Shown one piece after another: positions 1 through 64,000 of a DNA stretch of 64,000 nucleotides (its first letter is position 1; each line of letters starts with the position of its first letter). The position numbers and the translations under genes are program-made. The stretch is taken from assembly GCF_029278565.1 (NCBI RefSeq), contig NZ_CP119559.1:248001-312000 (forward strand), given 5' to 3'. The notes under the pieces were generated by a model. That model made no database searches, was not told the origin of the DNA, and saw nothing but the letters and a program-made list of their open reading frames with translations. The stretch comes from Haloarcula halophila. Lineage in GTDB: Archaea; Halobacteriota; Halobacteria; Halobacteriales; Haloarculaceae.

Positions 1-576
1 CCCGGCCTGATGGCGGTCTATCAGGACGCGACCGGCAACGCCGAAGCCGAGGCCCTGGCCTACGCGAAGGCGCTGGGCTGTACCCGAGCGGGCGTCATCG
101 GGACGACCTTCCAGGAGGAAGTCGAGACCGACCTCTTCGGCGAGCAGGCCGTCCTCTGTGGCGGCGTCACCGAGATGGTCAAGGCCGGCTTCGAGACGCT
201 GGTCGACGCCGGCTACGCGCCGGAGATGGCCTACTTCGAGTGTCTGAACGAACTCAAACTCATCGTCGATCTGATGTACGAGGGCGGCAACATGGAGATG
301 TGGAACTCCGTCTCCGACACCGCCGAGTACGGCGGACTCACCCGCGGTGAGGAAGTCATCAACCGCGAGGGGATGGAAGAAATCCTCGAAGACGTCCAGA
401 ACGGCGAGTTCGCCCGGGAGTGGATCAACGAGAACCAGGCCAACCGGCCGTCCTACAAGCAGTACCGGGCCGCAGAGCAGAGCCACCAGGTCGAGCAGGT
501 CGGCGGCGAACTGCGGAAACTGTTCGCCTGGGACGACGAGGAAGAAGCATCCGAAGAAGTACCCGCAGATGACTAA
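1..576 (+). CDS. ilvC: Ketol-acid reductoisomerase, C-terminal part (gene starts before the window)
   Basis: This is the NADPH- and Mg-dependent acetohydroxyacid isomeroreductase of valine, leucine and isoleucine synthesis. The frame is open from base 1, and 191 residues remain, which is the knotted helical C-terminal domain. The metal-binding motif ETDLFGEQ and the second acidic motif [16 protein letters not shown] are both present, and the length to the stop fits class I KARI. The N-terminal Rossmann domain lies outside the window. The gene ends 36 bp before leuC on the same strand, so ilvC-leuC-leuD very likely form one operon. The acidic tail ([12 protein letters not shown]) is typical of haloarchaea. 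Confidence 0.96.
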
Positions 577-612
577 TCACGGACGTAGCTCCGCCACAAC
601 GGAGATCACAGC

Positions 613-2034
613 ATGAGCAACGGCACGCTGTACGACAAGGTGTGGGACCGACACAAAGTAACGACCCTGCCCAACGGGCAGGACCAGCTGTTCGTCGGCC
701 TCCACCTCATCCACGAGGTCACGAGCCCGCAAGCGTTCGGGATGCTGAAAGAGCGCGGACTGGAAGTCGCACGCCCCGATCTGACTCACGCGACGGTCGA
801 CCACATCGTCCCGACGGCGAACCAGGACCGGCCCTACGCCGACGACGCGGCCGAACGGATGATGGCTGAACTGGAGGAGAACGTCCGGGACGCCGGTATC
901 GAGTTCTCGGACCCGACGACCGGTAACCAGGGGATCGTCCACGTCATCGGGCCGGAGCAAGGGATCACCCAGCCCGGGAAGACCATCGTCTGTGGCGACA
1001 GCCACACCTCGACTCACGGCGCGTTCGGCGCGCTCGCGTTCGGGATCGGGACCAGCCAGATCCGGGACGTGCTGGCGACCCAGACGATCGCCATGGAGAA
1101 ACAGAAGGTCCGGAAGATCGAGGTCAACGGCGAACTCGGCGAGGGCGTCGAGGCCAAGGACATCATCTTAGAGATCATCCGTCGGCTCGGGACCGAAGGC
1201 GGTGTCGGCTACGTCTACGAGTACGCCGGCGAAGCCATCGAGAACCTCGGGATGGAAGGACGGATGTCGATCTGTAACATGTCCATCGAGGGCGGCGCTC
1301 GCGCGGGCTACGTCAACCCCGACGAGACCACCTACGAGTGGCTCGAAGCGACCGACTACTTCCAGGAGAACCCCGAGAAGTTCGAGGAACTCAAACCGTA
1401 CTGGGAGTCCATCCGATCCGACGAGGACGCCGAGTACGACGACGTCGTCGAGATCGACGCGAGCGAACTGGACCCCGTCGTCACCTGGGGGACCACGCCC
1501 GGCCAGGGCATCGGCATCGACGACCCGATTCCCGAGCCCGAATCGCTGGCCGACGACAAGGTCGACACCGCCCGCCGCGCACAGAAGCACATGCGCGTCG
1601 AACCCGGCGAGACCATGAACGGCTACGAGATCGACGTGGCGTTCCTGGGTTCCTGTACCAACGCCCGGCTGCCCGACCTGCGCCGCGCGGCCCGCATCGT
1701 CAAGGGCCGCGAAGTCGACGACGACGTGCGCGCGTTCGTCGTCCCCGGCAGCCAGCGCGTCCAACAGGCCGCCAAGGAGGAAGGGCTCAAGGACGTCTTC
1801 GAGGCGGCCGGCTTCGAGTGGCGTAACGCCGGCTGTTCGATGTGTCTGGGCATGAACGAGGACCAGCTGGAGGGGGACGAGGCCTGTGCCAGCTCCTCGA
1901 ACCGGAACTTCGTCGGCCGCCAGGGTAGCAAGGACGGCCGGACGGTGCTGATGAACCCACGTATGGTGGCCGCGGCGGCCATCACCGGGGAGGTCTCCGA
2001 CGTGCGCGATCTGAAGGAGGTGAACCTGGCGTGA
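613..2034 (+). CDS. leuC: 3-isopropylmalate dehydratase large subunit
   Basis: This is the aconitase-family large subunit (473 residues) that, with LeuD, isomerises 2- to 3-isopropylmalate in leucine synthesis. It carries [12 protein letters not shown], and the three cysteines that bind the 4Fe-4S cluster: one in GSCTN (about residue 348) and two in GCSMCLGMN (about 408 and 411). The length matches the bacterial-type LeuC (about 470). The start is the ATG that follows ilvC by 36 bp. It overlaps leuD by 4 bp, which implies translational coupling of the two subunits. Confidence 0.96.
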
Positions 2035-2675
2035 CCGACGCTACCGAGGAGATCCCCGAAGTCGATTACGTCGAGGGGAGCGGCATCCCGATCCGCGGGA
2101 ACGACATCGACACCGACCAGATCATCCCCGCGCGGTTCATGAAGGTCGTCACCTTCGACGGCCTGGGCGAGTTCGCCTTCTTCGATCTGCGGTTCGACGA
2201 CGAGGACAACCAGAAGGACCACCCGATGAACGAGGAGCGGTTCCAGGACGCCAACGTCATGGTCGTCAACAACAACTTCGGCTGTGGCTCCTCGCGCGAA
2301 CACGCCCCCCAGGCGCTGATGCGCTGGGGCATCGACGCGATCATCGGCGAAGGGTTCGCCGAGATCTTCGCCGGGAACTGCCTGGCACTGGGGATTCCGA
2401 CGGTGACCGCGGACCACGAGACGATCAACGCGCTCCAGCAGTGGGTCGAGGACAACCCCGACAAGGAGATCGAGGTCGACGTGGCCGCCGAGACCGTCAG
2501 GTACGGCGGCAACGAGATCTCCGTCAGCGTCGACGACGCCCAGCGGCAGGCGCTCGTCGAGGGGATCTGGGACACCACTGCGCTGATGAAGGCGAACCGG
2601 AACGCGATCGAGGAGACGGCGGCGAACCTGCCGTACCTCGACCAGACCCGGTCCGACGTCGAGGCTGACGACTGA
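2031..2675 (+). CDS. leuD: 3-isopropylmalate dehydratase small subunit
   Basis: This is the swivel-domain subunit (214 residues) that completes the LeuCD isomerase. The conserved active-site loop reads [14 protein letters not shown], and the N-terminal [14 protein letters not shown] motif is also typical. Translation starts at GTG, whose bases overlap the leuC stop (GTGA, 4 bp). The protein ends in a short acidic tail. A run of six T residues directly after the stop probably ends the ilvC-leuC-leuD transcript. Confidence 0.96.
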
Positions 2676-2684
2676 ATCGGGCCG

Positions 2685-2690
2685 TTTTTT
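2685..2690 (+). terminator. Oligo-T terminator after leuD
   Basis: Six consecutive T residues follow the G+C-rich GGGCCG ten bases after the leuD stop. Archaeal RNA polymerase terminates at such runs. The next rightward gene starts only at 2747, so this probably separates the leucine operon from the regulator gene. Confidence 0.5.
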
Positions 2691-2746
2691 CGAGTGGGAC
2701 GGGTCGTGATGCAAAGACCCATCTACCGTCGGGTCGCCTCTCCGAC

Positions 2747-3487
2747 ATGGAGCGGATACGCGAGATCCACATCGCCCCGCTGGGTCACGAACGCGACCGC
2801 ATCGTCGAGCCCATCCGGGAACACAACGCCGACACCGTCTACCTGCTCAACCAGAGCGAGCGCAGGCAGCGGTTCACGGCGTACCAGCAGGCGCTCGTCG
2901 AGGATCTCGAAGCCGATGGCATCAGTATCGACATCCACGAGACCGACCTCCACGATCTCTACGACGTGTTAGCGGTCGTGACGACGCTCACGGCCGATCA
3001 CTCCGACGATATCGTCCGTGTCAACGTCTCCAGCGGCCCGAAACTGGCGGCGATCGGGAGCGCTATCGCCTGCATGGCGACGGCAGCGACGGCCTACTAC
3101 GTCCACCCGGAGCGCCACGTTCCGCCGGTCGCCGAAGAACCGCTCACACGGGGAATGCAGAACGCGGAAGTGTTGCCGTCCTATCCGATCGAAACCATCT
3201 CCCGCGATCAGGTCGCGGTACTGGACTACCTCGACCGAACGAACTCCGAGAGCTACACCGCTAAAAAGAAAGACCTCATCGAGTTCGCCGAGGAAGCCGG
3301 CCTGGCGTTCATCGACGACGCCGACCCGGCCAACGACAAGGCGAAGTTCGCGCTGTTGAACGCGAACATCGTCGATCCGTTGATCGAGGACGGCTATATT
3401 GCCGTCCGCGAGGTCGGACGCACGAAACAGATCACGCTCACCGAGACCGGACGCAACGTCCTCCACGCGTTCCGTCACAAGCTCTGA
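2747..3487 (+). CDS. HFX_2341-family regulator: CARF-like N-terminal domain plus winged helix
   Basis: This 246-residue protein has an N-terminal Rossmann-like domain (about 1-130) and a C-terminal winged helix (about 155-246). The family is known in haloarchaea as HFX_2341 type (DUF6293). The N-terminal domain has the ridge motif VNVSSGPKLAAIG at about residues 87-99, close to the N-x-S/T-G-G-x-K motif of CARF domains that bind cyclic oligoadenylate in Csa3 and Csx1. The C-terminal part has Lys-rich TAKKKDL and ends in TLTETGRNVL, as in winged-helix regulators. It is not in a CRISPR context. It follows leuD after an oligo-T terminator, so it is probably transcribed alone. Family membership is fairly sure; the ligand and targets are unknown. 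Confidence 0.8.
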   Translation: MERIREIHIAPLGHERDRIVEPIREHNADTVYLLNQSERRQRFTAYQQALVEDLEADGISIDIHETDLHDLYDVLAVVTTLTADHSDDIVRVNVSSGPKLAAIGSAIACMATAATAYYVHPERHVPPVAEEPLTRGMQNAEVLPSYPIETISRDQVAVLDYLDRTNSESYTAKKKDLIEFAEEAGLAFIDDADPANDKAKFALLNANIVDPLIEDGYIAVREVGRTKQITLTETGRNVLHAFRHKL

Positions 3488-3559
3488 TCGGGCCACAGTC
3501 TGTCGCTTCGGTCCGTCGTCAACGGGGTTCAGATACTCCGCCGATGAAGAACGTTCCAA

Positions 3560-3602
3560 TAGTATAGACTGTTTTGATACTATCAGTTGTATCGATAGTA
3601 TC
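3560..3602. repeat. AT-rich inverted repeats in the gap after the regulator gene
   Basis: GATACTATC (3576-3584) and its exact complement GATAGTATC (3594-3602) flank 9 bases. A third related half-site, ATAGTAT, lies at about 3560-3566. The block is AT-rich in otherwise G+C-rich DNA. It may be an operator or a bent promoter region, but there is no gene start within 250 bp downstream. Confidence 0.4.
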
Positions 3603-3639
3603 TGGATAGAACGTACATACTGATCCCTCGAATCAATGG

Positions 3640-3800
3640 ATGCGCACGGGTCGGCGACGACCCGTCGTCGGGTGCCCACCCTCTTCGGCCCTCCAACGCG
3701 GGCACCCCGGCGGCGTCGCCACCCCGCGCCCGCTCTCACTGCGTGCGGTGGGAGTGTGCCTCTGACACGCACGACGGGCCTTCGCCCGAGGCCCGTTCGG
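3640..3800. other. G+C-rich cluster of stem-loops, candidate structured RNA
   Basis: No gene is visible between 3488 and 3879. The central part can fold into consecutive perfect stems: 3646-3653 with 3658-3665 (ACGGGTCG, 4-nt loop), 3670-3677 with 3700-3707 (GGGTGCCC), 3733-3739 with 3748-3754 (one G-U pair), and 3774-3780 with 3790-3796 (ACGGGCC). AT-rich sequence ends just upstream at about 3625, as expected for a promoter. It could be a small RNA, a long leader of the next gene, or merely palindromic spacer DNA. Confidence 0.3.
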
Positions 3801-3879
3801 TCCACTGACGGTCCCCCTGACGCTACGACGAGTCCAGTCGACCGCGGCGTTTTTCTCGATTCACCGTGAACTGCCGACA

Positions 3880-4275
3880 GTGACACAGCACGGTCCCCTG
3901 GTCCCGCTACTCGGCCTGCTACTCGGGGCGACTGTCGGCTCGCTCGTCCTCTGGATCGCACTCGACGCTCGGACCAGAGACGAGAACCCGCTTCTGTGGG
4001 GGCTCCTCTCTCTCCCACTGTACCCGGTATTCCCACTGGCGTTCTATCTACTGCGCCGTCGGAGTGCCCGCGTCCGTCTGCCCGACGGTCGGTATTACCT
4101 CGCCAGAGCGGCAGCCGTCGGGACCGTCCTCTCTCTGGCAGTCGCGGCCCTCGCAGCACCGCCGGACCCGTTCACCCTGGTTACGTACTGGCTCGTCGCC
4201 GCGCCGGTCGTCGTCGCGGGGCTGTACGTCTTCGATCGGCACCGCCGACAGGCACAGACGACGGGCGCGCTGTAA
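3880..4275 (+). CDS. Small membrane protein with four predicted helices, function unknown
   Basis: This 131-residue protein starts at GTG. Hydrophobic segments at about residues 8-28, 38-57, 74-94 and 98-118 suggest four membrane helices. Arg-rich loops (RRRSARVR around 60) would lie in the cytoplasm. No motif of a known enzyme or transporter is visible. It sits alone between the regulator and leuB and ends 78 bp before leuB. Codon use and the hydrophobic pattern support a real gene, but the start is uncertain because it has no clear ribosome binding site. Confidence 0.6.
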   Translation: MTQHGPLVPLLGLLLGATVGSLVLWIALDARTRDENPLLWGLLSLPLYPVFPLAFYLLRRRSARVRLPDGRYYLARAAAVGTVLSLAVAALAAPPDPFTLVTYWLVAAPVVVAGLYVFDRHRRQAQTTGAL

Positions 4276-4353
4276 GGGGACCTACCCACGAACCAGGACC
4301 GCGGACCGCGGAAAACCGAACCACTTTCACTCTCCGCTCGTCTCTGCTGGAAC

Positions 4354-5337
4354 ATGACACACGAGATCGCCGTCATCCCCGGCGACGGGATCGGCCAGGA
4401 GGTCACGCCCGCTGCCGTCGAGGTACTGGAGGCAATCGAGACAGTCGACTTCGAGTTCGTCGAAGGCGACGCCGGTGACGCCGTCAAAGCCGAGACAGGG
4501 ACGGCACTCCCCGAGGCGACCGCGGCGCTCGCTGCCGACGCCGATGCGACGCTGTTCGGTGCGGCCGGCGAGACGGCCGCGGACGTGATCCTCCCGCTGC
4601 GGCAGGTCGTCGGGTCGTTCGCCAACGTCCGCCCAGCGGTCGCGTACCCGGCACTCGACGCTGTCCAGCCCGACACCGACCTCGTGTTCATCCGGGAGAA
4701 CACCGAAGGCGTCTACAAGGGCATCGAGAGCGAGATCACCGACGGTGTGACCACCTGTACCCGCGTCATCACCGAAGAAGCGTCAGAGAAGATCGCCGAG
4801 TTCGGCTTCGACTACGCCCGGCAGAACGGCTTCGACGACGTGACGATCGCCCACAAGGCAAACGTCATGCAGAAGACCGACGGTCTGTTCCTGGAGACGG
4901 CCGAGCGGGTCGGGGCGGATCTCGACGCGGAGTACGATACGGCCCTGATGGACGCGCTGGCGATGCATCTGGTGATGCATCCCGAGGACTACGGTGTGGT
5001 CGTCTGTCCGAATCTCGCGGGCGACATGCTCTCGGACCTGGCGGCGGGACTGGTCGGCGGGCTCGGTCTGCTCCCGTCGGCGAACGTCGGCGAGGAGAAC
5101 GCGCTGTTCGAACCGGTCCACGGCTCCGCACCGGACATCGCGGGCGAAGGGATCGCCAACCCCTCGGCGATGGTCCTCTCGGCAGCGATGCTGCTGGATC
5201 ACCTCGGATACGACGAAGAAGGGGATCGGGTCCGGGAGGCTGTCGAGACGGTGTTGGACGAGGGTCCCCGGACGCCGGATCTCGGTGGCGACGGCAGTAC
5301 CGAGGAAGTCACCGCTGCGATCCTGGATGCGCTGTAA
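4354..5337 (+). CDS. leuB: 3-isopropylmalate dehydrogenase
   Basis: This NAD-dependent oxidative decarboxylase (327 residues) makes 2-oxoisocaproate, the last intermediate before leucine transamination. Visible motifs are [10 protein letters not shown] at the N-terminus, [25 protein letters not shown], and the metal and NAD region [15 protein letters not shown] followed by [16 protein letters not shown]. It is a little shorter than bacterial LeuB, as usual in haloarchaea. Related isocitrate or homoisocitrate dehydrogenases are possible in principle, but the nearby leuCD genes make LeuB by far the best call. It is separated from leuD by two unrelated genes, so it probably has its own promoter. 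Confidence 0.93.
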
Positions 5338-5405
5338 CCGAGCAGAAACAGTCAGTATCCGATAGAAAAGCGTAAAACCGGAGCGAAACGATCACTAGCA
5401 AGAGG

Positions 5406-6167
5406 ATGCTCCCGGCCGAGCGCAAACGGACGATCGTCCGACTGGTGACCGAGCGAGACGGCTGCTCAGTCGCGGAACTAGCGGCGGAACTGGATTTCTC
5501 GAAGGCGACGATCCGTCGGGACCTCCGGGACCTCGAAACCGAGGGTCGCATCGAGCGGTCCCACGGCGGCGCGGTTCCCAGTTCCTCCGTCGGCACCGAA
5601 CGCTCGTACGACCAGCGGGAAGTCGAGAACCTCGACGCGAAACGTGCGATCGCCGGTCGGGCCAGCGAGGAGATCCGTGAAGACCACGTCGTCTTCTTCG
5701 ACGCCGGGACGACGACGATGGAAGTCGCCCGCGCGGTCCCGGAGACGGAGTTCGTCGCCGCGACGAACATGCCGGAGTTAGCGACGGAGCTCTCCCGACG
5801 GGACCTGGAGGTGAAACTGACAGGCGGGACGTTGCGCGCTCGGACCCGGGCACTCGTCGGGCCGACGGCCGAAGCGTTCCTCGACCGGACGAACTTCGAC
5901 CTGCTCGTGCTCGGGACGAACGCAGTCGATTCGACCGCGGGACTCTCGACACCGAACGAGGACGAAGCAGCCGTGAAGTCCCAGATGGTCGACCAAGCCT
6001 CCCGCGTGGTTCTGGTCGCCGACTGCTCGAAGTTCGGCGAGCGAAGCTTCGTCTCGTTTGCCGACCTGTCGGCGATCGATCTGCTCGTTACCGACCGCTC
6101 ACCGACAGGCACGCTCGCGACAGCGTTCGACGACGCCGGCGTCACCGTCGAAGGAGTCAACGAATGA
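5406..6167 (+). CDS. glpR: DeoR-family transcriptional repressor of sugar genes
   Basis: This 253-residue protein has an N-terminal DeoR winged helix (about 1-57, with the recognition segment DFSKATIRRDLRDLETEGRI and the hinge SHGGAV) and a C-terminal DeoRC sugar-phosphate sensor domain. The ADGTL-like sensor motif appears as DAGTTTMEVA, with VADCSKFG near the C-terminus. In Haloferax volcanii the GlpR ortholog represses pfkB and kdgK, the fructose and glucose kinase genes. Here it overlaps pfkB by 4 bp (ATGA), as in other haloarchaea, so it is coupled to its main target. A fructose phosphate is the likely inducer, by inference. Confidence 0.92.
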   Translation: MLPAERKRTIVRLVTERDGCSVAELAAELDFSKATIRRDLRDLETEGRIERSHGGAVPSSSVGTERSYDQREVENLDAKRAIAGRASEEIREDHVVFFDAGTTTMEVARAVPETEFVAATNMPELATELSRRDLEVKLTGGTLRARTRALVGPTAEAFLDRTNFDLLVLGTNAVDSTAGLSTPNEDEAAVKSQMVDQASRVVLVADCSKFGERSFVSFADLSAIDLLVTDRSPTGTLATAFDDAGVTVEGVNE

Positions 6168-7072
6168 TCGTCACAGTCACCTACAACCCAGCAGTCGACC
6201 AGACCGTCCAGTTCGACGAGCCGATGGAACCAGACCACGTCATGCGGGCCGAGAGTGCCCGCTACGACGCCGGCGGGAAGGGGATCAACGTCGCCCAGTT
6301 CCTCACTGCGATGGACAAACCCTGTGTCGCGACGGGACTGGCCGGTGGATTCACCGGTCGGTTCATCCGGGAGGACATGCAGTCCGGCGGGGTCGAGACC
6401 GACTTCACCGAGATCGAGGGGATAACGAGGCTGAACACGACCGCCATAGCCGACGACGAGGAGTTCAAACTCAATCTCAGCGGCCCGGCTGTCGACCGAG
6501 GTATCGTCGACGATGTCCTCGAACGCGTCCGCGCTCACGACCCCGACTGGGTGCTCGTCGGTGGGAGTCTCCCGCCGGGCCTGGAGATCGAAGACATCGA
6601 CCGGATCGCGACCGGCGGCGACTGGGAGACGATCGTCGACGTGGAGGGGACGATCCTCAAGCGACTGGACGCCCGGTACTCGATGTGTAAACCGAACCGT
6701 CACGAACTGGGGGACGCGACCGACGCCGACGTCTCGACCCTGGAGGGGTGTGCACGGGCCGCCGGCTCGTTCCGGGACCAGGGGTTCGACCGGGTGTTGG
6801 CGTCGCTGGGGGCCGACGGCGCGGTGTTGGCGACGGAGGAACAGCTCCTGTACGCCGATGCATTGGACGTCGACGTGGTCGATACTGTCGGTGCCGGCGA
6901 CGCGTTGCTCTCGGGCCTGCTCGCAGCCTGGGAGGCCGGCGAGAGCAACGAAGCGGCCCTCAGAACTGGTGTCGCGGTCTCGTCGCTGCTGGTCTCGCAG
7001 GCTGGTACCGGAATCCCGTCGCTCGCAAGCGTCGAGTCGCTACGCGAAGACGTGACCGTCCAGACCCTGTAA
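6164..7072 (+). CDS. pfkB: 1-phosphofructokinase, PfkB family
   Basis: This 302-residue ribokinase-fold enzyme phosphorylates fructose 1-phosphate to fructose 1,6-bisphosphate. The N-terminal sugar-binding signature is GGKGINVAQFL (about residues 36-46). The C-terminal signature with the catalytic Asp is DTVGAGDALLSGLLAA (about 243-258). It is translationally coupled to glpR. It meets the oppositely oriented ketohexokinase-like gene with a 1-bp gap. With that kinase and the aldolase it gives a full route from fructose to triose phosphates. Tagatose 6-phosphate kinase is an alternative name for the same family, but the glpR partner favours fructose. Confidence 0.93.
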   Translation: MIVTVTYNPAVDQTVQFDEPMEPDHVMRAESARYDAGGKGINVAQFLTAMDKPCVATGLAGGFTGRFIREDMQSGGVETDFTEIEGITRLNTTAIADDEEFKLNLSGPAVDRGIVDDVLERVRAHDPDWVLVGGSLPPGLEIEDIDRIATGGDWETIVDVEGTILKRLDARYSMCKPNRHELGDATDADVSTLEGCARAAGSFRDQGFDRVLASLGADGAVLATEEQLLYADALDVDVVDTVGAGDALLSGLLAAWEAGESNEAALRTGVAVSSLLVSQAGTGIPSLASVESLREDVTVQTL

Positions 7073-7073
7073 C

Positions 7074-8207
7074 TCAGAACTTCTCGACGTAGCCGTCGAC
7101 GAACGCTTCGATCTCGGCCGGGGAGGGCTGATCTGCGGTCCGGACGAAGTAGCCAGCGACCGCGTTCCCGAGCAGGATCGACGCCGGGGCATCTAGGTCG
7201 AGGACGCGCCCGACGGCTAGCCCCGCGTTGAAGTGATCGCCCGAGCTGGTCGTCAACGCCGGGTCGTCGACTGCCGGGACCTCGACGCTGTGGGTCCCGT
7301 CGGCGGTGACGACCACCGAGCGGTCGACACCGTGACCGACGAACCAGGTCGGTTCGAGCGCGTCGTAGGCGACCGCCGCGGACTCCTCGAAGGTCCGGTC
7401 CCCGTCTCCGGCGTAGGCGTCCGCGAGGACGCCGGTCTCCGCCCGGTTCGAGGAGACGACCACGTCGGTCACCTCGTCCAACCGGCCGATCGCGTTCCGA
7501 CCGGCCCGGAGCCTGTCCGCGTCGAGTTTCCGGATGTCGCCGGGATCGATCAACACTGTCCCGGGCGGATCGTCGATCCGATCCCAGTTGTCGCGGAGGC
7601 CGTCGTAGATGTCCGGGAGGTCCGGCGTCTCGGACCAGTAGCCGGTTCCCAGGAGTTCGGCACCGTCGAGGCGATCGAGCAGTCTGTCGTGGCCGAACCA
7701 CTCCTCCAGCGCCGCCCAGTCGAGCTCCATCGTGTCGCCGATCTCGGTCAGCATCAGCTTCCCGTCGTCGAACTCGACCGCGTCGGTGACGCCGGGTTCG
7801 CCGATACTGTGGAGGTCGAGGTGGCCGAACTCCGTCTCGAACGGCTCTCTGACGGGGTCGTCGTACATCCCGATCATCGTCGTCTCGAACGCCCAGGTGT
7901 CGAACGCCCGAGCCAGGTGACAGGTGTGGCCGCCGGTCCGGCTCCCGTCTTGGAGCCACTCGAAGGTCAGCGAACTCTCGGCCGCGACCGAGCGGTCGAC
8001 ACGATCGCCGAACGCCGAGAGCGTCGCCAGTCGCTCGTAGGTCTCGGGGTCCGAGCGGTCGGCGACGACCTCGCGGACGCGGTCGAGGTAGCCGTCGAAC
8101 CCGAAGACGACGTGTCCGTAGTCGACCGGCTCGAAGCCGTCGGCGAGGCCACGCTGTGCCTGAGCGACCGCGTCCCGCGTCTCCCGGCTCGGTGTCGGCT
8201 CCGCCAT
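7074..8207 (-). CDS. PfkB-family sugar kinase, probable ketohexokinase
   Basis: This 377-residue kinase has the PfkB fold: VVFGFDGYLDRV near the N-terminus and TTSSGDHFNAGLAVG near the C-terminus, where the usual GAGD is altered but the catalytic Asp is kept. It is longer than PfkB. It lies 3 bp downstream of the aldolase gene on the same strand, so the two form an operon, facing pfkB. Ketohexokinase activity feeding a fructose 1-phosphate route is known from Haloarcula vallismortis. That and the neighbours make fructose the likely substrate; the sequence alone shows only a carbohydrate kinase. Confidence 0.75.
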   Translation of the reverse strand: MAEPTPSRETRDAVAQAQRGLADGFEPVDYGHVVFGFDGYLDRVREVVADRSDPETYERLATLSAFGDRVDRSVAAESSLTFEWLQDGSRTGGHTCHLARAFDTWAFETTMIGMYDDPVREPFETEFGHLDLHSIGEPGVTDAVEFDDGKLMLTEIGDTMELDWAALEEWFGHDRLLDRLDGAELLGTGYWSETPDLPDIYDGLRDNWDRIDDPPGTVLIDPGDIRKLDADRLRAGRNAIGRLDEVTDVVVSSNRAETGVLADAYAGDGDRTFEESAAVAYDALEPTWFVGHGVDRSVVVTADGTHSVEVPAVDDPALTTSSGDHFNAGLAVGRVLDLDAPASILLGNAVAGYFVRTADQPSPAEIEAFVDGYVEKF

Positions 8208-8210
8208 CGC

Positions 8211-8993
8211 CTACAGGACGTCGTCCGCGGCCGCGCCATCGAAGACGACCGAGTCGAGCTTGTCGAGGATGTCGTAGGGGTCCTCGCGCTGCCAGACGTT
8301 CCGGCCGACGGCTAGCCCGGAGACGCCGACGTCCATACAGTCCGCGACGAGTTCTAGGAAGTCCCGGTCGGAGGTCTTCGAGCCACCCGACAGCAGGACG
8401 CGGTTGTCCGCGGCCGCGTCGACGGCGTGGGCCATCGCCTCCTTGCTGCGGGGATACTTGACCTTCGTGAAGTCGGCACCCAGTTCCAGCCCGAGCCGTG
8501 CGGCGTAGGCGATGATGTCCCGGGTCCGATGGTCTTTGACCGCCTGTCCGCGGGGATACGACCACATCGCGACCGGCAGGTCGTGGTCGCGTGCGGCCTC
8601 CTGGACCGGCCGGAAGTCCTCGAAGGAGTCCGGTTCGCGGTTGATTCCGGGATAGATCGTGTAGCCGATCGCGTCGGCACCCAGCTCCGCGGCGTAGTCG
8701 ACCGACCAGTTCTGGGGGGAGTAGGGGTCGCCCATCCAGAGGTCGGAACTGCCGTTGAGCTTCGCCAGCAGGTTCACGTCGTCCTCGTAGCTGGGGTAGT
8801 ACGTCTCGGCCAGTCCCTTACCGACCGCAAGCGCCGTGACGGCGTCGTGGGTCGCCATCTCGAACACTTCCCGGGGGTCGAGGCGCTCCTCGACGCCGCT
8901 GAACTGCTTGGGGCCGTGTTCCAGGCCGTGGTCGTGGGCCAACACGAGCGTCTTGTCGTCGCGAACGATCGGGGAGTCATCCACTGGTCGCAT
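8211..8993 (-). CDS. Class I fructose-bisphosphate aldolase, archaeal (DhnA) type
   Basis: This 260-residue TIM-barrel aldolase splits fructose 1,6-bisphosphate into two triose phosphates. The N-terminal motif is AHDHGLEHGP, and the Schiff-base Lys lies in TKVKYPRS. LLSGGSK and GVSGLAVGRNVWQ form the phosphate-binding end. The length matches archaeal FbaB. Transcription is leftward from a promoter ending at the start codon, with an inverted repeat over the TATA box. It is followed after 3 bp by the sugar kinase gene. A 2-amino-3,7-dideoxyheptulosonate synthase is the other member of this superfamily, but the context favours aldolase. Confidence 0.92.
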   Translation of the reverse strand: MRPVDDSPIVRDDKTLVLAHDHGLEHGPKQFSGVEERLDPREVFEMATHDAVTALAVGKGLAETYYPSYEDDVNLLAKLNGSSDLWMGDPYSPQNWSVDYAAELGADAIGYTIYPGINREPDSFEDFRPVQEAARDHDLPVAMWSYPRGQAVKDHRTRDIIAYAARLGLELGADFTKVKYPRSKEAMAHAVDAAADNRVLLSGGSKTSDRDFLELVADCMDVGVSGLAVGRNVWQREDPYDILDKLDSVVFDGAAADDVL

Positions 8994-9010
8994 GTATCAG
9001 AACTACCCAG

Positions 9011-9027
9011 AACGGACATTAACCGTT
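9011..9027 (-). promoter_or_regulatory. Aldolase promoter with an overlapping inverted repeat
   Basis: On the minus strand GGTTAATG (9017-9024) is a TATA box 27 bp before the aldolase ATG, predicting a leaderless transcript. AACGG (9011-9015) and CCGTT (9023-9027) form a perfect inverted repeat around it. A repressor bound there would block TATA binding; GlpR is a candidate but not shown. Confidence 0.45.
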
Positions 9028-9121
9028 TTCGGTATCTATCGTTTACTACCGTTACTGTTCGTTTTTGCTCGACACTCCCGTCGGCCGGTAGCGGAACCCG
9101 AACCACCGGCGGACTGGTCGT

Positions 9122-9562
9122 TCAGGCCTGCTCGCGGATCGACTTCCAGCGGCCGTTCGACTCCAGTTGCTCCTGTAGCTCCTGGGCGTACTGCTGTGCC
9201 AGCTCGTCGGCTTCCTCCATGCGCTCGTCGTTCCCTTTCCCGCCGAGGCCGAGTGCGTCTTTGACGCCCGAAAAGAGGCCGCCGCCGCCGGACCCCCCGG
9301 AGTCGCCGTCCGGTGCCCCACTCATCGCCGACTGCTGTTCGATCCGATCGAGTTCGGGCATGATACTCGGGAGTTTCGAGGTGTTCGCGACGATACGGGC
9401 CGAATCGGGGTCCTCAGCGTTCTCGATCTCGAACTCCACGGCGGTCATCACCAGCCCCCACTGCTGACTGGAGAAAGAGGAGACTTCGACTTGGTCGTTG
9501 AACTGTTGGTCGACCTGCATCCGCTCGGCCGCGATCCGGTCGGTCCAGTTGCTGTCGCTCAT
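9122..9562 (-). CDS. Haloarchaeal protein of unknown function (DUF5799-like)
   Basis: This 146-residue protein begins MSDSNWTDRIAAERM. An upstream in-frame start exists, but the TATA-like CATACAT at about 9584-9590 supports the ATG at 9562 with little or no leader. The middle part has VEISSFSSQQWGLVMTAVEFEI-like conserved text and IVANTSKLPSIMPEL. A Gly/Ser-rich linker (SGGSGGGG) then leads to a short LFSGVKDALGL segment and an acidic, Gln-rich coiled tail. There is no signal peptide or membrane helix. The family is known only from haloarchaea and its role is unknown. Its promoter lies back to back with that of the dehydrogenase gene at 9640. Confidence 0.75.
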   Translation of the reverse strand: MSDSNWTDRIAAERMQVDQQFNDQVEVSSFSSQQWGLVMTAVEFEIENAEDPDSARIVANTSKLPSIMPELDRIEQQSAMSGAPDGDSGGSGGGGLFSGVKDALGLGGKGNDERMEEADELAQQYAQELQEQLESNGRWKSIREQA

Positions 9563-9639
9563 GGCTGTCGGTTGGGGGGCCTGATGTATGAGCGTTTCCC
9601 GCCCCGACTTACAAGGGAGCCGAACTCCAAGACGGCGAC

Positions 9640-10530
9640 ATGACAAACGTCGGCTTCATCGGCCTCGGCGCGATGGGTGCACCGATGGCGTGGAACCTCG
9701 ACGACGCAGGCTTCGACCTGGTCGTCTACAACCGGACGACCGACCGCGAACAACCGTTCGCCGAGGCGGGCGTCTCTGTCGCTGACTCCCCGAAACATCT
9801 CACCGAGCGCGTCGACGTGGTCTGTCTGATCGTCAGCGACGGTGACGCAGTCCAGGCGGTCCTCGAACGCGACCTCGGTATTCTGGCCGGCCTCGACGAA
9901 GAGACGACGGTCGTCCAGATGAGCACGATCGGCTACGCAGAGACGATGGCCGCCGCCGAACTCGTCGAAGAAGCCGGCGCCCGGTTCGTCGACGCGCCGG
10001 TGTCGGGAACCGTCGGGCCGGCCCGTGAGGGAACCCTCGTCGGCCTGGCAAGCGGCCCCGAAGGCGTCGTCGAAGAAGTACGGCCGGTCCTCGAAGCGAT
10101 GTGTGACCCGGTGGTCCACTGCGGCGAGGTCGGCCAGGGGACCAACATGAAGCTGTTCATCAACCTCCTGCTGGGGGACGCGATGGGCGCGTTTGCCGAG
10201 GCGCTGGTCTTCGGGAAGGCCAACGGACTGGGCGTCGACGACATGCTCGAAGTCGTCGAGAACGGGGCGCTGGACTGCCCGCTGTTCGAGGGGAAAGGCG
10301 CGCTGATCGCCGACCGGGACTTCGACCCGCGGTTCCCCGTCGACTACCAGCACAAGGACCTCTCGCTGGCCCTGGACCGGGCCGGCGACCTCGGTGTCCC
10401 GCTCTCACAGACGGCCGCGGCTCGGGAAGCGTTCAGCGCTGCACGCGGCAGCGGGCACGGCAGCGAGGACATGGGTGCTGTGATCAAACCGCTCGAAGCG
10501 GTGACCGACGTGACCGTCGAGGACGACTGA
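9640..10530 (+). CDS. NAD(P)-dependent beta-hydroxyacid dehydrogenase (3-hydroxyisobutyrate dehydrogenase family)
   Basis: This 296-residue enzyme has an N-terminal Rossmann domain with VGFIGLGAMGAPMAWNL and the substrate-binding motif DAPVSGTVGPAREGTL (about residues 116-131). The catalytic Lys is in GQGTNMKLFINLL. It ends with an all-helical C-terminal domain. The family includes 3-hydroxyisobutyrate dehydrogenase, tartronate semialdehyde reductase and glyoxylate/succinic semialdehyde reductases, and the sequence does not separate them. NRTTD after the second strand suggests NADPH preference by analogy with glyoxylate reductases (inference). It ends exactly where the convergent AIM24 gene ends. 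Confidence 0.88.
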   Translation: MTNVGFIGLGAMGAPMAWNLDDAGFDLVVYNRTTDREQPFAEAGVSVADSPKHLTERVDVVCLIVSDGDAVQAVLERDLGILAGLDEETTVVQMSTIGYAETMAAAELVEEAGARFVDAPVSGTVGPAREGTLVGLASGPEGVVEEVRPVLEAMCDPVVHCGEVGQGTNMKLFINLLLGDAMGAFAEALVFGKANGLGVDDMLEVVENGALDCPLFEGKGALIADRDFDPRFPVDYQHKDLSLALDRAGDLGVPLSQTAAAREAFSAARGSGHGSEDMGAVIKPLEAVTDVTVEDD

Positions 10531-11244
10531 TCAGAGGAAGTCGGTCATGTCCGGGGCGTCCCCGCCCTGGTCGCCGCCCCCGCCGAAGGACTCGGCGATG
10601 GCAGCCATGAACGAGTCCAGCCCGCGGGTCTGGTACCAGACTGTCCCCGGACCCGTAAAGTCCATGACCAGTCCCTCACCGCTTAACAGCGTCGACTTCA
10701 GCCCGCCGATCCGCCGGGCGTCGAAGGTCACCGACTCCGTCCAGGCGACGACGTGTTCGTTGTCGACGGTGTAGGTCTCGCCGTCGGCCAGCTCCGTCTG
10801 TTCGATGCCGCCGAATGCCTCGATGAGGACGTTCCCGCTCCCTTTCAGGGCCAGGGGCGTGATGCTCGCGCCGGCCAGCATCGACTTCAACCCGCCGAAC
10901 TCCGAATCGATGTCGATGTCGGGGTCCGAAGCGAGGTAGGCTCCGTCGACGGCGTACAGTGTCTCCCCGTCCAGCACGTGATGGTTCACGTCACCTGGCG
11001 TCGGTGGTGCGAGTGTGATCGTCCCCCGTCCGCCCTCGGCGGTGAACTCGTTCGCCAGGAACGACTCCCCACCGAGCATCGACTTCGCGGAACTGAGCAG
11101 GCCGCCCCGACTCGTCGTCGTATCGATGCCGACGTTCGTCGTGTGGCTGACCATCGCGCCGGGTTCGGCCATGATCGACTCGCCGCCTTCGAGATCGACG
11201 ACGACGTGGGTGTAGGAGGGCTTGTGCGTGAGTTCGATCTCCAT
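10531..11244 (-). CDS. AIM24 / TIGR00266 family protein
   Basis: This 237-residue protein is all beta, Gly-rich and typical of AIM24: GAMVSHTTNVGIDT, GLLSSAKSMLGGESFLANEF, GGLKSTLLSGEGLVMDFTGPGTVWYQTRGL. No signal peptide or membrane helix is seen, so it is probably cytoplasmic. The family is widespread, and in yeast the member supports mitochondrial inner membrane organisation; the archaeal role is unknown. The start is supported by a TATA box (minus strand TTTATATACC) 26 bp upstream, giving a leaderless mRNA. The gene stands alone and converges on the dehydrogenase gene without a gap. Confidence 0.88.
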   Translation of the reverse strand: MEIELTHKPSYTHVVVDLEGGESIMAEPGAMVSHTTNVGIDTTTSRGGLLSSAKSMLGGESFLANEFTAEGGRGTITLAPPTPGDVNHHVLDGETLYAVDGAYLASDPDIDIDSEFGGLKSMLAGASITPLALKGSGNVLIEAFGGIEQTELADGETYTVDNEHVVAWTESVTFDARRIGGLKSTLLSGEGLVMDFTGPGTVWYQTRGLDSFMAAIAESFGGGGDQGGDAPDMTDFL

Positions 11245-11265
11245 GGCGGGGAGTTCGCTCGGTAT

Positions 11266-11275
11266 GGTATATAAA
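11266..11275 (-). promoter_or_regulatory. TATA box of the AIM24 gene
   Basis: TTTATATACC on the minus strand is centred 26 bp upstream of the ATG at 11244, the spacing expected for a leaderless archaeal transcript. Confidence 0.65.
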
Positions 11276-11310
11276 GTTAAGCAGAAGAACAGGAACGGGG
11301 TGGGGATGCC

Positions 11311-12420
11311 TTACTCGACGCTGACCCACTCGCCGCCGTCGTCGCTCCGCTCGACGGCGTCTAGGACTCGCTGGACCGCCAGTCCGTCGGCGAAGTTCGG
11401 TTCGTACTCGCTGCCGGCCGCAACACTCGACAGGAACTCGTAGTTCTCATGGACGAAGGTGTGTTCCCAGCCGATGACGTGGCCCGGCGGCCACCAGTGG
11501 TCGACGTAGGGATCGCTCTCGTCGGTCACGAGGATCGTCTCGTAGCCCCGGCTGTCCTCGCTGAGGAGTTCCAGTTCGTTGAGCCGCTCCAGGGAGAACC
11601 GCAGGCTCCCCTTCGAGCCCTGGATCTCGATCGTGTGGTCGTTCTTGTGCCCGTTGGCGAACCGCGATGCCTCCAGCGTGCCGACGGTGCCGTTCTCGAA
11701 CTCCACCTGTGCGCTGTAGGCGTCGTCGACGGTGACCGGTCGCGTCTCGTCGCCGCCCTCCACCGGCCGTTCGTCGACGAAGGTGGTGAGGTGGCCGCTG
11801 AGTCGGTCGATGTCGCCGATCAGGAACCGCGCCAAGTCGACGGTGTGGGCGCCCAGGTCTCCCAGCGCGCCGCTGCCGGCCATCTCGGCGTCGTTGCGCC
11901 AGGACCACGGTGCCTCGGGGTCGACGAGCCAGTCCTGGAGGTACCGGCCCCGGAAGTGGCGGATCTCGCCGAGTTCGCCGTCCTCGATGAGTCCCTTCAC
12001 GTACTGGATCGCCGGGACGAACCGGTAGTTGAACGCGATGCCGGCCGGCACGCCGGCGTCGGCCGCCGCGTCAGCCATCGCCTCGGCGTCGTCCAGGGTC
12101 GGGGCCAGCGGCTTCTCGCAGAACGTCGGCGTCCCGGCTTCCAACGCCGCGACGGTCGGCTCTCGGTGGACGTGGTTGGGGCCGAGGTTGTAGAAGACGT
12201 CGACGTCGTCGACGACCTCGCGCCAGTCCGTCGCGTACCGGTCGAAGCCGAGTCTGTCGGCGGCTTCGGCCAGCGCGCCCTCGTCGCGCCCGACGATCAC
12301 GTCCCGGTTGAGCGCCGGTGCATCCTCGAAGAACATCGGGAGCCGCGCGAACGCGTTGGCGTGTGCCTTGCCCATGAATCGATACCCCAGGACGCCGATG
12401 TCGAGTGGTGTGTCGGTCAT
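11311..12420 (-). CDS. Gfo/Idh/MocA family oxidoreductase
   Basis: This 369-residue protein has an N-terminal NAD(P) Rossmann domain (IGVLGYRFMGKAHANAF) and the family's EKPLAPTLDDAEAM motif (the catalytic Lys of EKP, about residue 97). Its C-terminal substrate domain contains GDLGAHTVDLARFLIGDI. Members oxidise inositols, glucose, uronates and other sugars. The upstream isomerase/epimerase gene is a common partner in such catabolic pairs, pointing to a cyclic polyol or sugar acid. Its first nine codons are repeated 137 bp upstream, directly after the isomerase stop, so the original start has been duplicated (see 12394-12557). The exact substrate cannot be read from the sequence. Confidence 0.88.
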   Translation of the reverse strand: MTDTPLDIGVLGYRFMGKAHANAFARLPMFFEDAPALNRDVIVGRDEGALAEAADRLGFDRYATDWREVVDDVDVFYNLGPNHVHREPTVAALEAGTPTFCEKPLAPTLDDAEAMADAAADAGVPAGIAFNYRFVPAIQYVKGLIEDGELGEIRHFRGRYLQDWLVDPEAPWSWRNDAEMAGSGALGDLGAHTVDLARFLIGDIDRLSGHLTTFVDERPVEGGDETRPVTVDDAYSAQVEFENGTVGTLEASRFANGHKNDHTIEIQGSKGSLRFSLERLNELELLSEDSRGYETILVTDESDPYVDHWWPPGHVIGWEHTFVHENYEFLSSVAAGSEYEPNFADGLAVQRVLDAVERSDDGGEWVSVE

Positions 12421-12557
12421 GCTGTCGTCTCCATCTGATCACCGCTCGTGAACGAAGTGAGCGAGCGGCCTTTTTCGCCCACGTTTTTCCGGGAGTGGTG
12501 CGCGCAGCGCACCCGACGCTGAGAAAGGTGGCCGATGTCGAGTGGTGTGTCGATCAT
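12394..12557 (-). repeat. 27-bp direct duplication of the dehydrogenase gene start with a 110-bp insert
   Basis: Positions 12394-12420 (first nine codons of the Gfo/Idh gene) and 12531-12557 are identical in 26 of 27 bases. The upstream copy begins an open frame of 46 codons on the minus strand (12557 to 12417) that starts 3 bp after the isomerase stop and ends with TGA overlapping the dehydrogenase ATG (ATGA). The insert contains CCGCTCG/CGAGCGG arms (12443-12469) and GTGCGC/GCGCAC arms (about 12499-12513). This looks like a palindromic insertion or a fused remnant of a second copy. Confidence 0.7.
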
Positions 12558-12559
12558 CG

Positions 12560-13528
12560 TTATTCCGCCCAGTAGGCGTCACCCGGCTGTGTCTCGAAGA
12601 CGGCGCGGTCGAGTACGTCGACGGCTTTCTCCAGTCCCTCGCGCGCGCTGGTCAGCGAGTCTTCGTGTTCGATCGAGAGCGTGCCGTCGTAGCCGACCAT
12701 CCGCAGCGTCGAGACCACGTCCTTCCAGTGGCTCTCGTCGTGGCCGTAGCCGATCGAGCGGAACAGCCACGAACGGTTCGGTTCGTCGGTGTAGGCGGTC
12801 GTATCGAGGACGCCCTTCTCTCGGGCCTCGGAGTCGTAGACTTTGGTGTCCTTGGCGTGGAAGTGGTGGATCGCGTCTTCCTCGCCGAGCAGCCGGATCG
12901 CCTCTGTCACGTCGATCCCCTGCCAGTAGAGGTGCGAGGGGTCGAAGTTCGCCCCCACGTGGTCGTTCGTGGCCTCGCGGAGCTTCAGCATGCCACGAGG
13001 CTCGTAGACGAGCATGTTCGGGTGCATCTCGATGGCTACGTCCACGTCGTGGTGGGCGGCGTGGTCGGCGAGGTCGCCCCAGTAGTCGGTCGCGACCTCC
13101 CACTGGTACTCGTGGGCGTCGGCGTGTTCGCTGGGCCACGGGGCCGTGATCCAGTTGGGTACCTCGTCGTTCGGACCACCCGCCGGAAGCCCGGAGAAAC
13201 AGGTCACGGCGTCGACGTCCAGTTGATCGGCCAGCCGGATCGCCTCCCGGAGTTCCGTGTCGGCCTCGCTCGCGCGTTCCTCCTCGGGGTGCAGCGGGTT
13301 GTTGTGTGTCGCCAGCGCGCTGACTGTCATCCTGTGCTCGTCGAGCAGGTCCTGTAGTTCGGCCTGTGCGTCCTCGTCGTCTAGGTACTGCTCGCGTGGC
13401 AGGTGGTCGTCGCCGGGGAACCCGCCACAGCCGAGTTCCACCGCGTCGACGCCGATACTATCCAGGTACGACAGTGCGTCCGCGAGCGACTGGTCCCCCA
13501 GCGGGACGGTGAGTACACCGACTTGCAT
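12560..13528 (-). CDS. Sugar phosphate isomerase/epimerase family (xylose isomerase-like TIM barrel)
   Basis: This 322-residue protein belongs to the AP endonuclease 2/xylose isomerase-like barrel family. Metal-ligand candidates are Glu in VDAVELGCGG and in VAIEMHPN, the Asp/His of NFDPSHLYW, the HFHAKDTK segment, and Glu in LSIEHEDS near the C-terminus, as in IolE/IolI-type enzymes. The start ATG lies 28 bp after a TATA box (minus ATTTATT, 13552-13559), predicting a leaderless mRNA. The Gfo/Idh gene follows on the same strand and is probably co-transcribed. The substrate is unknown; inosose or a keto-sugar is plausible from the pairing. Confidence 0.85.
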   Translation of the reverse strand: MQVGVLTVPLGDQSLADALSYLDSIGVDAVELGCGGFPGDDHLPREQYLDDEDAQAELQDLLDEHRMTVSALATHNNPLHPEEERASEADTELREAIRLADQLDVDAVTCFSGLPAGGPNDEVPNWITAPWPSEHADAHEYQWEVATDYWGDLADHAAHHDVDVAIEMHPNMLVYEPRGMLKLREATNDHVGANFDPSHLYWQGIDVTEAIRLLGEEDAIHHFHAKDTKVYDSEAREKGVLDTTAYTDEPNRSWLFRSIGYGHDESHWKDVVSTLRMVGYDGTLSIEHEDSLTSAREGLEKAVDVLDRAVFETQPGDAYWAE

Positions 13529-13922
13529 ACCTCGTATTGCGAAAATGACGGCAATAAATCCTTGGCGGATTGGGCCTCTTTCGAGCGATCCTCCGAGAAA
13601 TCGTGATGAACAGGTATCTCACAGTCACGGCCGGCTCTCGTCGCGATGCCAAGGAGGGGTCCCTAACGTGATCAAACAGCTCTTATATTGCTCTCACAAT
13701 GAGACACAGCTTCACACACTACCTGGGGTCGACGACGTCGTATTCGACCGTCGGAGCTGACCACGGAAGCGGGCAGTGTTCGTATCGAGTCCGCCGACGC
13801 GAAATACCGAAAAACACGGTCAACCGGCCACTCAACCTGCGCTAAGTCGTCTGTCCAAACGTCGCTTCAGCGACGCTGCTGGCGAGAGGCACTATCGGTT
13901 AGGGGGTACTGGAACCTGTACG
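13529..13922. other. 394-bp gap: promoter of the isomerase gene and small hairpins, no gene seen
   Basis: The left end carries the leftward TATA box at 13552-13559. A rightward TATA-like CTTATATTG at 13682-13690 is followed by a small hairpin TCTCA-CAA-TGAGA (13692-13704), with no credible frame after it. CGTCGCT/AGCGACG (13860-13875) is a perfect hairpin downstream of the leftward TrmB gene, and AAAAA at 13810-13814 (T-run on the minus strand) may end that transcript. Confidence 0.4.
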
Positions 13923-15089
13923 CTATCCGGTCTCCCCGTTTTTGGTACCGTTCAACCTGGTGGAGTGTGCCATCATCTCCGAGATCGACTCGGTATCTTC
14001 CCCGACGATATCTAACATCACGTACTCGGCTTCGTAGTCTTCCATGAACGCACCTTTTCCACCGACCGTGAACGTCTCGTTGTTATCCTTGATGACGAAC
14101 GTGTGCTCGATAGCGAACGAGCTGTTCATCGGTTTTATCAGTCCCTGTCGGACCTCGACTATTTCACCGTACCGCGTCTCGAAGTCCTCCTGTGACCCGG
14201 TGGGCCGAACCGAGAGTTCGGCGACGAGGGAACGGCCACGCCGTTCGTGGATAGTCGCGTCGAAGATCGCGTGGCGGAACCGCTCGTACCGGTGTGGCGG
14301 CTCAAACGGGTCATCGACGTATACCTCCTCGGCGACCGGCCAGTAGTTCCCCAGAAAGGACCCCACCAGTATCGGAGCCAGTCGCTCTTCGGTGAACGAG
14401 ATCGCCTGGTTGTCCGTCTGGTTCCCGCCGAGGAACTCGTTGGGTGAGAACAGCCCTTCCTGTCTATCGACCGTCATCAGCATCGGCCCGGATTCCTCCC
14501 AGTACCGGACCACGGTCCCGATACCCTCGAGAGTGGATCTAGATATGTCTGCCCGTTCGTCGGCGTTGACCTGAACGAGGATGAACAGCCCCTCACTGAG
14601 GGCATTCGAAAGCTCTTCACGAACGTTCGGGAGTACGGACGCTGGGATCGAGAGGGTGACCTCCTCCTCAGCAGTGTTCAGCATATCGACGATCCGACTG
14701 TGGACCGTGGATCGTGACTTGATGACCTCGAACTCACGGTTCGGAGCGACTTTCGGATTGTAATGCTCTTGAAGTTTCGACTCCATCGAGTCGAGACGCG
14801 TACTCAGCCGTGAGATGACTTCACTCGGAGCAACCGCTCTGACCGTCGTCGGCGTCTCGTGATCGTTGATCGTGACGAACCCACGTTTCTCGAACGAACT
14901 CAGTACGTTGTACACGTACCGCTTTGACACACCTGCCTGTTCGGCGATATCGCTCGCTTTCGCCTCGCCGAACTCTAGTATCGAGAGGTACGTATCGATC
15001 TCCTTGTCCGAGAGCCCGAACTCCGCCAGTTCGTTGCGAAGTTCCTGTGTCCCGTCTGTCACATTGTCCGGTATACTCCGTTCAGGCAT
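13923..15089 (-). CDS. TrmB-family transcriptional regulator
   Basis: This 388-residue protein has an N-terminal winged helix (about 20-75: LSDKEIDTYLSILEFGEAKASDIAEQAGVSKRYVYNVL, written here in parts). A short coiled segment (STRLDSMESKLQEHY) follows, and then a large C-terminal effector domain of the TrmB sugar-binding type. The chosen ATG gives MPERSIPDN; nine further codons upstream are possible. It is the last gene of the leftward BMP-type ABC operon, 27 bp after the permease. TrmB proteins usually regulate the adjacent transporter and bind its substrate, so a nucleoside or its sugar may be the effector. Base composition is slightly less G+C-rich than the neighbours. Confidence 0.88.
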   Translation of the reverse strand: MPERSIPDNVTDGTQELRNELAEFGLSDKEIDTYLSILEFGEAKASDIAEQAGVSKRYVYNVLSSFEKRGFVTINDHETPTTVRAVAPSEVISRLSTRLDSMESKLQEHYNPKVAPNREFEVIKSRSTVHSRIVDMLNTAEEEVTLSIPASVLPNVREELSNALSEGLFILVQVNADERADISRSTLEGIGTVVRYWEESGPMLMTVDRQEGLFSPNEFLGGNQTDNQAISFTEERLAPILVGSFLGNYWPVAEEVYVDDPFEPPHRYERFRHAIFDATIHERRGRSLVAELSVRPTGSQEDFETRYGEIVEVRQGLIKPMNSSFAIEHTFVIKDNNETFTVGGKGAFMEDYEAEYVMLDIVGEDTESISEMMAHSTRLNGTKNGETG

Positions 15090-15116
15090 ATAATGGTATT
15101 CACGATGTTTCGGCAC

Positions 15117-16172
15117 TCAGTCCTCGGTATCGTATGGTTCGCCCGCTGCAGCAGGCATCCGTGTCCGACCGACCAACACCAGAACGACGAGTACAGCGAC
15201 GTACGGGAAGAGGCCCGTGAGACTGCTCGGCAGTGAGATCCCAACTGTTTGTAATTGGACTTGTAAGGCATCCATACCGCCGAACAGGACAGACGCAGCG
15301 AACGCTCCGATCGGATTGTAGTTTGCGAACAGGTACGCCGTGATCGCGATCCATCCTCTGCCGTCGACCATCGTGACGCCGGACCCGGTGAAGCCGCCGG
15401 CGAACCCGACCGACAGGGTTGCACCGGCGAGTCCCGCAAGCGCACCGGAGAGGATGACCGCTGCGAACCGGACACGGTTGACATTGACACCAGCCGTGTC
15501 CAACGCTTCCGGGTTCTCACCGGCGGCCTGGACCCAGTAGCCGTACCGGGTCCGATAGAGGCCGACCCACGCGACGGCGGTCACGATCACCGTCAGGACG
15601 ACCAGCGGCGAGATATCGAACAGAATCGGTCCGACGACCGGGAGTGACGACAGCCCCGGGACGGTAAGCGTCGCGATGTTAGGGAGCGAGGGGCTCGAGA
15701 CACCGTCCCAGAGGACGATCGACGAAAACGGTGCGAAGCCGAGTGCGATGAACCAGACCGCCAGTCCCGCGACGATCTGGTTCGCCTCGAACCGGACCGT
15801 CAGTACCGCAAACACGACCGTCAGTAGTGCACAGGCGAGGGTTGCGGTTACGACACCGACCCACAGATGCGCCTGGGTCACCGTTCCGCCGCCGGAGACG
15901 ATCCACGCGGCGGCGGCCGCGATGAACGCTCCGAAGATCATGAACCCTTCCAGGCCGATATTGAATACCCCACTCTTTTCGGCGTAGAGACCGCCGATAG
16001 CGGCCAGTGCGATCGGCGTCGCCGCTCGCAGCGTCCGCTGGACCGCGCCGACAGTGAGAATGTCCACGAGCGGGAGGTCCCAGACACTGCTACCGATCAC
16101 GAGTACCAGCAGGGCGGCCACTACGCCGCCGATAGTCACCCGTCGATCTGCGACTTCGTGAGCGATACTCAT
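15117..16172 (-). CDS. Nucleoside-type ABC transporter, second permease
   Basis: This 351-residue membrane protein of the BPD_transp_2 family (NupQ/YufQ type) has about eight to ten hydrophobic segments. A typical cytoplasmic motif is GENPEALDTAGVNVNRVRFAAVILSGALAGLAGA (given here only as a landmark near residues 215-250). The first helix is at about 16-36. It overlaps the preceding permease gene by 4 bp, so translation is coupled. With the first permease, the double ATPase and the BMP lipoprotein it forms a complete importer. Ribose-type permeases are related, but the BMP partner favours nucleosides. Confidence 0.9.
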   Translation of the reverse strand: MSIAHEVADRRVTIGGVVAALLVLVIGSSVWDLPLVDILTVGAVQRTLRAATPIALAAIGGLYAEKSGVFNIGLEGFMIFGAFIAAAAAWIVSGGGTVTQAHLWVGVVTATLACALLTVVFAVLTVRFEANQIVAGLAVWFIALGFAPFSSIVLWDGVSSPSLPNIATLTVPGLSSLPVVGPILFDISPLVVLTVIVTAVAWVGLYRTRYGYWVQAAGENPEALDTAGVNVNRVRFAAVILSGALAGLAGATLSVGFAGGFTGSGVTMVDGRGWIAITAYLFANYNPIGAFAASVLFGGMDALQVQLQTVGISLPSSLTGLFPYVAVLVVLVLVGRTRMPAAAGEPYDTED

Positions 16173-17302
16173 TCGTCTTCACCCCCGAAACCGGCACGCA
16201 GTCCGGCGATACGGAACAACTCCGGTGTCGCAACGAACAGAACGACGAGACCGACGATCCCGTCGACTAGCTCTGAGGGCATGTCCAGCGTGAAACCGAT
16301 GTACTGCTGGCCGGCGTCCAGTCCCCCGAACAGTATGCCCGACGGAACGACCGCGATCGGGTTGTTCGCGGCTAATAGACTGACGGCGATCGCGTCGAAC
16401 CCGTAAGTGGGGAACGTACTCGGATCGCTGTAGTAGCCGAGGATCATGATCGCGAATAGCGATCCAGTCAGTCCCGCGATCATCCCCGAAAACGCCATCG
16501 TCGAGACGATGGTCCGCTGTGGATCGACTCCGGAGTACGCCGCGGCCTCTTCCTGGTGACCACTCGTCACGAGGTCGTATCCGAACCGCGTCCTGGTCAT
16601 GACGAAATACACACCGACCGCGGTGGCCAGTGCGACGCCGAACCCGATTACGGAGAACGAACTGCTCTGGAAGAGGACCGACGGCAGCGACACGTAGTCC
16701 GGGAACTGTTCGGTGTTCGGTGCCGCGGCTCCAGCAGGTCGGAGGAACTGATCGACGAAGAAGAAGACGACCCCAGTCGCGATGAAGTTCAGCATGATCG
16801 TCGTGATGACCTCGTTGGCGTCCGCATACGCCTTCATCATCCCCGGAAGTGCCCCGTAGGCGCCGCCCGCGAGGATACCAGCGACTGTCGTGACGACCAC
16901 GAGCAGGAGCCCACCGATCAGCCCGCCTGGTAGGATCGGTGCCAGCACCAGGATGGTCACCGCAGTCGCGAACCCGCCGACGACGAACTGTCCCTGGACG
17001 CCGATGTTGAACACCCCGGCCCGGAACGCCACGGCGACGGCAACACCGGCGAGAATGAGCATCGTGGATTGCCGCAGGGTGAACGCGATGTTGGAGACGT
17101 TCCCGATCGCACCGTACAGGAGCGAATAGACGAACAGAACGGGGTCGTACCCGACGGCAGCGACGATGAGAGCACCGAGAGCCAGCGCCAGCGTGATCGA
17201 TGCGGTCGCGATGAGGATCCGCTCGATAACTGTCGCTTTCGTCATCCGACCCGCTGCCCGCTCCAGGACAGCCCGAACACCGTTTTTCTCGGCACCGCTC
17301 AC
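16169..17302 (-). CDS. Nucleoside-type ABC transporter, first permease
   Basis: This 377-residue integral membrane protein of the BPD_transp_2 family (NupP/YufP type) has around ten hydrophobic segments. The second periplasm-facing region contains the Phe/Pro-rich VDQFLRPAGAAAPNTEQFPDY. The conserved helix-loop HQEEAAAYSGVDPQRTIVSTMAFSG contacts the ATPase (landmark only). It overlaps the ATPase gene by 4 bp upstream and the second permease by 4 bp downstream. The pair forms the heterodimeric membrane channel. Confidence 0.9.
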   Translation of the reverse strand: MSGAEKNGVRAVLERAAGRMTKATVIERILIATASITLALALGALIVAAVGYDPVLFVYSLLYGAIGNVSNIAFTLRQSTMLILAGVAVAVAFRAGVFNIGVQGQFVVGGFATAVTILVLAPILPGGLIGGLLLVVVTTVAGILAGGAYGALPGMMKAYADANEVITTIMLNFIATGVVFFFVDQFLRPAGAAAPNTEQFPDYVSLPSVLFQSSSFSVIGFGVALATAVGVYFVMTRTRFGYDLVTSGHQEEAAAYSGVDPQRTIVSTMAFSGMIAGLTGSLFAIMILGYYSDPSTFPTYGFDAIAVSLLAANNPIAVVPSGILFGGLDAGQQYIGFTLDMPSELVDGIVGLVVLFVATPELFRIAGLRAGFGGEDE

Positions 17303-18876
17303 GACTGTTCACCCCCGTCGGGGTGTACTTCCGCTGTGGCGCCGGTGTCTTCCACTTTCTGACCGGCCATCAGCAACCCGAGATCACGTTCCGTCACGTC
17401 GTCCGGATCGACCGTATCGACGAACTCCCCCTCGTACATGACACAGATTCGGTCGGAGAGTTTCTGGATCTCGTCGAGTTTCGACGAGACGAGGACGATG
17501 GCTAACCCGTCGTCGCGCATCTCCCGGAGTCTGTCGTGGAGGAACTCGATCGAACCGATATCCACACCCCGCGTCGGGTGTGTCGCAACCACCAGATCTG
17601 GATCGTGCTCCAGTTCACGGCCGACGATGAACTTCTGTTGGTTCCCACCGGAGAGCGAAGACGCCTCCGCGTCGGGGTTCGGGGGCTGGACGTCGTACTT
17701 CTGGACGATGTTTTCGGCGTGATCCCTGATTGCATCCCAGTTGAGTAACTGGTTGTTCGCGTACGGGGCGATCGTTTGGTTCCCCAGTAACGCGTTCTTG
17801 ACGAGACTGTAGTCGAGAACAAGCCCCTGTTCCTGTCGGTCCTCCGGGACGAGCGTGATACCGGCCCCGATCCGCTCGCGGCGGCTCAATGACGTGATGT
17901 CTTCCCCCTGGTACGTGATCGCTCCCGACTCGATATCCCGTAACCCGGTGATGGCTTCGACTAGCTCCGACTGTCCGTTCCCTTCGACACCAGCGATACC
18001 CAGGACCTCACCCTCCCGAACCGAAAGATCGATGTTGGTGACCTGTTCGAGCCCACGGTCGTCCTCCACGTACAGTGAGTCGACCGTAAGGGACACTTCG
18101 CCCGGTGATGTCGACCGTTCTTGGAAGTCGAACAGGACGTCACGGCCGACCATCATCCGCGCGAGTTCTTCGCGCGACGTACTGTCGGCGTCGACCGTTC
18201 CGACGGCCGCCCCGTCCCGGAGGACGGTGATTTCGTCCGCTGCTTCCATGGCCTCGTCGAGTTTGTGCGTGATGAAGATCAGCGAATGACCCTCGTTCGC
18301 GAGCGTTTCCATGACTTCGAACAGCGAGACGACTTCCTGTGGAGTCAACACCGCGGTCGGCTCGTCGAGGATCAGCGTGTCGGCACCACGGTAGAGGCTC
18401 TTGACAATTTCGACGCGCTGCTGGACACCGACGCCCAACTCTTCGATCCGAGTATCGAGGTACTGATCGATATCGAAATCGTAGGTGTCACAGATCGCCT
18501 CGATATCGGACTTCGCGCTGGTCTCGTCGATCGTCCCACCGCTGGTGGGTTCGTGCCCGAGAACGATGTTCTGTAGGACGGTCATCGTGTCCACGAGCAT
18601 GAAATGCTGGTGAATCATCCCGACCCCCGCGTCGATCGCGTCACGCGGCGAATCGAACGACCGATCTCTGCCGTCGATACGGACCGTTCCCCCTGTCGGC
18701 TCGTAGAGCCCATAGAGAACGCTCATTAACGTCGTCTTCCCGGCTCCGTTCTCACCGACGAGCGCGTGAACGGTCCCTTTTCGCAGAGTGAGGTTCACCT
18801 CGTCGTTGGCCACCACGTCACCGAACCGCTTCGTGATACTGTCGAGTTCGACAGCCGGAGTTCGTGTACCGCTCAT
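17299..18876 (-). CDS. Nucleoside-type ABC transporter, double ATP-binding protein
   Basis: This 525-residue protein carries two fused ATPase domains (NupO/RbsA type). The first has Walker A GENGAGKTT, signature GVGVQQRVEIVKSL and Walker B LILDEPTAVLTP. The second has the degenerate Walker A VEGNGQSELVEAI and the signature SLSGGNQQKFIVGREL, followed by ATHPTRGVDIGS in place of a standard Walker B. This asymmetry is normal for the sub-family: one site hydrolyses ATP poorly. It sits between the lipoprotein gene (43 bp upstream) and the permeases. Confidence 0.93.
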   Translation of the reverse strand: MSGTRTPAVELDSITKRFGDVVANDEVNLTLRKGTVHALVGENGAGKTTLMSVLYGLYEPTGGTVRIDGRDRSFDSPRDAIDAGVGMIHQHFMLVDTMTVLQNIVLGHEPTSGGTIDETSAKSDIEAICDTYDFDIDQYLDTRIEELGVGVQQRVEIVKSLYRGADTLILDEPTAVLTPQEVVSLFEVMETLANEGHSLIFITHKLDEAMEAADEITVLRDGAAVGTVDADSTSREELARMMVGRDVLFDFQERSTSPGEVSLTVDSLYVEDDRGLEQVTNIDLSVREGEVLGIAGVEGNGQSELVEAITGLRDIESGAITYQGEDITSLSRRERIGAGITLVPEDRQEQGLVLDYSLVKNALLGNQTIAPYANNQLLNWDAIRDHAENIVQKYDVQPPNPDAEASSLSGGNQQKFIVGRELEHDPDLVVATHPTRGVDIGSIEFLHDRLREMRDDGLAIVLVSSKLDEIQKLSDRICVMYEGEFVDTVDPDDVTERDLGLLMAGQKVEDTGATAEVHPDGGEQS

Positions 18877-18919
18877 GATTTTGGTTTGCGAATTTCAACC
18901 ATGGTAAATTGGGGATCTG

Positions 18920-20140
18920 TTAGTTCTGACAACCGGACGCACTACAGGGAACCGTCACGTCGCCGTTGATGACCGCCTCTCTCGCCGATTCGAGGTTTTC
19001 GGAGACCACGTCGGGAAGCTTCGGACCGATAGCCTGCCCCAAGACGACCTCGACTGCATCTTGTTCGAGCCCGAGGATGTTCTCGCCCTGGACGCTGCTC
19101 CAGTTGTCTTCGACCACTGCCTGGGCCGCCTCTGCGGTCCCTTCGTTGATGTATTTCACAGCCGAACCGATGATGACGTCTTGGTACTCGGGGAGCGTCT
19201 GGGACTGGTCTGCGTCGACACCGATGGCGAACCGCTCCTCGTCCTGTGCGGCCTGGAAGACGCCCTGTCCGGTCGCCGCAGCGGCGTGGTAGACGATGTC
19301 GGCTCCGCTGTCGTACTGCGAGAGAGCGACTTCCTTCCCGTCCTGAGGGCTCGAAAATGACCCCGCGTATCCGACCTTTACGTCGATTTCGCTGTCGACC
19401 CACTCGACGCCTTTGATGTACGACTGCTCGAACGCACGGATCAGCGGTCCGTCGACGCCACCGGTGAACCCGACCACCTTGCCATCGGGGTCGTTGGAGT
19501 TCCCCTCGTGAGTGAGTTCCCGCGTCGTCATCGTTCCGGCGAGAACGCCCGCCTGGAACGACATCTCGTGGTTGGCCCAGATGAAGCCAGCGACGTTCGG
19601 CTGGTCGATGACGTCGTTGATCAGCATCCACCGCTGGTCGGGGTACTCGGAGGCGTTCGTTTCCAGGGCCTGCGTGTGGTTGAACCCGACTAGGACGATG
19701 AGATCGTAGTCCGGGTTCTGGCTCTCGGCCAGGCGAGACTGAACGGTCTGGTATCTGGACTGTTCGGTCTCCTCGACCTGTTGGACCTCGATATCGAACT
19801 CCTCGGCGGCGGTCTGTAACCCCTCTATCGCGAGGTCGTTGAACGCTTTGTCGCCGAACCCTGCTGGACTCGATATGATGGCGATGTTCGTCGTCTCGGA
19901 ACCACCACCGCCATTGCTACCTCCATCACTGCTTTCACCGTCACCACTACTTCCGTCACTACTTTCGCCGTCACCACTACTGCCCCCGTCGTTGCTCCCG
20001 GGTTCGCTGAGACACCCCGCGAGACCTGCCACACCGAACAATCCAGCACCCGATTTCAGGACGTTCCGACGATCAATACCGCTCTGTGCCGTTTTCGGAC
20101 TCCGCTCGCCGTCGTTACCGCTGTTTTCACCACGTGTCAT
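18920..20140 (-). CDS. BMP-family substrate-binding lipoprotein of a nucleoside ABC transporter
   Basis: This 406-residue protein has a Tat-type lipoprotein signal: twin Arg in GIDRRNVLKSG, a hydrophobic stretch GAGLFGVAGL and the lipobox LAGC. After the Cys comes a flexible Ser/Gly/Asp/Glu linker of about 35 residues encoded by near-identical 30-bp repeats. The Bmp (PnrA-like) domain follows, with NIAIISSPAGFGDKAFNDLA, the D-K-F-N motif that contacts the nucleoside. It is anchored outside the membrane and delivers substrate to the two permeases. A TATA box (minus TTATTTA, 20173-20180) lies upstream with a leader of about 10 nt, making this the first gene of a five-gene operon. Confidence 0.92.
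   Translation of the reverse strand: MTRGENSGNDGERSPKTAQSGIDRRNVLKSGAGLFGVAGLAGCLSEPGSNDGGSSGDGESSDGSSGDGESSDGGSNGGGGSETTNIAIISSPAGFGDKAFNDLAIEGLQTAAEEFDIEVQQVEETEQSRYQTVQSRLAESQNPDYDLIVLVGFNHTQALETNASEYPDQRWMLINDVIDQPNVAGFIWANHEMSFQAGVLAGTMTTRELTHEGNSNDPDGKVVGFTGGVDGPLIRAFEQSYIKGVEWVDSEIDVKVGYAGSFSSPQDGKEVALSQYDSGADIVYHAAAATGQGVFQAAQDEERFAIGVDADQSQTLPEYQDVIIGSAVKYINEGTAEAAQAVVEDNWSSVQGENILGLEQDAVEVVLGQAIGPKLPDVVSENLESAREAVINGDVTVPCSASGCQN
19926..19985 (-). repeat. Two 30-bp in-frame repeats coding for the lipoprotein linker
   Basis: 19926-19955 and 19956-19985 differ at only a few bases and each code for a Ser/Gly/Asp/Glu decapeptide. Such repeats can expand or shrink by slippage, changing the tether length. 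Confidence 0.6.
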
Positions 20141-20172
20141 AGACGCTCGTGTAGACAGAGCCGAAAACATGC

Positions 20173-20180
20173 ATAAATAA
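20173..20180 (-). promoter_or_regulatory. TATA box of the nucleoside ABC operon
   Basis: TTATTTA on the minus strand lies about 37 bp upstream of the BMP lipoprotein ATG at 20140, in an AT-rich stretch. This predicts a leader of about 10 nt. Confidence 0.55.
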
Positions 20181-20340
20181 TAATCCCAATAATACGGAGG
20201 TGAATACGAGAAATTAAAACGCGAGATAGCTATTCATCCCCTTCGACCACAGGAGTTCAGTACCGATTTCGACCCTCGAACGTGGTCGAACACCGGCTTA
20301 TACGGAGCGACACTTGCCGTCTCCGTCGGGGCCGGCACGC

Positions 20341-21804
20341 TCACCCGTCCGTGTCGTAGCGCTCGAACAACGCTGTCAACTGCTGGGCTCGCATCGTGAG
20401 CATCTTCGCGTTGACGTATACCTCACCCAGTGCGAGGTTCTGCTCTTCGGCGATCGCCGCAACGTGTTCCGCTTCCTCGACGTTCTGTCTGGAGGTCTCA
20501 GCGACGTCGTCGGCGATCGAGGCGACCTCTTCGGAGGTCGCAGCCTGGTCGTCGGTCGCGTCGCTGATCTCCCTGACGCCCGTCGAGGTCTTCTCGACGT
20601 ATTCCATGATCGACTCCAGCGCGGTCAGTCCCTCCTCGACAGCGTCCTGGCTGTCTTCGACGGCGTCTTGCATCTCGGAAATCTCGTCGACCGCGTCCGC
20701 TGTCTGTGCCTGGATCTCGCCGATCAGCGTCTCGATCTCGGTAGTCGCCTCCTTGGTCTCCTCGGCGAGCGTCTTGACCTCGTCGGCGACGACGCCGAAC
20801 CCGTTGTTGTTCGCGCTCCCCGAGGACGCGTGGGCCGCCTCGATCGAGGCGTTCAGCGCCAGGATGTTCGTCTGTTCGGCGATGTCGTCGATGAGATCGA
20901 CGATTCGACCGACCTCGGTCATCCGGTCGTCCAGCGTCCGGACTGTCTCGACGACCTCGTCCGTCTGCGTGACCGTCTCGGACATGGTCTCCTGAGCGGA
21001 TGTAGCCGCTTCGATCCCCTCGACGGTCCGGCGTTCGGTCTTGTCCGCCGTCTCGGTGACCTCCTTCGAGGAGGCGGCGATCTCCTCGATCGTCGCGGAC
21101 ATCTGTGACATCTCGTCGCTGATGGTCGTGATCTGCTGGTGTTGCTCGTGGAAGACGTCGGCGATCCCCTGGACGGTCTCTGCCACGTTCTGTGACGCTT
21201 CTTTGACTGCCTGGGTCGCGGCGGTCACCTGTTCGGACGACCCCGCAACGTCCGCCGAGAACTCGTCGGCCGTCTCGATCGTCTGCTGGAAGGCAGCGGT
21301 CATCTCGTTGAACTCCGTGCCAAGTTCGTTCAGTGCTGCCGACGGTGTATCCACGGCCATCCGCCTGCTAAGATCCCCCTCGTTGGTGGCGTCGATCGTC
21401 GCACAGCACTCCCGGATGTACGCAGATAGCTCCTCGTGGCTCATCTCATCGGCGGCAGAGACGCCGCCGTCGGTCGCCGCGGGAGCCTGCTGGGCCACGC
21501 CGCCCGTCGTGGCCTCGCGTTCCGCCCGAACCGTGGCGAGTTCGCCCTCGGTCTCGGCGAGTGCGGTGCGTGCCCCGTCCCGTTCTGCCTGCCGCTGATC
21601 ACGTTCCGTGACTGCGTCCGTCAGCCGTGCCCTGACGGACACGATCGTGTACCATCCCACGATCGCTGCGACGACGAGACCTCCCAGTGCCAGTGGCCAC
21701 TTCAGTCCGGGCGGGCCGAACCCGACCACGATCACCTGGTAGAGGGCGTGAGCGAACTGACCTGCCGTGCCAGCGGCCACCCACCGATGTCCTGTCCGTG
21801 CCAT
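20341..21804 (-). CDS. Chemotaxis transducer (methyl-accepting protein) without a sensor domain
   Basis: This 487-residue transducer has one clear membrane helix region at about residues 30-55 ([21 protein letters not shown]) after only about 30 N-terminal residues, so there is no extracellular ligand domain. A coiled Glu/Arg/Ala-rich linker, a short HAMP-like stretch (about 140-200) and a full signalling domain follow. The hairpin tip [15 protein letters not shown] lies at about residues 300-320. It ends in a short C-terminal tail. The chosen ATG (MARTGHRW) has a TATA box 26 bp upstream, predicting a leaderless mRNA; the longer frame upstream is unlikely. It is divergent from a gene for an unsecreted solute-binding protein, the probable sensory partner. 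Confidence 0.88.
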
Positions 21805-21824
21805 TGATCCCGTGTTTTCATCGG

Positions 21825-21834
21825 TAATATAAAT
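21825..21834 (-). promoter_or_regulatory. TATA box of the transducer gene
   Basis: ATTTATATTA on the minus strand is centred 26 bp upstream of the ATG at 21804. It also fixes that start against the much longer frame. Confidence 0.65.
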
Positions 21835-21876
21835 CATCTCCCCCTCCGTGTTCAGGATTGAGAATGTGCGCGGTAG

Positions 21877-21884
21877 CTTGATAA
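21877..21884 (+). promoter_or_regulatory. TATA-like element of the solute-binding protein gene
   Basis: CTTGATAA is centred 27 bp upstream of the ATG at 21908, supporting that start and a leaderless mRNA. It lies back to back with the transducer promoter, about 45 bp apart. Confidence 0.45.
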
Positions 21885-21907
21885 CCACGAGCCGAAAACC
21901 AGGGTGT

Positions 21908-23101
21908 ATGTCACGGGTATCGACCGGGGGCCACGCGGATATCGAACTCCTGCACCGACTCGTGGGCGGTGACGGCGGGGCTGCACTCGACGCGCTACTG
22001 GACGGGTTCACACAGCAGCATCCCGACGTCCCGTTGGGCGATGTCACCAACGAGAACCTGAGTCTCACGGTCAAGAGCCGTATCCTGAAAGAGGACCCGC
22101 CCGACGTGTGGATCGAATGGCCGGGCAAGAACCTCAAACCGTATACCGATGCGGGTGTCGTCGGGGATCTCTCAGCTATCTGGACCGACGGCAATATGGA
22201 ACAGAACTACCTCGACGGCCCGAAAGATGCCGCTCGGATAGGCGACACGTACCGGGCGGTCCCGCTGAACATCCACCGGATCAACAACCTGTTTATCAAC
22301 GCCTCGCTCGCCGACGAGGTCGGTGTCGATCCCGCCCGGATCGACAGCCCCAGTGCGTTCGCAGAGGAACTGGAACGGATCGACGCCGAGACCGACCACG
22401 TCGGGATGTTGTTCCCGATGAAAAACCCGTGGACGGTGCTCCAGGTCTTCGAGACGGTCCTCCTGGGCGAACAAGGACACGACACCTATCGAGCGATCAG
22501 TGACGGGCGTGCGAGCCAACACCGCCGCGAGATCGTCCAGGCCCTGGAGATCGTGCAGCGCTACGGCGCCGTCGCGACCGACGACCGGGCGTATCTCTCC
22601 CTGACCGACGCGAACGAGCGGTTCATCGAGGGCGAATCCGTCTTCTTCCATCAGGGCGACTGGGCGGCCGGCGCGTACACGGAGACCGACGGGTTCGACT
22701 ACCGGTCCGAGTGGTCGCACGTCCCGTTCCCGGGAACGGACGGCTACTACGCGATGAACATGGACTCGGTGGTCTCGGCCGCCGACACCGACACCCCCGA
22801 CGCCGTCGAGACGTTCCTGCGTTACGTCGGGTCCGCAGACGGCCAGCGCCGGTTCAACCGGAAGAAGGGATCGATCCCGCCCCGCACCGACGTCGACACC
22901 GGACAGTTCACGCCCTTCCTCCAGGAGCAACAACTGGCCTTCCAGCAGTCTCGGAGTCAACCGCTCTCGATCACGCACGGACTCGGCGTTCGCCCGGACC
23001 AGCTTATCGAACTCAAGACGGCTGTCTCCGCGTTCGTCTCCTCCTGGGACGTGGAGTCGGCTGCCGATGCCGTGATCACGGCCCTGGAGCAATCGTCCTA
23101 A
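21908..23101 (+). CDS. Family 1 extracellular-type solute-binding protein without signal peptide
   Basis: This 397-residue protein resembles sugar-binding proteins of ABC importers (SBP family 1): [45 protein letters not shown] (landmark near residues 60-90), [10 protein letters not shown] and [10 protein letters not shown]. The N-terminus, [18 protein letters not shown], has no hydrophobic core, twin Arg or lipobox, and no in-frame upstream extension supplies one. It should therefore stay in the cytoplasm. No permease or ATPase gene is nearby. The divergent neighbour is a transducer with no sensor domain, so a role as a cytoplasmic ligand sensor for taxis is an attractive inference. The ligand is likely a sugar, from family only. 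Confidence 0.82.
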
Positions 23102-23223
23102 CACGCGGACGACGGCCGCCGTCTCTCAAAGGCCCGTTGTCAACAGTGTGTGTCCCTCACGTGCTTGAACTCCCCATCGTGATTTCCTCTACACTTTTGT
23201 GACGGGGGTAGCAATGGCCACGC

Positions 23224-24474
23224 ATGGGACAGGCAAACGACGTGGATTACGCTGACCTGCACGATCCGAACGCGGAGTATACGATGCGTGAACTCTCCGC
23301 AGAGACGATGGGTGTCACCGCCAAACGCGGTGGTGGCCGCGACGTGGAGATCACCGACGTTCAGACGACGATGATCGACGGGAACTTCCCGTGGACACTG
23401 GTCCGGATCTACACCGACGCTGGCATCGTCGGAACGGGCGAGGCCTACTGGGGAGCCGGTGTTCCGGAACTCATCGAGCGGATGAAGCCGTTCGTCGTCG
23501 GCGAGAACCCCCTGGACATCGACCGCCTCTACGAGCACCTCATCCAGAAGATGTCGGGCGAGGGCAGCGTCGAGGGCGTCACCGTCACCGCGATCGCCGG
23601 TATCGAGGTCGCGCTGCACGACCTCGCCGGCAAGATCCTCGAAGTCCCGGCCTACCAGTTGCTCGGCGGGAAGTACCGCGACGAGGTCCGGGTCTACTGT
23701 GACTGCCACACCGAGGAGGAAGCCGACGCCGACGCCTGCGCCGACGAGGCCCGTCGCGTCGTCGACGAACTCGGCTACGACGCCCTGAAGTTCGACCTCG
23801 ACGTTCCCAGCGGCCTGGAGAAAGACCGTGCGAACCGTCACCTCCGCCCCGGCGAGATCCGCCACAAGGCCGAGATCGTCGAGAAGGTCACCGAGGAGGT
23901 CAAAGACGAGGCCGACGTGGCGTTCGACTGCCACTGGACCTTCAGCGGCGGCTCGGGCAAGCGCCTCGCTGAGGCCATCGAGGACTACGACGTCTGGTGG
24001 CTCGAAGACCCGGTCCCGCCGGAGAACCTCGAAGTCCAGGAGGAGGTCACGAAGTCCACGAACACGCCGATCACCGTCGGCGAGAACCGCTACCGCGTGA
24101 CCGAGGAACGCCGCCTGATCGAGAACCAGGCCGTCGACATCATCGCGCCCGACCTCCCGAAGGTCGGTGGCATGCGCGAGACCCAGAAGGTCGCCGACGT
24201 GGCCAACCAGTATTACATCCCAGTGGCGATGCACAACGTCTCATCGCCGATCGCGACGATGGCGAGCGCGCAGGTGGGCGCCGCCATCCCGAACTCCCTG
24301 GCCGTCGAGTACCACTCCTACGAACTCGGCTGGTGGGACGACCTGGTCGAGGAGACCGTCATCGAGGACGGCTACATCGAGATCCCCGAGGAGCCCGGTC
24401 TCGGCCTCACCCTCGACATGGACGCCGTCGAGGAGCACATGGTCGACGGCGACACGGTGTTCGACGAAGCATAG
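23224..24474 (+). CDS. gnaD: D-gluconate dehydratase (or D-xylonate dehydratase), enolase superfamily
   Basis: This 416-residue enzyme of the mandelate racemase group has the capping domain, then a barrel. Metal ligands are Asp235 (FDCHW), Glu261 (LEDPVPP) and Glu287 (TVGENRY), with a Lys in LKFDLD and a catalytic His337 in VAMHNVSS. Haloferax uses such enzymes for gluconate in the semiphosphorylative Entner-Doudoroff route and for xylonate in xylose breakdown. The sequence alone does not decide, and no 2-keto-3-deoxygluconate kinase or aldolase gene is nearby. It is transcribed alone. Its stop codon sits in the loop of a 10-bp perfect hairpin that starts a row of stem-loops. Confidence 0.85.
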   Translation: MGQANDVDYADLHDPNAEYTMRELSAETMGVTAKRGGGRDVEITDVQTTMIDGNFPWTLVRIYTDAGIVGTGEAYWGAGVPELIERMKPFVVGENPLDIDRLYEHLIQKMSGEGSVEGVTVTAIAGIEVALHDLAGKILEVPAYQLLGGKYRDEVRVYCDCHTEEEADADACADEARRVVDELGYDALKFDLDVPSGLEKDRANRHLRPGEIRHKAEIVEKVTEEVKDEADVAFDCHWTFSGGSGKRLAEAIEDYDVWWLEDPVPPENLEVQEEVTKSTNTPITVGENRYRVTEERRLIENQAVDIIAPDLPKVGGMRETQKVADVANQYYIPVAMHNVSSPIATMASAQVGAAIPNSLAVEYHSYELGWWDDLVEETVIEDGYIEIPEEPGLGLTLDMDAVEEHMVDGDTVFDEA

Positions 24475-24483
24475 CTTCGTCGA
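24461..24483 (+). terminator. Perfect hairpin spanning the dehydratase stop codon
   Basis: TCGACGAAGC (24461-24470) and GCTTCGTCGA (24474-24483) pair perfectly around a three-base loop that carries the TAG stop. It may stop transcription, protect the mRNA 3' end, or mark a repeated palindromic element. Confidence 0.45.
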
Positions 24484-24486
24484 GCA

Positions 24487-24620
24487 CGAAACTCAGGGAG
24501 TTTCGGGGTTCGATCCGGCGTAAGCCGGAGCGGGCTCGCCGGACGCGGTTCGTCCGGCGGTGTCCGACGAAGCGTAGCGCCCTTCATCGAGTTCGACAGA
24601 CGGGCGGAGCGAGTCTGTCG
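24487..24620. repeat. Row of four further perfect stem-loops
   Basis: Perfect arms are at 24487-24494/24498-24505 (CGAAACTC), 24514-24519/24524-24529 (TCCGGC), 24537-24545/24551-24559 (CGCCGGACG) and 24594-24601/24613-24620 (CGACAGAC). A shorter stem around a T5 run is at 24658-24674. No frame here looks coding. Possible roles are a multi-hairpin 3' end, a structured RNA, or nested palindromic elements. Confidence 0.6.
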
Positions 24621-24703
24621 GTCTTCGACGACGAAACGAACCGTCGAGGACGCAATCCTTCGATTTTTCCGAAGTCGAGCATCGGTTACACCGTCCTAGA
24701 GGT

Positions 24704-24723
24704 GGGTGTACGGCCGTACACCC
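24704..24723. promoter_or_regulatory. Perfect 20-bp palindrome, probable operator (site 1)
   Basis: GGTGTACGGCCGTACACC lies at 24705-24722, and one more base pairs on each side. It is the first of two like sites upstream of the CPBP protease gene. Confidence 0.65.
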
Positions 24724-24747
24724 CGATCGGGCAGAGAGGTGACCCTC

Positions 24748-24765
24748 GGTGTACGGTCGTACACC
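24748..24765. promoter_or_regulatory. Second copy of the palindrome, probable operator (site 2)
   Basis: GGTGTACGGTCGTACACC matches site 1 in 17 of 18 bases and is palindromic except at its centre. The two centres are 43 bp apart, close to four helical turns. Site 2 ends 21 bp upstream of the TATA-like ATTATAT at 24787-24793. Confidence 0.6.
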
Positions 24766-24786
24766 CCCGGTAAACGGCCGCTCGGG

Positions 24787-24793
24787 ATTATAT
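24787..24793 (+). promoter_or_regulatory. TATA box of the CPBP protease gene
   Basis: ATTATAT in G+C-rich DNA predicts transcription from about 24817. That gives a leader of about 100 nt ending in a full Shine-Dalgarno sequence, GGAGGTGA (24905-24912), 3 bases before the GTG start. This is unusual here, where most genes look leaderless. Confidence 0.5.
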
Positions 24794-24915
24794 GCGGCTC
24801 GCCCCTCGGCTCGACCTGCGATGTCGACGATCCGACGACGATTCCGGTCCCGCTACCGGAGCGACGGTATCGCTTCCGACTGCCCCCCAGTTTGGCCGCT
24901 ACAGGGAGGTGAGGC

Positions 24916-25689
24916 GTGAGCGTCGTCACCGACCGGGGGGCCGACAGTTGGCCCGCGATCTCCCGACGACTGCGGGCTGGTCTGGCGGCCCTCGGTGTCA
25001 CCGTCCTCTCGCTCCTGATCGGCATCGTCGGCATCGTCGGCACCGGTGCGGTCCTCCGGGTCGCCGGCGTCCTGACCGCCCCCGCTGTCTGGGCCCTCCA
25101 ACTCCACTCCGTCCAGGTCGGTTTCGCCGTCTTCGCCGCTGCCTTCCTCGCCTGGCGTGGTGATCTCTCCCGTTACTGCAGAGTTCGCGTCCCGACGCCT
25201 GAAGACGCCGCCTGGATCGCGGTCATCCCGTTGGTGTTCGCCGCACAGGGCGTCGTCCTCTCCCCGGTCCTGGCCGCGCTCGGGCTTCCCCACCCGGACT
25301 CGGGGACAGCGGTCGGGAGCGTCGACCTAGCGACGAGACCGCTGCTGTGGCCGGTCGCGTTCGTCGGGATGTTTCTCTTTGCCGCCCCGGCCGAGGAACT
25401 CGTCTACCGGGGTATCGTCCAGGGGACGCTCCGCCGGGCGTTCGATCTAGCGGGAGTCGTGTTGCTGGGCGGGGTTCTGTTCGGACTCATGCACGTCCTG
25501 ATCGGGCTCCTCACGCCGAGCGTGGCACCAGCCGGTGCCCTCCGCTGGGGCATCACCACCGCGCTTCCGGGGATGGTGTGGGGCTACGCCTACGAACGGA
25601 CCGAGAACCTGGCGGTGACCGCGGTCACCCACGCGATGACGTGGACGATCACCCTCCACGAGTTGGTCCTGAAACTGGTCCCGATCTGA
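24916..25689 (+). CDS. CPBP-family intramembrane metalloprotease
   Basis: This 257-residue protein has about seven hydrophobic segments. The Abi/CPBP motifs are present in order: EELVYRG (about residues 160-166, the glutamate pair and Arg), FGLMHVL (His about 193) and AVTAVTHAMTW (His about 238). The family is related to Rce1 prenyl protease and to bacteriocin-immunity proteins. The haloarchaeal substrate is unknown. The GTG start is set by a strong Shine-Dalgarno sequence and by an in-frame stop just upstream. Two like palindromes ahead of its TATA box imply tight control by a dimeric regulator. It converges on the gene at 25707. Confidence 0.88.
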   Translation: MSVVTDRGADSWPAISRRLRAGLAALGVTVLSLLIGIVGIVGTGAVLRVAGVLTAPAVWALQLHSVQVGFAVFAAAFLAWRGDLSRYCRVRVPTPEDAAWIAVIPLVFAAQGVVLSPVLAALGLPHPDSGTAVGSVDLATRPLLWPVAFVGMFLFAAPAEELVYRGIVQGTLRRAFDLAGVVLLGGVLFGLMHVLIGLLTPSVAPAGALRWGITTALPGMVWGYAYERTENLAVTAVTHAMTWTITLHELVLKLVPI

Positions 25690-25706
25690 GGACAGACAGG
25701 GTCCGT

Positions 25707-26474
25707 CTAGAGTTCGTCCCAGACCGAACGGAGTTTCGTGCCGGGCCGGCGAAGCAGTGCCGACGCATCGCTGACGACGGCCCCCGGCTCGTGCCTGAGC
25801 CGCCGGACGCCGGGGATGATGTCGTGTTTCAGCGCCTGTGCGCCCTTGATGAGGAGGACGCCGGCGAACCCGGCAAGCACGACCAGCGCGGACAGTCCCA
25901 TCACGAGAGCGACGTCGACCCGCGTCGCCAACAGGTTCTGTTCGGTCACCGTATCCATGAACCAGCCCAGCAAGAGCGGTAAGGCGGCGACGGCAGCCGT
26001 CTTCAGGATGGCGTCGGCGCGTCGGTCCCACCGGTTCTCGTGTTCGGCCTCGGCGGCCGCACGCCCCTGCTGCCGGTACGTCGCCGCCGGGACGAGTTCC
26101 ACGCCCTCCAGACTCTCCCCGTCCGCGAGGCGTTGTGACACCGCCGTCGAACGGTCGCTCGCCCGGTCGACGATCCGGTCGCGGTCGATCCCGTGGAGTG
26201 TGCGTAGCCGCTCGGTGACGAGGCGAGCGTCCGCGAGCGCAGCCGCTACTTCCTCCTCGTCGAGGTCGTCGAACGCGAGTTCGAACTGCCGGTCCGGATA
26301 GTCGGCGAGCAGTTCGAAGTCGGTCACACCGGCCCGGACCCGCTCGCGGATCTGCTGTTGGTCCCGCCGGCGCTGGTGTTCGTCCTGGTCGGCGAACCCG
26401 TCGCGGATGCGGGACCGCTGTGTCTTGGTCAGCAGTGACGCGGGTTTGTCCTCGAACCGCTCGCTGTCAGACAT
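25707..26474 (-). CDS. Haloarchaeal membrane protein of unknown function
   Basis: This 255-residue protein has a charged, helical N-terminal half rich in Glu, Arg and Gln (KTQRSRIRDGFADQDEHQRR as landmark). Two membrane helices follow at about 165-185 (LKTAAVAALPLLLGWFMD) and 195-222 (VALVMGLSALVVLAGFAGVLLI), then a basic tail. The ATG giving MSDSERFEDKP is chosen over a longer frame whose first 57 residues look non-coding (Arg/Pro/Ser-rich). No enzyme motif is seen. It is convergent with the CPBP protease gene, with a 17-bp gap. Confidence 0.65.
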   Translation of the reverse strand: MSDSERFEDKPASLLTKTQRSRIRDGFADQDEHQRRRDQQQIRERVRAGVTDFELLADYPDRQFELAFDDLDEEEVAAALADARLVTERLRTLHGIDRDRIVDRASDRSTAVSQRLADGESLEGVELVPAATYRQQGRAAAEAEHENRWDRRADAILKTAAVAALPLLLGWFMDTVTEQNLLATRVDVALVMGLSALVVLAGFAGVLLIKGAQALKHDIIPGVRRLRHEPGAVVSDASALLRRPGTKLRSVWDEL

Positions 26475-26572
26475 CGGTATCAGCGGGCGGAGAGTGACCG
26501 ATCGCATCGGCTTGGTTCCGGGCGAACACCGACTGAGTGCTCTGAGATCGACGTTGTGCGGAGGGCGCGCAT

Positions 26573-26654
26573 CACGGTCGAGTAACGAACGCGACGACAA
26601 AAACAGCCCCGATATCGGGAAAATACCACTCGGGACCCGTGGCACGGTCGAGTA
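26573..26654. repeat. Direct repeats and a 12-bp palindrome ahead of the kinase gene
   Basis: CACGGTCGAGTA occurs at 26573-26584 and 26643-26654, 70 bp apart. Between them CCCGATATCGGG (26608-26619) is a perfect palindrome. This may be a control region for the histidine kinase gene whose TATA box starts at 26677. Confidence 0.35.
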
Positions 26655-26676
26655 TCAGTTCTTGTAACCGGCCGAA

Positions 26677-26684
26677 TATATTTA
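26677..26684 (+). promoter_or_regulatory. TATA box of the histidine kinase gene
   Basis: TATATTTA is centred about 29 bp before the ATG at 26710, so the mRNA has almost no leader. The GTG at 26704 is the alternative start. Confidence 0.6.
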
Positions 26685-26709
26685 CCAACCAAACAACAGT
26701 TAGGTGTAT

Positions 26710-29568
26710 ATGGGAGACCGGGTCGAAATTCTGCACGTGGAAGGCGACTCGGAGTTCGCTGAGAGAACTCGTGAGTACTTCGACCAAGTCGGGGACAGGT
26801 TCCGGGTCCGGACGGTTTCGGGGGCAACCGCGGCGCTGGACGAGCTGTCTACCCCCCGTATCGATTGTGTTATCTCCAACTACGAGATCGCTGGGATGGA
26901 CGGCCTGGCACTTCTCGAACGTGTCCGTGAGGAGTTCCCGGACCTTCCGTTTATCATCTTTACCGGGGCCGGATCGGAAGCGGTCGCCAGCGAAGCACTC
27001 ACCGGCGGTGCGACCGACTACATCCGGAGAGACGAGGAGACGGAACAGTTCGACCTGTTGGCGAACCGCGTCCGGAACGCCGTCGAGCGGTACCGTGCAA
27101 CCCGCCGCGCAGCCGCCGAGGAACGGATCAGCCGGGTGATCAGAGCCGTCGATCGGGCGCTGGTCCGGGCGGATTCGGAGGCCGACATCGAGCAGGACTG
27201 CTGTGAGATTCTCGGCGACGCCGACCCGTACACGTTCGCGTGGATCGGCGGCGTCGACCCGGAGACCGACCGGATCGAGCCGCGTGCTCATGACGGCGAC
27301 GCGGGCGACTATCTCGACTCGATCACGATCACTGCCGACGAGACGCCGACGGGAAACGGGCCCGCTGGCCGGGCCGTCAAGACGGGGGAGATCGCCGTCT
27401 CGCAGAACATCTACGACGACGAGGCGTTCGAACCCTGGCACGACACCGCGATAGAGTACGGGTTCCAGTCCGTCGCTGCGATCCCACTGCGGTACGAGTC
27501 ACAGCGGTACGGGCTGCTCGTGGTGTATGCCGACCGTTCGTACGCCTTCGACGAGGCGGAGCGAGACCTGTTGAGGGATCTCGGCGACGACATCGCTCAC
27601 GCGCTTCACAGCCGCAGAATCCGAGACGAACTCCGGCAAACGACCGTCCGGATGGAGGCGTTGTTCGCCGATGCCCCCGACATGATCACCGTCCACGAGG
27701 CCGACGGGACGTTGGTCGACGCGAACCAGACCATCTGCGAACAGTTGGGTTACGCGCCCGAGGAACTCGTCGGGATGTCTGTCTGGGACATCGACCCTGC
27801 GATCGACCCGGCCGAATCCCGGGCGCTCTGGGACCGGATGGACGACGGGAGCCGTCACGAAGTGGAGACGAAGTTTCGTCGCGAGGACGGGTCGACGTTC
27901 CCCGTCGCGGTCCACCTCCGAAAGACCCGGGTGGACGGTGACACCCAGTTTGTCGTCCACAGCCGGGATATCAGTGACCGGAAGGAACGCGAACAGATAC
28001 TGGAGACACAGTCGGAAGCGCTCACGGCGGCCTACGACGGGATGGCGATTCTGGATGCCGACAACAGGTATATCTTCGTGAACCCGGCCCACGCCGATAT
28101 ATACGGCTACGACGATCCCGAGGCGCTCCTCGGCGAGAGCTGGCGACTGTGTTACGAGCCCGACGAGGCGGAACGGTTCGAGCGGGAGGTCCTCCCCGAA
28201 CTCGCCGAGCACGGGGAGTGGTTCGGCGAAGCCACAGGGGTCCGGGCCGACGGCGAGACGTTCCCACAGGAGGTCTCACTGACGAGGCTCGAAAACGGAC
28301 AGCTCATCTGTGTCGTCAGGGACGTCACCGAGCGACGAACCCATCTCCGGAACCTCGAAGCGATACAGCGACGGACCCAGTCACTCATGGGGACCGAGAC
28401 GGTCACCGAGACGGCACAGGTGGCCGTCGAGACTGCCAAGGAGGTACTCGACGCGGAACTCAGTGGCTTCCACGAACTCACCGAGGACGGGAGCGAATTG
28501 CGCCTGGTCACGGAGACGGAGCCGATCAGCGAGACGTTCGAGCAGCCGCCCGGACATAACCGGGAGAGCGAGGATCCGGTCTCGGAGGTGGTCTGGGAGG
28601 TCTTCGAGTCGGGCGACCCGCTCCACGTGTCGGACACGGCCGACCACGACCGGCTGGCGGGGAACACACCGGCTCGTAGCGGTATCATCCAACCGATCGA
28701 AGACCGGGGAGTGTTCGTCATCTCCTCGACTTCCCCGGACGTCTTCGACGAGACAGACCGGGCGCTCGTGGACCTGCTCGCGTCCGCGCTGACGGTGGCG
28801 CTTCGCCGCGTCGACCGCGAATCACTCCTCCAGCAACGGGAGCGAGAACTCACGCGCCAGAACGAACGGCTGGAGGAGTTCGCGAGCGTCGTCAGCCACG
28901 ACCTCCGGAACCCGTTAGAGGTAATCAGCGGCTCGCTTGAACTCGCGGAAGAGACGGGAAGTCAGGAACATTTCGACCGGGGGCGTCGTGCGGTCGACCG
29001 GATGGCACAGCTCATCGACGATCTGCTGTCGCTCGCCCGGCAAGAACGCCCGGTCACCGAGACCGATCGGGTCGACGTCGGGGCCGTCGCCAGACGGTGC
29101 TGGGCGACCGTCGCCACCGGTGGGGCACGGCTCCGGGTCAAGGGCTCTATCGAACTGGCCGCGAGCGAAAGCCGACTCAAACAGCTCTTCGAGAACCTGT
29201 TTCGCAACGCCGTCGAACACGGTTCGACGGGCAATCCGACAGCGTCCGACGACGCCGTGGACCACGGCTCCACCGATACCCCGCCGGAATCCGGTGACAG
29301 CGTCGAAGACGGCGGTGAAGACGTGACCATCACCGTCGGGGTACTGTCGTCGGACCCCGGGTTCTACGTCGCCGACGACGGGCCGGGGATTCCGCCGGAG
29401 GACCGTGAGCAGGTCTTCGAGAGCGGCTACTCGACGGCTCCCGACGGCACCGGGTTCGGCCTCGCCATTGTCGACCGCATCGCGTCGGTCCACGGGTGGG
29501 ACCTCTCGCTGACCGAGAGCGAGGACGGTGGCGCACGGTTCGAAGTGGTGACCGATCCATCGGACTGA
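26710..29568 (+). CDS. Hybrid-type histidine kinase: degenerate receiver, GAF, two PAS, GAF, kinase
   Basis: This 952-residue protein has a receiver-like domain (1-125), a GAF domain (about 140-295), two PAS domains (about 310-430 and 435-550), a second GAF domain (about 565-695), a HisKA domain with His730 in VVSHDLRNPLEV, and a HATPase (about 800-950: ENLFRNAVEHG, DDGPGIPPEDRE, GTGFGLAIVDR). No membrane segment is seen, so it is a cytoplasmic sensor. The receiver lacks the phosphate-accepting Asp (Asn57 in VISNYEIAGMDG), its acid pocket reads EGD, and the usual Lys is Arg (YIRRDEE). It therefore cannot be phosphorylated in the normal way. An Asp/Thr-rich insert with a repeated DHGST motif interrupts the ATPase domain. 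No response regulator gene is adjacent. Confidence 0.9.
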   Translation: MGDRVEILHVEGDSEFAERTREYFDQVGDRFRVRTVSGATAALDELSTPRIDCVISNYEIAGMDGLALLERVREEFPDLPFIIFTGAGSEAVASEALTGGATDYIRRDEETEQFDLLANRVRNAVERYRATRRAAAEERISRVIRAVDRALVRADSEADIEQDCCEILGDADPYTFAWIGGVDPETDRIEPRAHDGDAGDYLDSITITADETPTGNGPAGRAVKTGEIAVSQNIYDDEAFEPWHDTAIEYGFQSVAAIPLRYESQRYGLLVVYADRSYAFDEAERDLLRDLGDDIAHALHSRRIRDELRQTTVRMEALFADAPDMITVHEADGTLVDANQTICEQLGYAPEELVGMSVWDIDPAIDPAESRALWDRMDDGSRHEVETKFRREDGSTFPVAVHLRKTRVDGDTQFVVHSRDISDRKEREQILETQSEALTAAYDGMAILDADNRYIFVNPAHADIYGYDDPEALLGESWRLCYEPDEAERFEREVLPELAEHGEWFGEATGVRADGETFPQEVSLTRLENGQLICVVRDVTERRTHLRNLEAIQRRTQSLMGTETVTETAQVAVETAKEVLDAELSGFHELTEDGSELRLVTETEPISETFEQPPGHNRESEDPVSEVVWEVFESGDPLHVSDTADHDRLAGNTPARSGIIQPIEDRGVFVISSTSPDVFDETDRALVDLLASALTVALRRVDRESLLQQRERELTRQNERLEEFASVVSHDLRNPLEVISGSLELAEETGSQEHFDRGRRAVDRMAQLIDDLLSLARQERPVTETDRVDVGAVARRCWATVATGGARLRVKGSIELAASESRLKQLFENLFRNAVEHGSTGNPTASDDAVDHGSTDTPPESGDSVEDGGEDVTITVGVLSSDPGFYVADDGPGIPPEDREQVFESGYSTAPDGTGFGLAIVDRIASVHGWDLSLTESEDGGARFEVVTDPSD

Positions 29569-29688
29569 GCGGGCGAAGACCCGCTTCCGGTCTCTCAGGC
29601 CCCTCTCGACTGTCACCGGTCGCCCATCGACGCTACTTGTGGCGGGGGCTCCGATAGAGCCATTGGCCGCGCCCCCCAACGAGTCGGT

Positions 29689-30192
29689 GTGGCACCCGCC
29701 CTCTCGAATCTAGTGATCACCGTCGCCGCTGGCCCCGGCATCCTGGCCCACGAGTACGCCCACTACCTGGCGTGTCGCCTGACGGGAGTCGACGTGTACT
29801 CGCCGCCTGCGGTTCGGCCGTTTGCGGACGACGCGGTTCTGGAACACGAACCGGTCGACTCCTTCGGTGCCGATTTCCCCATCGCGGTCGCCCCCTTCGC
29901 GGTCAACTCGACGCTCGCCTTCGTGGCGTTCTGGGCCGTCCACGCCACTGCCGGTCCCGCCCAGTGGGTCTGGCTCTGGCTCGGCATCGCCTTCGGGTTC
30001 ACGGCGTTGCCCAGCGACACCGACACTGCTTCGCTGTTCCGGACCGCGAAGGCGCTTCCGGGATCGGTGCGTCCGCTGGGATATCTGCTCGCAGCGCCGG
30101 TGTGGCTGGCGACGCGATCGATTGCCGTTGCCGGCGTGCTGACCTTCCTGTGGACGGGTCTCCTGTTCGTCCAGAGTGCAGGTGTCGGCTGA
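29689..30192 (+). CDS. Putative integral membrane metalloprotease with HEXXH motif
   Basis: This 167-residue protein starts at GTG. HEYAH (residues 21-25) lies in the first hydrophobic segment, as in site-2-protease-like families. The later PSDTDT motif (about 107-112) could supply a third metal ligand. Further hydrophobic stretches lie at about 66-105 and 122-162. The protein is small, with no PDZ or CBS domain. Its substrate is unknown, and it could also be a non-proteolytic relative. It stands between the histidine kinase gene and the convergent glucoamylase gene, 21 bp from the latter. Confidence 0.7.
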   Translation: MAPALSNLVITVAAGPGILAHEYAHYLACRLTGVDVYSPPAVRPFADDAVLEHEPVDSFGADFPIAVAPFAVNSTLAFVAFWAVHATAGPAQWVWLWLGIAFGFTALPSDTDTASLFRTAKALPGSVRPLGYLLAAPVWLATRSIAVAGVLTFLWTGLLFVQSAGVG

Positions 30193-30212
30193 AAACGGCT
30201 CCCGGAACGTAC

Positions 30213-33200
30213 TCAGAGCGTGAACTGATCGACGGTGGTCCCGGCGGTCTCCAGATCGGTACTCGTCGCGGCGGCGACGGTCACCTGGTTCTCGCCCGGG
30301 ACCACGTCGAGTCTGACGACGAACTTCCCGCTCGTGGGTTCGGTGACGGCGGTCTCCGCCGGTGTCTTGATGGCCACGAGATCCCCGTCGGTCTCGACGG
30401 TAACGACCAGCGCGCCGGCCTCGTAGTTCGTGTCGACCCACAGTTCCGGGCCGTCGGGCCGTTCGGTTTCGAGGTAGCGCTGTCGGACGACTTCGGGCGT
30501 CTCGATCGGTTCGCCGTTGTCGATCCCGTGTGCCAGCCGGACGAACTGCGCCATCGACCAGGCCAGCGGGGTCGCGGAGCCGGTCCCCTCGCCGAACTCC
30601 CAGTTGTAGTCGCTCGGGCGTTCGATGTCCCATACCTGCTCGGGGATCATCCGGCCGGTGTTGGCGAACCCTTCCATGGTCTCCAGTAGCCGTTCGGGCG
30701 CGTCTTCGTCCGTCGCACCCGCGAGCAGTTCGTACTCGCCACGCTCGCCGGTGAAGATCGGCCAGAGCCGCCCCCTCCCGTCGGGTTCGTGGGGATGCCA
30801 CGGCGCGCCCTCGCGTTCGCGTTCGAGTTCGCCGTAGCCGTCGCCGTTGTATCGATAGAAGGCAGGCCCGTGGGGGGTCTCGACGCGGATGCTGTCGTCG
30901 ACCACGGAGAGGCTGTTGCGGATCGTCTCGTCGTCCCACGGTTTGATCCCCAGGCGAACGAGTTCGAGGAAGCCGGCGTCGACGATCGCACGTTCCTCGA
31001 GTGTCGGCCCGCCGTTGGCCAGCGCCCGGCGGGACCCGTCGTCGGGGTCGCCGTGGCGCGTGATCCGACAGTAGTACGGCGTCTGGTCGAACCCGCTCGT
31101 TCCCTCTTCGGTCGCGGTCCAGTCCTCGACCTCGTCGACCCAGGCGTCCGCGACCGCGTGCCAGACGAGCGCATCGGCCGTGTTCCCCTGCGCCGTCGCC
31201 AGCGAGCCGGCACACGTCAGCCCGGCGATCTCCGCGGCTAAGGAACTCGGCGAGAAGCCCGACTCCTCCTCCCAGCGTTCCTGAGCGGTGACCGGGCCGT
31301 TCCGGACGACGTAGTCCGACGACCGCCGGACGTTCTCGTACTCGTAGTCGGCGTCGCCAAAGCCGATACCTTCCTGGGCGAGGTGGTAGGCCATCACTTG
31401 CGGGAACGAGATGTTGTCCATCTGCTCGCCGCCCCAGCGGGTCCGGCCCTGGAGGTACGTGTTCTGCGGGATGAACCCCTGCTCGTCCTGCTGGTACTCG
31501 TAGATGTACGAGAGCGCCTCCTGTGCGGTCTCCAGTTCGCCGACCGCCTGGAAGGCCGTAAACGTCTGGTAGAGGTCGCGCGACCAGACGAAGTTGTAGC
31601 CGTAGGCCTTCTGCTGGTCCGCGGGGACGACCTCGCCCCACGGCACGGACGGACTCGCGATGGCCGCTCCGTGGTATGTCTTGTCCTCGCAGGCCTGCAA
31701 GACCATCAACGAGGCCTTGTACTGTGCCGTCAGTTCCTCGTCGTGGGCCACCGAGGCCGGGAGTTCCTTGTCGGCCAGGAACGACTCCCAACTGTCCTCG
31801 TAGCCGTCTCTGACGGTACTGAACCCACGTGCGAGGGCACCGTCTGCCTCACCGAGCGCGCCGGCTGTGTCGGATTCCCTGGCAAAGCCCAGTGCGACTG
31901 TCTCGCCGAGCGATTGGCCGGAACCGATCCGACCGACGAGAACGACGTTCTCCTCGTCGACCTCGTTGGTCGAGTCGGGGATCTCGCCGTCGACAAACAG
32001 GCCGTGGATACGGTCAGTGCCGGCGACTTCGGCCGAAGCCCAGTCGAACGAGGACGCGCTCGACAGCGCAACGGCGACGTTGAACGGCTCGCCGTCGTCG
32101 TCGACCAACAGCGGGTCCTCGTCGTGAAGGTCGAACGCGGTCGCGTCCCGGGCGGCCAGCGAGTAGTCGCCAGGTTGCCCGAGCAACAGCCCACGGTCCG
32201 TATCGCCCGTGTTTGTCAGCGCCGTGTCCGCGACGGTGAAGACGTCGTAGGTGTTGTCGTCGTCGGCCTCGAAGGTCACCTTCGCGAGCAGGGCGTCGTG
32301 TTCGGGGTCGGTGACGTAGTCGACGATCAGCGACCACTTGTGACCGTGGCTGTCGCCAGTCTCGACGATGGAATGACGGAACACGAGCGCGTCTTCCTCG
32401 ACGAGCTGGGCCGACCGCTCGATCGTCTCGGAGTGGTCGTCCGTGCGGGTCTCGTTGTGGCTCCGGGCGACGTACTCGGAGTCTTCGTCCGTGTCGACGA
32501 CCAGGAAGTCCATCGTCCGGAGGTTCATCGTGTCGATCCGGGGATATCGAACCTCGGTCAACGCCCCCTCGGCCAGCGTGAACCACACTTTCGACGAGCC
32601 GTCGGCGTGGTGGTCGGCGACGGTCCCGACGCCGAACTTCTCGCCGGTCGTCCAGGTCGGTCGCTCACCTGGCCCCTCGGGCGCCGACGGCGTGGGTAGC
32701 GCCCCCAAGTCTTTGAGGACGGCTGTCGCCCGGAGCCGGACCGCATGGGTCCACCCCAGTGGTGCGGCGCTGTCGGGCCGGCCGTCGTCGAAGACCTGCT
32801 CGGCCAGGTAGCCGGCGTCCGTGACGAACGGGCCGTCGCTTTCCAGGGATCTGTACAGCTCGCCGGCCAGGTCGAGGACTTCCTCGGCAGCCTCGTCCTC
32901 GGACTGGAGGAGCATCCCGAGTTCCGCGGCCGCAGTGGTCCCCAGCGCTGTCGCGACCGACCAGAGCTTCTCGTGGCCCTGGCCGTTGGTCCGCCATCTG
33001 TCTCCCTCGTAGCGGATCAGCCCGGTGACGCCGTCGCCGGCCTCCCGGTACAGCGCGTCGACGACGTTCTCGACGTGTGACTGGAGGCGGGTCAGCGTCG
33101 CCTCGTCGACGGGGTTGATCTCGGCGTAGGCCCGGACAGCACCGGCCAGTTCCAGCGCGGCGGAGTCGGCGACCTCGTCGAGGGTCCCGTCGTCGAGCCG

Positions 33201-34763
33201 CATCGCGTAGAACTCCCGGTCGGCGCTCCAGAGTTCGTCGACAGCGCCGTAGACACGGTCGGCCTGGGCGGCGGCGTGTTCACGCAGGCGGGGTTCCAGG
33301 GGGGCGTCGGCGACCGTCGCGTACGCCTCCAGGAATTTCGCGGTCGTGTGGGCGAACTGTCCGGACATGTCCTCCCAGGCGTTCTGACACCGCTCGGGGA
33401 GGCCGTTGTCGGCGAGCGTCTCGTCGAGGCCCTCGACCGCGTCGTGGATGGTCTCGACGATCTTCGAACGGGTCTCGGCAGTCAGGACGTTCTCGCGCTC
33501 GCGCAGCAACTCCGCGAGGTAGGTCGTGACGGCTGCGGTCTGGTCGGCCTGGTAGCCGTCGCCTTCGCCTTCGAGCCGCTCGTTGGCCCATCCCGGGGCC
33601 AGCCGCTCGTCGACGGCCCAGATCCGGTGTGGCCAGGTCCCGTCGTCGAGCTGGGTCCGACAGTACAGCATCGCGCTGTCGAGCAGTCGGTCGTCGAGAT
33701 CGAGCCCGAGGCGGCTGTCGGCATCGAGCAGTGCGGCGGAGATCTCGCTGTCGTCGCGGAACCACGTGTAGCCGTAGCCGCCGGTGTGTTCGAAGAACGG
33801 GTCGAACTCGGGAGCGGCGAGCCGTGCACCGGTCGGGCCGGTCAACAGCGACAGCGCCCGGAGGTCGGCAGTAACGGCGTCCTCGTTCGGCGTATCGTCG
33901 GGGACCTCGTCGATCGAGCGTTCGAGCGCGGCGTCCCGGAGATCGTCGACGGAGGCGTGTGATCGCGCGGCGTGGGTCACGTCGATGAGTGCCTGCTCGC
34001 GGCTCGTCTCGTCGTGGTCGGACAGTTGTGTCGTCAGCGTCGTCCGTGCCGCTCGGCCGACCTGTTCGAGGTCGGCGGTCACGACGATGTCGCCCGTCAG
34101 CGCCTCCTGATCGGGCTTGCCCTCGTTGCGGTCACGCGGGTACTGGATCGACGCGTCGTCGAGCAACTCGCCCATCCGCTCGACGCGGTTGCCCATGGCC
34201 ATCTCCAGGGGCGTCGAGGCGGCGACGTAGTCGTGTTCTCGGCGGTGGTACACCTCGACGACTCGCTCGTCGTTGTAGCCGGCCGCCTCGTGGATGAGAC
34301 GGCTGACCTGTGTCTCCTTCCCCTCGGGTGCGAGCGTCAGGAACGCGACGAGCTGTGCGTCCGGCGGGACCTCGCCGCGGAGTTCGACGTGTGTGAGGTG
34401 TGCCCGTCCGAGCGTCAGGTCGTACTGGTGGATACTGAACTCCCCAGCGTCGTACTCGGTCTCGACGAGAGCGCTCTCGCGATAGTAGTGTTGTCGGATC
34501 GGCTCGGTGTGGTCGAACCACAAGACGCCGTCGCCGGTGTCGATCCCCAGCCGGGACCGGTCGACGCCGTGGAGCCCGGAGAGTTCCGCGGAGTAGTCGC
34601 GGAACGATCCGTCGCGCTCGACGTAGACGAGTCGGTCGCCGAACCCGGAGAACGCCCCCGTGGTCGTCGGGGCCTCGCCGGGGAACGGCTCGTCGAGGCG
34701 GCGTTTGTAGTCGTTCAGTGCCGTGCGCAGGCGCATGCTTGAGAGAGAGCGGAGATCATTCAT
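30213..34763 (-). CDS. Double glycoside hydrolase family 15 protein (glucoamylase/glucodextranase-like)
   Basis: This 1516-residue protein is two GH15 enzymes in one chain. Residues about 10-640 form an archaeal-type GH15 with the acid motif AWEDMSGQFAHTTA and GHEKLWSVATAL. From about 680 comes a bacterial glucoamylase layout: a beta-sandwich N domain (GVGTVADHHADGSSKVWFT as landmark), an (alpha/alpha)6 domain with FVWSRDLYQT, RWEEESGFSPSS (general acid Glu) and IPEQVWD (probable base Glu), and a C-terminal beta domain from about 1430. It releases glucose from alpha-glucan ends. There is no signal peptide, so it is probably cytoplasmic. The start MNDLRSL has a TATA box 26 bp upstream; MRLRTALNDY nine codons later is the alternative. 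Confidence 0.88.
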   Translation of the reverse strand: MNDLRSLSSMRLRTALNDYKRRLDEPFPGEAPTTTGAFSGFGDRLVYVERDGSFRDYSAELSGLHGVDRSRLGIDTGDGVLWFDHTEPIRQHYYRESALVETEYDAGEFSIHQYDLTLGRAHLTHVELRGEVPPDAQLVAFLTLAPEGKETQVSRLIHEAAGYNDERVVEVYHRREHDYVAASTPLEMAMGNRVERMGELLDDASIQYPRDRNEGKPDQEALTGDIVVTADLEQVGRAARTTLTTQLSDHDETSREQALIDVTHAARSHASVDDLRDAALERSIDEVPDDTPNEDAVTADLRALSLLTGPTGARLAAPEFDPFFEHTGGYGYTWFRDDSEISAALLDADSRLGLDLDDRLLDSAMLYCRTQLDDGTWPHRIWAVDERLAPGWANERLEGEGDGYQADQTAAVTTYLAELLRERENVLTAETRSKIVETIHDAVEGLDETLADNGLPERCQNAWEDMSGQFAHTTAKFLEAYATVADAPLEPRLREHAAAQADRVYGAVDELWSADREFYAMRLDDGTLDEVADSAALELAGAVRAYAEINPVDEATLTRLQSHVENVVDALYREAGDGVTGLIRYEGDRWRTNGQGHEKLWSVATALGTTAAAELGMLLQSEDEAAEEVLDLAGELYRSLESDGPFVTDAGYLAEQVFDDGRPDSAAPLGWTHAVRLRATAVLKDLGALPTPSAPEGPGERPTWTTGEKFGVGTVADHHADGSSKVWFTLAEGALTEVRYPRIDTMNLRTMDFLVVDTDEDSEYVARSHNETRTDDHSETIERSAQLVEEDALVFRHSIVETGDSHGHKWSLIVDYVTDPEHDALLAKVTFEADDDNTYDVFTVADTALTNTGDTDRGLLLGQPGDYSLAARDATAFDLHDEDPLLVDDDGEPFNVAVALSSASSFDWASAEVAGTDRIHGLFVDGEIPDSTNEVDEENVVLVGRIGSGQSLGETVALGFARESDTAGALGEADGALARGFSTVRDGYEDSWESFLADKELPASVAHDEELTAQYKASLMVLQACEDKTYHGAAIASPSVPWGEVVPADQQKAYGYNFVWSRDLYQTFTAFQAVGELETAQEALSYIYEYQQDEQGFIPQNTYLQGRTRWGGEQMDNISFPQVMAYHLAQEGIGFGDADYEYENVRRSSDYVVRNGPVTAQERWEEESGFSPSSLAAEIAGLTCAGSLATAQGNTADALVWHAVADAWVDEVEDWTATEEGTSGFDQTPYYCRITRHGDPDDGSRRALANGGPTLEERAIVDAGFLELVRLGIKPWDDETIRNSLSVVDDSIRVETPHGPAFYRYNGDGYGELEREREGAPWHPHEPDGRGRLWPIFTGERGEYELLAGATDEDAPERLLETMEGFANTGRMIPEQVWDIERPSDYNWEFGEGTGSATPLAWSMAQFVRLAHGIDNGEPIETPEVVRQRYLETERPDGPELWVDTNYEAGALVVTVETDGDLVAIKTPAETAVTEPTSGKFVVRLDVVPGENQVTVAAATSTDLETAGTTVDQFTL

Positions 34764-34784
34764 AACACCTGTGATGGAGGCGAG

Positions 34785-34826
34785 TCTTAATACCACCCGT
34801 AGTACCCGAGTGAGAAAGCTCTTTTA
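34785..34826. promoter_or_regulatory. Divergent promoters between the GH15 and GH13 genes
   Basis: Leftward TATTAAGA (34785-34792, minus) is 26 bp from the GH15 ATG at 34763. Rightward CTTTTA (34821-34826) is 30 bp from the GH13 ATG at 34854. The shared 90-bp region allows joint control. Confidence 0.5.
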
Positions 34827-34853
34827 CGGCGTCCCGAGAGGGAATACGTAGAG

Positions 34854-36782
34854 ATGGACCACCCAGGACTACCCAGGTTTCTCGCCGTCGGTGAGACGAC
34901 GGAACTCGCACCGCGTGACCCAGACCCCGCCGTGACGTACCGCTGGGAGATCTCGGACAGCCCCGACGACAGCGCTGTCGAACTCGAAGACGACGAGGCT
35001 GTCGTCTCCTTCACACCCGACGAACCCGGCGAGTACACGGCTTCGCTGTCGACGCCCGAGACGACCCATCACCTCACGTTGCGCGTGTTCCCCGCCGACA
35101 TCGCGGTCGCGAGCGGCGGGACGGGGACCAGCGGGTACGCTGGTGGCTCCGGATTCTCGGGAGCCAGCGGTATGAGCGGCTTCTCGGGTAGCCAGAGCGG
35201 GAGCGCCCGGTCGGGTAATCTCGCCAGCCAGGGTGACCGGCAAGCCCGTCCCCGGCTGATGCTCGGCGGGGAAACCGAGGACGGTGTAGTGACGGTCCGG
35301 GCGACGGTCAAGACGACTCCCCGCGGGGACGAGGACGACGAGACGCTCGCCGTCGAGTTCGTCGTCGACGACCGTGACCCCACCCCCGAGGACTTCGAGA
35401 CTGACCACCGGACCGCGACGTTCTCGCTGGACTCGATCGACGAGCCGGTCCGGATACGTGCGGTGGCGCTCGGCGAGCAGTATAGCGTGCCCGACACCGT
35501 CCGCGTCCATCCGGACGGGACCGTCGAGAACCTCAACGAACCCCCCGAGTGGAGCACGGGGATGACCCTCTACGAGGTGTACGTCCGGGGCTACAAGGAG
35601 GCCGACGGGGACCAGTCGGTCTTCGAGGTCATCCAGGCGAACCTGGACGAGATCCAGGACCTGGGGGTCAACACGCTCTGGCTCACGCCGATCCTCCAAC
35701 ACGACGGCTACGACCACGGCTACAACATCACCGACTTCTTCTCGGTCGCCGACGACCTGGGGACCGAGGCGGAGTTCGAGGACCTCGTCGCGGCGGCCCA
35801 CGACCGGGACATGCACGTCCTCTTCGATCTGGTGTTGAACCACTCCGCACGCGACCACGAGTTCTTCCAGCGCGCACAGGCCAACGATCCGGAGTTCCGT
35901 GACTACTACGAGTGGCAGGAGGACGGCTCTCCCGGCACCTACTTCGAGTGGGAGTACATCGCGAACTTCAACTACCGCAACCTGGAGGTCCGGCGGCACC
36001 TGCTCGACGCCGTCGACAAGTGGGCCGAGTACGTCGACGGCTTCCGCTGTGACATGGCCTGGGCCGTCCCGGACCCGTTCTGGCAGGAGATCCGCGAGCG
36101 CCTGCGCTCCCGGGACGGCGAGTTCCTGTTGCTCGACGAGACCATCCCCTACATCGCGGACTTCCACGACCTGGCCTTCGACATCCACTTCGATACGACG
36201 CTGTATTTCACGCTGCGCCAGATCGGTCGCGGCGACGCCCCGGCAGACGATCTGACCGAGGCCTACAGACAGCGCGCTGTCACCGGCTTCCCCGACCACG
36301 CCGGTTTCATGCTCTACATCGAGAACCACGACGAGACCCGCTACGTCGAGGAGTGTGGGCGCGACGCCGTCGAGGCCGCCGCCGCCGCGCAGTTCACGCT
36401 GCCCGGCGTCCCGATGATCTACGCCGGCCAGGAGATCGGCGAGCGCAACCGCCGCGGGAAGATCCACTGGGAGCACGCTCAGGAGGACCTCCGGGAGTAC
36501 TACAAGCGCCTGACCAGTGCCCGCAACGCCATCCCGGCGCTCCAGTACGAGGGCGACTACGAGGAGATCGAGTACCAGGCCGACAGCGAACAGGTCGTCG
36601 CCTACGCCCGCGAGGCCGACGAGCGCTACGTCGTCGCACTGAACTTCGGCGAGGACGACGCGACGGTTTCGTTCCCCGCCGAGTCCGTCGACGCGACCGA
36701 TGCGGTGTCCGGTGACGGCGTCGACACGGCCGACGGTGACGCGACTGTCGACAACGTCGTGGTCCTGCCAGCAGGAGAGTAA
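34854..36782 (+). CDS. Alpha-amylase family (GH13) glucan hydrolase with N-terminal Ig-like domain
   Basis: This 642-residue protein has an N-terminal beta domain (about 1-80, PKD/Ig-like, ending in EYTASLSTPETTHHLTL) and a Gly/Ser-rich linker with repeated GFSG/GMSG units (about 85-122). A second beta domain (about 135-230) precedes the catalytic barrel. All four GH13 regions are intact: DLVLNH (Asp325), GFRCDMA (nucleophile Asp400), LLDE (acid Glu429) and ENHDE (Asp493). There is no signal peptide or lipobox, so the enzyme should act inside the cell. It precedes the glucosylglycerol-hydrolase-like gene by 7 bp, forming an operon. Confidence 0.9.
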   Translation: MDHPGLPRFLAVGETTELAPRDPDPAVTYRWEISDSPDDSAVELEDDEAVVSFTPDEPGEYTASLSTPETTHHLTLRVFPADIAVASGGTGTSGYAGGSGFSGASGMSGFSGSQSGSARSGNLASQGDRQARPRLMLGGETEDGVVTVRATVKTTPRGDEDDETLAVEFVVDDRDPTPEDFETDHRTATFSLDSIDEPVRIRAVALGEQYSVPDTVRVHPDGTVENLNEPPEWSTGMTLYEVYVRGYKEADGDQSVFEVIQANLDEIQDLGVNTLWLTPILQHDGYDHGYNITDFFSVADDLGTEAEFEDLVAAAHDRDMHVLFDLVLNHSARDHEFFQRAQANDPEFRDYYEWQEDGSPGTYFEWEYIANFNYRNLEVRRHLLDAVDKWAEYVDGFRCDMAWAVPDPFWQEIRERLRSRDGEFLLLDETIPYIADFHDLAFDIHFDTTLYFTLRQIGRGDAPADDLTEAYRQRAVTGFPDHAGFMLYIENHDETRYVEECGRDAVEAAAAAQFTLPGVPMIYAGQEIGERNRRGKIHWEHAQEDLREYYKRLTSARNAIPALQYEGDYEEIEYQADSEQVVAYAREADERYVVALNFGEDDATVSFPAESVDATDAVSGDGVDTADGDATVDNVVVLPAGE

Positions 36783-36789
36783 CACTGGG

Positions 36790-39171
36790 ATGCCGGAGTA
36801 CACCACTATCGAGGACGCGACAGCGGCGCTGATCGAGTCCCAGCGGGAGATGCTGGACGCTCACGACGACCGGTTCGAAGCCGCGAAGGAACTGACGACA
36901 CGCCTCGGTGCCCACTGGCGAGACGGGCGCGCCGAGTTCGGCTTCTGGACGCCCCAGCTCGTCGATGAGGTGCCAGCGGGCGAGGTCGAACTCGAACTGC
37001 TCACCGCCGAGGAGTCGGTCGACCTGACCGCCGACGAGCAGCAAGTCACGTTTGACCGACAGTTCGTCGACACGCGGCGGGAGGGAGAGTTTACCTGGAC
37101 GGCCGTCGACGGGCCGCGTCCCGGCACGCGCGAACAGCTCGGGACGCTCTATCGGCTCAGTTACGAGGCCGACGGCGAGCGCGAGACGATCACCGATCCC
37201 TTCGCCGATTCGGTGCCATTCGGCGCGTACGGGCCACCGGAGCTGTACGATATGGCTCGGCTGGACGACGAGCGCGCGGACCGCGACTACTTCCAGCGGC
37301 TGGACGAAGACGGTGTCACACCCCACGCCCACGAGGACGACGGTCTCCCGCGGTTCGAGCCGGCGACGAGTATGCTGGAGATCCACCCCGGAACTGCCAC
37401 CGAATCCGGGACGCTCGCCGGCCTGAAACGGCAGTTCGAAACCATCGGCCAGAAACAAATGGACGGCGAGGGGCTGACGCCGGCCGAGCGGAACTTCCTC
37501 GGCTACGACGCCGTCCAGTTGATGCCGGTCGCACCGATCACGCAAAACGAGGACGAACTGGGCTACTGGTTGCCCGAGGTCACCTCCGGCGACCGCCTGC
37601 GGGCGACCATCCGCCGGCCGGACATGCTCAACTGGGGCTATGACATCATCATCTCCGGGTTCGGAACCGTCAATCCCGCGGTTCTGGAGACACGCCGCCC
37701 CGACGAACTGGTCGACCTCATCGCGACGCTGCATACGTTGCCGGAGCCGATGAAGGTCGTCTTCGACATCGCGCTCGGTCACGCCGACAACGGTGCGCTC
37801 CCGCTGCTCAACGACGAGTGGTTCGCCGGCCCCGGGATGTACGGCCAGGAACTGGACTACACTCACCCAATCGTCCGCGCTGGATTACTCGAACTCCAGC
37901 GCCGGAAGATGGACTTCGGTGCCGACGGCATCCGCGTCGACGGTGCCCAGGACTTCACGAACTGGGACTCCGAGGCCGAGGAGGAGTGGCACGACGACGA
38001 GTACCTCGCCGAGATGGACCGGGTCACCCAGGAGGTCGCCGGCGTCGAGTACCGCCCCTGGATGATCTACGAGGACGGTCGGCCGTGGCCCCGCTCGGAC
38101 TGGGAACTGGCCTCGACCTATCGCACGCTGATCGAGGAACATCCACACTCGTATCAGTGGGGGCCAGTCACCTTCGCGCACAACACACCGGCGCTCCAGA
38201 CGTTCTGGGCGACGAAGTGGTGGCGCGTCAAGGAGGTCCGGGACACGGGCGAGCACTGGATCTCCGGCGTCGCCAACCACGACACCATCCGCCGCGGGAC
38301 CCAACTGGACCCGGACCCACCCTTCAGCCAGCCCCAGATCAACCGCTACCTGGGGGAGACGCGCAACGAACAACTCCGGCAGGCGTACAACAATCCGGCG
38401 TCGACGATCCTGTTCCACGGGTTCATGCCGGGCTGTCCGATGGATTTCACCCACGCCAACATGCGCGCGCCGTGGGGGTTCGTCCGTGACACGGACGCCG
38501 TCTGGAACCTGAAAGTCCTCTCGGAGGAAGAGCACTTCCCCGAGTGGCAGATCCGCCCCCGGGACTTCGGGAACGACGCCCACTTCCAGCGGCTCAAAGA
38601 GTGGGGCTTCGAATCCCGTGAGGAGCTGAGTGAGTTCCTCGGCCTGCTTGCGGATACGGTCAGCATGACCGACTACGACAAGGCGGGGATGACGGAGTTG
38701 CTCAACACCATCGGGACGCCGATCGGCGACGAGTTCACGGTCAGCGAACTCGAACAGCTCGGCCGGGCGTGGATGCGTGACCTGGGTGAGTTCTTCAACC
38801 TCTCGCACTGGCACGACCAACAGGGCGACGAGCGCACCGCCTTCGACCGCCGCGTTCGGGAGTTCCGCCACGACCACGAGTGGGTGACGACGGACTTCAC
38901 CGGCGGCGATACGTTGGACTACGTCTATCCGACCGACGGGACCGTACTGTACTACGGCTACCGCCGTGCGCCCGACGACAGCGAGGAACTCGTCTTCGTC
39001 GGGACGATGGAAGGTGTCGCCGAGACGGTAACCCCGACCGAACTGGCCGGCGTCAACGATGGCGGCTGGGAGGTCGCACTCTCCTCGCCCGGGTTGGACA
39101 TCGGGGGCGTGAGCGACGAGCTATCGCTGGCGGACAGCCAGGCCGCACTGTTCGTGCGGTCGCTGGACTGA
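36790..39171 (+). CDS. GH13-like glucosylglycerol hydrolase (GghA) family protein
   Basis: This 793-residue protein has amylase-like elements: VVFDIALGHADN (region I, His instead of Asn-His), GIRVDGAQDF (nucleophile Asp), MIYEDGRPW (possible acid Glu) and GVANHDTIRRG (region IV). The long helical C-terminal part and overall layout match the family annotated in haloarchaea as glucosylglycerol hydrolase after the cyanobacterial GghA. The start MPEYTTIEDA is chosen; the upstream in-frame extension overlaps the GH13 gene and is unlike protein. It is co-transcribed with the GH13 gene. Function in turnover of a glucosylated solute is from family only and not proven in archaea. Confidence 0.72.
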   Translation: MPEYTTIEDATAALIESQREMLDAHDDRFEAAKELTTRLGAHWRDGRAEFGFWTPQLVDEVPAGEVELELLTAEESVDLTADEQQVTFDRQFVDTRREGEFTWTAVDGPRPGTREQLGTLYRLSYEADGERETITDPFADSVPFGAYGPPELYDMARLDDERADRDYFQRLDEDGVTPHAHEDDGLPRFEPATSMLEIHPGTATESGTLAGLKRQFETIGQKQMDGEGLTPAERNFLGYDAVQLMPVAPITQNEDELGYWLPEVTSGDRLRATIRRPDMLNWGYDIIISGFGTVNPAVLETRRPDELVDLIATLHTLPEPMKVVFDIALGHADNGALPLLNDEWFAGPGMYGQELDYTHPIVRAGLLELQRRKMDFGADGIRVDGAQDFTNWDSEAEEEWHDDEYLAEMDRVTQEVAGVEYRPWMIYEDGRPWPRSDWELASTYRTLIEEHPHSYQWGPVTFAHNTPALQTFWATKWWRVKEVRDTGEHWISGVANHDTIRRGTQLDPDPPFSQPQINRYLGETRNEQLRQAYNNPASTILFHGFMPGCPMDFTHANMRAPWGFVRDTDAVWNLKVLSEEEHFPEWQIRPRDFGNDAHFQRLKEWGFESREELSEFLGLLADTVSMTDYDKAGMTELLNTIGTPIGDEFTVSELEQLGRAWMRDLGEFFNLSHWHDQQGDERTAFDRRVREFRHDHEWVTTDFTGGDTLDYVYPTDGTVLYYGYRRAPDDSEELVFVGTMEGVAETVTPTELAGVNDGGWEVALSSPGLDIGGVSDELSLADSQAALFVRSLD

Positions 39172-39211
39172 GCCGAGCTTTCGCCGCCTCCCCCCGGACC
39201 GTCCGAGTCGG

Positions 39212-40714
39212 TCAGTCCCGCGCGTGGCGTTCGGTCACGGCTCGAAGTCGCTGGGCGACACCCTGGTCGTAGCCGCCCTCGGTGATCCGCCAGGTCCAGT
39301 TACCCTCGGCGGTCCCGGGTGTGTTGAACCGCGTCTCGCTACCCAACCCGAGCAGGTCCTGCATCTGCGTGATCGCGAGGATCGAATCGGCCGCCCAGAC
39401 GGCTTCGACGACGTCCCAGTTGATCTCGTGACCGTCCGAATCCATGTAGAAGTGCAGACAGTCCCGCTGGCGGTCGCTGATCTCGTCGCGGTACCACCCC
39501 ATCACGGTGTTCGTGTCGTGGGTGGAGGTGTAGGCCACCGAGTCCTGCGGGTAGACGTGGGGCATGTACATGTGGTCCTCGGTACACCAGTCGGCGTAGA
39601 GGGCCACGTTCATGCCCGGGGCACCCAGCGACTCGCGCAACTCGCGGAGTTCCGGGGTGATCCCGCCGAGGTTCTCGACGATGATCGGGAGTTCGCCCAG
39701 CGCCGACTCGACGGCCTCGAACAGTTCCTTTCCGGGGCCTTCACGCCACTCGCCGTCGGCGGCAGCCGGGGCGTCCGCCGGGATGGCCCAGTAGCGCTCG
39801 AACCCCTTGAAGTGGTCGACGCGGGTGATGTCGACCCGAGAGAGCAGCGCCTCGAACCGCTCGATCCACCACTCGTAGCCGTCCGCTGCCATCGCGTCCC
39901 AGTCGTACAGTGGGTTGCCCCAGCGCTGGCCGGTGCCGTCGCTGTCCGGATTCGTCGGCATCCCGGCGACGGCAGCGGGCTCGTTGTCCTCGTCCAGGTC
40001 GAACAGCTCCGGGTTCGCCCAGACGTCCGCGCTGTCCATCCCCATGTAGATCGGCATATCTCCGATGATCCGGACGCCGTGCTCGTTCGCGTACTCGTGG
40101 ACGCGTCGCCACTGGCGGTCGAAGCAGAACTGGACGAACTCCCGGAAGCGGATCTCCTCGGACAGTTCGTCTCGGTATCGGGCGAGAGCGTCGGGGTCGC
40201 GCTGTTTGGCGTCGGCGGGCCACTGTGTCCAGCCGTCGCCGCCGAAGTGGTCTTTCAGCGCCCGGAAGAGCGCGTAGTCGGCCAGCCAGCCGTCGTTGTC
40301 GGCGGCGAACTGGTCCAGCGCTTGGTTCTCGCTCTCGCCGGCGGTCTCCCGGAACCGGTCGAACGCGGTCCGCAGCTTCCGCTGTTTGTACTCGCCGACA
40401 CGGTCGTACTCCACCCAGTGCTCGTCGAAGTCGGGCCGGTCGGCGAGGTCGTCGTCGGTCAGCCACCCGTCGGCGACGAGTCCATCGAGACTGATCAACA
40501 GCAGGTTGCCGGCGAACGACGAGTGAGTCTGGTACGGGGAGTTCCCGAAGGCGCCGTCGGTCGGCCCCAGCGGACAGATCTGCCACAGCCCTTGGCCGGC
40601 CGAGGCGAGGTAGTCGACGAACTGTTCGGCCGGGTCACCGAGCGTCCCGACCCCGTCTGGGCCCGGTAGCGACGTGAGATGCAGGAAGATCCCGCTCGAC
40701 CGCTCGAACTCCAT
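39212..40714 (-). CDS. malQ: 4-alpha-glucanotransferase (GH77)
   Basis: This 500-residue amylomaltase moves alpha-1,4-glucan segments between chains. Landmarks are FGNSPYQTHSSFAGN, GDMPIYMG, the nucleophile Asp in RVDHFKGFERYW, the acid Glu in IVENLGG and STHDTNTV. The length matches MalQ. It converges with the GghA-like gene (40 bp apart) and so closes the glucan block. With the GH15 and GH13 enzymes it would recycle short maltodextrins from intracellular glycogen-like glucan. Confidence 0.93.
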   Translation of the reverse strand: MEFERSSGIFLHLTSLPGPDGVGTLGDPAEQFVDYLASAGQGLWQICPLGPTDGAFGNSPYQTHSSFAGNLLLISLDGLVADGWLTDDDLADRPDFDEHWVEYDRVGEYKQRKLRTAFDRFRETAGESENQALDQFAADNDGWLADYALFRALKDHFGGDGWTQWPADAKQRDPDALARYRDELSEEIRFREFVQFCFDRQWRRVHEYANEHGVRIIGDMPIYMGMDSADVWANPELFDLDEDNEPAAVAGMPTNPDSDGTGQRWGNPLYDWDAMAADGYEWWIERFEALLSRVDITRVDHFKGFERYWAIPADAPAAADGEWREGPGKELFEAVESALGELPIIVENLGGITPELRELRESLGAPGMNVALYADWCTEDHMYMPHVYPQDSVAYTSTHDTNTVMGWYRDEISDRQRDCLHFYMDSDGHEINWDVVEAVWAADSILAITQMQDLLGLGSETRFNTPGTAEGNWTWRITEGGYDQGVAQRLRAVTERHARD

Positions 40715-40763
40715 GCCGGACCCCTTCGACAGGGAGGCACAAAAGCCCGGCCCTCGTGGTCGG

Positions 40764-42320
40764 TCATTCCTCGCCGAACTGGGCTTCCACAGCCTGTCGA
40801 TCGATCTTCGACGGGCCGCTCGTGGGCATCTCCTCGACGAACGCGAGGTGTCGCGGGTGTTTGAAGCCGGCCAGTCGGTCGTCCAGGAACCCGCGGAGGT
40901 CAGCCAGCGTCAGGGCGTCGTCGCCCTGGACGACGGCTTTCCCGACCTGCCCCCACTGGTCGTCGGGGACCGGGATCACGACGACTTCCTCGACATCGGG
41001 ATGGTCGGCGATAGCGTCCTCTACTTCGGCGGGATAGACGTTCTCGCCGCCGCTGACGTACATCTCCTTCTTGCGACCCTCGATGTGGTAGTAACCGTCG
41101 GCGTCCTCTCGGGCGAGGTCGCCGGTCGCGACGAACGTCCCGAAGGTCGCAGCAGTCTCCTCGGGATTGTCGAGATAGCCGGCGGCGGCGTGGGGTGATC
41201 GGAGGACGAGTTCGCCGATCTCGCCCTGCTGGACCGGGTCGCCGTCGTCGTCGACGATCCGGGCGTCGACGTGGAGCGCCGGTTTCCCGACAGCATCGGC
41301 TTTCTCGCGGGGCCAGCCGTCGGGCATCGCGAAGTTGTTGGGGCCACACTCCGTGAGGCCGTACCCCTGGGAGAGGTCGACGCCCCGGTCCCACCACGTC
41401 TCCATGACCGACTGCCGGCAGGGGCCGCCGCCGGACTTGGCGAAGCGCAGTTGCGAGAGGTCGGCCGTCTCCCAGCGGTCGTGGTCGGTCATCATCCGCA
41501 ACACGGCCGGGACGGCGACGAGGACGGTCCCCCCCTCTTCGTCGATGACCGAGAGGACCTGTCCGGGATCGAACTCCCGGGCGATGACGACGGTCCCGCC
41601 CATGTGCCACAGCGGGACCGTGACGACGTTCCAGCCGCCGGTGTGGAACATCGGAAACACCATCGGCGTCACGTCGTCGTCGCGCAACCCCCAGGCCGTG
41701 ATCGTGTTGACCGAGTTCCAGACGATTCCTTCGTGTGTGAGAACCGTCTCTTTCGGCGTCCCGGTCGAGCCGCCGGTGTGCAACAGGAGATGGGGGTCCT
41801 CGGGCGCGACGGGTGGCGTCTCGACGGAGGAGTCGTCCGCCGGAACTGCGTCGCCGTACGGCACCGGCTCGCGGAACCCATCGAGGGCGTCTCCATCATC
41901 GCTTCCCAGCGTGAGGACGGCAGGGTCGACGCCGCCTTCGTCGAGTGCCGACGCGACATCCGCCGCGAACGGCGCTTCGACCGCGAGGACCGTCGGGTCG
42001 ACGCGGGCCAGTAGTTCGCCGAGTTCGGGCGGTGCAAGGCGGTGGGAGAGCGGCGCGAGCGTGCTGCCGGTCTTGGCGGTGGCGAAGAACAGGTCGACCA
42101 CTGCCGGTCGGTTGCGCGAGACGACGGCGACGCTGTCGCCCGTCCCGACGCCGTACTCCCGGAGGAGACGGACTGCTCGGTTGGCCCGCCGGTCCAGGTC
42201 GGCGTAGGTGAACCGCTCGCCGGTGGTCGCGTCGACCAGCCCCTCCCGCTCGGGGGTCAACGCGGCCCGTTTCTCGCTCCAGGCGCCGACCCACTCCTGG
42301 GGGGCCGATCGATCAACCAT
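40764..42320 (-). CDS. AMP-forming acyl-CoA synthetase (ligase)
   Basis: This 518-residue adenylate-forming enzyme has the P-loop LLLHTGGSTGTPKE, the A5 motif QGYGLTECG, A7 TGDLAREDADGYYHIEGRKKE (landmark) and the catalytic Lys in the C-terminal GPSKIDRQ. It would activate a carboxylic acid to its CoA thioester; chain length or aromatic preference cannot be read. It overlaps the upstream alpha/beta hydrolase gene by 8 bp. It is the last gene of the leftward operon that begins with livJ, so its substrate is probably what the importer brings in. Confidence 0.9.
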   Translation of the reverse strand: MVDRSAPQEWVGAWSEKRAALTPEREGLVDATTGERFTYADLDRRANRAVRLLREYGVGTGDSVAVVSRNRPAVVDLFFATAKTGSTLAPLSHRLAPPELGELLARVDPTVLAVEAPFAADVASALDEGGVDPAVLTLGSDDGDALDGFREPVPYGDAVPADDSSVETPPVAPEDPHLLLHTGGSTGTPKETVLTHEGIVWNSVNTITAWGLRDDDVTPMVFPMFHTGGWNVVTVPLWHMGGTVVIAREFDPGQVLSVIDEEGGTVLVAVPAVLRMMTDHDRWETADLSQLRFAKSGGGPCRQSVMETWWDRGVDLSQGYGLTECGPNNFAMPDGWPREKADAVGKPALHVDARIVDDDGDPVQQGEIGELVLRSPHAAAGYLDNPEETAATFGTFVATGDLAREDADGYYHIEGRKKEMYVSGGENVYPAEVEDAIADHPDVEEVVVIPVPDDQWGQVGKAVVQGDDALTLADLRGFLDDRLAGFKHPRHLAFVEEMPTSGPSKIDRQAVEAQFGEE

Positions 42321-43116
42321 CGTCGAGAAACTCCAGCAGGCGGTCGGTGACCCGTTCCCGGCGCTCGATGAACAGGAGGTGAGGGGCGCCCTCTAACGTG
42401 ACGAACTCCACGTCGGGAAGCCCTTCGGCCAGCAGTTCGCCGTTCTCGTAGGGGACGACGCGGTCGGCGGTACCGTGCACGAGCAGCGTCGGCTGTGTGA
42501 TCTCGCCGAGTCGGTCGTGGACGTCGAAGGCCTCGACGCCCGCGGCCTGCCAGGTCCGGGCCTGCTCGCTGGCGTCGCTGTCCAGTCGCCACTCGACGAT
42601 CCGGTCGATCAACTCCTGGTTGTCGGCCCAGAACCCCTCGGTCACGGCCGGGCGCATCTTGTACCGGATCGCCTCCCGCTCGTCGGCGTCTTCGGGGACG
42701 CCGAACATCCGTTCCAGCGTCTCCTCGGGAATGGGGACCTCCTCGGGACCGCCCGGTGAGGTACACATCAGCGTCAGCGAACGGGCGCGGTCGTACTCCA
42801 GTGCGTACTGCTGGGCGATCATCCCGCCCATGCTCGCGCCGACGACGTGTGCCGATTCGACGCCGGCGTGGTCCAGGACGGCTTCGAGGTCACTCGCCAT
42901 CTCCGGGACGGTGTACGGGCCGTCCGGTTCGTCGGACTCCCCGGTGCCGCGGTTGTCCCAGCGGATGCTCTCGTAGTCGTCGCTGACGGCCCGGTGTTGC
43001 CAGCGCCACATCCACCGACCATAGCCCAGTCCCTCGACGAAGACGACTGTCTCGGCGTCGCCCGGTCCCTCGCGTTCGTAGGCCAGGCGGACGCCGTCGT
43101 TGTTCGCATACGGCAT
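42313..43116 (-). CDS. Alpha/beta hydrolase
   Basis: This 267-residue alpha/beta-fold enzyme has the nucleophile elbow GASMGGMIA (Ser), an Asp in LLVHGTADRVVPYE and a His in EGAPHLLF, so the catalytic triad is complete. The lid region is short (about 130-190). The ATG giving MPYANNDGV is chosen; 15 more codons upstream are possible. It overlaps the ligase gene by 8 bp and follows the KAS III-like gene by 60 bp. It may hydrolyse an ester, lactone or thioester, and enol-lactone hydrolases are close in sequence style. The substrate is not known. Confidence 0.85.
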   Translation of the reverse strand: MPYANNDGVRLAYEREGPGDAETVVFVEGLGYGRWMWRWQHRAVSDDYESIRWDNRGTGESDEPDGPYTVPEMASDLEAVLDHAGVESAHVVGASMGGMIAQQYALEYDRARSLTLMCTSPGGPEEVPIPEETLERMFGVPEDADEREAIRYKMRPAVTEGFWADNQELIDRIVEWRLDSDASEQARTWQAAGVEAFDVHDRLGEITQPTLLVHGTADRVVPYENGELLAEGLPDVEFVTLEGAPHLLFIERRERVTDRLLEFLDDG

Positions 43117-43176
43117 ATCGTATCGTTCTCCCGCGTTCTCCTTCAAGGGGGACGTTACCATGTGAACGTCCCGGGG

Positions 43177-44190
43177 CTATGCGGTCCACTCTAGGACACT
43201 CGCCGCCCAGGTGTAGCCGGTGCCGGCCGCGAGACAGAGGACCACGTCGCCGTCGTCTCTCTCGTCCCGACACTCCGTCAGCGCGAGCACCTGGTCACAG
43301 CTCTGGACGTGGCCGTAGTCGTCGAGATACCGGTGCTGGTCGTCGGCCAGCCCGAGCTCCGAACACAGGTACTCGTGGAACGACCGCTTCATGTGAGTGA
43401 TCGCGGCGAAGTCGATCTCGTCGATTCCGTACCCCGACCGGTCCAGTGCGTCGGTAGCGACCGATCTGAAGTTCGGCAGGCTCCCCTCGGCGAGGCGTTC
43501 CTTCATCGACTCGTGGTCGGGAACTCGGAGGGAGTGCGCGCCAGTCTCGACCGTCTCGCGGCTCGCCGGGCGGACGCTTCCGCCGGCCGGGACGATCACG
43601 TCTCTGGCGAAACTCCCGTCGGTCAGGCTCGCGCTCTCCCGGACGCTGGCGAGCGCCCGGTCGCCGGCGTCGGCTTCGAGGACCGCGGCCGTCGCACCGC
43701 TGCCGAAGTTGAACATGAAGGAGGTGTCGCCGTCGTCGTAGTCGACCAGGTCCTCCTCGCGGCTGGCGGCGACCAGCAGCACCCGCTCGGTCGCCGGCTC
43801 GGCGGCCAGCAACGCCTTCGCTTCCCTGAGTGCGACGGGGAAGCCGGCACAGAGCGCGTAGCTCTCGGTCGCACTGGCCCCGGTCGCACCGATCTCCTCG
43901 GCGACGGCGGCCGCGGCGTTCCAGACCACGTGGTCCTTGTACTCGCTCCCGTGGTACCGGACCATGTCCAGCGTATCGGCACCGATGCCGGCGTCATCGA
44001 GTGCCTCCCGGGCCGCCGCGACACACATCTCCGAGGGATGGTCGGCGTCGGGCGGGCAGACGTGTTTCCGACGGACCCCCATCTTCTCGCGGACGACGGC
44101 TTCGGGAACCTCGCTCCGGTCGGCGATCGCCTCGGCGGTCATCGTCGGCTCGGGGAGGTAGGTCCCCAGCCCGGTGACGTGGACGGTCAT
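43177..44190 (-). CDS. 3-oxoacyl-ACP synthase III-like condensing enzyme with altered triad
   Basis: This 337-residue thiolase-fold enzyme resembles FabH. The active Cys is Cys114 (SYALCAGFP) and the first His is His266 (ITHMKRSF). The position normally held by Asn in the YGN motif is His294 (DYGHVQSCD). FNFGSGATAAV and the terminal LCLAAGTGYTWAASVL match the fold. Haloarchaea make no bulk fatty acids by the ACP route, so a role with CoA esters or another acyl carrier is likely. It overlaps livM by 4 bp, linking it to the transporter operon. Acyl transfer without condensation is an alternative. Confidence 0.82.
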   Translation of the reverse strand: MTVHVTGLGTYLPEPTMTAEAIADRSEVPEAVVREKMGVRRKHVCPPDADHPSEMCVAAAREALDDAGIGADTLDMVRYHGSEYKDHVVWNAAAAVAEEIGATGASATESYALCAGFPVALREAKALLAAEPATERVLLVAASREEDLVDYDDGDTSFMFNFGSGATAAVLEADAGDRALASVRESASLTDGSFARDVIVPAGGSVRPASRETVETGAHSLRVPDHESMKERLAEGSLPNFRSVATDALDRSGYGIDEIDFAAITHMKRSFHEYLCSELGLADDQHRYLDDYGHVQSCDQVLALTECRDERDDGDVVLCLAAGTGYTWAASVLEWTA

Positions 44191-45470
44191 TCCTCCTCGT
44201 CCCGGAGTTTCGCCGGGAGAGCGTCGGCGAAGGTCCCGCCGATGCGGTTTCTGATCGTCCCCAGCAGGCCGTCGGGGACGTAGAGGACGAACAGCACGAA
44301 CACGACACCGACGTAGAGGCTGGCGTGGCCGTTCAACAGCGTGTCGATGAGGCCACCGACGGTCATCCCGCCGACGACCGGCGTCGACAGCGTCCCCTCG
44401 CCGAGTAGTAGGCGGAGGTACGGGAGCAACCCGCCACCCTGCCCGGACTTCGAGAGGAACTCGCGGACCGTCTCGTCGAACAGCCGACCGTACAGCGGGC
44501 CGGCGAGCGTCCCGAACCCGCCGATGATACTCGCGAGGAGGGCGTCACCGGAGACCAGGAAGTAGAAGGAGTTCTCGGGACTGGCCGACCGTCTGAAGCC
44601 GGCGAACAGGGCACCGGCGATGCCCGCGAAGAAGCCGCTCATACAGAAGGCGGCCAGCTTGTAGACGTAGGTGTTGTAGCCGATCGCGACCGCCCGTTCC
44701 TCGTTTTCCCGAATGGCGATCATCACGCGACCGAACGGCGAGTGGATGATCCGCTGCATCGCGAAGTAACAGACCAGTACCACGAGACCGACCATGTAGA
44801 ACGAGACAGTCGTCCCCGACAGCGTCGTCCCCAGCAGCGACACCTCGTCGCCGGTGAGAACACCGATCGCGAGGTTGAGCTGGTCGACCCACGGGACGCC
44901 GATATCGAAGCCGCTGGCGTGGCTTGGGCCGACGGCGGGACCGTCACGGGGGTTACGAGCGACGTAGTCCCAGCCCCGGATGAACACGTACAGCACCTGG
45001 GCGAACCCCAGCGTGATCATCGCGAAGTACACGCCCGAGAGCCGGAACGAGACTAGGCCGACCAGCAGGGCGACGACGACGGCCAGCAGCCCCGCGACCA
45101 GCAGCGAGAGCATGAAGGGCGTCTCCGGCCCCAGGAGCGGGAACTTCCCGTTCGCGACGAGGATGACGGTGTAGGCACCGGTCCCGTAGAAGGCCGCGTG
45201 GCCAAAGGAGAGGTAGCCGGTGTAGCCGCTGATGAAGTCAAACGACATCGCGAACAGGCCGAAATACAGCACACCGACCATCGTCTCGACGGTCGGCAAC
45301 AGCATCTCGGCCTCGTACTGGACCGGCGAGTTCAACAGCGTGTGGTAGATCGAGGGGTACACCGCCAACAGGAGGATGATCGCCACGTGGGCGGCGTGCG
45401 AGCGGAGGTAGGCCACGGGCCAGGACACCTCGGTCGGCGTCCCGGCCTGGGTCTCGGTGCTAATGGCCAC
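44187..45470 (-). CDS. livM: Branched-chain-type ABC importer permease (LivM)
   Basis: This 427-residue integral membrane protein has about ten hydrophobic segments. The LivM landmark GYTGYLSFGHAAFYGTGAY lies at about residues 63-82, and RENEERAVAIGYNTYVYKLAAF contacts the ATPase (landmark only). It is longer than most LivM, mainly by loops around 170-215. It overlaps livH by 11 bp and the KAS III-like gene by 4 bp. The start MAISTETQAG is kept. Confidence 0.92.
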   Translation of the reverse strand: MAISTETQAGTPTEVSWPVAYLRSHAAHVAIILLLAVYPSIYHTLLNSPVQYEAEMLLPTVETMVGVLYFGLFAMSFDFISGYTGYLSFGHAAFYGTGAYTVILVANGKFPLLGPETPFMLSLLVAGLLAVVVALLVGLVSFRLSGVYFAMITLGFAQVLYVFIRGWDYVARNPRDGPAVGPSHASGFDIGVPWVDQLNLAIGVLTGDEVSLLGTTLSGTTVSFYMVGLVVLVCYFAMQRIIHSPFGRVMIAIRENEERAVAIGYNTYVYKLAAFCMSGFFAGIAGALFAGFRRSASPENSFYFLVSGDALLASIIGGFGTLAGPLYGRLFDETVREFLSKSGQGGGLLPYLRLLLGEGTLSTPVVGGMTVGGLIDTLLNGHASLYVGVVFVLFVLYVPDGLLGTIRNRIGGTFADALPAKLRDEEE

Positions 45471-46449
45471 CCACCCCCTCGACGCCGAACAACCCCTGTG
45501 GCCTGACGATCAGCGTCACCACGAGCACCAGGAACAGGACCAGTTCCGGCAGCCCGGTGAACTGGATGTAGTTCTGGAACCACCAGGTCATCACCGAGTC
45601 GGTCATCCCGACGACGACGGCGGCGACGACGGTCCCGCGGAAGGTCCCTAGGCCGCCGACGATGACGACGATGAACGCCGGCAGCAGCGTCTCCGCCGCG
45701 AGCGGGACGCTCGCGCCCCACGTCGCGTCCCACATCAACAGGGTCCCGGCCGCACCGGCTAGTCCGATCCCCAGCGCGAAGACGACGGTGAACACCTGCC
45801 GGACGTCGATCCCCAGCGCCGCGGCCATCTCGGAGTCCTCGCTGCCGGCACGGATGTATAGCCCGTACCGGGTCTTGGTGAGGAACGCCCAGATGCCCAC
45901 CACGGTAGCGACTCCGAGAACGATCTGGAAGACGGCCAGCCAGCGGACGCTGATCCCGACGACGGCCGCGGGCTCACGGAGGAACTGCGGTTTCGTCGCC
46001 AGCGCCGCCTGCCAGTCCGAGATCGGCTGCATCCCGAACACGCCCAGGACGATGCGGACGATCTCGTCGATCACGAGCGTCAGGCCGAAAGTCAGCAGTA
46101 TCTGGTAGATCGGCGGCCGGTCGTACAGCGGCCGGATGAGCGTGGTCTCGATGGCCCCGCCCAGGACGGTGAGCACGGCGAAGACCAGCAGGATGGCGAC
46201 GAAAAACACCGCCAGCCGGGTCACCGATCCGGTCGCCTGCCCGACGGCCGTGACCATCACCAGCCCGCCCAGGTAGGCACCGACCATCGTCAGCGAACCG
46301 TGTGCGAAGTTCAACACGCCCATCAGTCCGAAGATCAGCGTCAGTCCGCTGGCGATCATCACGTACAGCGCGGACTTGGCCAGCCCGTTGACGACGACCG
46401 TCCCGAGTTCCGGGATCGTCAGGAACTCCCCGAGCGTTTCGAGGATCAT
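45460..46449 (-). CDS. livH: Branched-chain-type ABC importer permease (LivH)
   Basis: This 329-residue membrane protein has about eight hydrophobic segments and the LivH motif GLMGVLNFAHGSLTMVGAYLGG (landmark at about 43-64). The EDSEMAAALGID loop contacts the ATPase. It overlaps livF by 4 bp and livM by 11 bp. Together with LivM it forms the channel of the importer. The transporter class takes up amino acids, but also amides, urea and aromatic acids, so the substrate must come from context. Confidence 0.92.
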   Translation of the reverse strand: MILETLGEFLTIPELGTVVVNGLAKSALYVMIASGLTLIFGLMGVLNFAHGSLTMVGAYLGGLVMVTAVGQATGSVTRLAVFFVAILLVFAVLTVLGGAIETTLIRPLYDRPPIYQILLTFGLTLVIDEIVRIVLGVFGMQPISDWQAALATKPQFLREPAAVVGISVRWLAVFQIVLGVATVVGIWAFLTKTRYGLYIRAGSEDSEMAAALGIDVRQVFTVVFALGIGLAGAAGTLLMWDATWGASVPLAAETLLPAFIVVIVGGLGTFRGTVVAAVVVGMTDSVMTWWFQNYIQFTGLPELVLFLVLVVTLIVRPQGLFGVEGVGGH

Positions 46450-47144
46450 GCGGACAGATACCTCCTGAACCGCTCGTCGTCGGCCGAGACCGCGTTCGAG
46501 TCCCCGTCGTCGACGACGACCCCGTGGTCGACGATGTAGAACCGATCCGAGAGGTCGAGCGCCAGCGGGAGGTTCTGCTCGACGAGCAGGATCGTCGCTT
46601 CGGCACTCGCTTCCGAGAGCGCCTCGGCCACGTCCGCGACGATCTGTGGGGCCAGCCCCTCACTGGGTTCGTCGACCAGTAGGAGGTCGTTCTCGCCGAC
46701 CAATCCGCGGGCGATGGCGAGCATCTGCTGTTGGCCCCCCGAGAGCGTGCCGGCGTCCTGGCGGCGTCGCTCTTCGAGGATCGGGAAGGCGTCGAAGGCC
46801 AGCGTGAGTCCCTCGGAGATCGAATCCGTATCGGGGATCGCCGCCCGGAGGTTCTCCTCGACGGTCAACTGCCCGAAGATACGGCGTTCTTCAGGGATCC
46901 AGCCGACGCCGCGGTCGGCGACCTCGTGAGTCTCCAACCCGACAAGTGATTCTCCCCGGAACGTGATCTCCCCCTCCCGTGGCGGGGTCAACTGGAGGAT
47001 CGAGCGCAGCGTCGTCGTCTTCCCGACGCCGTTGCGCCCGACCAGCGCGACGACCTCGCTCTCCGCGACGGTCAGGTCGATCCCCTGGAGGATGTGGCTG
47101 TCGCCGTAGTAGGTGTTGACTCCCGAGAGTTCCAGCAGGCTCAT
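46446..47144 (-). CDS. livF: Branched-chain-type ABC importer ATPase (LivF)
   Basis: This 232-residue ATPase has Walker A GRNGVGKTTT, signature LSGGQQQMLAIARGL and Walker B LLLVDEPSEGLAP, with the LivF-specific EERRIFGQLTVEENL. The end of the chain is somewhat Asp/Ser-rich. It overlaps both neighbouring genes by 4 bp. It pairs with LivG to drive the LivHM channel. Confidence 0.94.
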   Translation of the reverse strand: MSLLELSGVNTYYGDSHILQGIDLTVAESEVVALVGRNGVGKTTTLRSILQLTPPREGEITFRGESLVGLETHEVADRGVGWIPEERRIFGQLTVEENLRAAIPDTDSISEGLTLAFDAFPILEERRRQDAGTLSGGQQQMLAIARGLVGENDLLLVDEPSEGLAPQIVADVAEALSEASAEATILLVEQNLPLALDLSDRFYIVDHGVVVDDGDSNAVSADDERFRRYLSA

Positions 47145-47938
47145 GCCACACCCCCCTCGCCGGTCGACTCGTCGCCCTCGTCCAGACTGCCGGGCTCGTA
47201 CCCGCCGAGATACGCCGACTGGACGTCGGGGTCGGCACGGACCGCCTCGGGTGGGCCGTCGGCGATGACAGCACCCTGGTGGAGGACGACGACCCGCTCG
47301 GAGACGTCCATCACGATGTCCATGTTGTGCTCGACGAGCAACACGGCGTGGTCCTCGGCGACGTCCTCGATGAGGTCGCGGACCTCGTCGACGCTCTCGG
47401 AGGAGACGCCGGCGTTGGGTTCGTCCAGCAACAGGACCGACGGATCGCCGGCCAGTGCCATCCCGACTTCGAGTTTTCGCTTGGCGCCGTGACTGAGCGT
47501 GCTCGGAGGGTCGTGAGCCCGGTCCGCTAACCCCACGCGGTCCAGAATCTCGTGTGCGCGCTCGGTATACTCCTCGAAGTGATCGACGTTGCGCCAGAAG
47601 CGGGTCGAATCACTGCCGTGGGCCTGTTCTGCAACCCGAACGTTCTCGAGGACGGTGCTGTTGGGGAACACCGAGGTCACCTGGTACGACCGGTGGATGC
47701 CCCGCTGGGCCGTCTCGTGTGGCGGCGCGTCGGTGATGTCGTCCCACTGCTCGTCCCGCCGGAGTTCGACGGTCCCGTCGCTGGGCTCCAACACTCCCGT
47801 CAGGAGGTTGAAGAACGTCGTCTTGCCGGCTCCGTTGGGTCCGATGAGCGAACAGAGTTCGTCGCCGAGTTCGAACGATACGTCGTCGACGGCGGTCAGA
47901 CCGCCGAACCGCTTCGTGAGGTCCCGCGTTCTGAGCAT
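47141..47938 (-). CDS. livG: Branched-chain-type ABC importer ATPase (LivG)
   Basis: This 265-residue ATPase has Walker A GPNGAGKTTF, the typical NLLTGVLEPSDG, the signature LSHGAKRKLEVGMAL and Walker B VLLLDEPNAGVS. LivG proteins characteristically read AHG/SHG at the signature. The ATG giving MLRTRDLTKRF is chosen over a longer frame that overlaps livJ. It begins 1 bp after the livJ stop and overlaps livF by 4 bp. Confidence 0.93.
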   Translation of the reverse strand: MLRTRDLTKRFGGLTAVDDVSFELGDELCSLIGPNGAGKTTFFNLLTGVLEPSDGTVELRRDEQWDDITDAPPHETAQRGIHRSYQVTSVFPNSTVLENVRVAEQAHGSDSTRFWRNVDHFEEYTERAHEILDRVGLADRAHDPPSTLSHGAKRKLEVGMALAGDPSVLLLDEPNAGVSSESVDEVRDLIEDVAEDHAVLLVEHNMDIVMDVSERVVVLHQGAVIADGPPEAVRADPDVQSAYLGGYEPGSLDEGDESTGEGGVA

Positions 47939-47939
47939 G

Positions 47940-49385
47940 TTACAGCGAGCAGTCCATCTGGTCGCTGTCTGCCGGGATCGTCGTCTCGTCGGCGCCGATC
48001 CGCGAGAGGGGTTCACCGGGCATGATCGCTGCGCCCCAGTTGTCGGCCCACTCGTCGGTCGTCGGGATGGGGTCCGCGACGGTCATCGCCGACCGGGCCT
48101 GGTTGTTGTACTCCTGGAAGGTGTAACCGCCCTCGCCTTTCGGCGTGTCCGTGACGGTCATCCCCTTGAGCGCGTTCGCGATGTCGGCACCCTCGCTGGA
48201 GCCGCCTTCCTGGACGGCCTGGTGGATCGCCGACGCGCCGGTGAACGTCCCCGACGTGAACAGGTCCGGGACGACGCCGTAGGTGTCCGTGTAGGTGTCG
48301 ACGAATGAGTTGTTGATCTCGTTGTCGTACTGGTTCCAGTGGTATCGCGTCGTGAACGGCCCCAGCTTCGAGTTCCGGATCTTCTCCGTCGTGAGCGGTT
48401 CGCCCAGGACGTTCTGCATCGTCCCGCCGACGACGCTGTTGGTGATGCGGGTCGCGTACCCGCCGAACACGCGGTAGGAGTAGTCCCCCGAAAGGAAGGC
48501 GTTGAACATGTTGGGCAGCGTCGCGACGGTGAATCCGCCGACGACGCCTTCGGCACCGGCCTCTTCGGCGTTGTCGAGCAGCCCCTCCCACTCGGCGTAG
48601 CCCTGCTCGACGAACCGTTCGCCGACGATCTCGACGCCCTCGTTCTGGAGGACGGCCTTGTAGTTGTTGACGACCGCACGGCCGAAACTGTAGTCGGCCC
48701 CGAAGAGGTAGACCCTGGAGACGTCAGTCTCGTTTGCGACGTATTTCCCGCCCGAGCGGGCGTCCATCGCCGTGTTCTCGCTGGCGCGGTAGACCAGATC
48801 ACCGCAGGTCTCGCTGTTCGAGGTGATCCCCGCGGAGGCCGCCGGCCCGACCATCATCGGAACGCTGGCCTGGTTGACCACGGTCGTGACGACGCGACTC
48901 GCCGACGCCGAGGAGGCACACCCCGCGAGGATGTCGACGCCCTGATCCTCGACGAGGGTCGTCGCGGCCGTCTGTGCGGTGTCGGCCGAGAACTGCGTGT
49001 CCCGGACGTAGATAGTGTATTCCACGTCGTCGACGGTCATCGTCAACTCGCCGGTGCTCGGCTCGGCGGGCGGGGTGTCGCCGGCTTTGTAGGCCAGCCC
49101 CGAGAGGAACCCCCACAGCGACTGCTGGCCGTAGTAGGCCAGATCGCCCGCGAGCGGTTGCAACATCCCGATCGAGACGCTCGTCGTCCCGCTCGATCCG
49201 TCGCCAGTACTGCCGCCGTCACTCGATGAATCTCCGTCGCCGTTCATGTCGGAACCTCCGTCGCTGCCGTCGCTCCCGCTGCTCCCGTCACCGCTCCCAC
49301 CGTCTTCGCTGACACAGCCGGCGAGACCGGTCAGTCCGGCACCGAGTGCGCCCAGTACACGGCGTCGTGTGGCATAATCTCTCAT
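47940..49385 (-). CDS. livJ: Branched-chain-type ABC importer substrate-binding lipoprotein
   Basis: This 481-residue protein has a Tat lipoprotein signal: RRRVLGALG, a hydrophobic stretch and LAGC. A Gly/Ser/Asp-rich linker of about 45 residues follows, then a Peripla_BP_6 domain (SIGMLQPLAGDLAYYG as landmark). It is anchored outside the membrane and is the first gene of the eight-gene operon. A 14-bp palindrome (49397-49410) lies just upstream of the start. LivJ-like proteins bind amino acids, amides or aromatic acids; the downstream CoA ligase points to a carboxylic acid. Confidence 0.9.
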   Translation of the reverse strand: MRDYATRRRVLGALGAGLTGLAGCVSEDGGSGDGSSGSDGSDGGSDMNGDGDSSSDGGSTGDGSSGTTSVSIGMLQPLAGDLAYYGQQSLWGFLSGLAYKAGDTPPAEPSTGELTMTVDDVEYTIYVRDTQFSADTAQTAATTLVEDQGVDILAGCASSASASRVVTTVVNQASVPMMVGPAASAGITSNSETCGDLVYRASENTAMDARSGGKYVANETDVSRVYLFGADYSFGRAVVNNYKAVLQNEGVEIVGERFVEQGYAEWEGLLDNAEEAGAEGVVGGFTVATLPNMFNAFLSGDYSYRVFGGYATRITNSVVGGTMQNVLGEPLTTEKIRNSKLGPFTTRYHWNQYDNEINNSFVDTYTDTYGVVPDLFTSGTFTGASAIHQAVQEGGSSEGADIANALKGMTVTDTPKGEGGYTFQEYNNQARSAMTVADPIPTTDEWADNWGAAIMPGEPLSRIGADETTIPADSDQMDCSL

Positions 49386-49396
49386 ACACAGTAATC

Positions 49397-49410
49397 TATC
49401 GTGTACGATA
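49397..49410. promoter_or_regulatory. Palindrome at the livJ promoter
   Basis: TATCGT and ACGATA flank GT, just upstream of the livJ ATG (49385) and downstream of the TATA-like CTACTATGG at about 49413-49421 on the minus strand. A dimeric regulator bound here would cover the transcription start. Confidence 0.4.
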
Positions 49411-49457
49411 CCCATAGTAGCGGGCGTTTACATGTTAACGGCGACCGCGAGAAGGTG

Positions 49458-50162
49458 TTACTCGTCGATGTCCTCTAGGGCCTCGACGACGCGTTCGATC
49501 ATCTTGCGTTCGCCCCGCCGGAGGTTCTTCGAGACGGCCGGTTTCGAGACACCGAACTCGTCGGCGAGGGTCCCCAGTGTCGCGCCACGCGGACTCTCGA
49601 AGTAGCCCTCGGAGACAGCGGTCTCCAGGGTCTCCCGTTCCGTCTCCGAGAGGTCCCGACAGCCGTTGACCAGCGTCATCGCCGCGCCGGCGTTCTGGAC
49701 GACGTCCTGGAGTTCCGGGAGACCGGTGTTCTCCCGCTCGACCACGTCGAACTCGTTGTCCCGGTCAAGTTCCGAGAGGGTCCTGTCGGCGTCCCGGCTC
49801 GTGTCGAAGCCGACGTGCCAGACCTCGCTGCCGGCCTCGATGTGGAACGGCCCGGTGATGTAGCCGTCGTTGTCCCGGATCGTTTGCATCGCCGTGGTCT
49901 CCTCGATAACCGTCCTGATCCCGGCCACCTCGCCCTGCCGACGCAGTAGCGAGAAGTCGTTCATGTTCTGATGTGTCTGTAACTCTTCCAATCCCGCATC
50001 GAGTGCATCCCTGTCGTCGGCTTCGACGACCATCCGCGTCTCTAGCTCGCGGACGTTCTGATCGAACTCCCACTGCATCGCTGCGAAGGCCATCTCGTGG
50101 TCGGCAGTGGTGTCGATGAACGGACAGTCGTACTGCTCCATGTCCAGGGCAATGTCAATCAT
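49458..50162 (-). CDS. Bacterio-opsin activator-type (HTH_10) transcriptional regulator
   Basis: This 234-residue protein has an N-terminal alpha/beta region (about 1-160) of the kind found before Bat HTH domains. The C-terminal HTH_10 domain (about 168-225) includes LSETERETLETAVSEGYFESPRG (landmark), then TLADEFGVSKPAVSKNLRRGE as recognition segment. Haloarchaea have many such regulators, and their ligands are mostly unknown. It sits just upstream of livJ on the same strand with a 72-bp gap, so it may regulate that operon. A TATA box (minus ATTTATAATT region, 50198-50209) predicts a short leader. Confidence 0.88.
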   Translation of the reverse strand: MIDIALDMEQYDCPFIDTTADHEMAFAAMQWEFDQNVRELETRMVVEADDRDALDAGLEELQTHQNMNDFSLLRRQGEVAGIRTVIEETTAMQTIRDNDGYITGPFHIEAGSEVWHVGFDTSRDADRTLSELDRDNEFDVVERENTGLPELQDVVQNAGAAMTLVNGCRDLSETERETLETAVSEGYFESPRGATLGTLADEFGVSKPAVSKNLRRGERKMIERVVEALEDIDE

Positions 50163-50256
50163 GCACGGTGTCCGCTACTCGAACGGGAGTCCTCCACAAT
50201 TATAAATTATTCTTCCTACGAGGGTTACTCTGTCGGTCCGGAAAGGCTGTTCCGCT

Positions 50257-50269
50257 ACCGTTGAACGGT
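50257..50269. promoter_or_regulatory. Short palindrome upstream of ppc
   Basis: ACCGTT and AACGGT flank one base. It lies between the divergent HTH regulator and ppc genes and could serve either. Confidence 0.3.
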
Positions 50270-50361
50270 TGACAGTGCTACTGTTTCAGGCCGCCAGCGG
50301 CGTCGTTCCATCATCATTGTCCACCGACGTCGTGGCCCCGTCCCACCCCGTTCCAATACTG

Positions 50362-50366
50362 TTTTA
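50362..50366 (+). promoter_or_regulatory. TATA-like element of ppc
   Basis: TTTTA is centred 27 bp before the ATG at 50391, fitting a leaderless mRNA. Confidence 0.45.
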
Positions 50367-50390
50367 GGGCTTCACTCTGGAAGGACTGGT

Positions 50391-53087
50391 ATGACTTTGC
50401 ACGCCAGAGATCTCCCCCAGGACGTCCGGGAACTGGGCGAGCTACTGGGCGACGTACTGGAGACCCAATCCTCTACCGAAGCGTTCGAGACGGTCGAGCA
50501 GATCCGTACAGCCTCGATCGACTATCGGAAAGGCGATCTGGACAGTCGGGACACGATCGGGCAGACCCTCGACCGGCTCGACCCGGAGATGGAAGGCGTC
50601 GTCGCCCGGGCGTTCACTACCTACTTCGAACTGATCAACCTGGCCGAGGAACGCGAGCGGGTCAGAGAGATCCGTGAAGGGAGTCAGGACGGGACGATCG
50701 AGGACAGCGTCGCCGAGGCGATCGAGGGACTCGCCGATGCCGATGTCGGTTCGGAAACGGTCGAAGACGTTCTCGACGACGTGTTCATCGAGCCGACCTT
50801 CACCGCACATCCGACCGAAGCCCGCCGGAAAACCGTCAAAGCGAAGCTCCGAAGCGTGGCTAACGGCCTGGAGACGCTCGATGAGGTCCGCCTGACCGAC
50901 CGCGAGGAACACACTGTCCGCCGGGACGTCCGTTCGGAGGTCACGAGCCTCTGGCAGACCCCACAGGTCCGTGATCGCCGGCCAGATGTCACGGACGAGG
51001 CACTGAACATCCAGTGGTACCTAGAGAACGTCCTCTTCGAGGTCATCGACGAAGTCTACGACGAACTGGAACGCGCTATCGGCGAGGAGTACGACGAGGG
51101 GATCGACGTCCCGAAACTCTACGAGTTCCGCTCGTGGGCCGGCTCCGACCGTGACGGCAACCCCTTCGTCACGCCGGAAGTCACCGAAGAGACGCTGGAA
51201 CGCCAGCGCGAGACGGTCCTACCGCTGTACCGCGACCGGCTGAAGGCCCTCTCGGGAGTCCTGAGCCAGGACGCCTCGAACCTCTCGATCGGCGATCGGT
51301 TCGCCGAGCGCTTGGCCGAACACAAGGAGCGGCTCCCCGGAGTCGCCGCCGAGGCCGAAGAACGGTATCCTGACGAACCGTACCGCCAGAAGCTCAAGTT
51401 GATGCGCGAATCGGTCCTGCGGGTCAGCGACGTCCGGCAGGGCGGCTACGACAGTCCCGAGGACCTGCTCAAGGACCTGCGCACGATCGCTGCCAGCCTC
51501 CGCGACAACGACGCGGCAATCATCGCCGAGTCCCACGTCGACCCCCTCATCCGGAAGGTCGACACGTTCGGGTTCACGCTCGCGAGCCTGGACCTGCGTG
51601 ACCACCGGAAGATGCACACCGACGCTATCGCGGAAGCGGTCGAGCGCCAGGGCATCGACTACGAGGAGATGTCCGAGGACGAGCGCGTCGAGTTCCTGAC
51701 GGAGGCGATCCTCCAGAACGGTTCGGTCATCGATATGGAGAACACCGACGGGCTCTCGGAGGATTCGATCCGGGTCCTGCGTCGGTTCCGTAAGACCGCC
51801 GACTGGCAAAACGAGTTCGGCGTCGACGCTATCGACACATACGCGATCAGCTGGTGTGAGGAACCCAGCCACGTGCTGGAAGTGCTGTTCCTCGCCGACC
51901 AGGTCGGCATCGTCGACCTACCTGGCTACTGTGGCCTGGATATCGTCCCGTTGCTGGAATCCGAGTACGCGCTCTCGGGTGCCCGGCGCATCATGGGGAC
52001 GCTGTTCGAGAACGAGGCCTACGCACAGGCCCTGGAGGCACGGAACACCGTCCAGGAGATCCTGCTTGGTTACTCCGACTCCAACAAGGAGAACGGTTAC
52101 CTCGCCGCCAACTGGTCGCTGTACAACAACCAACGGCGGCTGGCCAACATCACCGACGACTTCGACGTCGACATGCGCCTGTTCCACGGCCGCGGTGGCT
52201 CGATCTCCCGCGGTGGCGGCCCGATGAACGACGCCATGCTGGCCCTACCAAACGAGACGGTGACCGGACAGATCAAGTTCACCGAACAGGGTGAGGCGAT
52301 CGCCGAGAAATACGCCAACGAGGACATCGCCGAGCGGAACCTCGAACAGATGCTCAACGCCCAGATCCGGGCGCGCCACAACGCGATGGAAGAGCCGGTC
52401 GAGGACATCCCCGAGGAGTGGGTCGAGGCCATGGAGACCGCCTCCGAGGCCGCCCGCGAGGAGTACCAGTCGCTGCTGGAGACCGACGGCTTCGTCGACT
52501 ACTTCGAGCAGGCGACTCCGATCACGGTCATCGAGAACCTAAACATGGGGTCGCGCCCGGCTTCCCGGAGCGAAGACCGCAGCGTGGAGGACCTGCGTGC
52601 GATCCCGTGGGTGTTCTCCTGGACGCAGGCCCGCTGTATCATCCCTGGGTGGTACTCGATCGCCACTGGGCTGAACACCTACCTCGACGACGGCGGCGAC
52701 ATCGAGACGCTCCAGGAGATGTACGAGGAGTGGCCGTTCTTCAAGACGAAACTCGACAACGCCTCCCTGGCACTTGCCCGCACCGAAATGGGGATCGCCG
52801 AGGAGTACGCCGATCTCGCCGACGACGACCTCCGCGAGCGCATCTTCCCGCGGATCAGAGACGAGTACGAGGAGACCGTCGATCTGGTCACGGAGATCAC
52901 CCAGCGCGAGGGACTGCTCTCGCGTGACTGGCTCGAAGAGAACCTCGAACGCCGCAACCCCTACGTCGACCCGCTGAACCTGCTGCAGGTCCGGCTGCTC
53001 GCCCAGTCACACCTCACCGAGGAGGAAAAGCAGACGCTCCGGCTGACCGTCCTGGGGATCGCCGCCGGGATGAAAAACACCGGATAA
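50391..53087 (+). CDS. ppc: Phosphoenolpyruvate carboxylase
   Basis: This 898-residue enzyme adds bicarbonate to PEP to give oxaloacetate and refills the citrate cycle. The full bacterial-type set is visible: TAHPTEARRKTV (catalytic His), RSWAGSDRDGNPFVT, LGYSDSNKENGY, FHGRGGSISRGGGP (catalytic Arg loop) and the C-terminal GIAAGMKNTG that binds effectors. It stands alone. The universal stress protein gene follows after 103 bp. Confidence 0.96.
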   Translation: MTLHARDLPQDVRELGELLGDVLETQSSTEAFETVEQIRTASIDYRKGDLDSRDTIGQTLDRLDPEMEGVVARAFTTYFELINLAEERERVREIREGSQDGTIEDSVAEAIEGLADADVGSETVEDVLDDVFIEPTFTAHPTEARRKTVKAKLRSVANGLETLDEVRLTDREEHTVRRDVRSEVTSLWQTPQVRDRRPDVTDEALNIQWYLENVLFEVIDEVYDELERAIGEEYDEGIDVPKLYEFRSWAGSDRDGNPFVTPEVTEETLERQRETVLPLYRDRLKALSGVLSQDASNLSIGDRFAERLAEHKERLPGVAAEAEERYPDEPYRQKLKLMRESVLRVSDVRQGGYDSPEDLLKDLRTIAASLRDNDAAIIAESHVDPLIRKVDTFGFTLASLDLRDHRKMHTDAIAEAVERQGIDYEEMSEDERVEFLTEAILQNGSVIDMENTDGLSEDSIRVLRRFRKTADWQNEFGVDAIDTYAISWCEEPSHVLEVLFLADQVGIVDLPGYCGLDIVPLLESEYALSGARRIMGTLFENEAYAQALEARNTVQEILLGYSDSNKENGYLAANWSLYNNQRRLANITDDFDVDMRLFHGRGGSISRGGGPMNDAMLALPNETVTGQIKFTEQGEAIAEKYANEDIAERNLEQMLNAQIRARHNAMEEPVEDIPEEWVEAMETASEAAREEYQSLLETDGFVDYFEQATPITVIENLNMGSRPASRSEDRSVEDLRAIPWVFSWTQARCIIPGWYSIATGLNTYLDDGGDIETLQEMYEEWPFFKTKLDNASLALARTEMGIAEEYADLADDDLRERIFPRIRDEYEETVDLVTEITQREGLLSRDWLEENLERRNPYVDPLNLLQVRLLAQSHLTEEEKQTLRLTVLGIAAGMKNTG

Positions 53088-53190
53088 CTCCCCGTCCGGT
53101 CCGCTCTATCCCGGCTCACGCACCGCTCCGAGCTACTACACCCGTGGTACCTACCGAAGGATTTACGCCGCCGCCGGCTGCATGGCTGCT

Positions 53191-53643
53191 ATGGCACTTG
53201 AGACGATTCTGCTTGCCGTCGGCCCGAACGACAAGGACCGCATCGACGAACTCGCCGACGCCGTGACGGACATCGCGGGTCCGGCCGGTTCGGAGGTCAT
53301 CGTCGCACACGTCTTCACTGACGAGGAGTACGAGAACGTCGTCGACCGACTGGAGTTCGAGTCCGTCGCGGAAGCCAACCCCGACCAGGTAGCGGATCGG
53401 CACACGACCGTCCGAGAACTCCTCAAACGACTGGACGACGCGAATCTCCAGACCAGCGTCAGAGGCGCCGTCGGTAACCACGGAGAACAGATCGTCAGTC
53501 TCGCGGAGAGTGTCGGTGCCGACCTCGTCGTCGTCGGCGGCCGTAAGCGCTCACCGACCGGCAAAGCTGTCTTCGGCTCGACCGCACAGGAAGTCATGCT
53601 CAGTGCTCCCTGTCCGGTCACGTTCGTCCGCGGCGAAGACTAG
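53191..53643 (+). CDS. Universal stress protein (UspA family)
   Basis: This 150-residue protein has the Usp fold with the ATP-binding pattern GGRKRSPTGKAVFGSTAQ (about residues 113-130) and ends in PVTFVRG. The ATG giving MALETILLAV is preferred; an ATG three codons upstream is possible. It is single-domain and cytoplasmic. Its client process is not evident. It converges with glpC with a 31-bp gap. Confidence 0.9.
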   Translation: MALETILLAVGPNDKDRIDELADAVTDIAGPAGSEVIVAHVFTDEEYENVVDRLEFESVAEANPDQVADRHTTVRELLKRLDDANLQTSVRGAVGNHGEQIVSLAESVGADLVVVGGRKRSPTGKAVFGSTAQEVMLSAPCPVTFVRGED

Positions 53644-53674
53644 GACCGCTACTGCGGGGCTCCCCCAGTGGTTT

Positions 53675-55045
53675 TCACTCGACCAGGGCTGCCTCTAGCA
53701 GTTCCAGCGGATGGCGGATGTCGTACCCCGTCCCGTGTTCCATCTGCATCGCACACGTGGGACACTCCGTCATCCCGGTGTCGCCCGAGGCGTCGTCCAT
53801 GTGGTCGAACATGTCGTCGGCGATCGCCATCGACTTCTCGTATTTCTCGGCCTTCCAGCCGTAGGTCCCGGAGATCCCCGAACAGGACTCGCCGACGTCC
53901 TCGATGCCGGTGCCGTCCAGCTCCCGGAACAGTTCGACGGACTGGTGTTCTAACCCCTGGTTGCGGGCGTGACACGGCGCGTGGTAGGCGAACTCCCGAG
54001 CGAGGTCGCCTTCGACCTCGGCCGCTTGCAGATCGCCCTTCAGGTCTTCGTTGATCCGTAGATACTCGACGGACTCGAAGGTATTTGCCGCCACCTCGTC
54101 GATCCCGTCGATGTCGAACAGTTCGGGATACTCCTGGCGCAGCGCCATCGAACAGGAGGTACAGGAGGCGATGGCGTCGTACCCCTCCTCGATCAGGTCG
54201 GCCATCGAGGAGACGTTGACCTCCGCACCCCGGCGGGCGTCGTCCAACATGCCGTTGGCGAACATCGGCGTCCCGGAACATCGCTGTTCGGGGACGACGA
54301 CCTCGTAACCGTACTCCTCGAACACCCGAACCATCGCCTTCCCGACTTCGGGGGTGTTGTAGTTGGAGTAACAGCCGTGGAAGTACGCGACCTTCTTGTC
54401 GGCGTCGCGGTCCTCACCGCGAGCCTCGCGGGCCTGCTGGGCGTTCTCATTCGAGGCCGCCGCGCCGCCCCGAGCAGACCACCACTCCCGGAAGGTCTGT
54501 TTCGCGAACGCGGGGAACTCGCGTTCGCTGGTGATCCCCATGGTCTTCTCCATGACCCACCGGGCCGGCCCGAAGTTCATCGCGAAGTTCGCCAGCCGCG
54601 GAACTTTGCTGGCGATGGTCGCTGAGGTCCGGTAGTTCGCCAGGATGCGGTTCCGGACGTACTCGACGGAGAACTTGCTCATCTGCTCGCTGACGTACTC
54701 CCCGCGGGCGGTGTTGTGCATCTGGGAGAGGGGCACCCCCGACGGACAGGCGTTGTCACACCGCATGCAGTTCGAGCAGTCCGTGATCGAGTCGTCGATC
54801 GTGTAGTCGTCCTCGTTTTGCTTGAGGCGCCACTGCTCCGGCCCCTGGAACTTCGGGCCCGGGAAGTCGTCGTCGACCTCGGCGACCGGGCAGTTGGTAT
54901 CACAAGTCGAACACTTGTAACACGAATCCGCGCCGGGGCGCAGGTCGAAGTCGTCACTGTCGGGGAAGACGTCGACGGGTTCGAAGTCCTCGCCCGTGTT
55001 CGGTGCCGTCGGGTCGAACTCTGTGGATGATTCGGCGTCGCTCAT
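53675..55045 (-). CDS. glpC: Anaerobic-type glycerol-3-phosphate dehydrogenase subunit C
   Basis: This 456-residue iron-sulfur subunit has two ferredoxin-like clusters (CYKCSTCDTNCPV at about 42-54, and CSNCMRCDNACPSG at about 90-103). Two CCG domains are seen as HGCYSNYN...CSGTPMFANG and CHARNQGLE...CSGISGTYGW, where the usual CCG is CSG. It passes electrons from GlpAB to the quinone pool at the membrane. It overlaps glpB by 4 bp. It is the last gene of glpACB in this arrangement. Confidence 0.93.
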   Translation of the reverse strand: MSDAESSTEFDPTAPNTGEDFEPVDVFPDSDDFDLRPGADSCYKCSTCDTNCPVAEVDDDFPGPKFQGPEQWRLKQNEDDYTIDDSITDCSNCMRCDNACPSGVPLSQMHNTARGEYVSEQMSKFSVEYVRNRILANYRTSATIASKVPRLANFAMNFGPARWVMEKTMGITSEREFPAFAKQTFREWWSARGGAAASNENAQQAREARGEDRDADKKVAYFHGCYSNYNTPEVGKAMVRVFEEYGYEVVVPEQRCSGTPMFANGMLDDARRGAEVNVSSMADLIEEGYDAIASCTSCSMALRQEYPELFDIDGIDEVAANTFESVEYLRINEDLKGDLQAAEVEGDLAREFAYHAPCHARNQGLEHQSVELFRELDGTGIEDVGESCSGISGTYGWKAEKYEKSMAIADDMFDHMDDASGDTGMTECPTCAMQMEHGTGYDIRHPLELLEAALVE

Positions 55046-56316
55046 TGTACCTCCTGTGCGGCGGTCGTGCCAGCCGCGTGGCCCGTCGCGATCGACACCC
55101 CGCTACCTGACTTCTCGGCTGCGAAGTCGTAGCCGCCCAGGATGCTCCCGGCGGCACGCAGGTTGTCGAACTCGACGTCGTCGTCCGCTGTCAGCGGGCG
55201 CAACTGCTCGTCTGTCGGTAGGCCGAACCGCGCGAACTGATGGTCGCCGAACACCTCCAGGTCGAACCAGTCGTACCGGTCCTCGGCGTGAGGGACGTGA
55301 CAGTCGAAGATCGGTTCGTACACTCCCTCGCGGTCGGATTCGACGCCTTTCCCGACGAGACCGCCCGTCGCGAGGACGTACTGATCGCCGCTGACGGGGA
55401 TCTTCGCGCCGGTTTTCTCGATGTACACCTCCTCGATGTGTCCGTCCTCGCCGGCGTAGTCGACGACGGGGTTGCCCGTCTCGAAGTTCCCGCCGGCTTC
55501 GTCCAGTGCCTCGAACAGGGTGTCTTCTAGCCGCAGGCCCGGCAGGGACGGCGGTCCCATCGGGACCTCGAAGACGTCGACACCGAGGTGGTCACCGAGC
55601 GCGGCCCGGACTGCGCCGGGGTGGTCGTCCCCGAGGATGGCCGGGAGTCCGACGCGTTCCTCCCCGTCGAGATGGGGTTCGATCGTGTCGGCGAGCGCGT
55701 CCCGGGCGCCGACCATCCGCCCGTCGACCGCGACCTCGCCGTTGGTATCCAGGAGCTTGGCGTACCGGGTCACTTTCGCGTCGGCCCGCAGGTCTCCCGG
55801 GAACTCGATGGTGACCCCGCGGGCGTCGAAAGGGACGCCGGCGGCCTCGAGGTGTGCGGCGACGTGGGGCGCGTCGAAATCGACCATCGATCCCAGGCCG
55901 ACGAGCAACACGTCCCGGTCGTCGCTGGCCAGTCCGGCGGCGGCTCCCTTCGGGTACCGTGCGGTTGGTTTGACCGTCCCGCCGTGGGTCGGCAGGAGGG
56001 CGTTGGTGTCCGTGTGACCCCCTCGGTAGTCGGTCACGTCGTCGAACATCGCCATCGCCTCGCGGACGCCGTCGACGCCGACGGTCCGGTAGGGGTGTTC
56101 CTCCGGGAGATCGGGAATCGCGTCGTAGGGGTCGGTCAGCGGCCCGTCACCCTCGTGGGTGTATCCGAGGAGGTCGACCAGTCCGGAAGCGTTCTGGAGG
56201 GTGCTCTGTTTGTACGAGAGGAGTCGAACGTCGGCTCCCGCGCGAGCGGCTGCGAGCGCACTAGAGAGACCGGCGAGACCGCCGCCGATGACCAGTACCT
56301 CCGACTCAATTGCCAT
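55042..56316 (-). CDS. glpB: Glycerol-3-phosphate dehydrogenase subunit B
   Basis: This 424-residue flavoprotein subunit has the N-terminal FAD motif [21 protein letters not shown] and a C-terminal region with [15 protein letters not shown]. The ATG giving MAIESEVLV is chosen; the longer frame would extend into glpA. It overlaps glpA by 11 bp and glpC by 4 bp. It forms the membrane-associated GlpABC complex that oxidises glycerol 3-phosphate to dihydroxyacetone phosphate. Confidence 0.93.
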
Positions 56317-58078
56317 CCGTTCGCCCTCCGTCCGCGGCCACGTCGGCTCCGGTCGCCCCACCGGGCCGTCCCGACCCCGTGTCGAAGGCGGCGAAGTCGA
56401 TCGGGTCGCCGTCGGCCGGATCGTTGTCGCGGTTCTGGGTCGTCGCGTGCAGGGCGTAGTTCAACATCGCCTGGGAGAGCTGTTGGCCCCACAGGGCGTG
56501 GCGCTGGCCCTTCCAGCGCTCCTGGAGCAGTTCGTCCCAGGCCCGGCGGGCGACGTTCTCGTCGTACTCCCCGGCTGCCGCTCCGTCAGCCGAGCCCCCG
56601 CTCGCGGAGACGCCGTGGAGTTCGCTCGCCATCCGGTGGACGCAGAAGCCGCCCTGGCAGTTGCCCATCGACGCGCGGGTCCGGATTCGAACGGCGTTCA
56701 GATCGGAACCGGACTGGGAGATGGCGTCCTGGATCTCCGCGCGGGTGACGCCCTCACACTCACAGACGGTCGGGTTCGGACCGTCGGTCTTGAGCACCTC
56801 GTCGGCCCGCGAGCCCAGTCGCTCGACGCTCCGGCGGCCGATCGGCGACCGCAGGCCGAACTCGTCCATGTAGTCCCGCAGGACGGTGAAATCGTCGCTT
56901 CCCGGGAGTGGAACGTCCGCCGTCCGGCAGTCCGTGTCGATGCCGAACTGATCGCAGACGTGGTCGGAGATCCGCTCGCCCATCATCCGATAGGTGGTGA
57001 ACTTCCCGCCGACGATGCTGGTCATCCCGTCTAAGCCGTCCCGCTCCTCGTGATCCAGCAGGAAGAAGTCCCGCGTGATGTCGGTCGGGTCGTCGCTACC
57101 CACGTCCGGCGGTTCGTACAGCGGGCGGACGCCCCAGAACGACCGGATCGTCCGGGCTTCCTGGAGCATCGGGACCAGCTCCGAGAGGGTCTCGATCATC
57201 ATGTCGACCTCCCACTGCTCCTCGGGGTAGTCCTCGGGGTCGTCGACCTCCTCGTCGGTCGTCCCCAGGATACACGTGGTCTCGTGAGGGACGATGATGT
57301 CGGCGTCGCCTTTGGGTCGGCAGCGGTTGATGACGGTGTCGACCTGCCGGGAGTTCATGATCGTCATGACCCCCTTCGAGGGGCGGACTTCGATATCGAC
57401 ACCGGCCATATCGCCGATGCGGCCCGCCCACGCGCCCGTCGCGTTGACGACGTAATCCGCGCGGATCTCTTCGGTGCCGCCTTCGGTCCCGTGGACGCGC
57501 TTGCCGGGGCCGGCACTGTGGTCGACCTCGACGCCGACGACCTCGTCGTCCTCGACGACGAGGTCCGTCACCGTCGAGTGTGTCTCGACGCGCGCGCCGT
57601 GTTCCTGGGCGCTTGCCGCGTTGGCCACGACCAGCCGGAACGGGTCGATCGCGCCGTCCGGAACCGAGATCGCCTTGTCGATGTCCTTCGCGAGGTGTGG
57701 CTCGATCTCCCGGGCCTCCTCGCGGGAGACGACATCGGCGGGAATGCCACACTCTTCACAGCCCGAGAGCTTCCTTTCGAAGTACTCTTCGGTGTCTTCC
57801 GGTCGTTTGACGAACAGCCCGCCGGTCATCTCGACACAGTGTGACGCGATATCCCGGAGGACACGGTTCTCCTCGATACACTCGGTCGCGCTCGCTTGGT
57901 CAGAGACGGCGTATCGGCCGCCGCTGTGGAGGAGCCCGTGCATCCGTCCCGTCGTCCCGTGTGTGAGGTTTCCCTGTTCGAGTAAGGTGACATCCAACCC
58001 GCGCATGGCGAGATCCCGTGTGATACCCGCCCCGGTGGAGCCGCCACCGATAACGACGACGTGAGGTGATGGAGCCAT
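56306..58078 (-). CDS. glpA: Glycerol-3-phosphate dehydrogenase subunit A
   Basis: This 590-residue catalytic subunit has the FAD motif [21 protein letters not shown] (landmark) and the GlpA/D domain. The C-terminal BFD-like [2Fe-2S] domain has the Cys pattern CECEG...CQGGFC (about 457-500). It is the main glycerol route in haloarchaea together with GlpK. A TATA box (minus TAAAATAAA region, 58110-58118) lies upstream with a leader of about 9 nt. It leads the glpA-glpB-glpC operon, divergent from glpK. Confidence 0.95.
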
Positions 58079-58621
58079 TTATCTTACGTAGAGTTTGGCG
58101 CCCATCCACTTTATTTTACCGTCGAATCCCCCCGCCCGATAAATTTTATGAGGAATAATGAACGTCAACGGAGACGACTGACGCGACCCGTCCCGGTAAA
58201 CAACGAAGGGATCGCGAGTACGCCGCCGGTAGAACGTATCTCAGTCTCGCAAATCCGATCGAGCGGTCCCGCCTGCGCCCGGCACCAGAACACCCCCGTT
58301 CACTGGGGACGATAAGAACTCTTCGCCGTAGGTAGCGGCCGATGCTTCGGCGACACTACAGGTACCAATCGAAACGATCTACACACCGACCGTGCTGCAG
58401 CCGTGCGATCGGGTGTGCATCGATCTTCACTGGCGACTACGGCTAGTATCCGTCTGTTGGCGCTCGTGAATTCGGTTTCCCTGTCTTGGGACCCTGGTAA
58501 AGGATGGTTTCTCTGCCGCCATCGTGGATATCTCTATTTTTATCGAGGGTCCCCCACTGTGAGTAATTTTTATACCGGTTCACTATCTTGTTTACTACCA
58601 TCACGGCATAATTCATAAACA
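58079..58621. other. 543-bp divergent gap between glpA and glpK: two promoters, no gene seen
   Basis: The left end has the glpA TATA box (58110-58118) and a further AT-rich block at about 58139-58160. The right end has ATTTTTATC (58536-58544), ATTTTTATA (58566-58574) and TTCATAAAC (58612-58620). The middle 350 bp shows no credible frame; a 71-codon frame at 58403 lacks acidic composition. Activator or repressor sites are likely here, but I found no convincing shared motif. Confidence 0.5.
58567..58574 (+). promoter_or_regulatory. TATA box of glpK
   Basis: TTTTTATA predicts a start near 58598 and a leader of about 48 nt to the ATG at 58646. GGAG (58633-58636) serves as the ribosome binding site. 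Confidence 0.45.
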
Positions 58622-58645
58622 ATGCCGCCAACGGAGTACACAGTA

Positions 58646-60178
58646 ATGGAAGACACATACGTCGGTTCGATCGACCAGGGGACGACAGGCACCCGCTTCA
58701 TGGTGTTCGACCACAGCGGCCAGGTCGTCGCGAACGCCTACGAAACACACGAACAGATCTACCCCGAACCCGGTTGGGTCGAGCACGACCCGATCGAAAT
58801 CTGGGAGAACACCCAGCAGGTCGTCGTCGACGGTCTCGAAGAAGCAGGCCTCGACGCCAGCCAACTCGAAGCGCTGGGTATCACCAACCAGCGTGAAACG
58901 ACTATCGTCTGGGACGAGGAAACCGGCAAGCCCGTCCACAACGCACTCGTCTGGCAGGACCGCCGCACCACCGACCGTGTCGAGGAAATTCAGGAGCAGG
59001 ACAAGGTCGAGTGGATTCGCGAGAAGACCGGCCTCGAATGTGACGCGTACTTCTCGGCGACCAAAACCGAGTGGCTCCTCGACAACGCCGAACCGCTCAA
59101 GATGCAGTCCTCGCGCGGTGCCGACCTCCGGGACCGTGCCGAGGACGGCGAACTCCTCATGGGCACGATCGACGCCTGGCTCATCTACAACCTTACCGGT
59201 AACCACATCACCGACGTCTCCAACGCCTCCCGGACCATGCTCTACAACATCCGGGACCTCGAATGGGACGACGAACTCTTGGCTGAGTTCGGCGTTCCCG
59301 AGTCGATGGTACCCGAGGTGCGACCCTCCTCGGACGAGGACTACTACGGCTACACCGACCCCGACGGCTTCCTCGGCGAGGAGATCCCCGTCGCCGGCGC
59401 GCTGGGCGACCAGCAAGCGGCCCTGTTCGGGCAGACCTGCTTCGACGAGGGCGACGCCAAGAACACCTACGGCACCGGCTCGTTCTACCTGATGAACACC
59501 GGCGAGGAGGCCGTCGCTTCCGATCACGGCCTCCTGACGACCATCGGTTTCCAGATGTCCGGTGAACCCGTCCAGTACGCCCTGGAAGGGTCGATCTTCA
59601 TTACGGGCGCAGCGATCGAATGGCTCGAAGACGTCGACCTGATCAACAACGCCGCACAGACAGCCGAACTCGCCCGCTCTGTCGACTCGACCGACGGCGT
59701 CTACATGGTTCCCGCGTTCACGGGCCTGGGTGCTCCCCACTGGGACGGGCGGGCGCGTGGCACGATCGTGGGGATGACTCGCGGGACGGAGAAGGCGCAT
59801 ATCGTCCGCGCGACACTGGAGTCGATCGCCTATCAGACCCGAGACGTGGCCGAGGCGATGGAAGCGGATTCGAACATCGAGACGACGTCGCTGCGGGTCG
59901 ACGGCGGCGCGGTCAAGAACAACTTCCTCTGTCAACTCCAGTCGGATATCATCCAGACGGATATCGTCCGACCGGAAGTCGACGAGACGACCGCACTGGG
60001 AAGCGCCTACGCGGCCGGACTCGCGGTGGGCTACTGGGACACGGTCGACGAACTCCGCGACAACTGGCAGGTCGACCGTGAGTTCACCCCCGAGAAATCC
60101 AGCGAGGAAGTCGACAAACGCTACGATCGCTGGGACGACGCGGTCGGGCGCTCCCTCGACTGGGCCCAGGAGGAGTGA
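58646..60178 (+). CDS. glpK: Glycerol kinase
   Basis: This 510-residue FGGY kinase phosphorylates glycerol to glycerol 3-phosphate. Landmarks are GSIDQGTTGTRFMVFD, NQRETTIVWD, the substrate-binding TRP/DRR region (VWQDRRTTDRVEE) and the ATP-site GTGSFYLMNTG. The start at 58646 (MEDTYVG) is favoured by a GGAG ten bases upstream; an ATG eight codons earlier is possible. It is divergent from glpACB. No glycerol facilitator gene is nearby. Confidence 0.95.
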   Translation: MEDTYVGSIDQGTTGTRFMVFDHSGQVVANAYETHEQIYPEPGWVEHDPIEIWENTQQVVVDGLEEAGLDASQLEALGITNQRETTIVWDEETGKPVHNALVWQDRRTTDRVEEIQEQDKVEWIREKTGLECDAYFSATKTEWLLDNAEPLKMQSSRGADLRDRAEDGELLMGTIDAWLIYNLTGNHITDVSNASRTMLYNIRDLEWDDELLAEFGVPESMVPEVRPSSDEDYYGYTDPDGFLGEEIPVAGALGDQQAALFGQTCFDEGDAKNTYGTGSFYLMNTGEEAVASDHGLLTTIGFQMSGEPVQYALEGSIFITGAAIEWLEDVDLINNAAQTAELARSVDSTDGVYMVPAFTGLGAPHWDGRARGTIVGMTRGTEKAHIVRATLESIAYQTRDVAEAMEADSNIETTSLRVDGGAVKNNFLCQLQSDIIQTDIVRPEVDETTALGSAYAAGLAVGYWDTVDELRDNWQVDREFTPEKSSEEVDKRYDRWDDAVGRSLDWAQEE

Positions 60179-60345
60179 TCACGGGTGTCCGCGACACTCT
60201 TTCGGGACGTGCCCATCGGGATCGGAGGGGTGCAGTTCACCCTGCGTCCACGTGCCGGACCCGGACTGATCGCTCCAGTGGAGACAGCATGGAAACCGAC
60301 GGCTACAGCAGTCGGTAGCTGACAACGAACGCATTTCGAACGCCT

Positions 60346-61521
60346 ATGGATATCGAAGCGCGAATCAAACGGCGCCAACGCCGCGACGGAGAGCACCGGC
60401 TGATCCTCGACTACGAGGCCCTCTCACCGGTGTCCCACGCCACAGAGCCGACAGACCGCGGCCCGGTCTTCGAACGGCTCTTGGATCACCTCGATCCCGT
60501 CTTCGAAGGAAAGCTACCGCCGAACGCGTACGTCCACGGTCCCGCTGGAGCCGGAAAGTCGGCCGTCGTCACGGCGTTGTTCGGTCACCTCGAACAGCTC
60601 CCCACGGACGCACGGGCGGTCATCCACACGACGACGCGTGCACAGACGCCGACCTCACCGGCGTTCGTCTACGTCGACACGCGGGCGACGACGAGTGAGT
60701 TCGCGTTCTATCACGCGATCTTGGACAACATCATCGAAGAGTCGGTTCCCGAACACGGGATCGGGACCGAGACCTTACGATCCCGGCTTCACGAGACACT
60801 CTCCGGACGCCACTCCGGGGTCGTCGTCGGCGTCGACCACATCGACGATCCAAGCGGGACCGACACGACCGATCTCGTCGATCTGTTCGCCGGCCTCCCG
60901 AGCAAGGCCAGTTGGCTGGCTATCGGTGAACTCGATCCGTCACAGACCGAGGTGACCGAGTACACCGCCAGGTCGATCCAGGTGGATCGCTACCGCCGAC
61001 AGATGCTCGTCGACGTGGTGATGACGCGGGCTTCCGACGGCCTCGCCCAGCAGGCGCTCGACCATCGATCGGCGCGAACGATCGCGGACTGGGCCGACGG
61101 GAACGCACACGACGCGCTCGCAGCCCTGTTGATCGCCGCCGTCCACGCCGACAGCAGTGGCCGTGATCGGATCGCCGAGACCGACGTGACTGCCGCGATC
61201 GAGGAGATCCCCGAGCCCTGTGTGTCACTGGGCCGTGTCCTCTCGTTGCCGGCCAACAGACAACGGGTCCTTCGGGAACTCGTCGATCTCGGTACCGACG
61301 AGACTGCCTCGGTGACGAAGACGACAGAGGCGATCGCCCAGCAGTCCGCAGTCGATCTCTCACAGGGGACCGTCAAGCGGTTCCTCTACGAACTCGCAGA
61401 GGTCGGGATCGTCGAGCGCGTACAGTCGACGACGGACACGGGGCAAGGGCGACCGCCAAGCCGGCTGGAGCCACGGTTTCCACCGACGGCGTTCCGCCAG
61501 CTCTACGATCTGTCCCAGTAG
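60346..61521 (+). CDS. Cdc6/Orc1-like AAA ATPase with degenerate Walker B
   Basis: This 391-residue protein resembles archaeal Orc1/Cdc6: an AAA domain with Walker A GPAGAGKS (residues 65-72) and a C-terminal winged helix (about 300-391, NRQRVLRELVDLG...GIVERVQ). The Walker B reads VVGVDHIDD, with His165 where the catalytic Glu is expected, so ATP hydrolysis is probably weak. It is shorter than origin-encoded Orc1 proteins, and no AT-rich origin repeats are seen around it. It lies 167 bp after glpK. It may be a regulator or a diverged initiator paralog rather than an origin-binding protein. Confidence 0.8.
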   Translation: MDIEARIKRRQRRDGEHRLILDYEALSPVSHATEPTDRGPVFERLLDHLDPVFEGKLPPNAYVHGPAGAGKSAVVTALFGHLEQLPTDARAVIHTTTRAQTPTSPAFVYVDTRATTSEFAFYHAILDNIIEESVPEHGIGTETLRSRLHETLSGRHSGVVVGVDHIDDPSGTDTTDLVDLFAGLPSKASWLAIGELDPSQTEVTEYTARSIQVDRYRRQMLVDVVMTRASDGLAQQALDHRSARTIADWADGNAHDALAALLIAAVHADSSGRDRIAETDVTAAIEEIPEPCVSLGRVLSLPANRQRVLRELVDLGTDETASVTKTTEAIAQQSAVDLSQGTVKRFLYELAEVGIVERVQSTTDTGQGRPPSRLEPRFPPTAFRQLYDLSQ

Positions 61522-61595
61522 GGCCGTCCGACGTGTTTCGGTCCCGAACCGCTCAGGCTGTCCACCGCCCAGTCTCTCCTGACGGGAGAACCGAT

Positions 61596-62570
61596 CTACT
61601 GTACTGCGTCGCTCGGGTCGCCGGTCCCGCCGGTGAGCGCGGACGCGAGTGCGCCCCGAACGCCGACATCGTCGCCGAGGGTTGTCAGTTGGATGTCCGG
61701 GATGTTCGCCATGACCATATCGTCGAGCCGGTCGCGGATCGGATCGAGGACCTGTTCGGGGTTGTTGAGCGCGACGGCTCCACCGACGTAGACGACGATG
61801 GGCGCGTAGGAGTGGACGATGTTGGCGACGCCGATGGTGTTCCAGTGGTTGACCTGTTCGAGGACGTGGGCAGCGAAGTCGTCCTCGCCGGCGTACTCGA
61901 AGACGTCCGCAGCCGTGAACTCCTCCTCGTCGATGGGCAGAGCCGTCTCGACGGGGTCCTCGCGGTGGAGTCGCGTGGCGTACCGCGGGATGTTTTCGCC
62001 GGAACAGTACGCCTCCCAGTGGCCGTCGTGCCCACAGCCACAGGTCATGTAGCCGGTCGGGTCGATCGTGATGTGGCCGACTTCGCCGGCGTTGCCGTCC
62101 CAACCCGAGAGGATGTTCCCGTCGACGGCGACGCCAGCACCGATCCCCGAGGAGATCGTGAGATACACCATGTCGTCGGGGTTGCGATCAGAATAGTACC
62201 GTTCGCCGATGACGCCGGCGATGGCATCGTTGTGGAGGTAGACCCGATCGCTTCCGATGAGGTTCTCGACGGGGCCGGTCAGCGGAATCCGGTCGATCGT
62301 ATCCGGGAGGTTCGCGGGGTTGGTGACAACGCCTTCGGCGAGATCCATCGGACCGAAGGAACCGATACCGGCTGCGACGATGTCGGTGGGGACGATACCG
62401 GCGGCGTCGGCGGCCTCGCGCAGCGCTTCGAGCACCGCCTCCGTGACGGCGATGCCGGTCGGCCCGCGCGGGGTCTTGAGTTTGTGTGACGCGATCTTCG
62501 ATCCGGTCTCGTCGGCGATCAACGCCCGGATGTGTGTCGCACCGAGGTCGACCCCAGCGTATGCGCCCAT
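61596..62570 (-). CDS. ROK-family sugar kinase, probable glucokinase
   Basis: This 324-residue kinase has the ATP motif GVDLGATHIRALIAD, the ROK signature region, and a Zn site CGCGHDGHWEAYCSG in which the third Cys is His, as seen in haloarchaeal members. The ATG giving MGAYAGVDLG is chosen over a 48-residue upstream extension of low-complexity type. A TATA box (minus TTAAGTAT, 62595-62602) lies 28 bp upstream, predicting a leaderless mRNA. N-acylmannosamine or fructose kinases are related alternatives. It follows pyk on the same strand but has its own promoter. Confidence 0.85.
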   Translation of the reverse strand: MGAYAGVDLGATHIRALIADETGSKIASHKLKTPRGPTGIAVTEAVLEALREAADAAGIVPTDIVAAGIGSFGPMDLAEGVVTNPANLPDTIDRIPLTGPVENLIGSDRVYLHNDAIAGVIGERYYSDRNPDDMVYLTISSGIGAGVAVDGNILSGWDGNAGEVGHITIDPTGYMTCGCGHDGHWEAYCSGENIPRYATRLHREDPVETALPIDEEEFTAADVFEYAGEDDFAAHVLEQVNHWNTIGVANIVHSYAPIVVYVGGAVALNNPEQVLDPIRDRLDDMVMANIPDIQLTTLGDDVGVRGALASALTGGTGDPSDAVQ

Positions 62571-62594
62571 GCTGATGGGAACGTCGCCCTTCCG

Positions 62595-62602
62595 ATACTT
62601 AA
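62595..62602 (-). promoter_or_regulatory. TATA box of the ROK kinase gene
   Basis: TTAAGTAT on the minus strand is centred 28 bp upstream of the ATG at 62570, in the 52-bp gap after the pyk stop. Confidence 0.55.
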
Positions 62603-62622
62603 CTACACATATTCGACCTGGC

Positions 62623-64000
62623 TCAGCGCCGCCGGTCCGCGTCACCCTCGCGATCGACGGGTTGTTCGTAGACGACCCCCCGTTCGGCGTCGAGCGTGAC
62701 CGTCGATCCGTCACCGACGCTGTCAGGTAGTTTCGCGTCCGCGATCATGGGGATATCGAGTTCGCGAGCGACGATCGCCGCGTAACTGGTCATCCCCTGA
62801 CTGCTGTCGACGATCCCGCCGATCCGCTCGGTGTCTCCGACGAACTCGCCCTCGAAGCCGCTCGGGACGCAGACGATCGCGCCGTCGGGCATGTGTTCGA
62901 TGTTCCCGTCGTCGGTCCGGTAGACCTTCCCCGTCGTGACGCCCTCGACCACGGAGCGGCCGTTCGCGACGGTTTCGGCGGCGACGTGGACTTTCAGCAT
63001 GTTGGCGGTGTTGAGCCCTTCCAGTTCGGTCATCATCCCCGAGAGGACCACGACCGTGTCACCGCCCTCCGCGGCGTTCGTGTCCAGGGCCGCCTGGGCG
63101 GCACTCTGGATGATCGCGTCCGCCCCCTGTGTGGTGTACTCGGTGAGGACCGGGATGATCCCCCAGGAGAGCGCGAGCCGCCGTTTGACTCGCTCGTTGG
63201 GCGTCGAGGCGACGATCGGGATCGACGGCCGGTACTTCGCCGACTTCAGTGCCGTATACCCCGATTCTGAAGCGGCGACGACCGCAGAGGCGCCGATGTC
63301 CCTGGCGAGGAACCGCGCCGAGCGGGCCAGTGCGTCGGTCCGGGTGTCGCCGGCTGCCGGGACCCGTTGCTCCCGGGACTCGGCGTACTCCTCGCTTGCT
63401 TCGACGTCGCAGACGATCCGATCCATCGTCTCGACGACCCGCGTCGGGTGATCGCCGATCGCCGTCTCGCCCGACAGCATCACGGCGTCGGTGCCGTCGA
63501 GGACGGCGTTTGCCACGTCCGAGGCCTCCGCACGGGTCGGCCGCCGGGAGTGCATCATCGAGTCGAGCATCTCCGTGGCGGTGATCACCGGGACGCCGGC
63601 CTGGTGGCACTTCCGGATGATCCGTTTCTGGATGATCGGCACGTCTTCGAGTGGGCACTCCACCCCGAGGTCGCCCCGGGCGACCATCACGCCGTAGGCC
63701 GCGTCGATGATCGAATCGAGGTTCTCGACGGCGCCCGCCCGCTCGATCTTGGCGATGACGGGGATGTCGACGCCGCGGTCCTCCAGAGCACGGTTGATAT
63801 CGTAGATATCCTGCCCAGTGCGGACGAACGACGCGGCGACGAAGTCGGGTTCCTTCTCGGCGGCGACGTCGAGTTCCTGTTCGTCGTTTTCGGTTATCGT
63901 CGGCAGGTCCAGTTCGACACCGGGGACGTTGACCCCCTTCCGGGAGCTGAGTTTGCCGCCGCTCTCGACGTACGCGGAGACGGTCTCGCCGTCGACGCGC
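62623..64000 (-). CDS. pyk: Pyruvate kinase, C-terminal part (5' end beyond the window)
   Basis: The frame is open on the minus strand to base 64000, leaving about 458 residues. Visible are KLSSRKGVNVPG, VIAKIERAGAVEN (catalytic Lys), VMVARGDLGVE, TATEMLDSMM and the C-terminal domain with GGDTVVVLSG. A further C-terminal segment with SSQGMTSYAAIVARELDIPMI resembles the PEP-utiliser (phosphohistidine) domain found after some archaeal and Bacillus pyruvate kinases. The N-terminal TIM-barrel start is outside the window. It makes pyruvate and ATP from PEP, competing with PEP carboxylase. Confidence 0.95.
   Translation of the reverse strand, partial: RVDGETVSAYVESGGKLSSRKGVNVPGVELDLPTITENDEQELDVAAEKEPDFVAASFVRTGQDIYDINRALEDRGVDIPVIAKIERAGAVENLDSIIDAAYGVMVARGDLGVECPLEDVPIIQKRIIRKCHQAGVPVITATEMLDSMMHSRRPTRAEASDVANAVLDGTDAVMLSGETAIGDHPTRVVETMDRIVCDVEASEEYAESREQRVPAAGDTRTDALARSARFLARDIGASAVVAASESGYTALKSAKYRPSIPIVASTPNERVKRRLALSWGIIPVLTEYTTQGADAIIQSAAQAALDTNAAEGGDTVVVLSGMMTELEGLNTANMLKVHVAAETVANGRSVVEGVTTGKVYRTDDGNIEHMPDGAIVCVPSGFEGEFVGDTERIGGIVDSSQGMTSYAAIVARELDIPMIADAKLPDSVGDGSTVTLDAERGVVYEQPVDREGDADRRR

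Follow-up and report, generated by a model that had tools for sequence, protein, structure and literature searches.

Solute-binding proteins (SBPs) are generally described as working outside the cytosol, from where they feed transporters or receptors (PMC9602780). In Halobacterium salinarum, SBPs co-purify with their transducers in the pairs BasB/BasT and CosB/CosT, and further pairs are OE2170R with Htr6 and OE2196F with Htr18 (PMC3579733). The same species has the two-transmembrane transducers MpcT, HtrI, and HtrII, as well as Car, a cytoplasmic arginine transducer that mediates taxis to an intracellular metabolite (PMC3579733). About half of the transducers in the best-studied archaeal species are without a known signal (PMC3579733, Table 2). 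In the open-access literature, our searches turned up no description of an SBP that acts in the cytosol together with a chemoreceptor.

We analyzed a window of 64,000 nucleotides from the genome of Haloarcula halophila (4.04 Mb, 4 contigs), in which a transducer gene and an SBP gene diverge from a 103-bp gap, exactly as described in the first-pass annotation of this DNA (Table 1). The SBP matched the Pfam families SBP_bac_8/SBP_bac_1 and had the MalE-type (SBP_bac_1/8) fold. The pair resembles BasB/BasT and CosB/CosT in that an SBP is joined to a two-transmembrane transducer, and its genes are side by side or otherwise tied, as in SBP-dependent receptors (14 genomes with linked genes, co-occurrence in 34 of 34). 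However, BasB and CosB are described as periplasmic, and thus exported, whereas the H. halophila SBP has no signal; likewise, the BasT/CosT kind has an outer receiving domain, whereas the outer part of the H. halophila transducer is just a 5-residue turn. Because the exported SBP and the outer receiving domain are both missing, we did not file the pair with those systems; it would use an SBP with a transducer as they do, but from inside the cell. It would be similar to Car in reading an internal metabolite, but Car lacks a membrane segment and does the sensing itself, while here the transducer has a membrane hairpin and sensing would fall to a separate protein. MpcT, HtrI, and HtrII share the two-transmembrane build (MpcT was compared by its description), but the H. 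halophila transducer co-occurs with a soluble, presumably sugar-binding protein. The reading that we consider probable is that this SBP stays in the cytosol and reports intracellular sugar to a transducer without a sensor of its own.

Table 1. Features of the transducer-SBP locus in window coordinates.
Feature	Position	Strand	Evidence or remark
Transducer (Htr/MCP), 487 aa	20341..21804	-	MCPsignal, E 6e-39; one orthologue per genome in 34 Haloarculaceae
Membrane hairpin helix 1, residues 2-29	21718..21801	-	Alignments, hydropathy, AF2
Membrane hairpin helix 2, residues 35-57	21634..21702	-	AF2 helix 35-100
Low-confidence linker, residues 101-122	21439..21504	-	pLDDT about 50; alignment
HAMP-like input region, residues 123-180	21265..21438	-	AF2 helices 123-141 and 156-214; sequence reading
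MCP signaling domain, residues 265-435	20500..21012	-	Pfam PF00015
Intergenic region with both promoters	21805..21907	.	TATA-like boxes conserved in linked relatives
TATA-like box of transducer	21826..21834	-	About 22-30 nt before ATG, leaderless arrangement
Degenerate copy of TTCTCA-N4-TGATTA	21849..21864	-	Score 3.0, low; relatives score high
TATA-like box of SBP	21878..21884	+	About 24-30 nt before ATG, leaderless arrangement
Signal-less SBP, 397 aa, glucose-binding-protein fold	21908..23101	+	Pfam, AF2, Foldseek, clade
Enolase-superfamily sugar-acid dehydratase, 3' of SBP	23224..24474	+	MR_MLE

The transducer had been annotated as about 30 residues followed by a single membrane helix, and this part had to be revised, as residues 1 to 57 make up a hairpin of two membrane helices. 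The absence of a sensor domain, on the other hand, was borne out by the AF2 model, hydropathy, and alignments. In the model (helices 2-29, 35-100, 123-141, and 156-214), the 5-residue outer turn joins the two membrane helices, and the second of them continues as a cytoplasmic coiled coil that ends at residue 100; with a pTM of only 0.39, the model does not reliably place the helices relative to one another. Hydropathy gave exactly two membrane segments, the first of which was moderate because of its polar residues, and Q16, H19, and Q23 in this helix were at least 90% conserved across 24 orthologues. The linker at residues 101 to 122 contained an invariant DGG and varied in length, and the HAMP-like region that follows was read from the sequence and the AF2 helices, with no Pfam hit. 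The nearest transducer paralogue in the host genome (227 bits) aligned only from residue 114. Since the transducer has a sensor domain neither outside nor inside the cell, its input must originate in the membrane or be supplied by a bound protein. In the first case, the transducer would itself sense something within the membrane, such as membrane potential, which is the input of MpcT, or a partner membrane protein, as HtrI and HtrII receive light via sensory rhodopsin, and the SBP would only tune or accompany it. A hairpin with almost no outer loop, the near-invariant Q16/H19/Q23, which could serve an intramembrane input unrelated to the SBP, and the listing of HtrI, HtrII, and MpcT as two-transmembrane transducers all fit this explanation. 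However, it leaves the exact co-occurrence with signal-less SBPs unexplained, and a variable, low-confidence linker before the signaling domain is awkward for a helix-transmitted signal; we consider it unlikely, although not far-fetched. We favor docking of the SBP because the protein that always accompanies the transducer is an SBP that very probably stays inside. Membership of the MCP family suggests that the output is taxis, which is plausible in this host, as the genome has archaellins and about 22 other MCP-like matches.

The start Met of the SBP stands directly before the mature-domain motif, which agrees with the earlier claim that the protein has no export signal. All 43 locus entries of signal-less SBPs, some of which hold the same gene, likewise had the start Met just before the mature-domain start and no intervening signal. 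An in-frame stop 1 to 8 codons upstream of this start leaves no room for a signal in many orthologues; a missed upstream start adding a signal peptide, which the first-pass annotation had named as one finding that would refute its reading, was therefore rejected. No export signal was found on the transducer-paired SBPs in any of the 34 genomes that carry them, while their signaled homologues had a clear twin-arginine motif and lipobox. Additionally, N+Q made up 6.6% of the signal-less SBPs versus 11.1% of the exported homologues, and K+R made up 7.5% versus 4.8%, which, as far as sequence composition tells, is a shift towards cytosolic enzymes. A control set of other lipoproteins was left out of this comparison because it included misassigned genes. 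As had been claimed, there was no permease or ATPase adjacent to the SBP within the window, so that both hallmarks of an ABC-importer SBP, the export signal and the neighboring transporter genes, were missing. Signaled homologues in relatives usually had a permease or ATPase next door, and a few unlinked signal-less copies (L090, L117, and L119) lay within some kilobases of an ABC operon. Together, these observations argue strongly for a cytosolic location. Export by an unrecognized route, with the SBP feeding a transporter or the transducer from outside, would agree with the general description of SBPs as extracytosolic (PMC9602780), but the missing signal in all 34 genomes, the in-frame stops just upstream in many of them, the cytosol-leaning composition, and a transducer without an outer domain to receive the protein make it extremely improbable.

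The signal-less SBPs form a group of their own. In a tree of 111 SBPs (39 usable signal-less sequences and 72 homologues; quick method, midpoint root), the 39 fell on one side of a single branch with a support of 100, and the other 72 were all Tat lipoproteins; the signal-less copies from Haloarcula formed one clade. When 392 genomes of the order were searched with a profile built from 19 signal-less SBPs, the signal-less set reached scores of at least about 510 bits, against 479 bits for the next best match, a gap that is partly by construction, given that the profile derives from part of this same set. The three best outsiders below the gap carried a lipobox, and no more divergent signal-less SBPs were found in this search. 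The AF2 model of the SBP (pLDDT 93) had its best Foldseek match in 2b3b, the glucose/galactose-binding protein of Thermus thermophilus, with the same fold (TM 0.87) and 27% identity in the structural alignment. The Thermus protein is an exported component of an ABC transporter, whereas the H. halophila SBP is signal-less. Most of the C-lobe pocket residues were kept: W252, D286, K320, and H357 aligned with W244, D278, K312, and H348, which we take to line the pocket of the Thermus protein, while E13 and H66 were not kept. The four residues were 74 to 100% conserved in the signal-less clade and 97 to 100% in exported SBPs, and position 18 was W in 97% of the exported proteins but variable in the signal-less clade; ligands may therefore differ among the signal-less copies. 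We infer with moderate confidence that the ligand is a sugar. The columns conserved in signal-less but not in exported SBPs included L53, K56, L60, P170, and F239, which are, on the basis of this conservation, candidates for a partner surface.

The partnership was examined in a survey of 146 Haloarculaceae genomes, with thresholds of E ≤ 1e-80 for the transducer and E ≤ 1e-60 for SBP homologues. The transducer was present in 34 of the 146 genomes, and this orthologue call was clean because the weakest match reached 5e-122 against 3e-67 for the best paralogue in the host genome. SBP homologues occurred in 78 genomes, and their N termini were inspected for every homologue in 44 transducer-negative genomes and for the relevant ones in the 34 positives. 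All 34 transducer-positive genomes had a signal-less SBP gene, including two damaged genes, one with an in-frame TAG (G063, L232) and one with an apparent frameshift (G004, L023), lesions that reflect either decay or sequencing error. The other 112 genomes had none at the sensitivity used (homologues at E ≤ 1e-60), and the homologues in transducer-negative genomes were all Tat lipoproteins with a lipobox. Thus, the survey of relatives proposed with the first-pass annotation gave 34/34 versus 0/112. The Fisher p value of 5e-34 ignores shared descent, and a safer statement is that five genera were mixed and that both genes agreed in each of them (positives in Haloarcula, 8/32; Halapricum, 5/6; g7, 6/7; g12, 6/8; and g17, 1/2). 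Among the within-genus negatives, G060, G095, and G136 are incomplete, G001 and G088 are near complete, and so are most of the 24 negative Haloarcula genomes. Because five genera are mixed, the transducer and the SBP have changed together more than once. No transducer match was found outside the Haloarculaceae at E ≤ 1e-20 among the 392 genomes of the order, and no orthologue was found on plasmids.

The two genes were linked, as a divergent pair, in 14 genomes (eight Haloarcula, five Halapricum, and G045) and unlinked in 20, where they sit at many different loci. Relatives with unlinked genes had been expected to count against the pair; they were found, yet the co-occurrence was perfect, and the first-pass reading was not refuted. 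Linkage as the only evidence was given up in favor of co-occurrence, which goes beyond linkage because the genes are apart in 20 of the 34 genomes. Such a pattern could in principle also arise if two independent genes were inherited or transferred together, since related genomes are nonindependent samples and the Haloarcula SBP copies form one clade, but unlinked genes at many loci and five genera that are mixed for both genes together make this very improbable. In one relative (G020, L035), the transducer frame appears shifted near residues 29 to 52, as a result of a sequencing error or of a genuine frameshift.

The transducer has a xylose-isomerase-like TIM-barrel gene and a Gfo/Idh/MocA gene as neighbors, and we considered these sugar genes as its true partners. 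They were found in 72 and 75 of the 146 genomes, respectively, among them nearly all Haloarcula that lack the transducer, whereas seven transducer-positive genomes (G045 and G068 to G073) lacked one or both. Thus, they do not track the pair or explain its co-occurrence, and they were rejected. Downstream of the SBP gene, the dehydratase (nearest NCBIfam gluconate/galactonate dehydratase, below the cut-off) is context outside the proposed sensor. Unlinked SBP copies lay beside galT, a galE-like epimerase, and galK (L089), GH51 and GH2 enzymes (L093), GH4 and transketolase (L098), an enolase-superfamily dehydratase (L119), or a BadF-type kinase and an ABC operon (L090). Roughly half of all unlinked copies were in housekeeping neighborhoods, which counts against a sugar-sensing reading. 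The sugar-gene neighborhoods and the dehydratase would also suit an SBP that acts as a cytosolic sugar regulator, buffer, or scaffold and co-occurs with the transducer through the same sugar-eating lifestyle, without contact. Three points speak against it: catabolic genes next to the transducer lack this pattern of co-occurrence, 14 genomes have the SBP in divergent orientation to the transducer, and SBP promoters have an element in common with transducer genes. We regard this explanation as distinctly unlikely.

Other features of these neighborhoods were also recorded. A block at window positions 13923 to 20170, containing a PnrA-type (Bmp) lipoprotein, an ABC ATPase, two permeases, and a TrmB regulator, sits between the transducer and the isomerase, Gfo/Idh, and AIM24 genes as if inserted, and in the relative G020 (L064) these genes come directly after the transducer. 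In several genera, the AIM24-family protein (10531 to 11244) recurs in the vicinity of the transducer. In Halorhabdus-like genomes (L051, L056, L059, and L063), the transducer lies directly 3' of a gene for a probable 2-oxoacid:ferredoxin oxidoreductase subunit.

As the first-pass annotation had it, both genes have a promoter near the start: TATA-like boxes precede both ATGs by about 22 to 30 nt in most linked relatives, and in most of these they remain conserved across gaps that range from 103 to 206 bp. The leaderless arrangement is typical of haloarchaea. The intergenic regions of relatives also had an element in common, TTCTCA-N4-TGATTA. A position weight matrix (PWM) built from six of these regions, with the host genome left out, scored higher at 22 transducer promoters of the host than at 422 other promoters (p 1.3e-5), a result exceeding those of all 200 column-permuted control matrices. 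At unlinked SBP promoters from four lineages (g12, g17, g7, and g4), the PWM scores were in the top 7% (overall p 1.5e-4, from orthologous and therefore nonindependent promoters), while at unlinked transducer promoters they were not significant (p 0.09). In g12, the motif ATTCTCA-N7-TA..CGG..G was found at the transducer and SBP promoters of all six positive genomes and at 0 to 2 other sites in each; only its rarity is informative because it was designed from those two promoters. These elements support, but do not prove, coregulation of the SBP and transducer with taxis genes. The exact palindrome TTMTCA-N4-TGAKWA was rejected as a clean taxis operator, and only the softer PWM claim was kept, because its sites are few (2 to 3 per genome) and their neighbors are mixed, e.g., KaiC-like ATPases. 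Two such KaiC/RAD55-like ATPase genes (L277:1533-2243 and L275:2-1522) have a near-palindrome of this form at their starts.

The proposal that a cytosolic SBP works with the transducer is strongly, if indirectly, supported by the co-occurrence, the single clade, the conserved starts, and the lack of a signal on every copy, and also by the sugar-gene neighborhoods and the promoter element common to transducer genes. We hold the functional partnership with strong confidence and direct docking of the SBP on the transducer with moderate confidence. The glucose-binding-protein-type cleft of the SBP would bind an intracellular sugar or a sugar-derived metabolite, and its bound state would be passed to the cytoplasmic side of the transducer, which would consist of the membrane hairpin, the coiled coil, and the MCP signaling domain. 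The sugar-loaded or the empty SBP may dock on the coiled coil or the HAMP-like region, and the cell would steer by its internal sugar level. If so, a whole nonexported clade that occurs only together with a sensorless transducer would have turned the usual outside-in arrangement of SBPs inside out, and archaea would have a specific molecular route for metabolism-dependent taxis.

More tentatively, the system might be a modular receptor in which each genome combines a constant sensorless transducer with interchangeable cytosolic SBPs, and taxis reads internal sugar pools. An ABC-type binding protein would then have been turned into a cytosolic sensor. There would be several SBP subfamilies, with one to three copies in each genome, and every copy would be matched to a sugar that the strain metabolizes.

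In one of the Haloarcula genomes (G016), a second signal-less SBP was present on a secondary replicon in two copies (L119:6251-7444 and L200:617-1810), which were alike in every compared feature.
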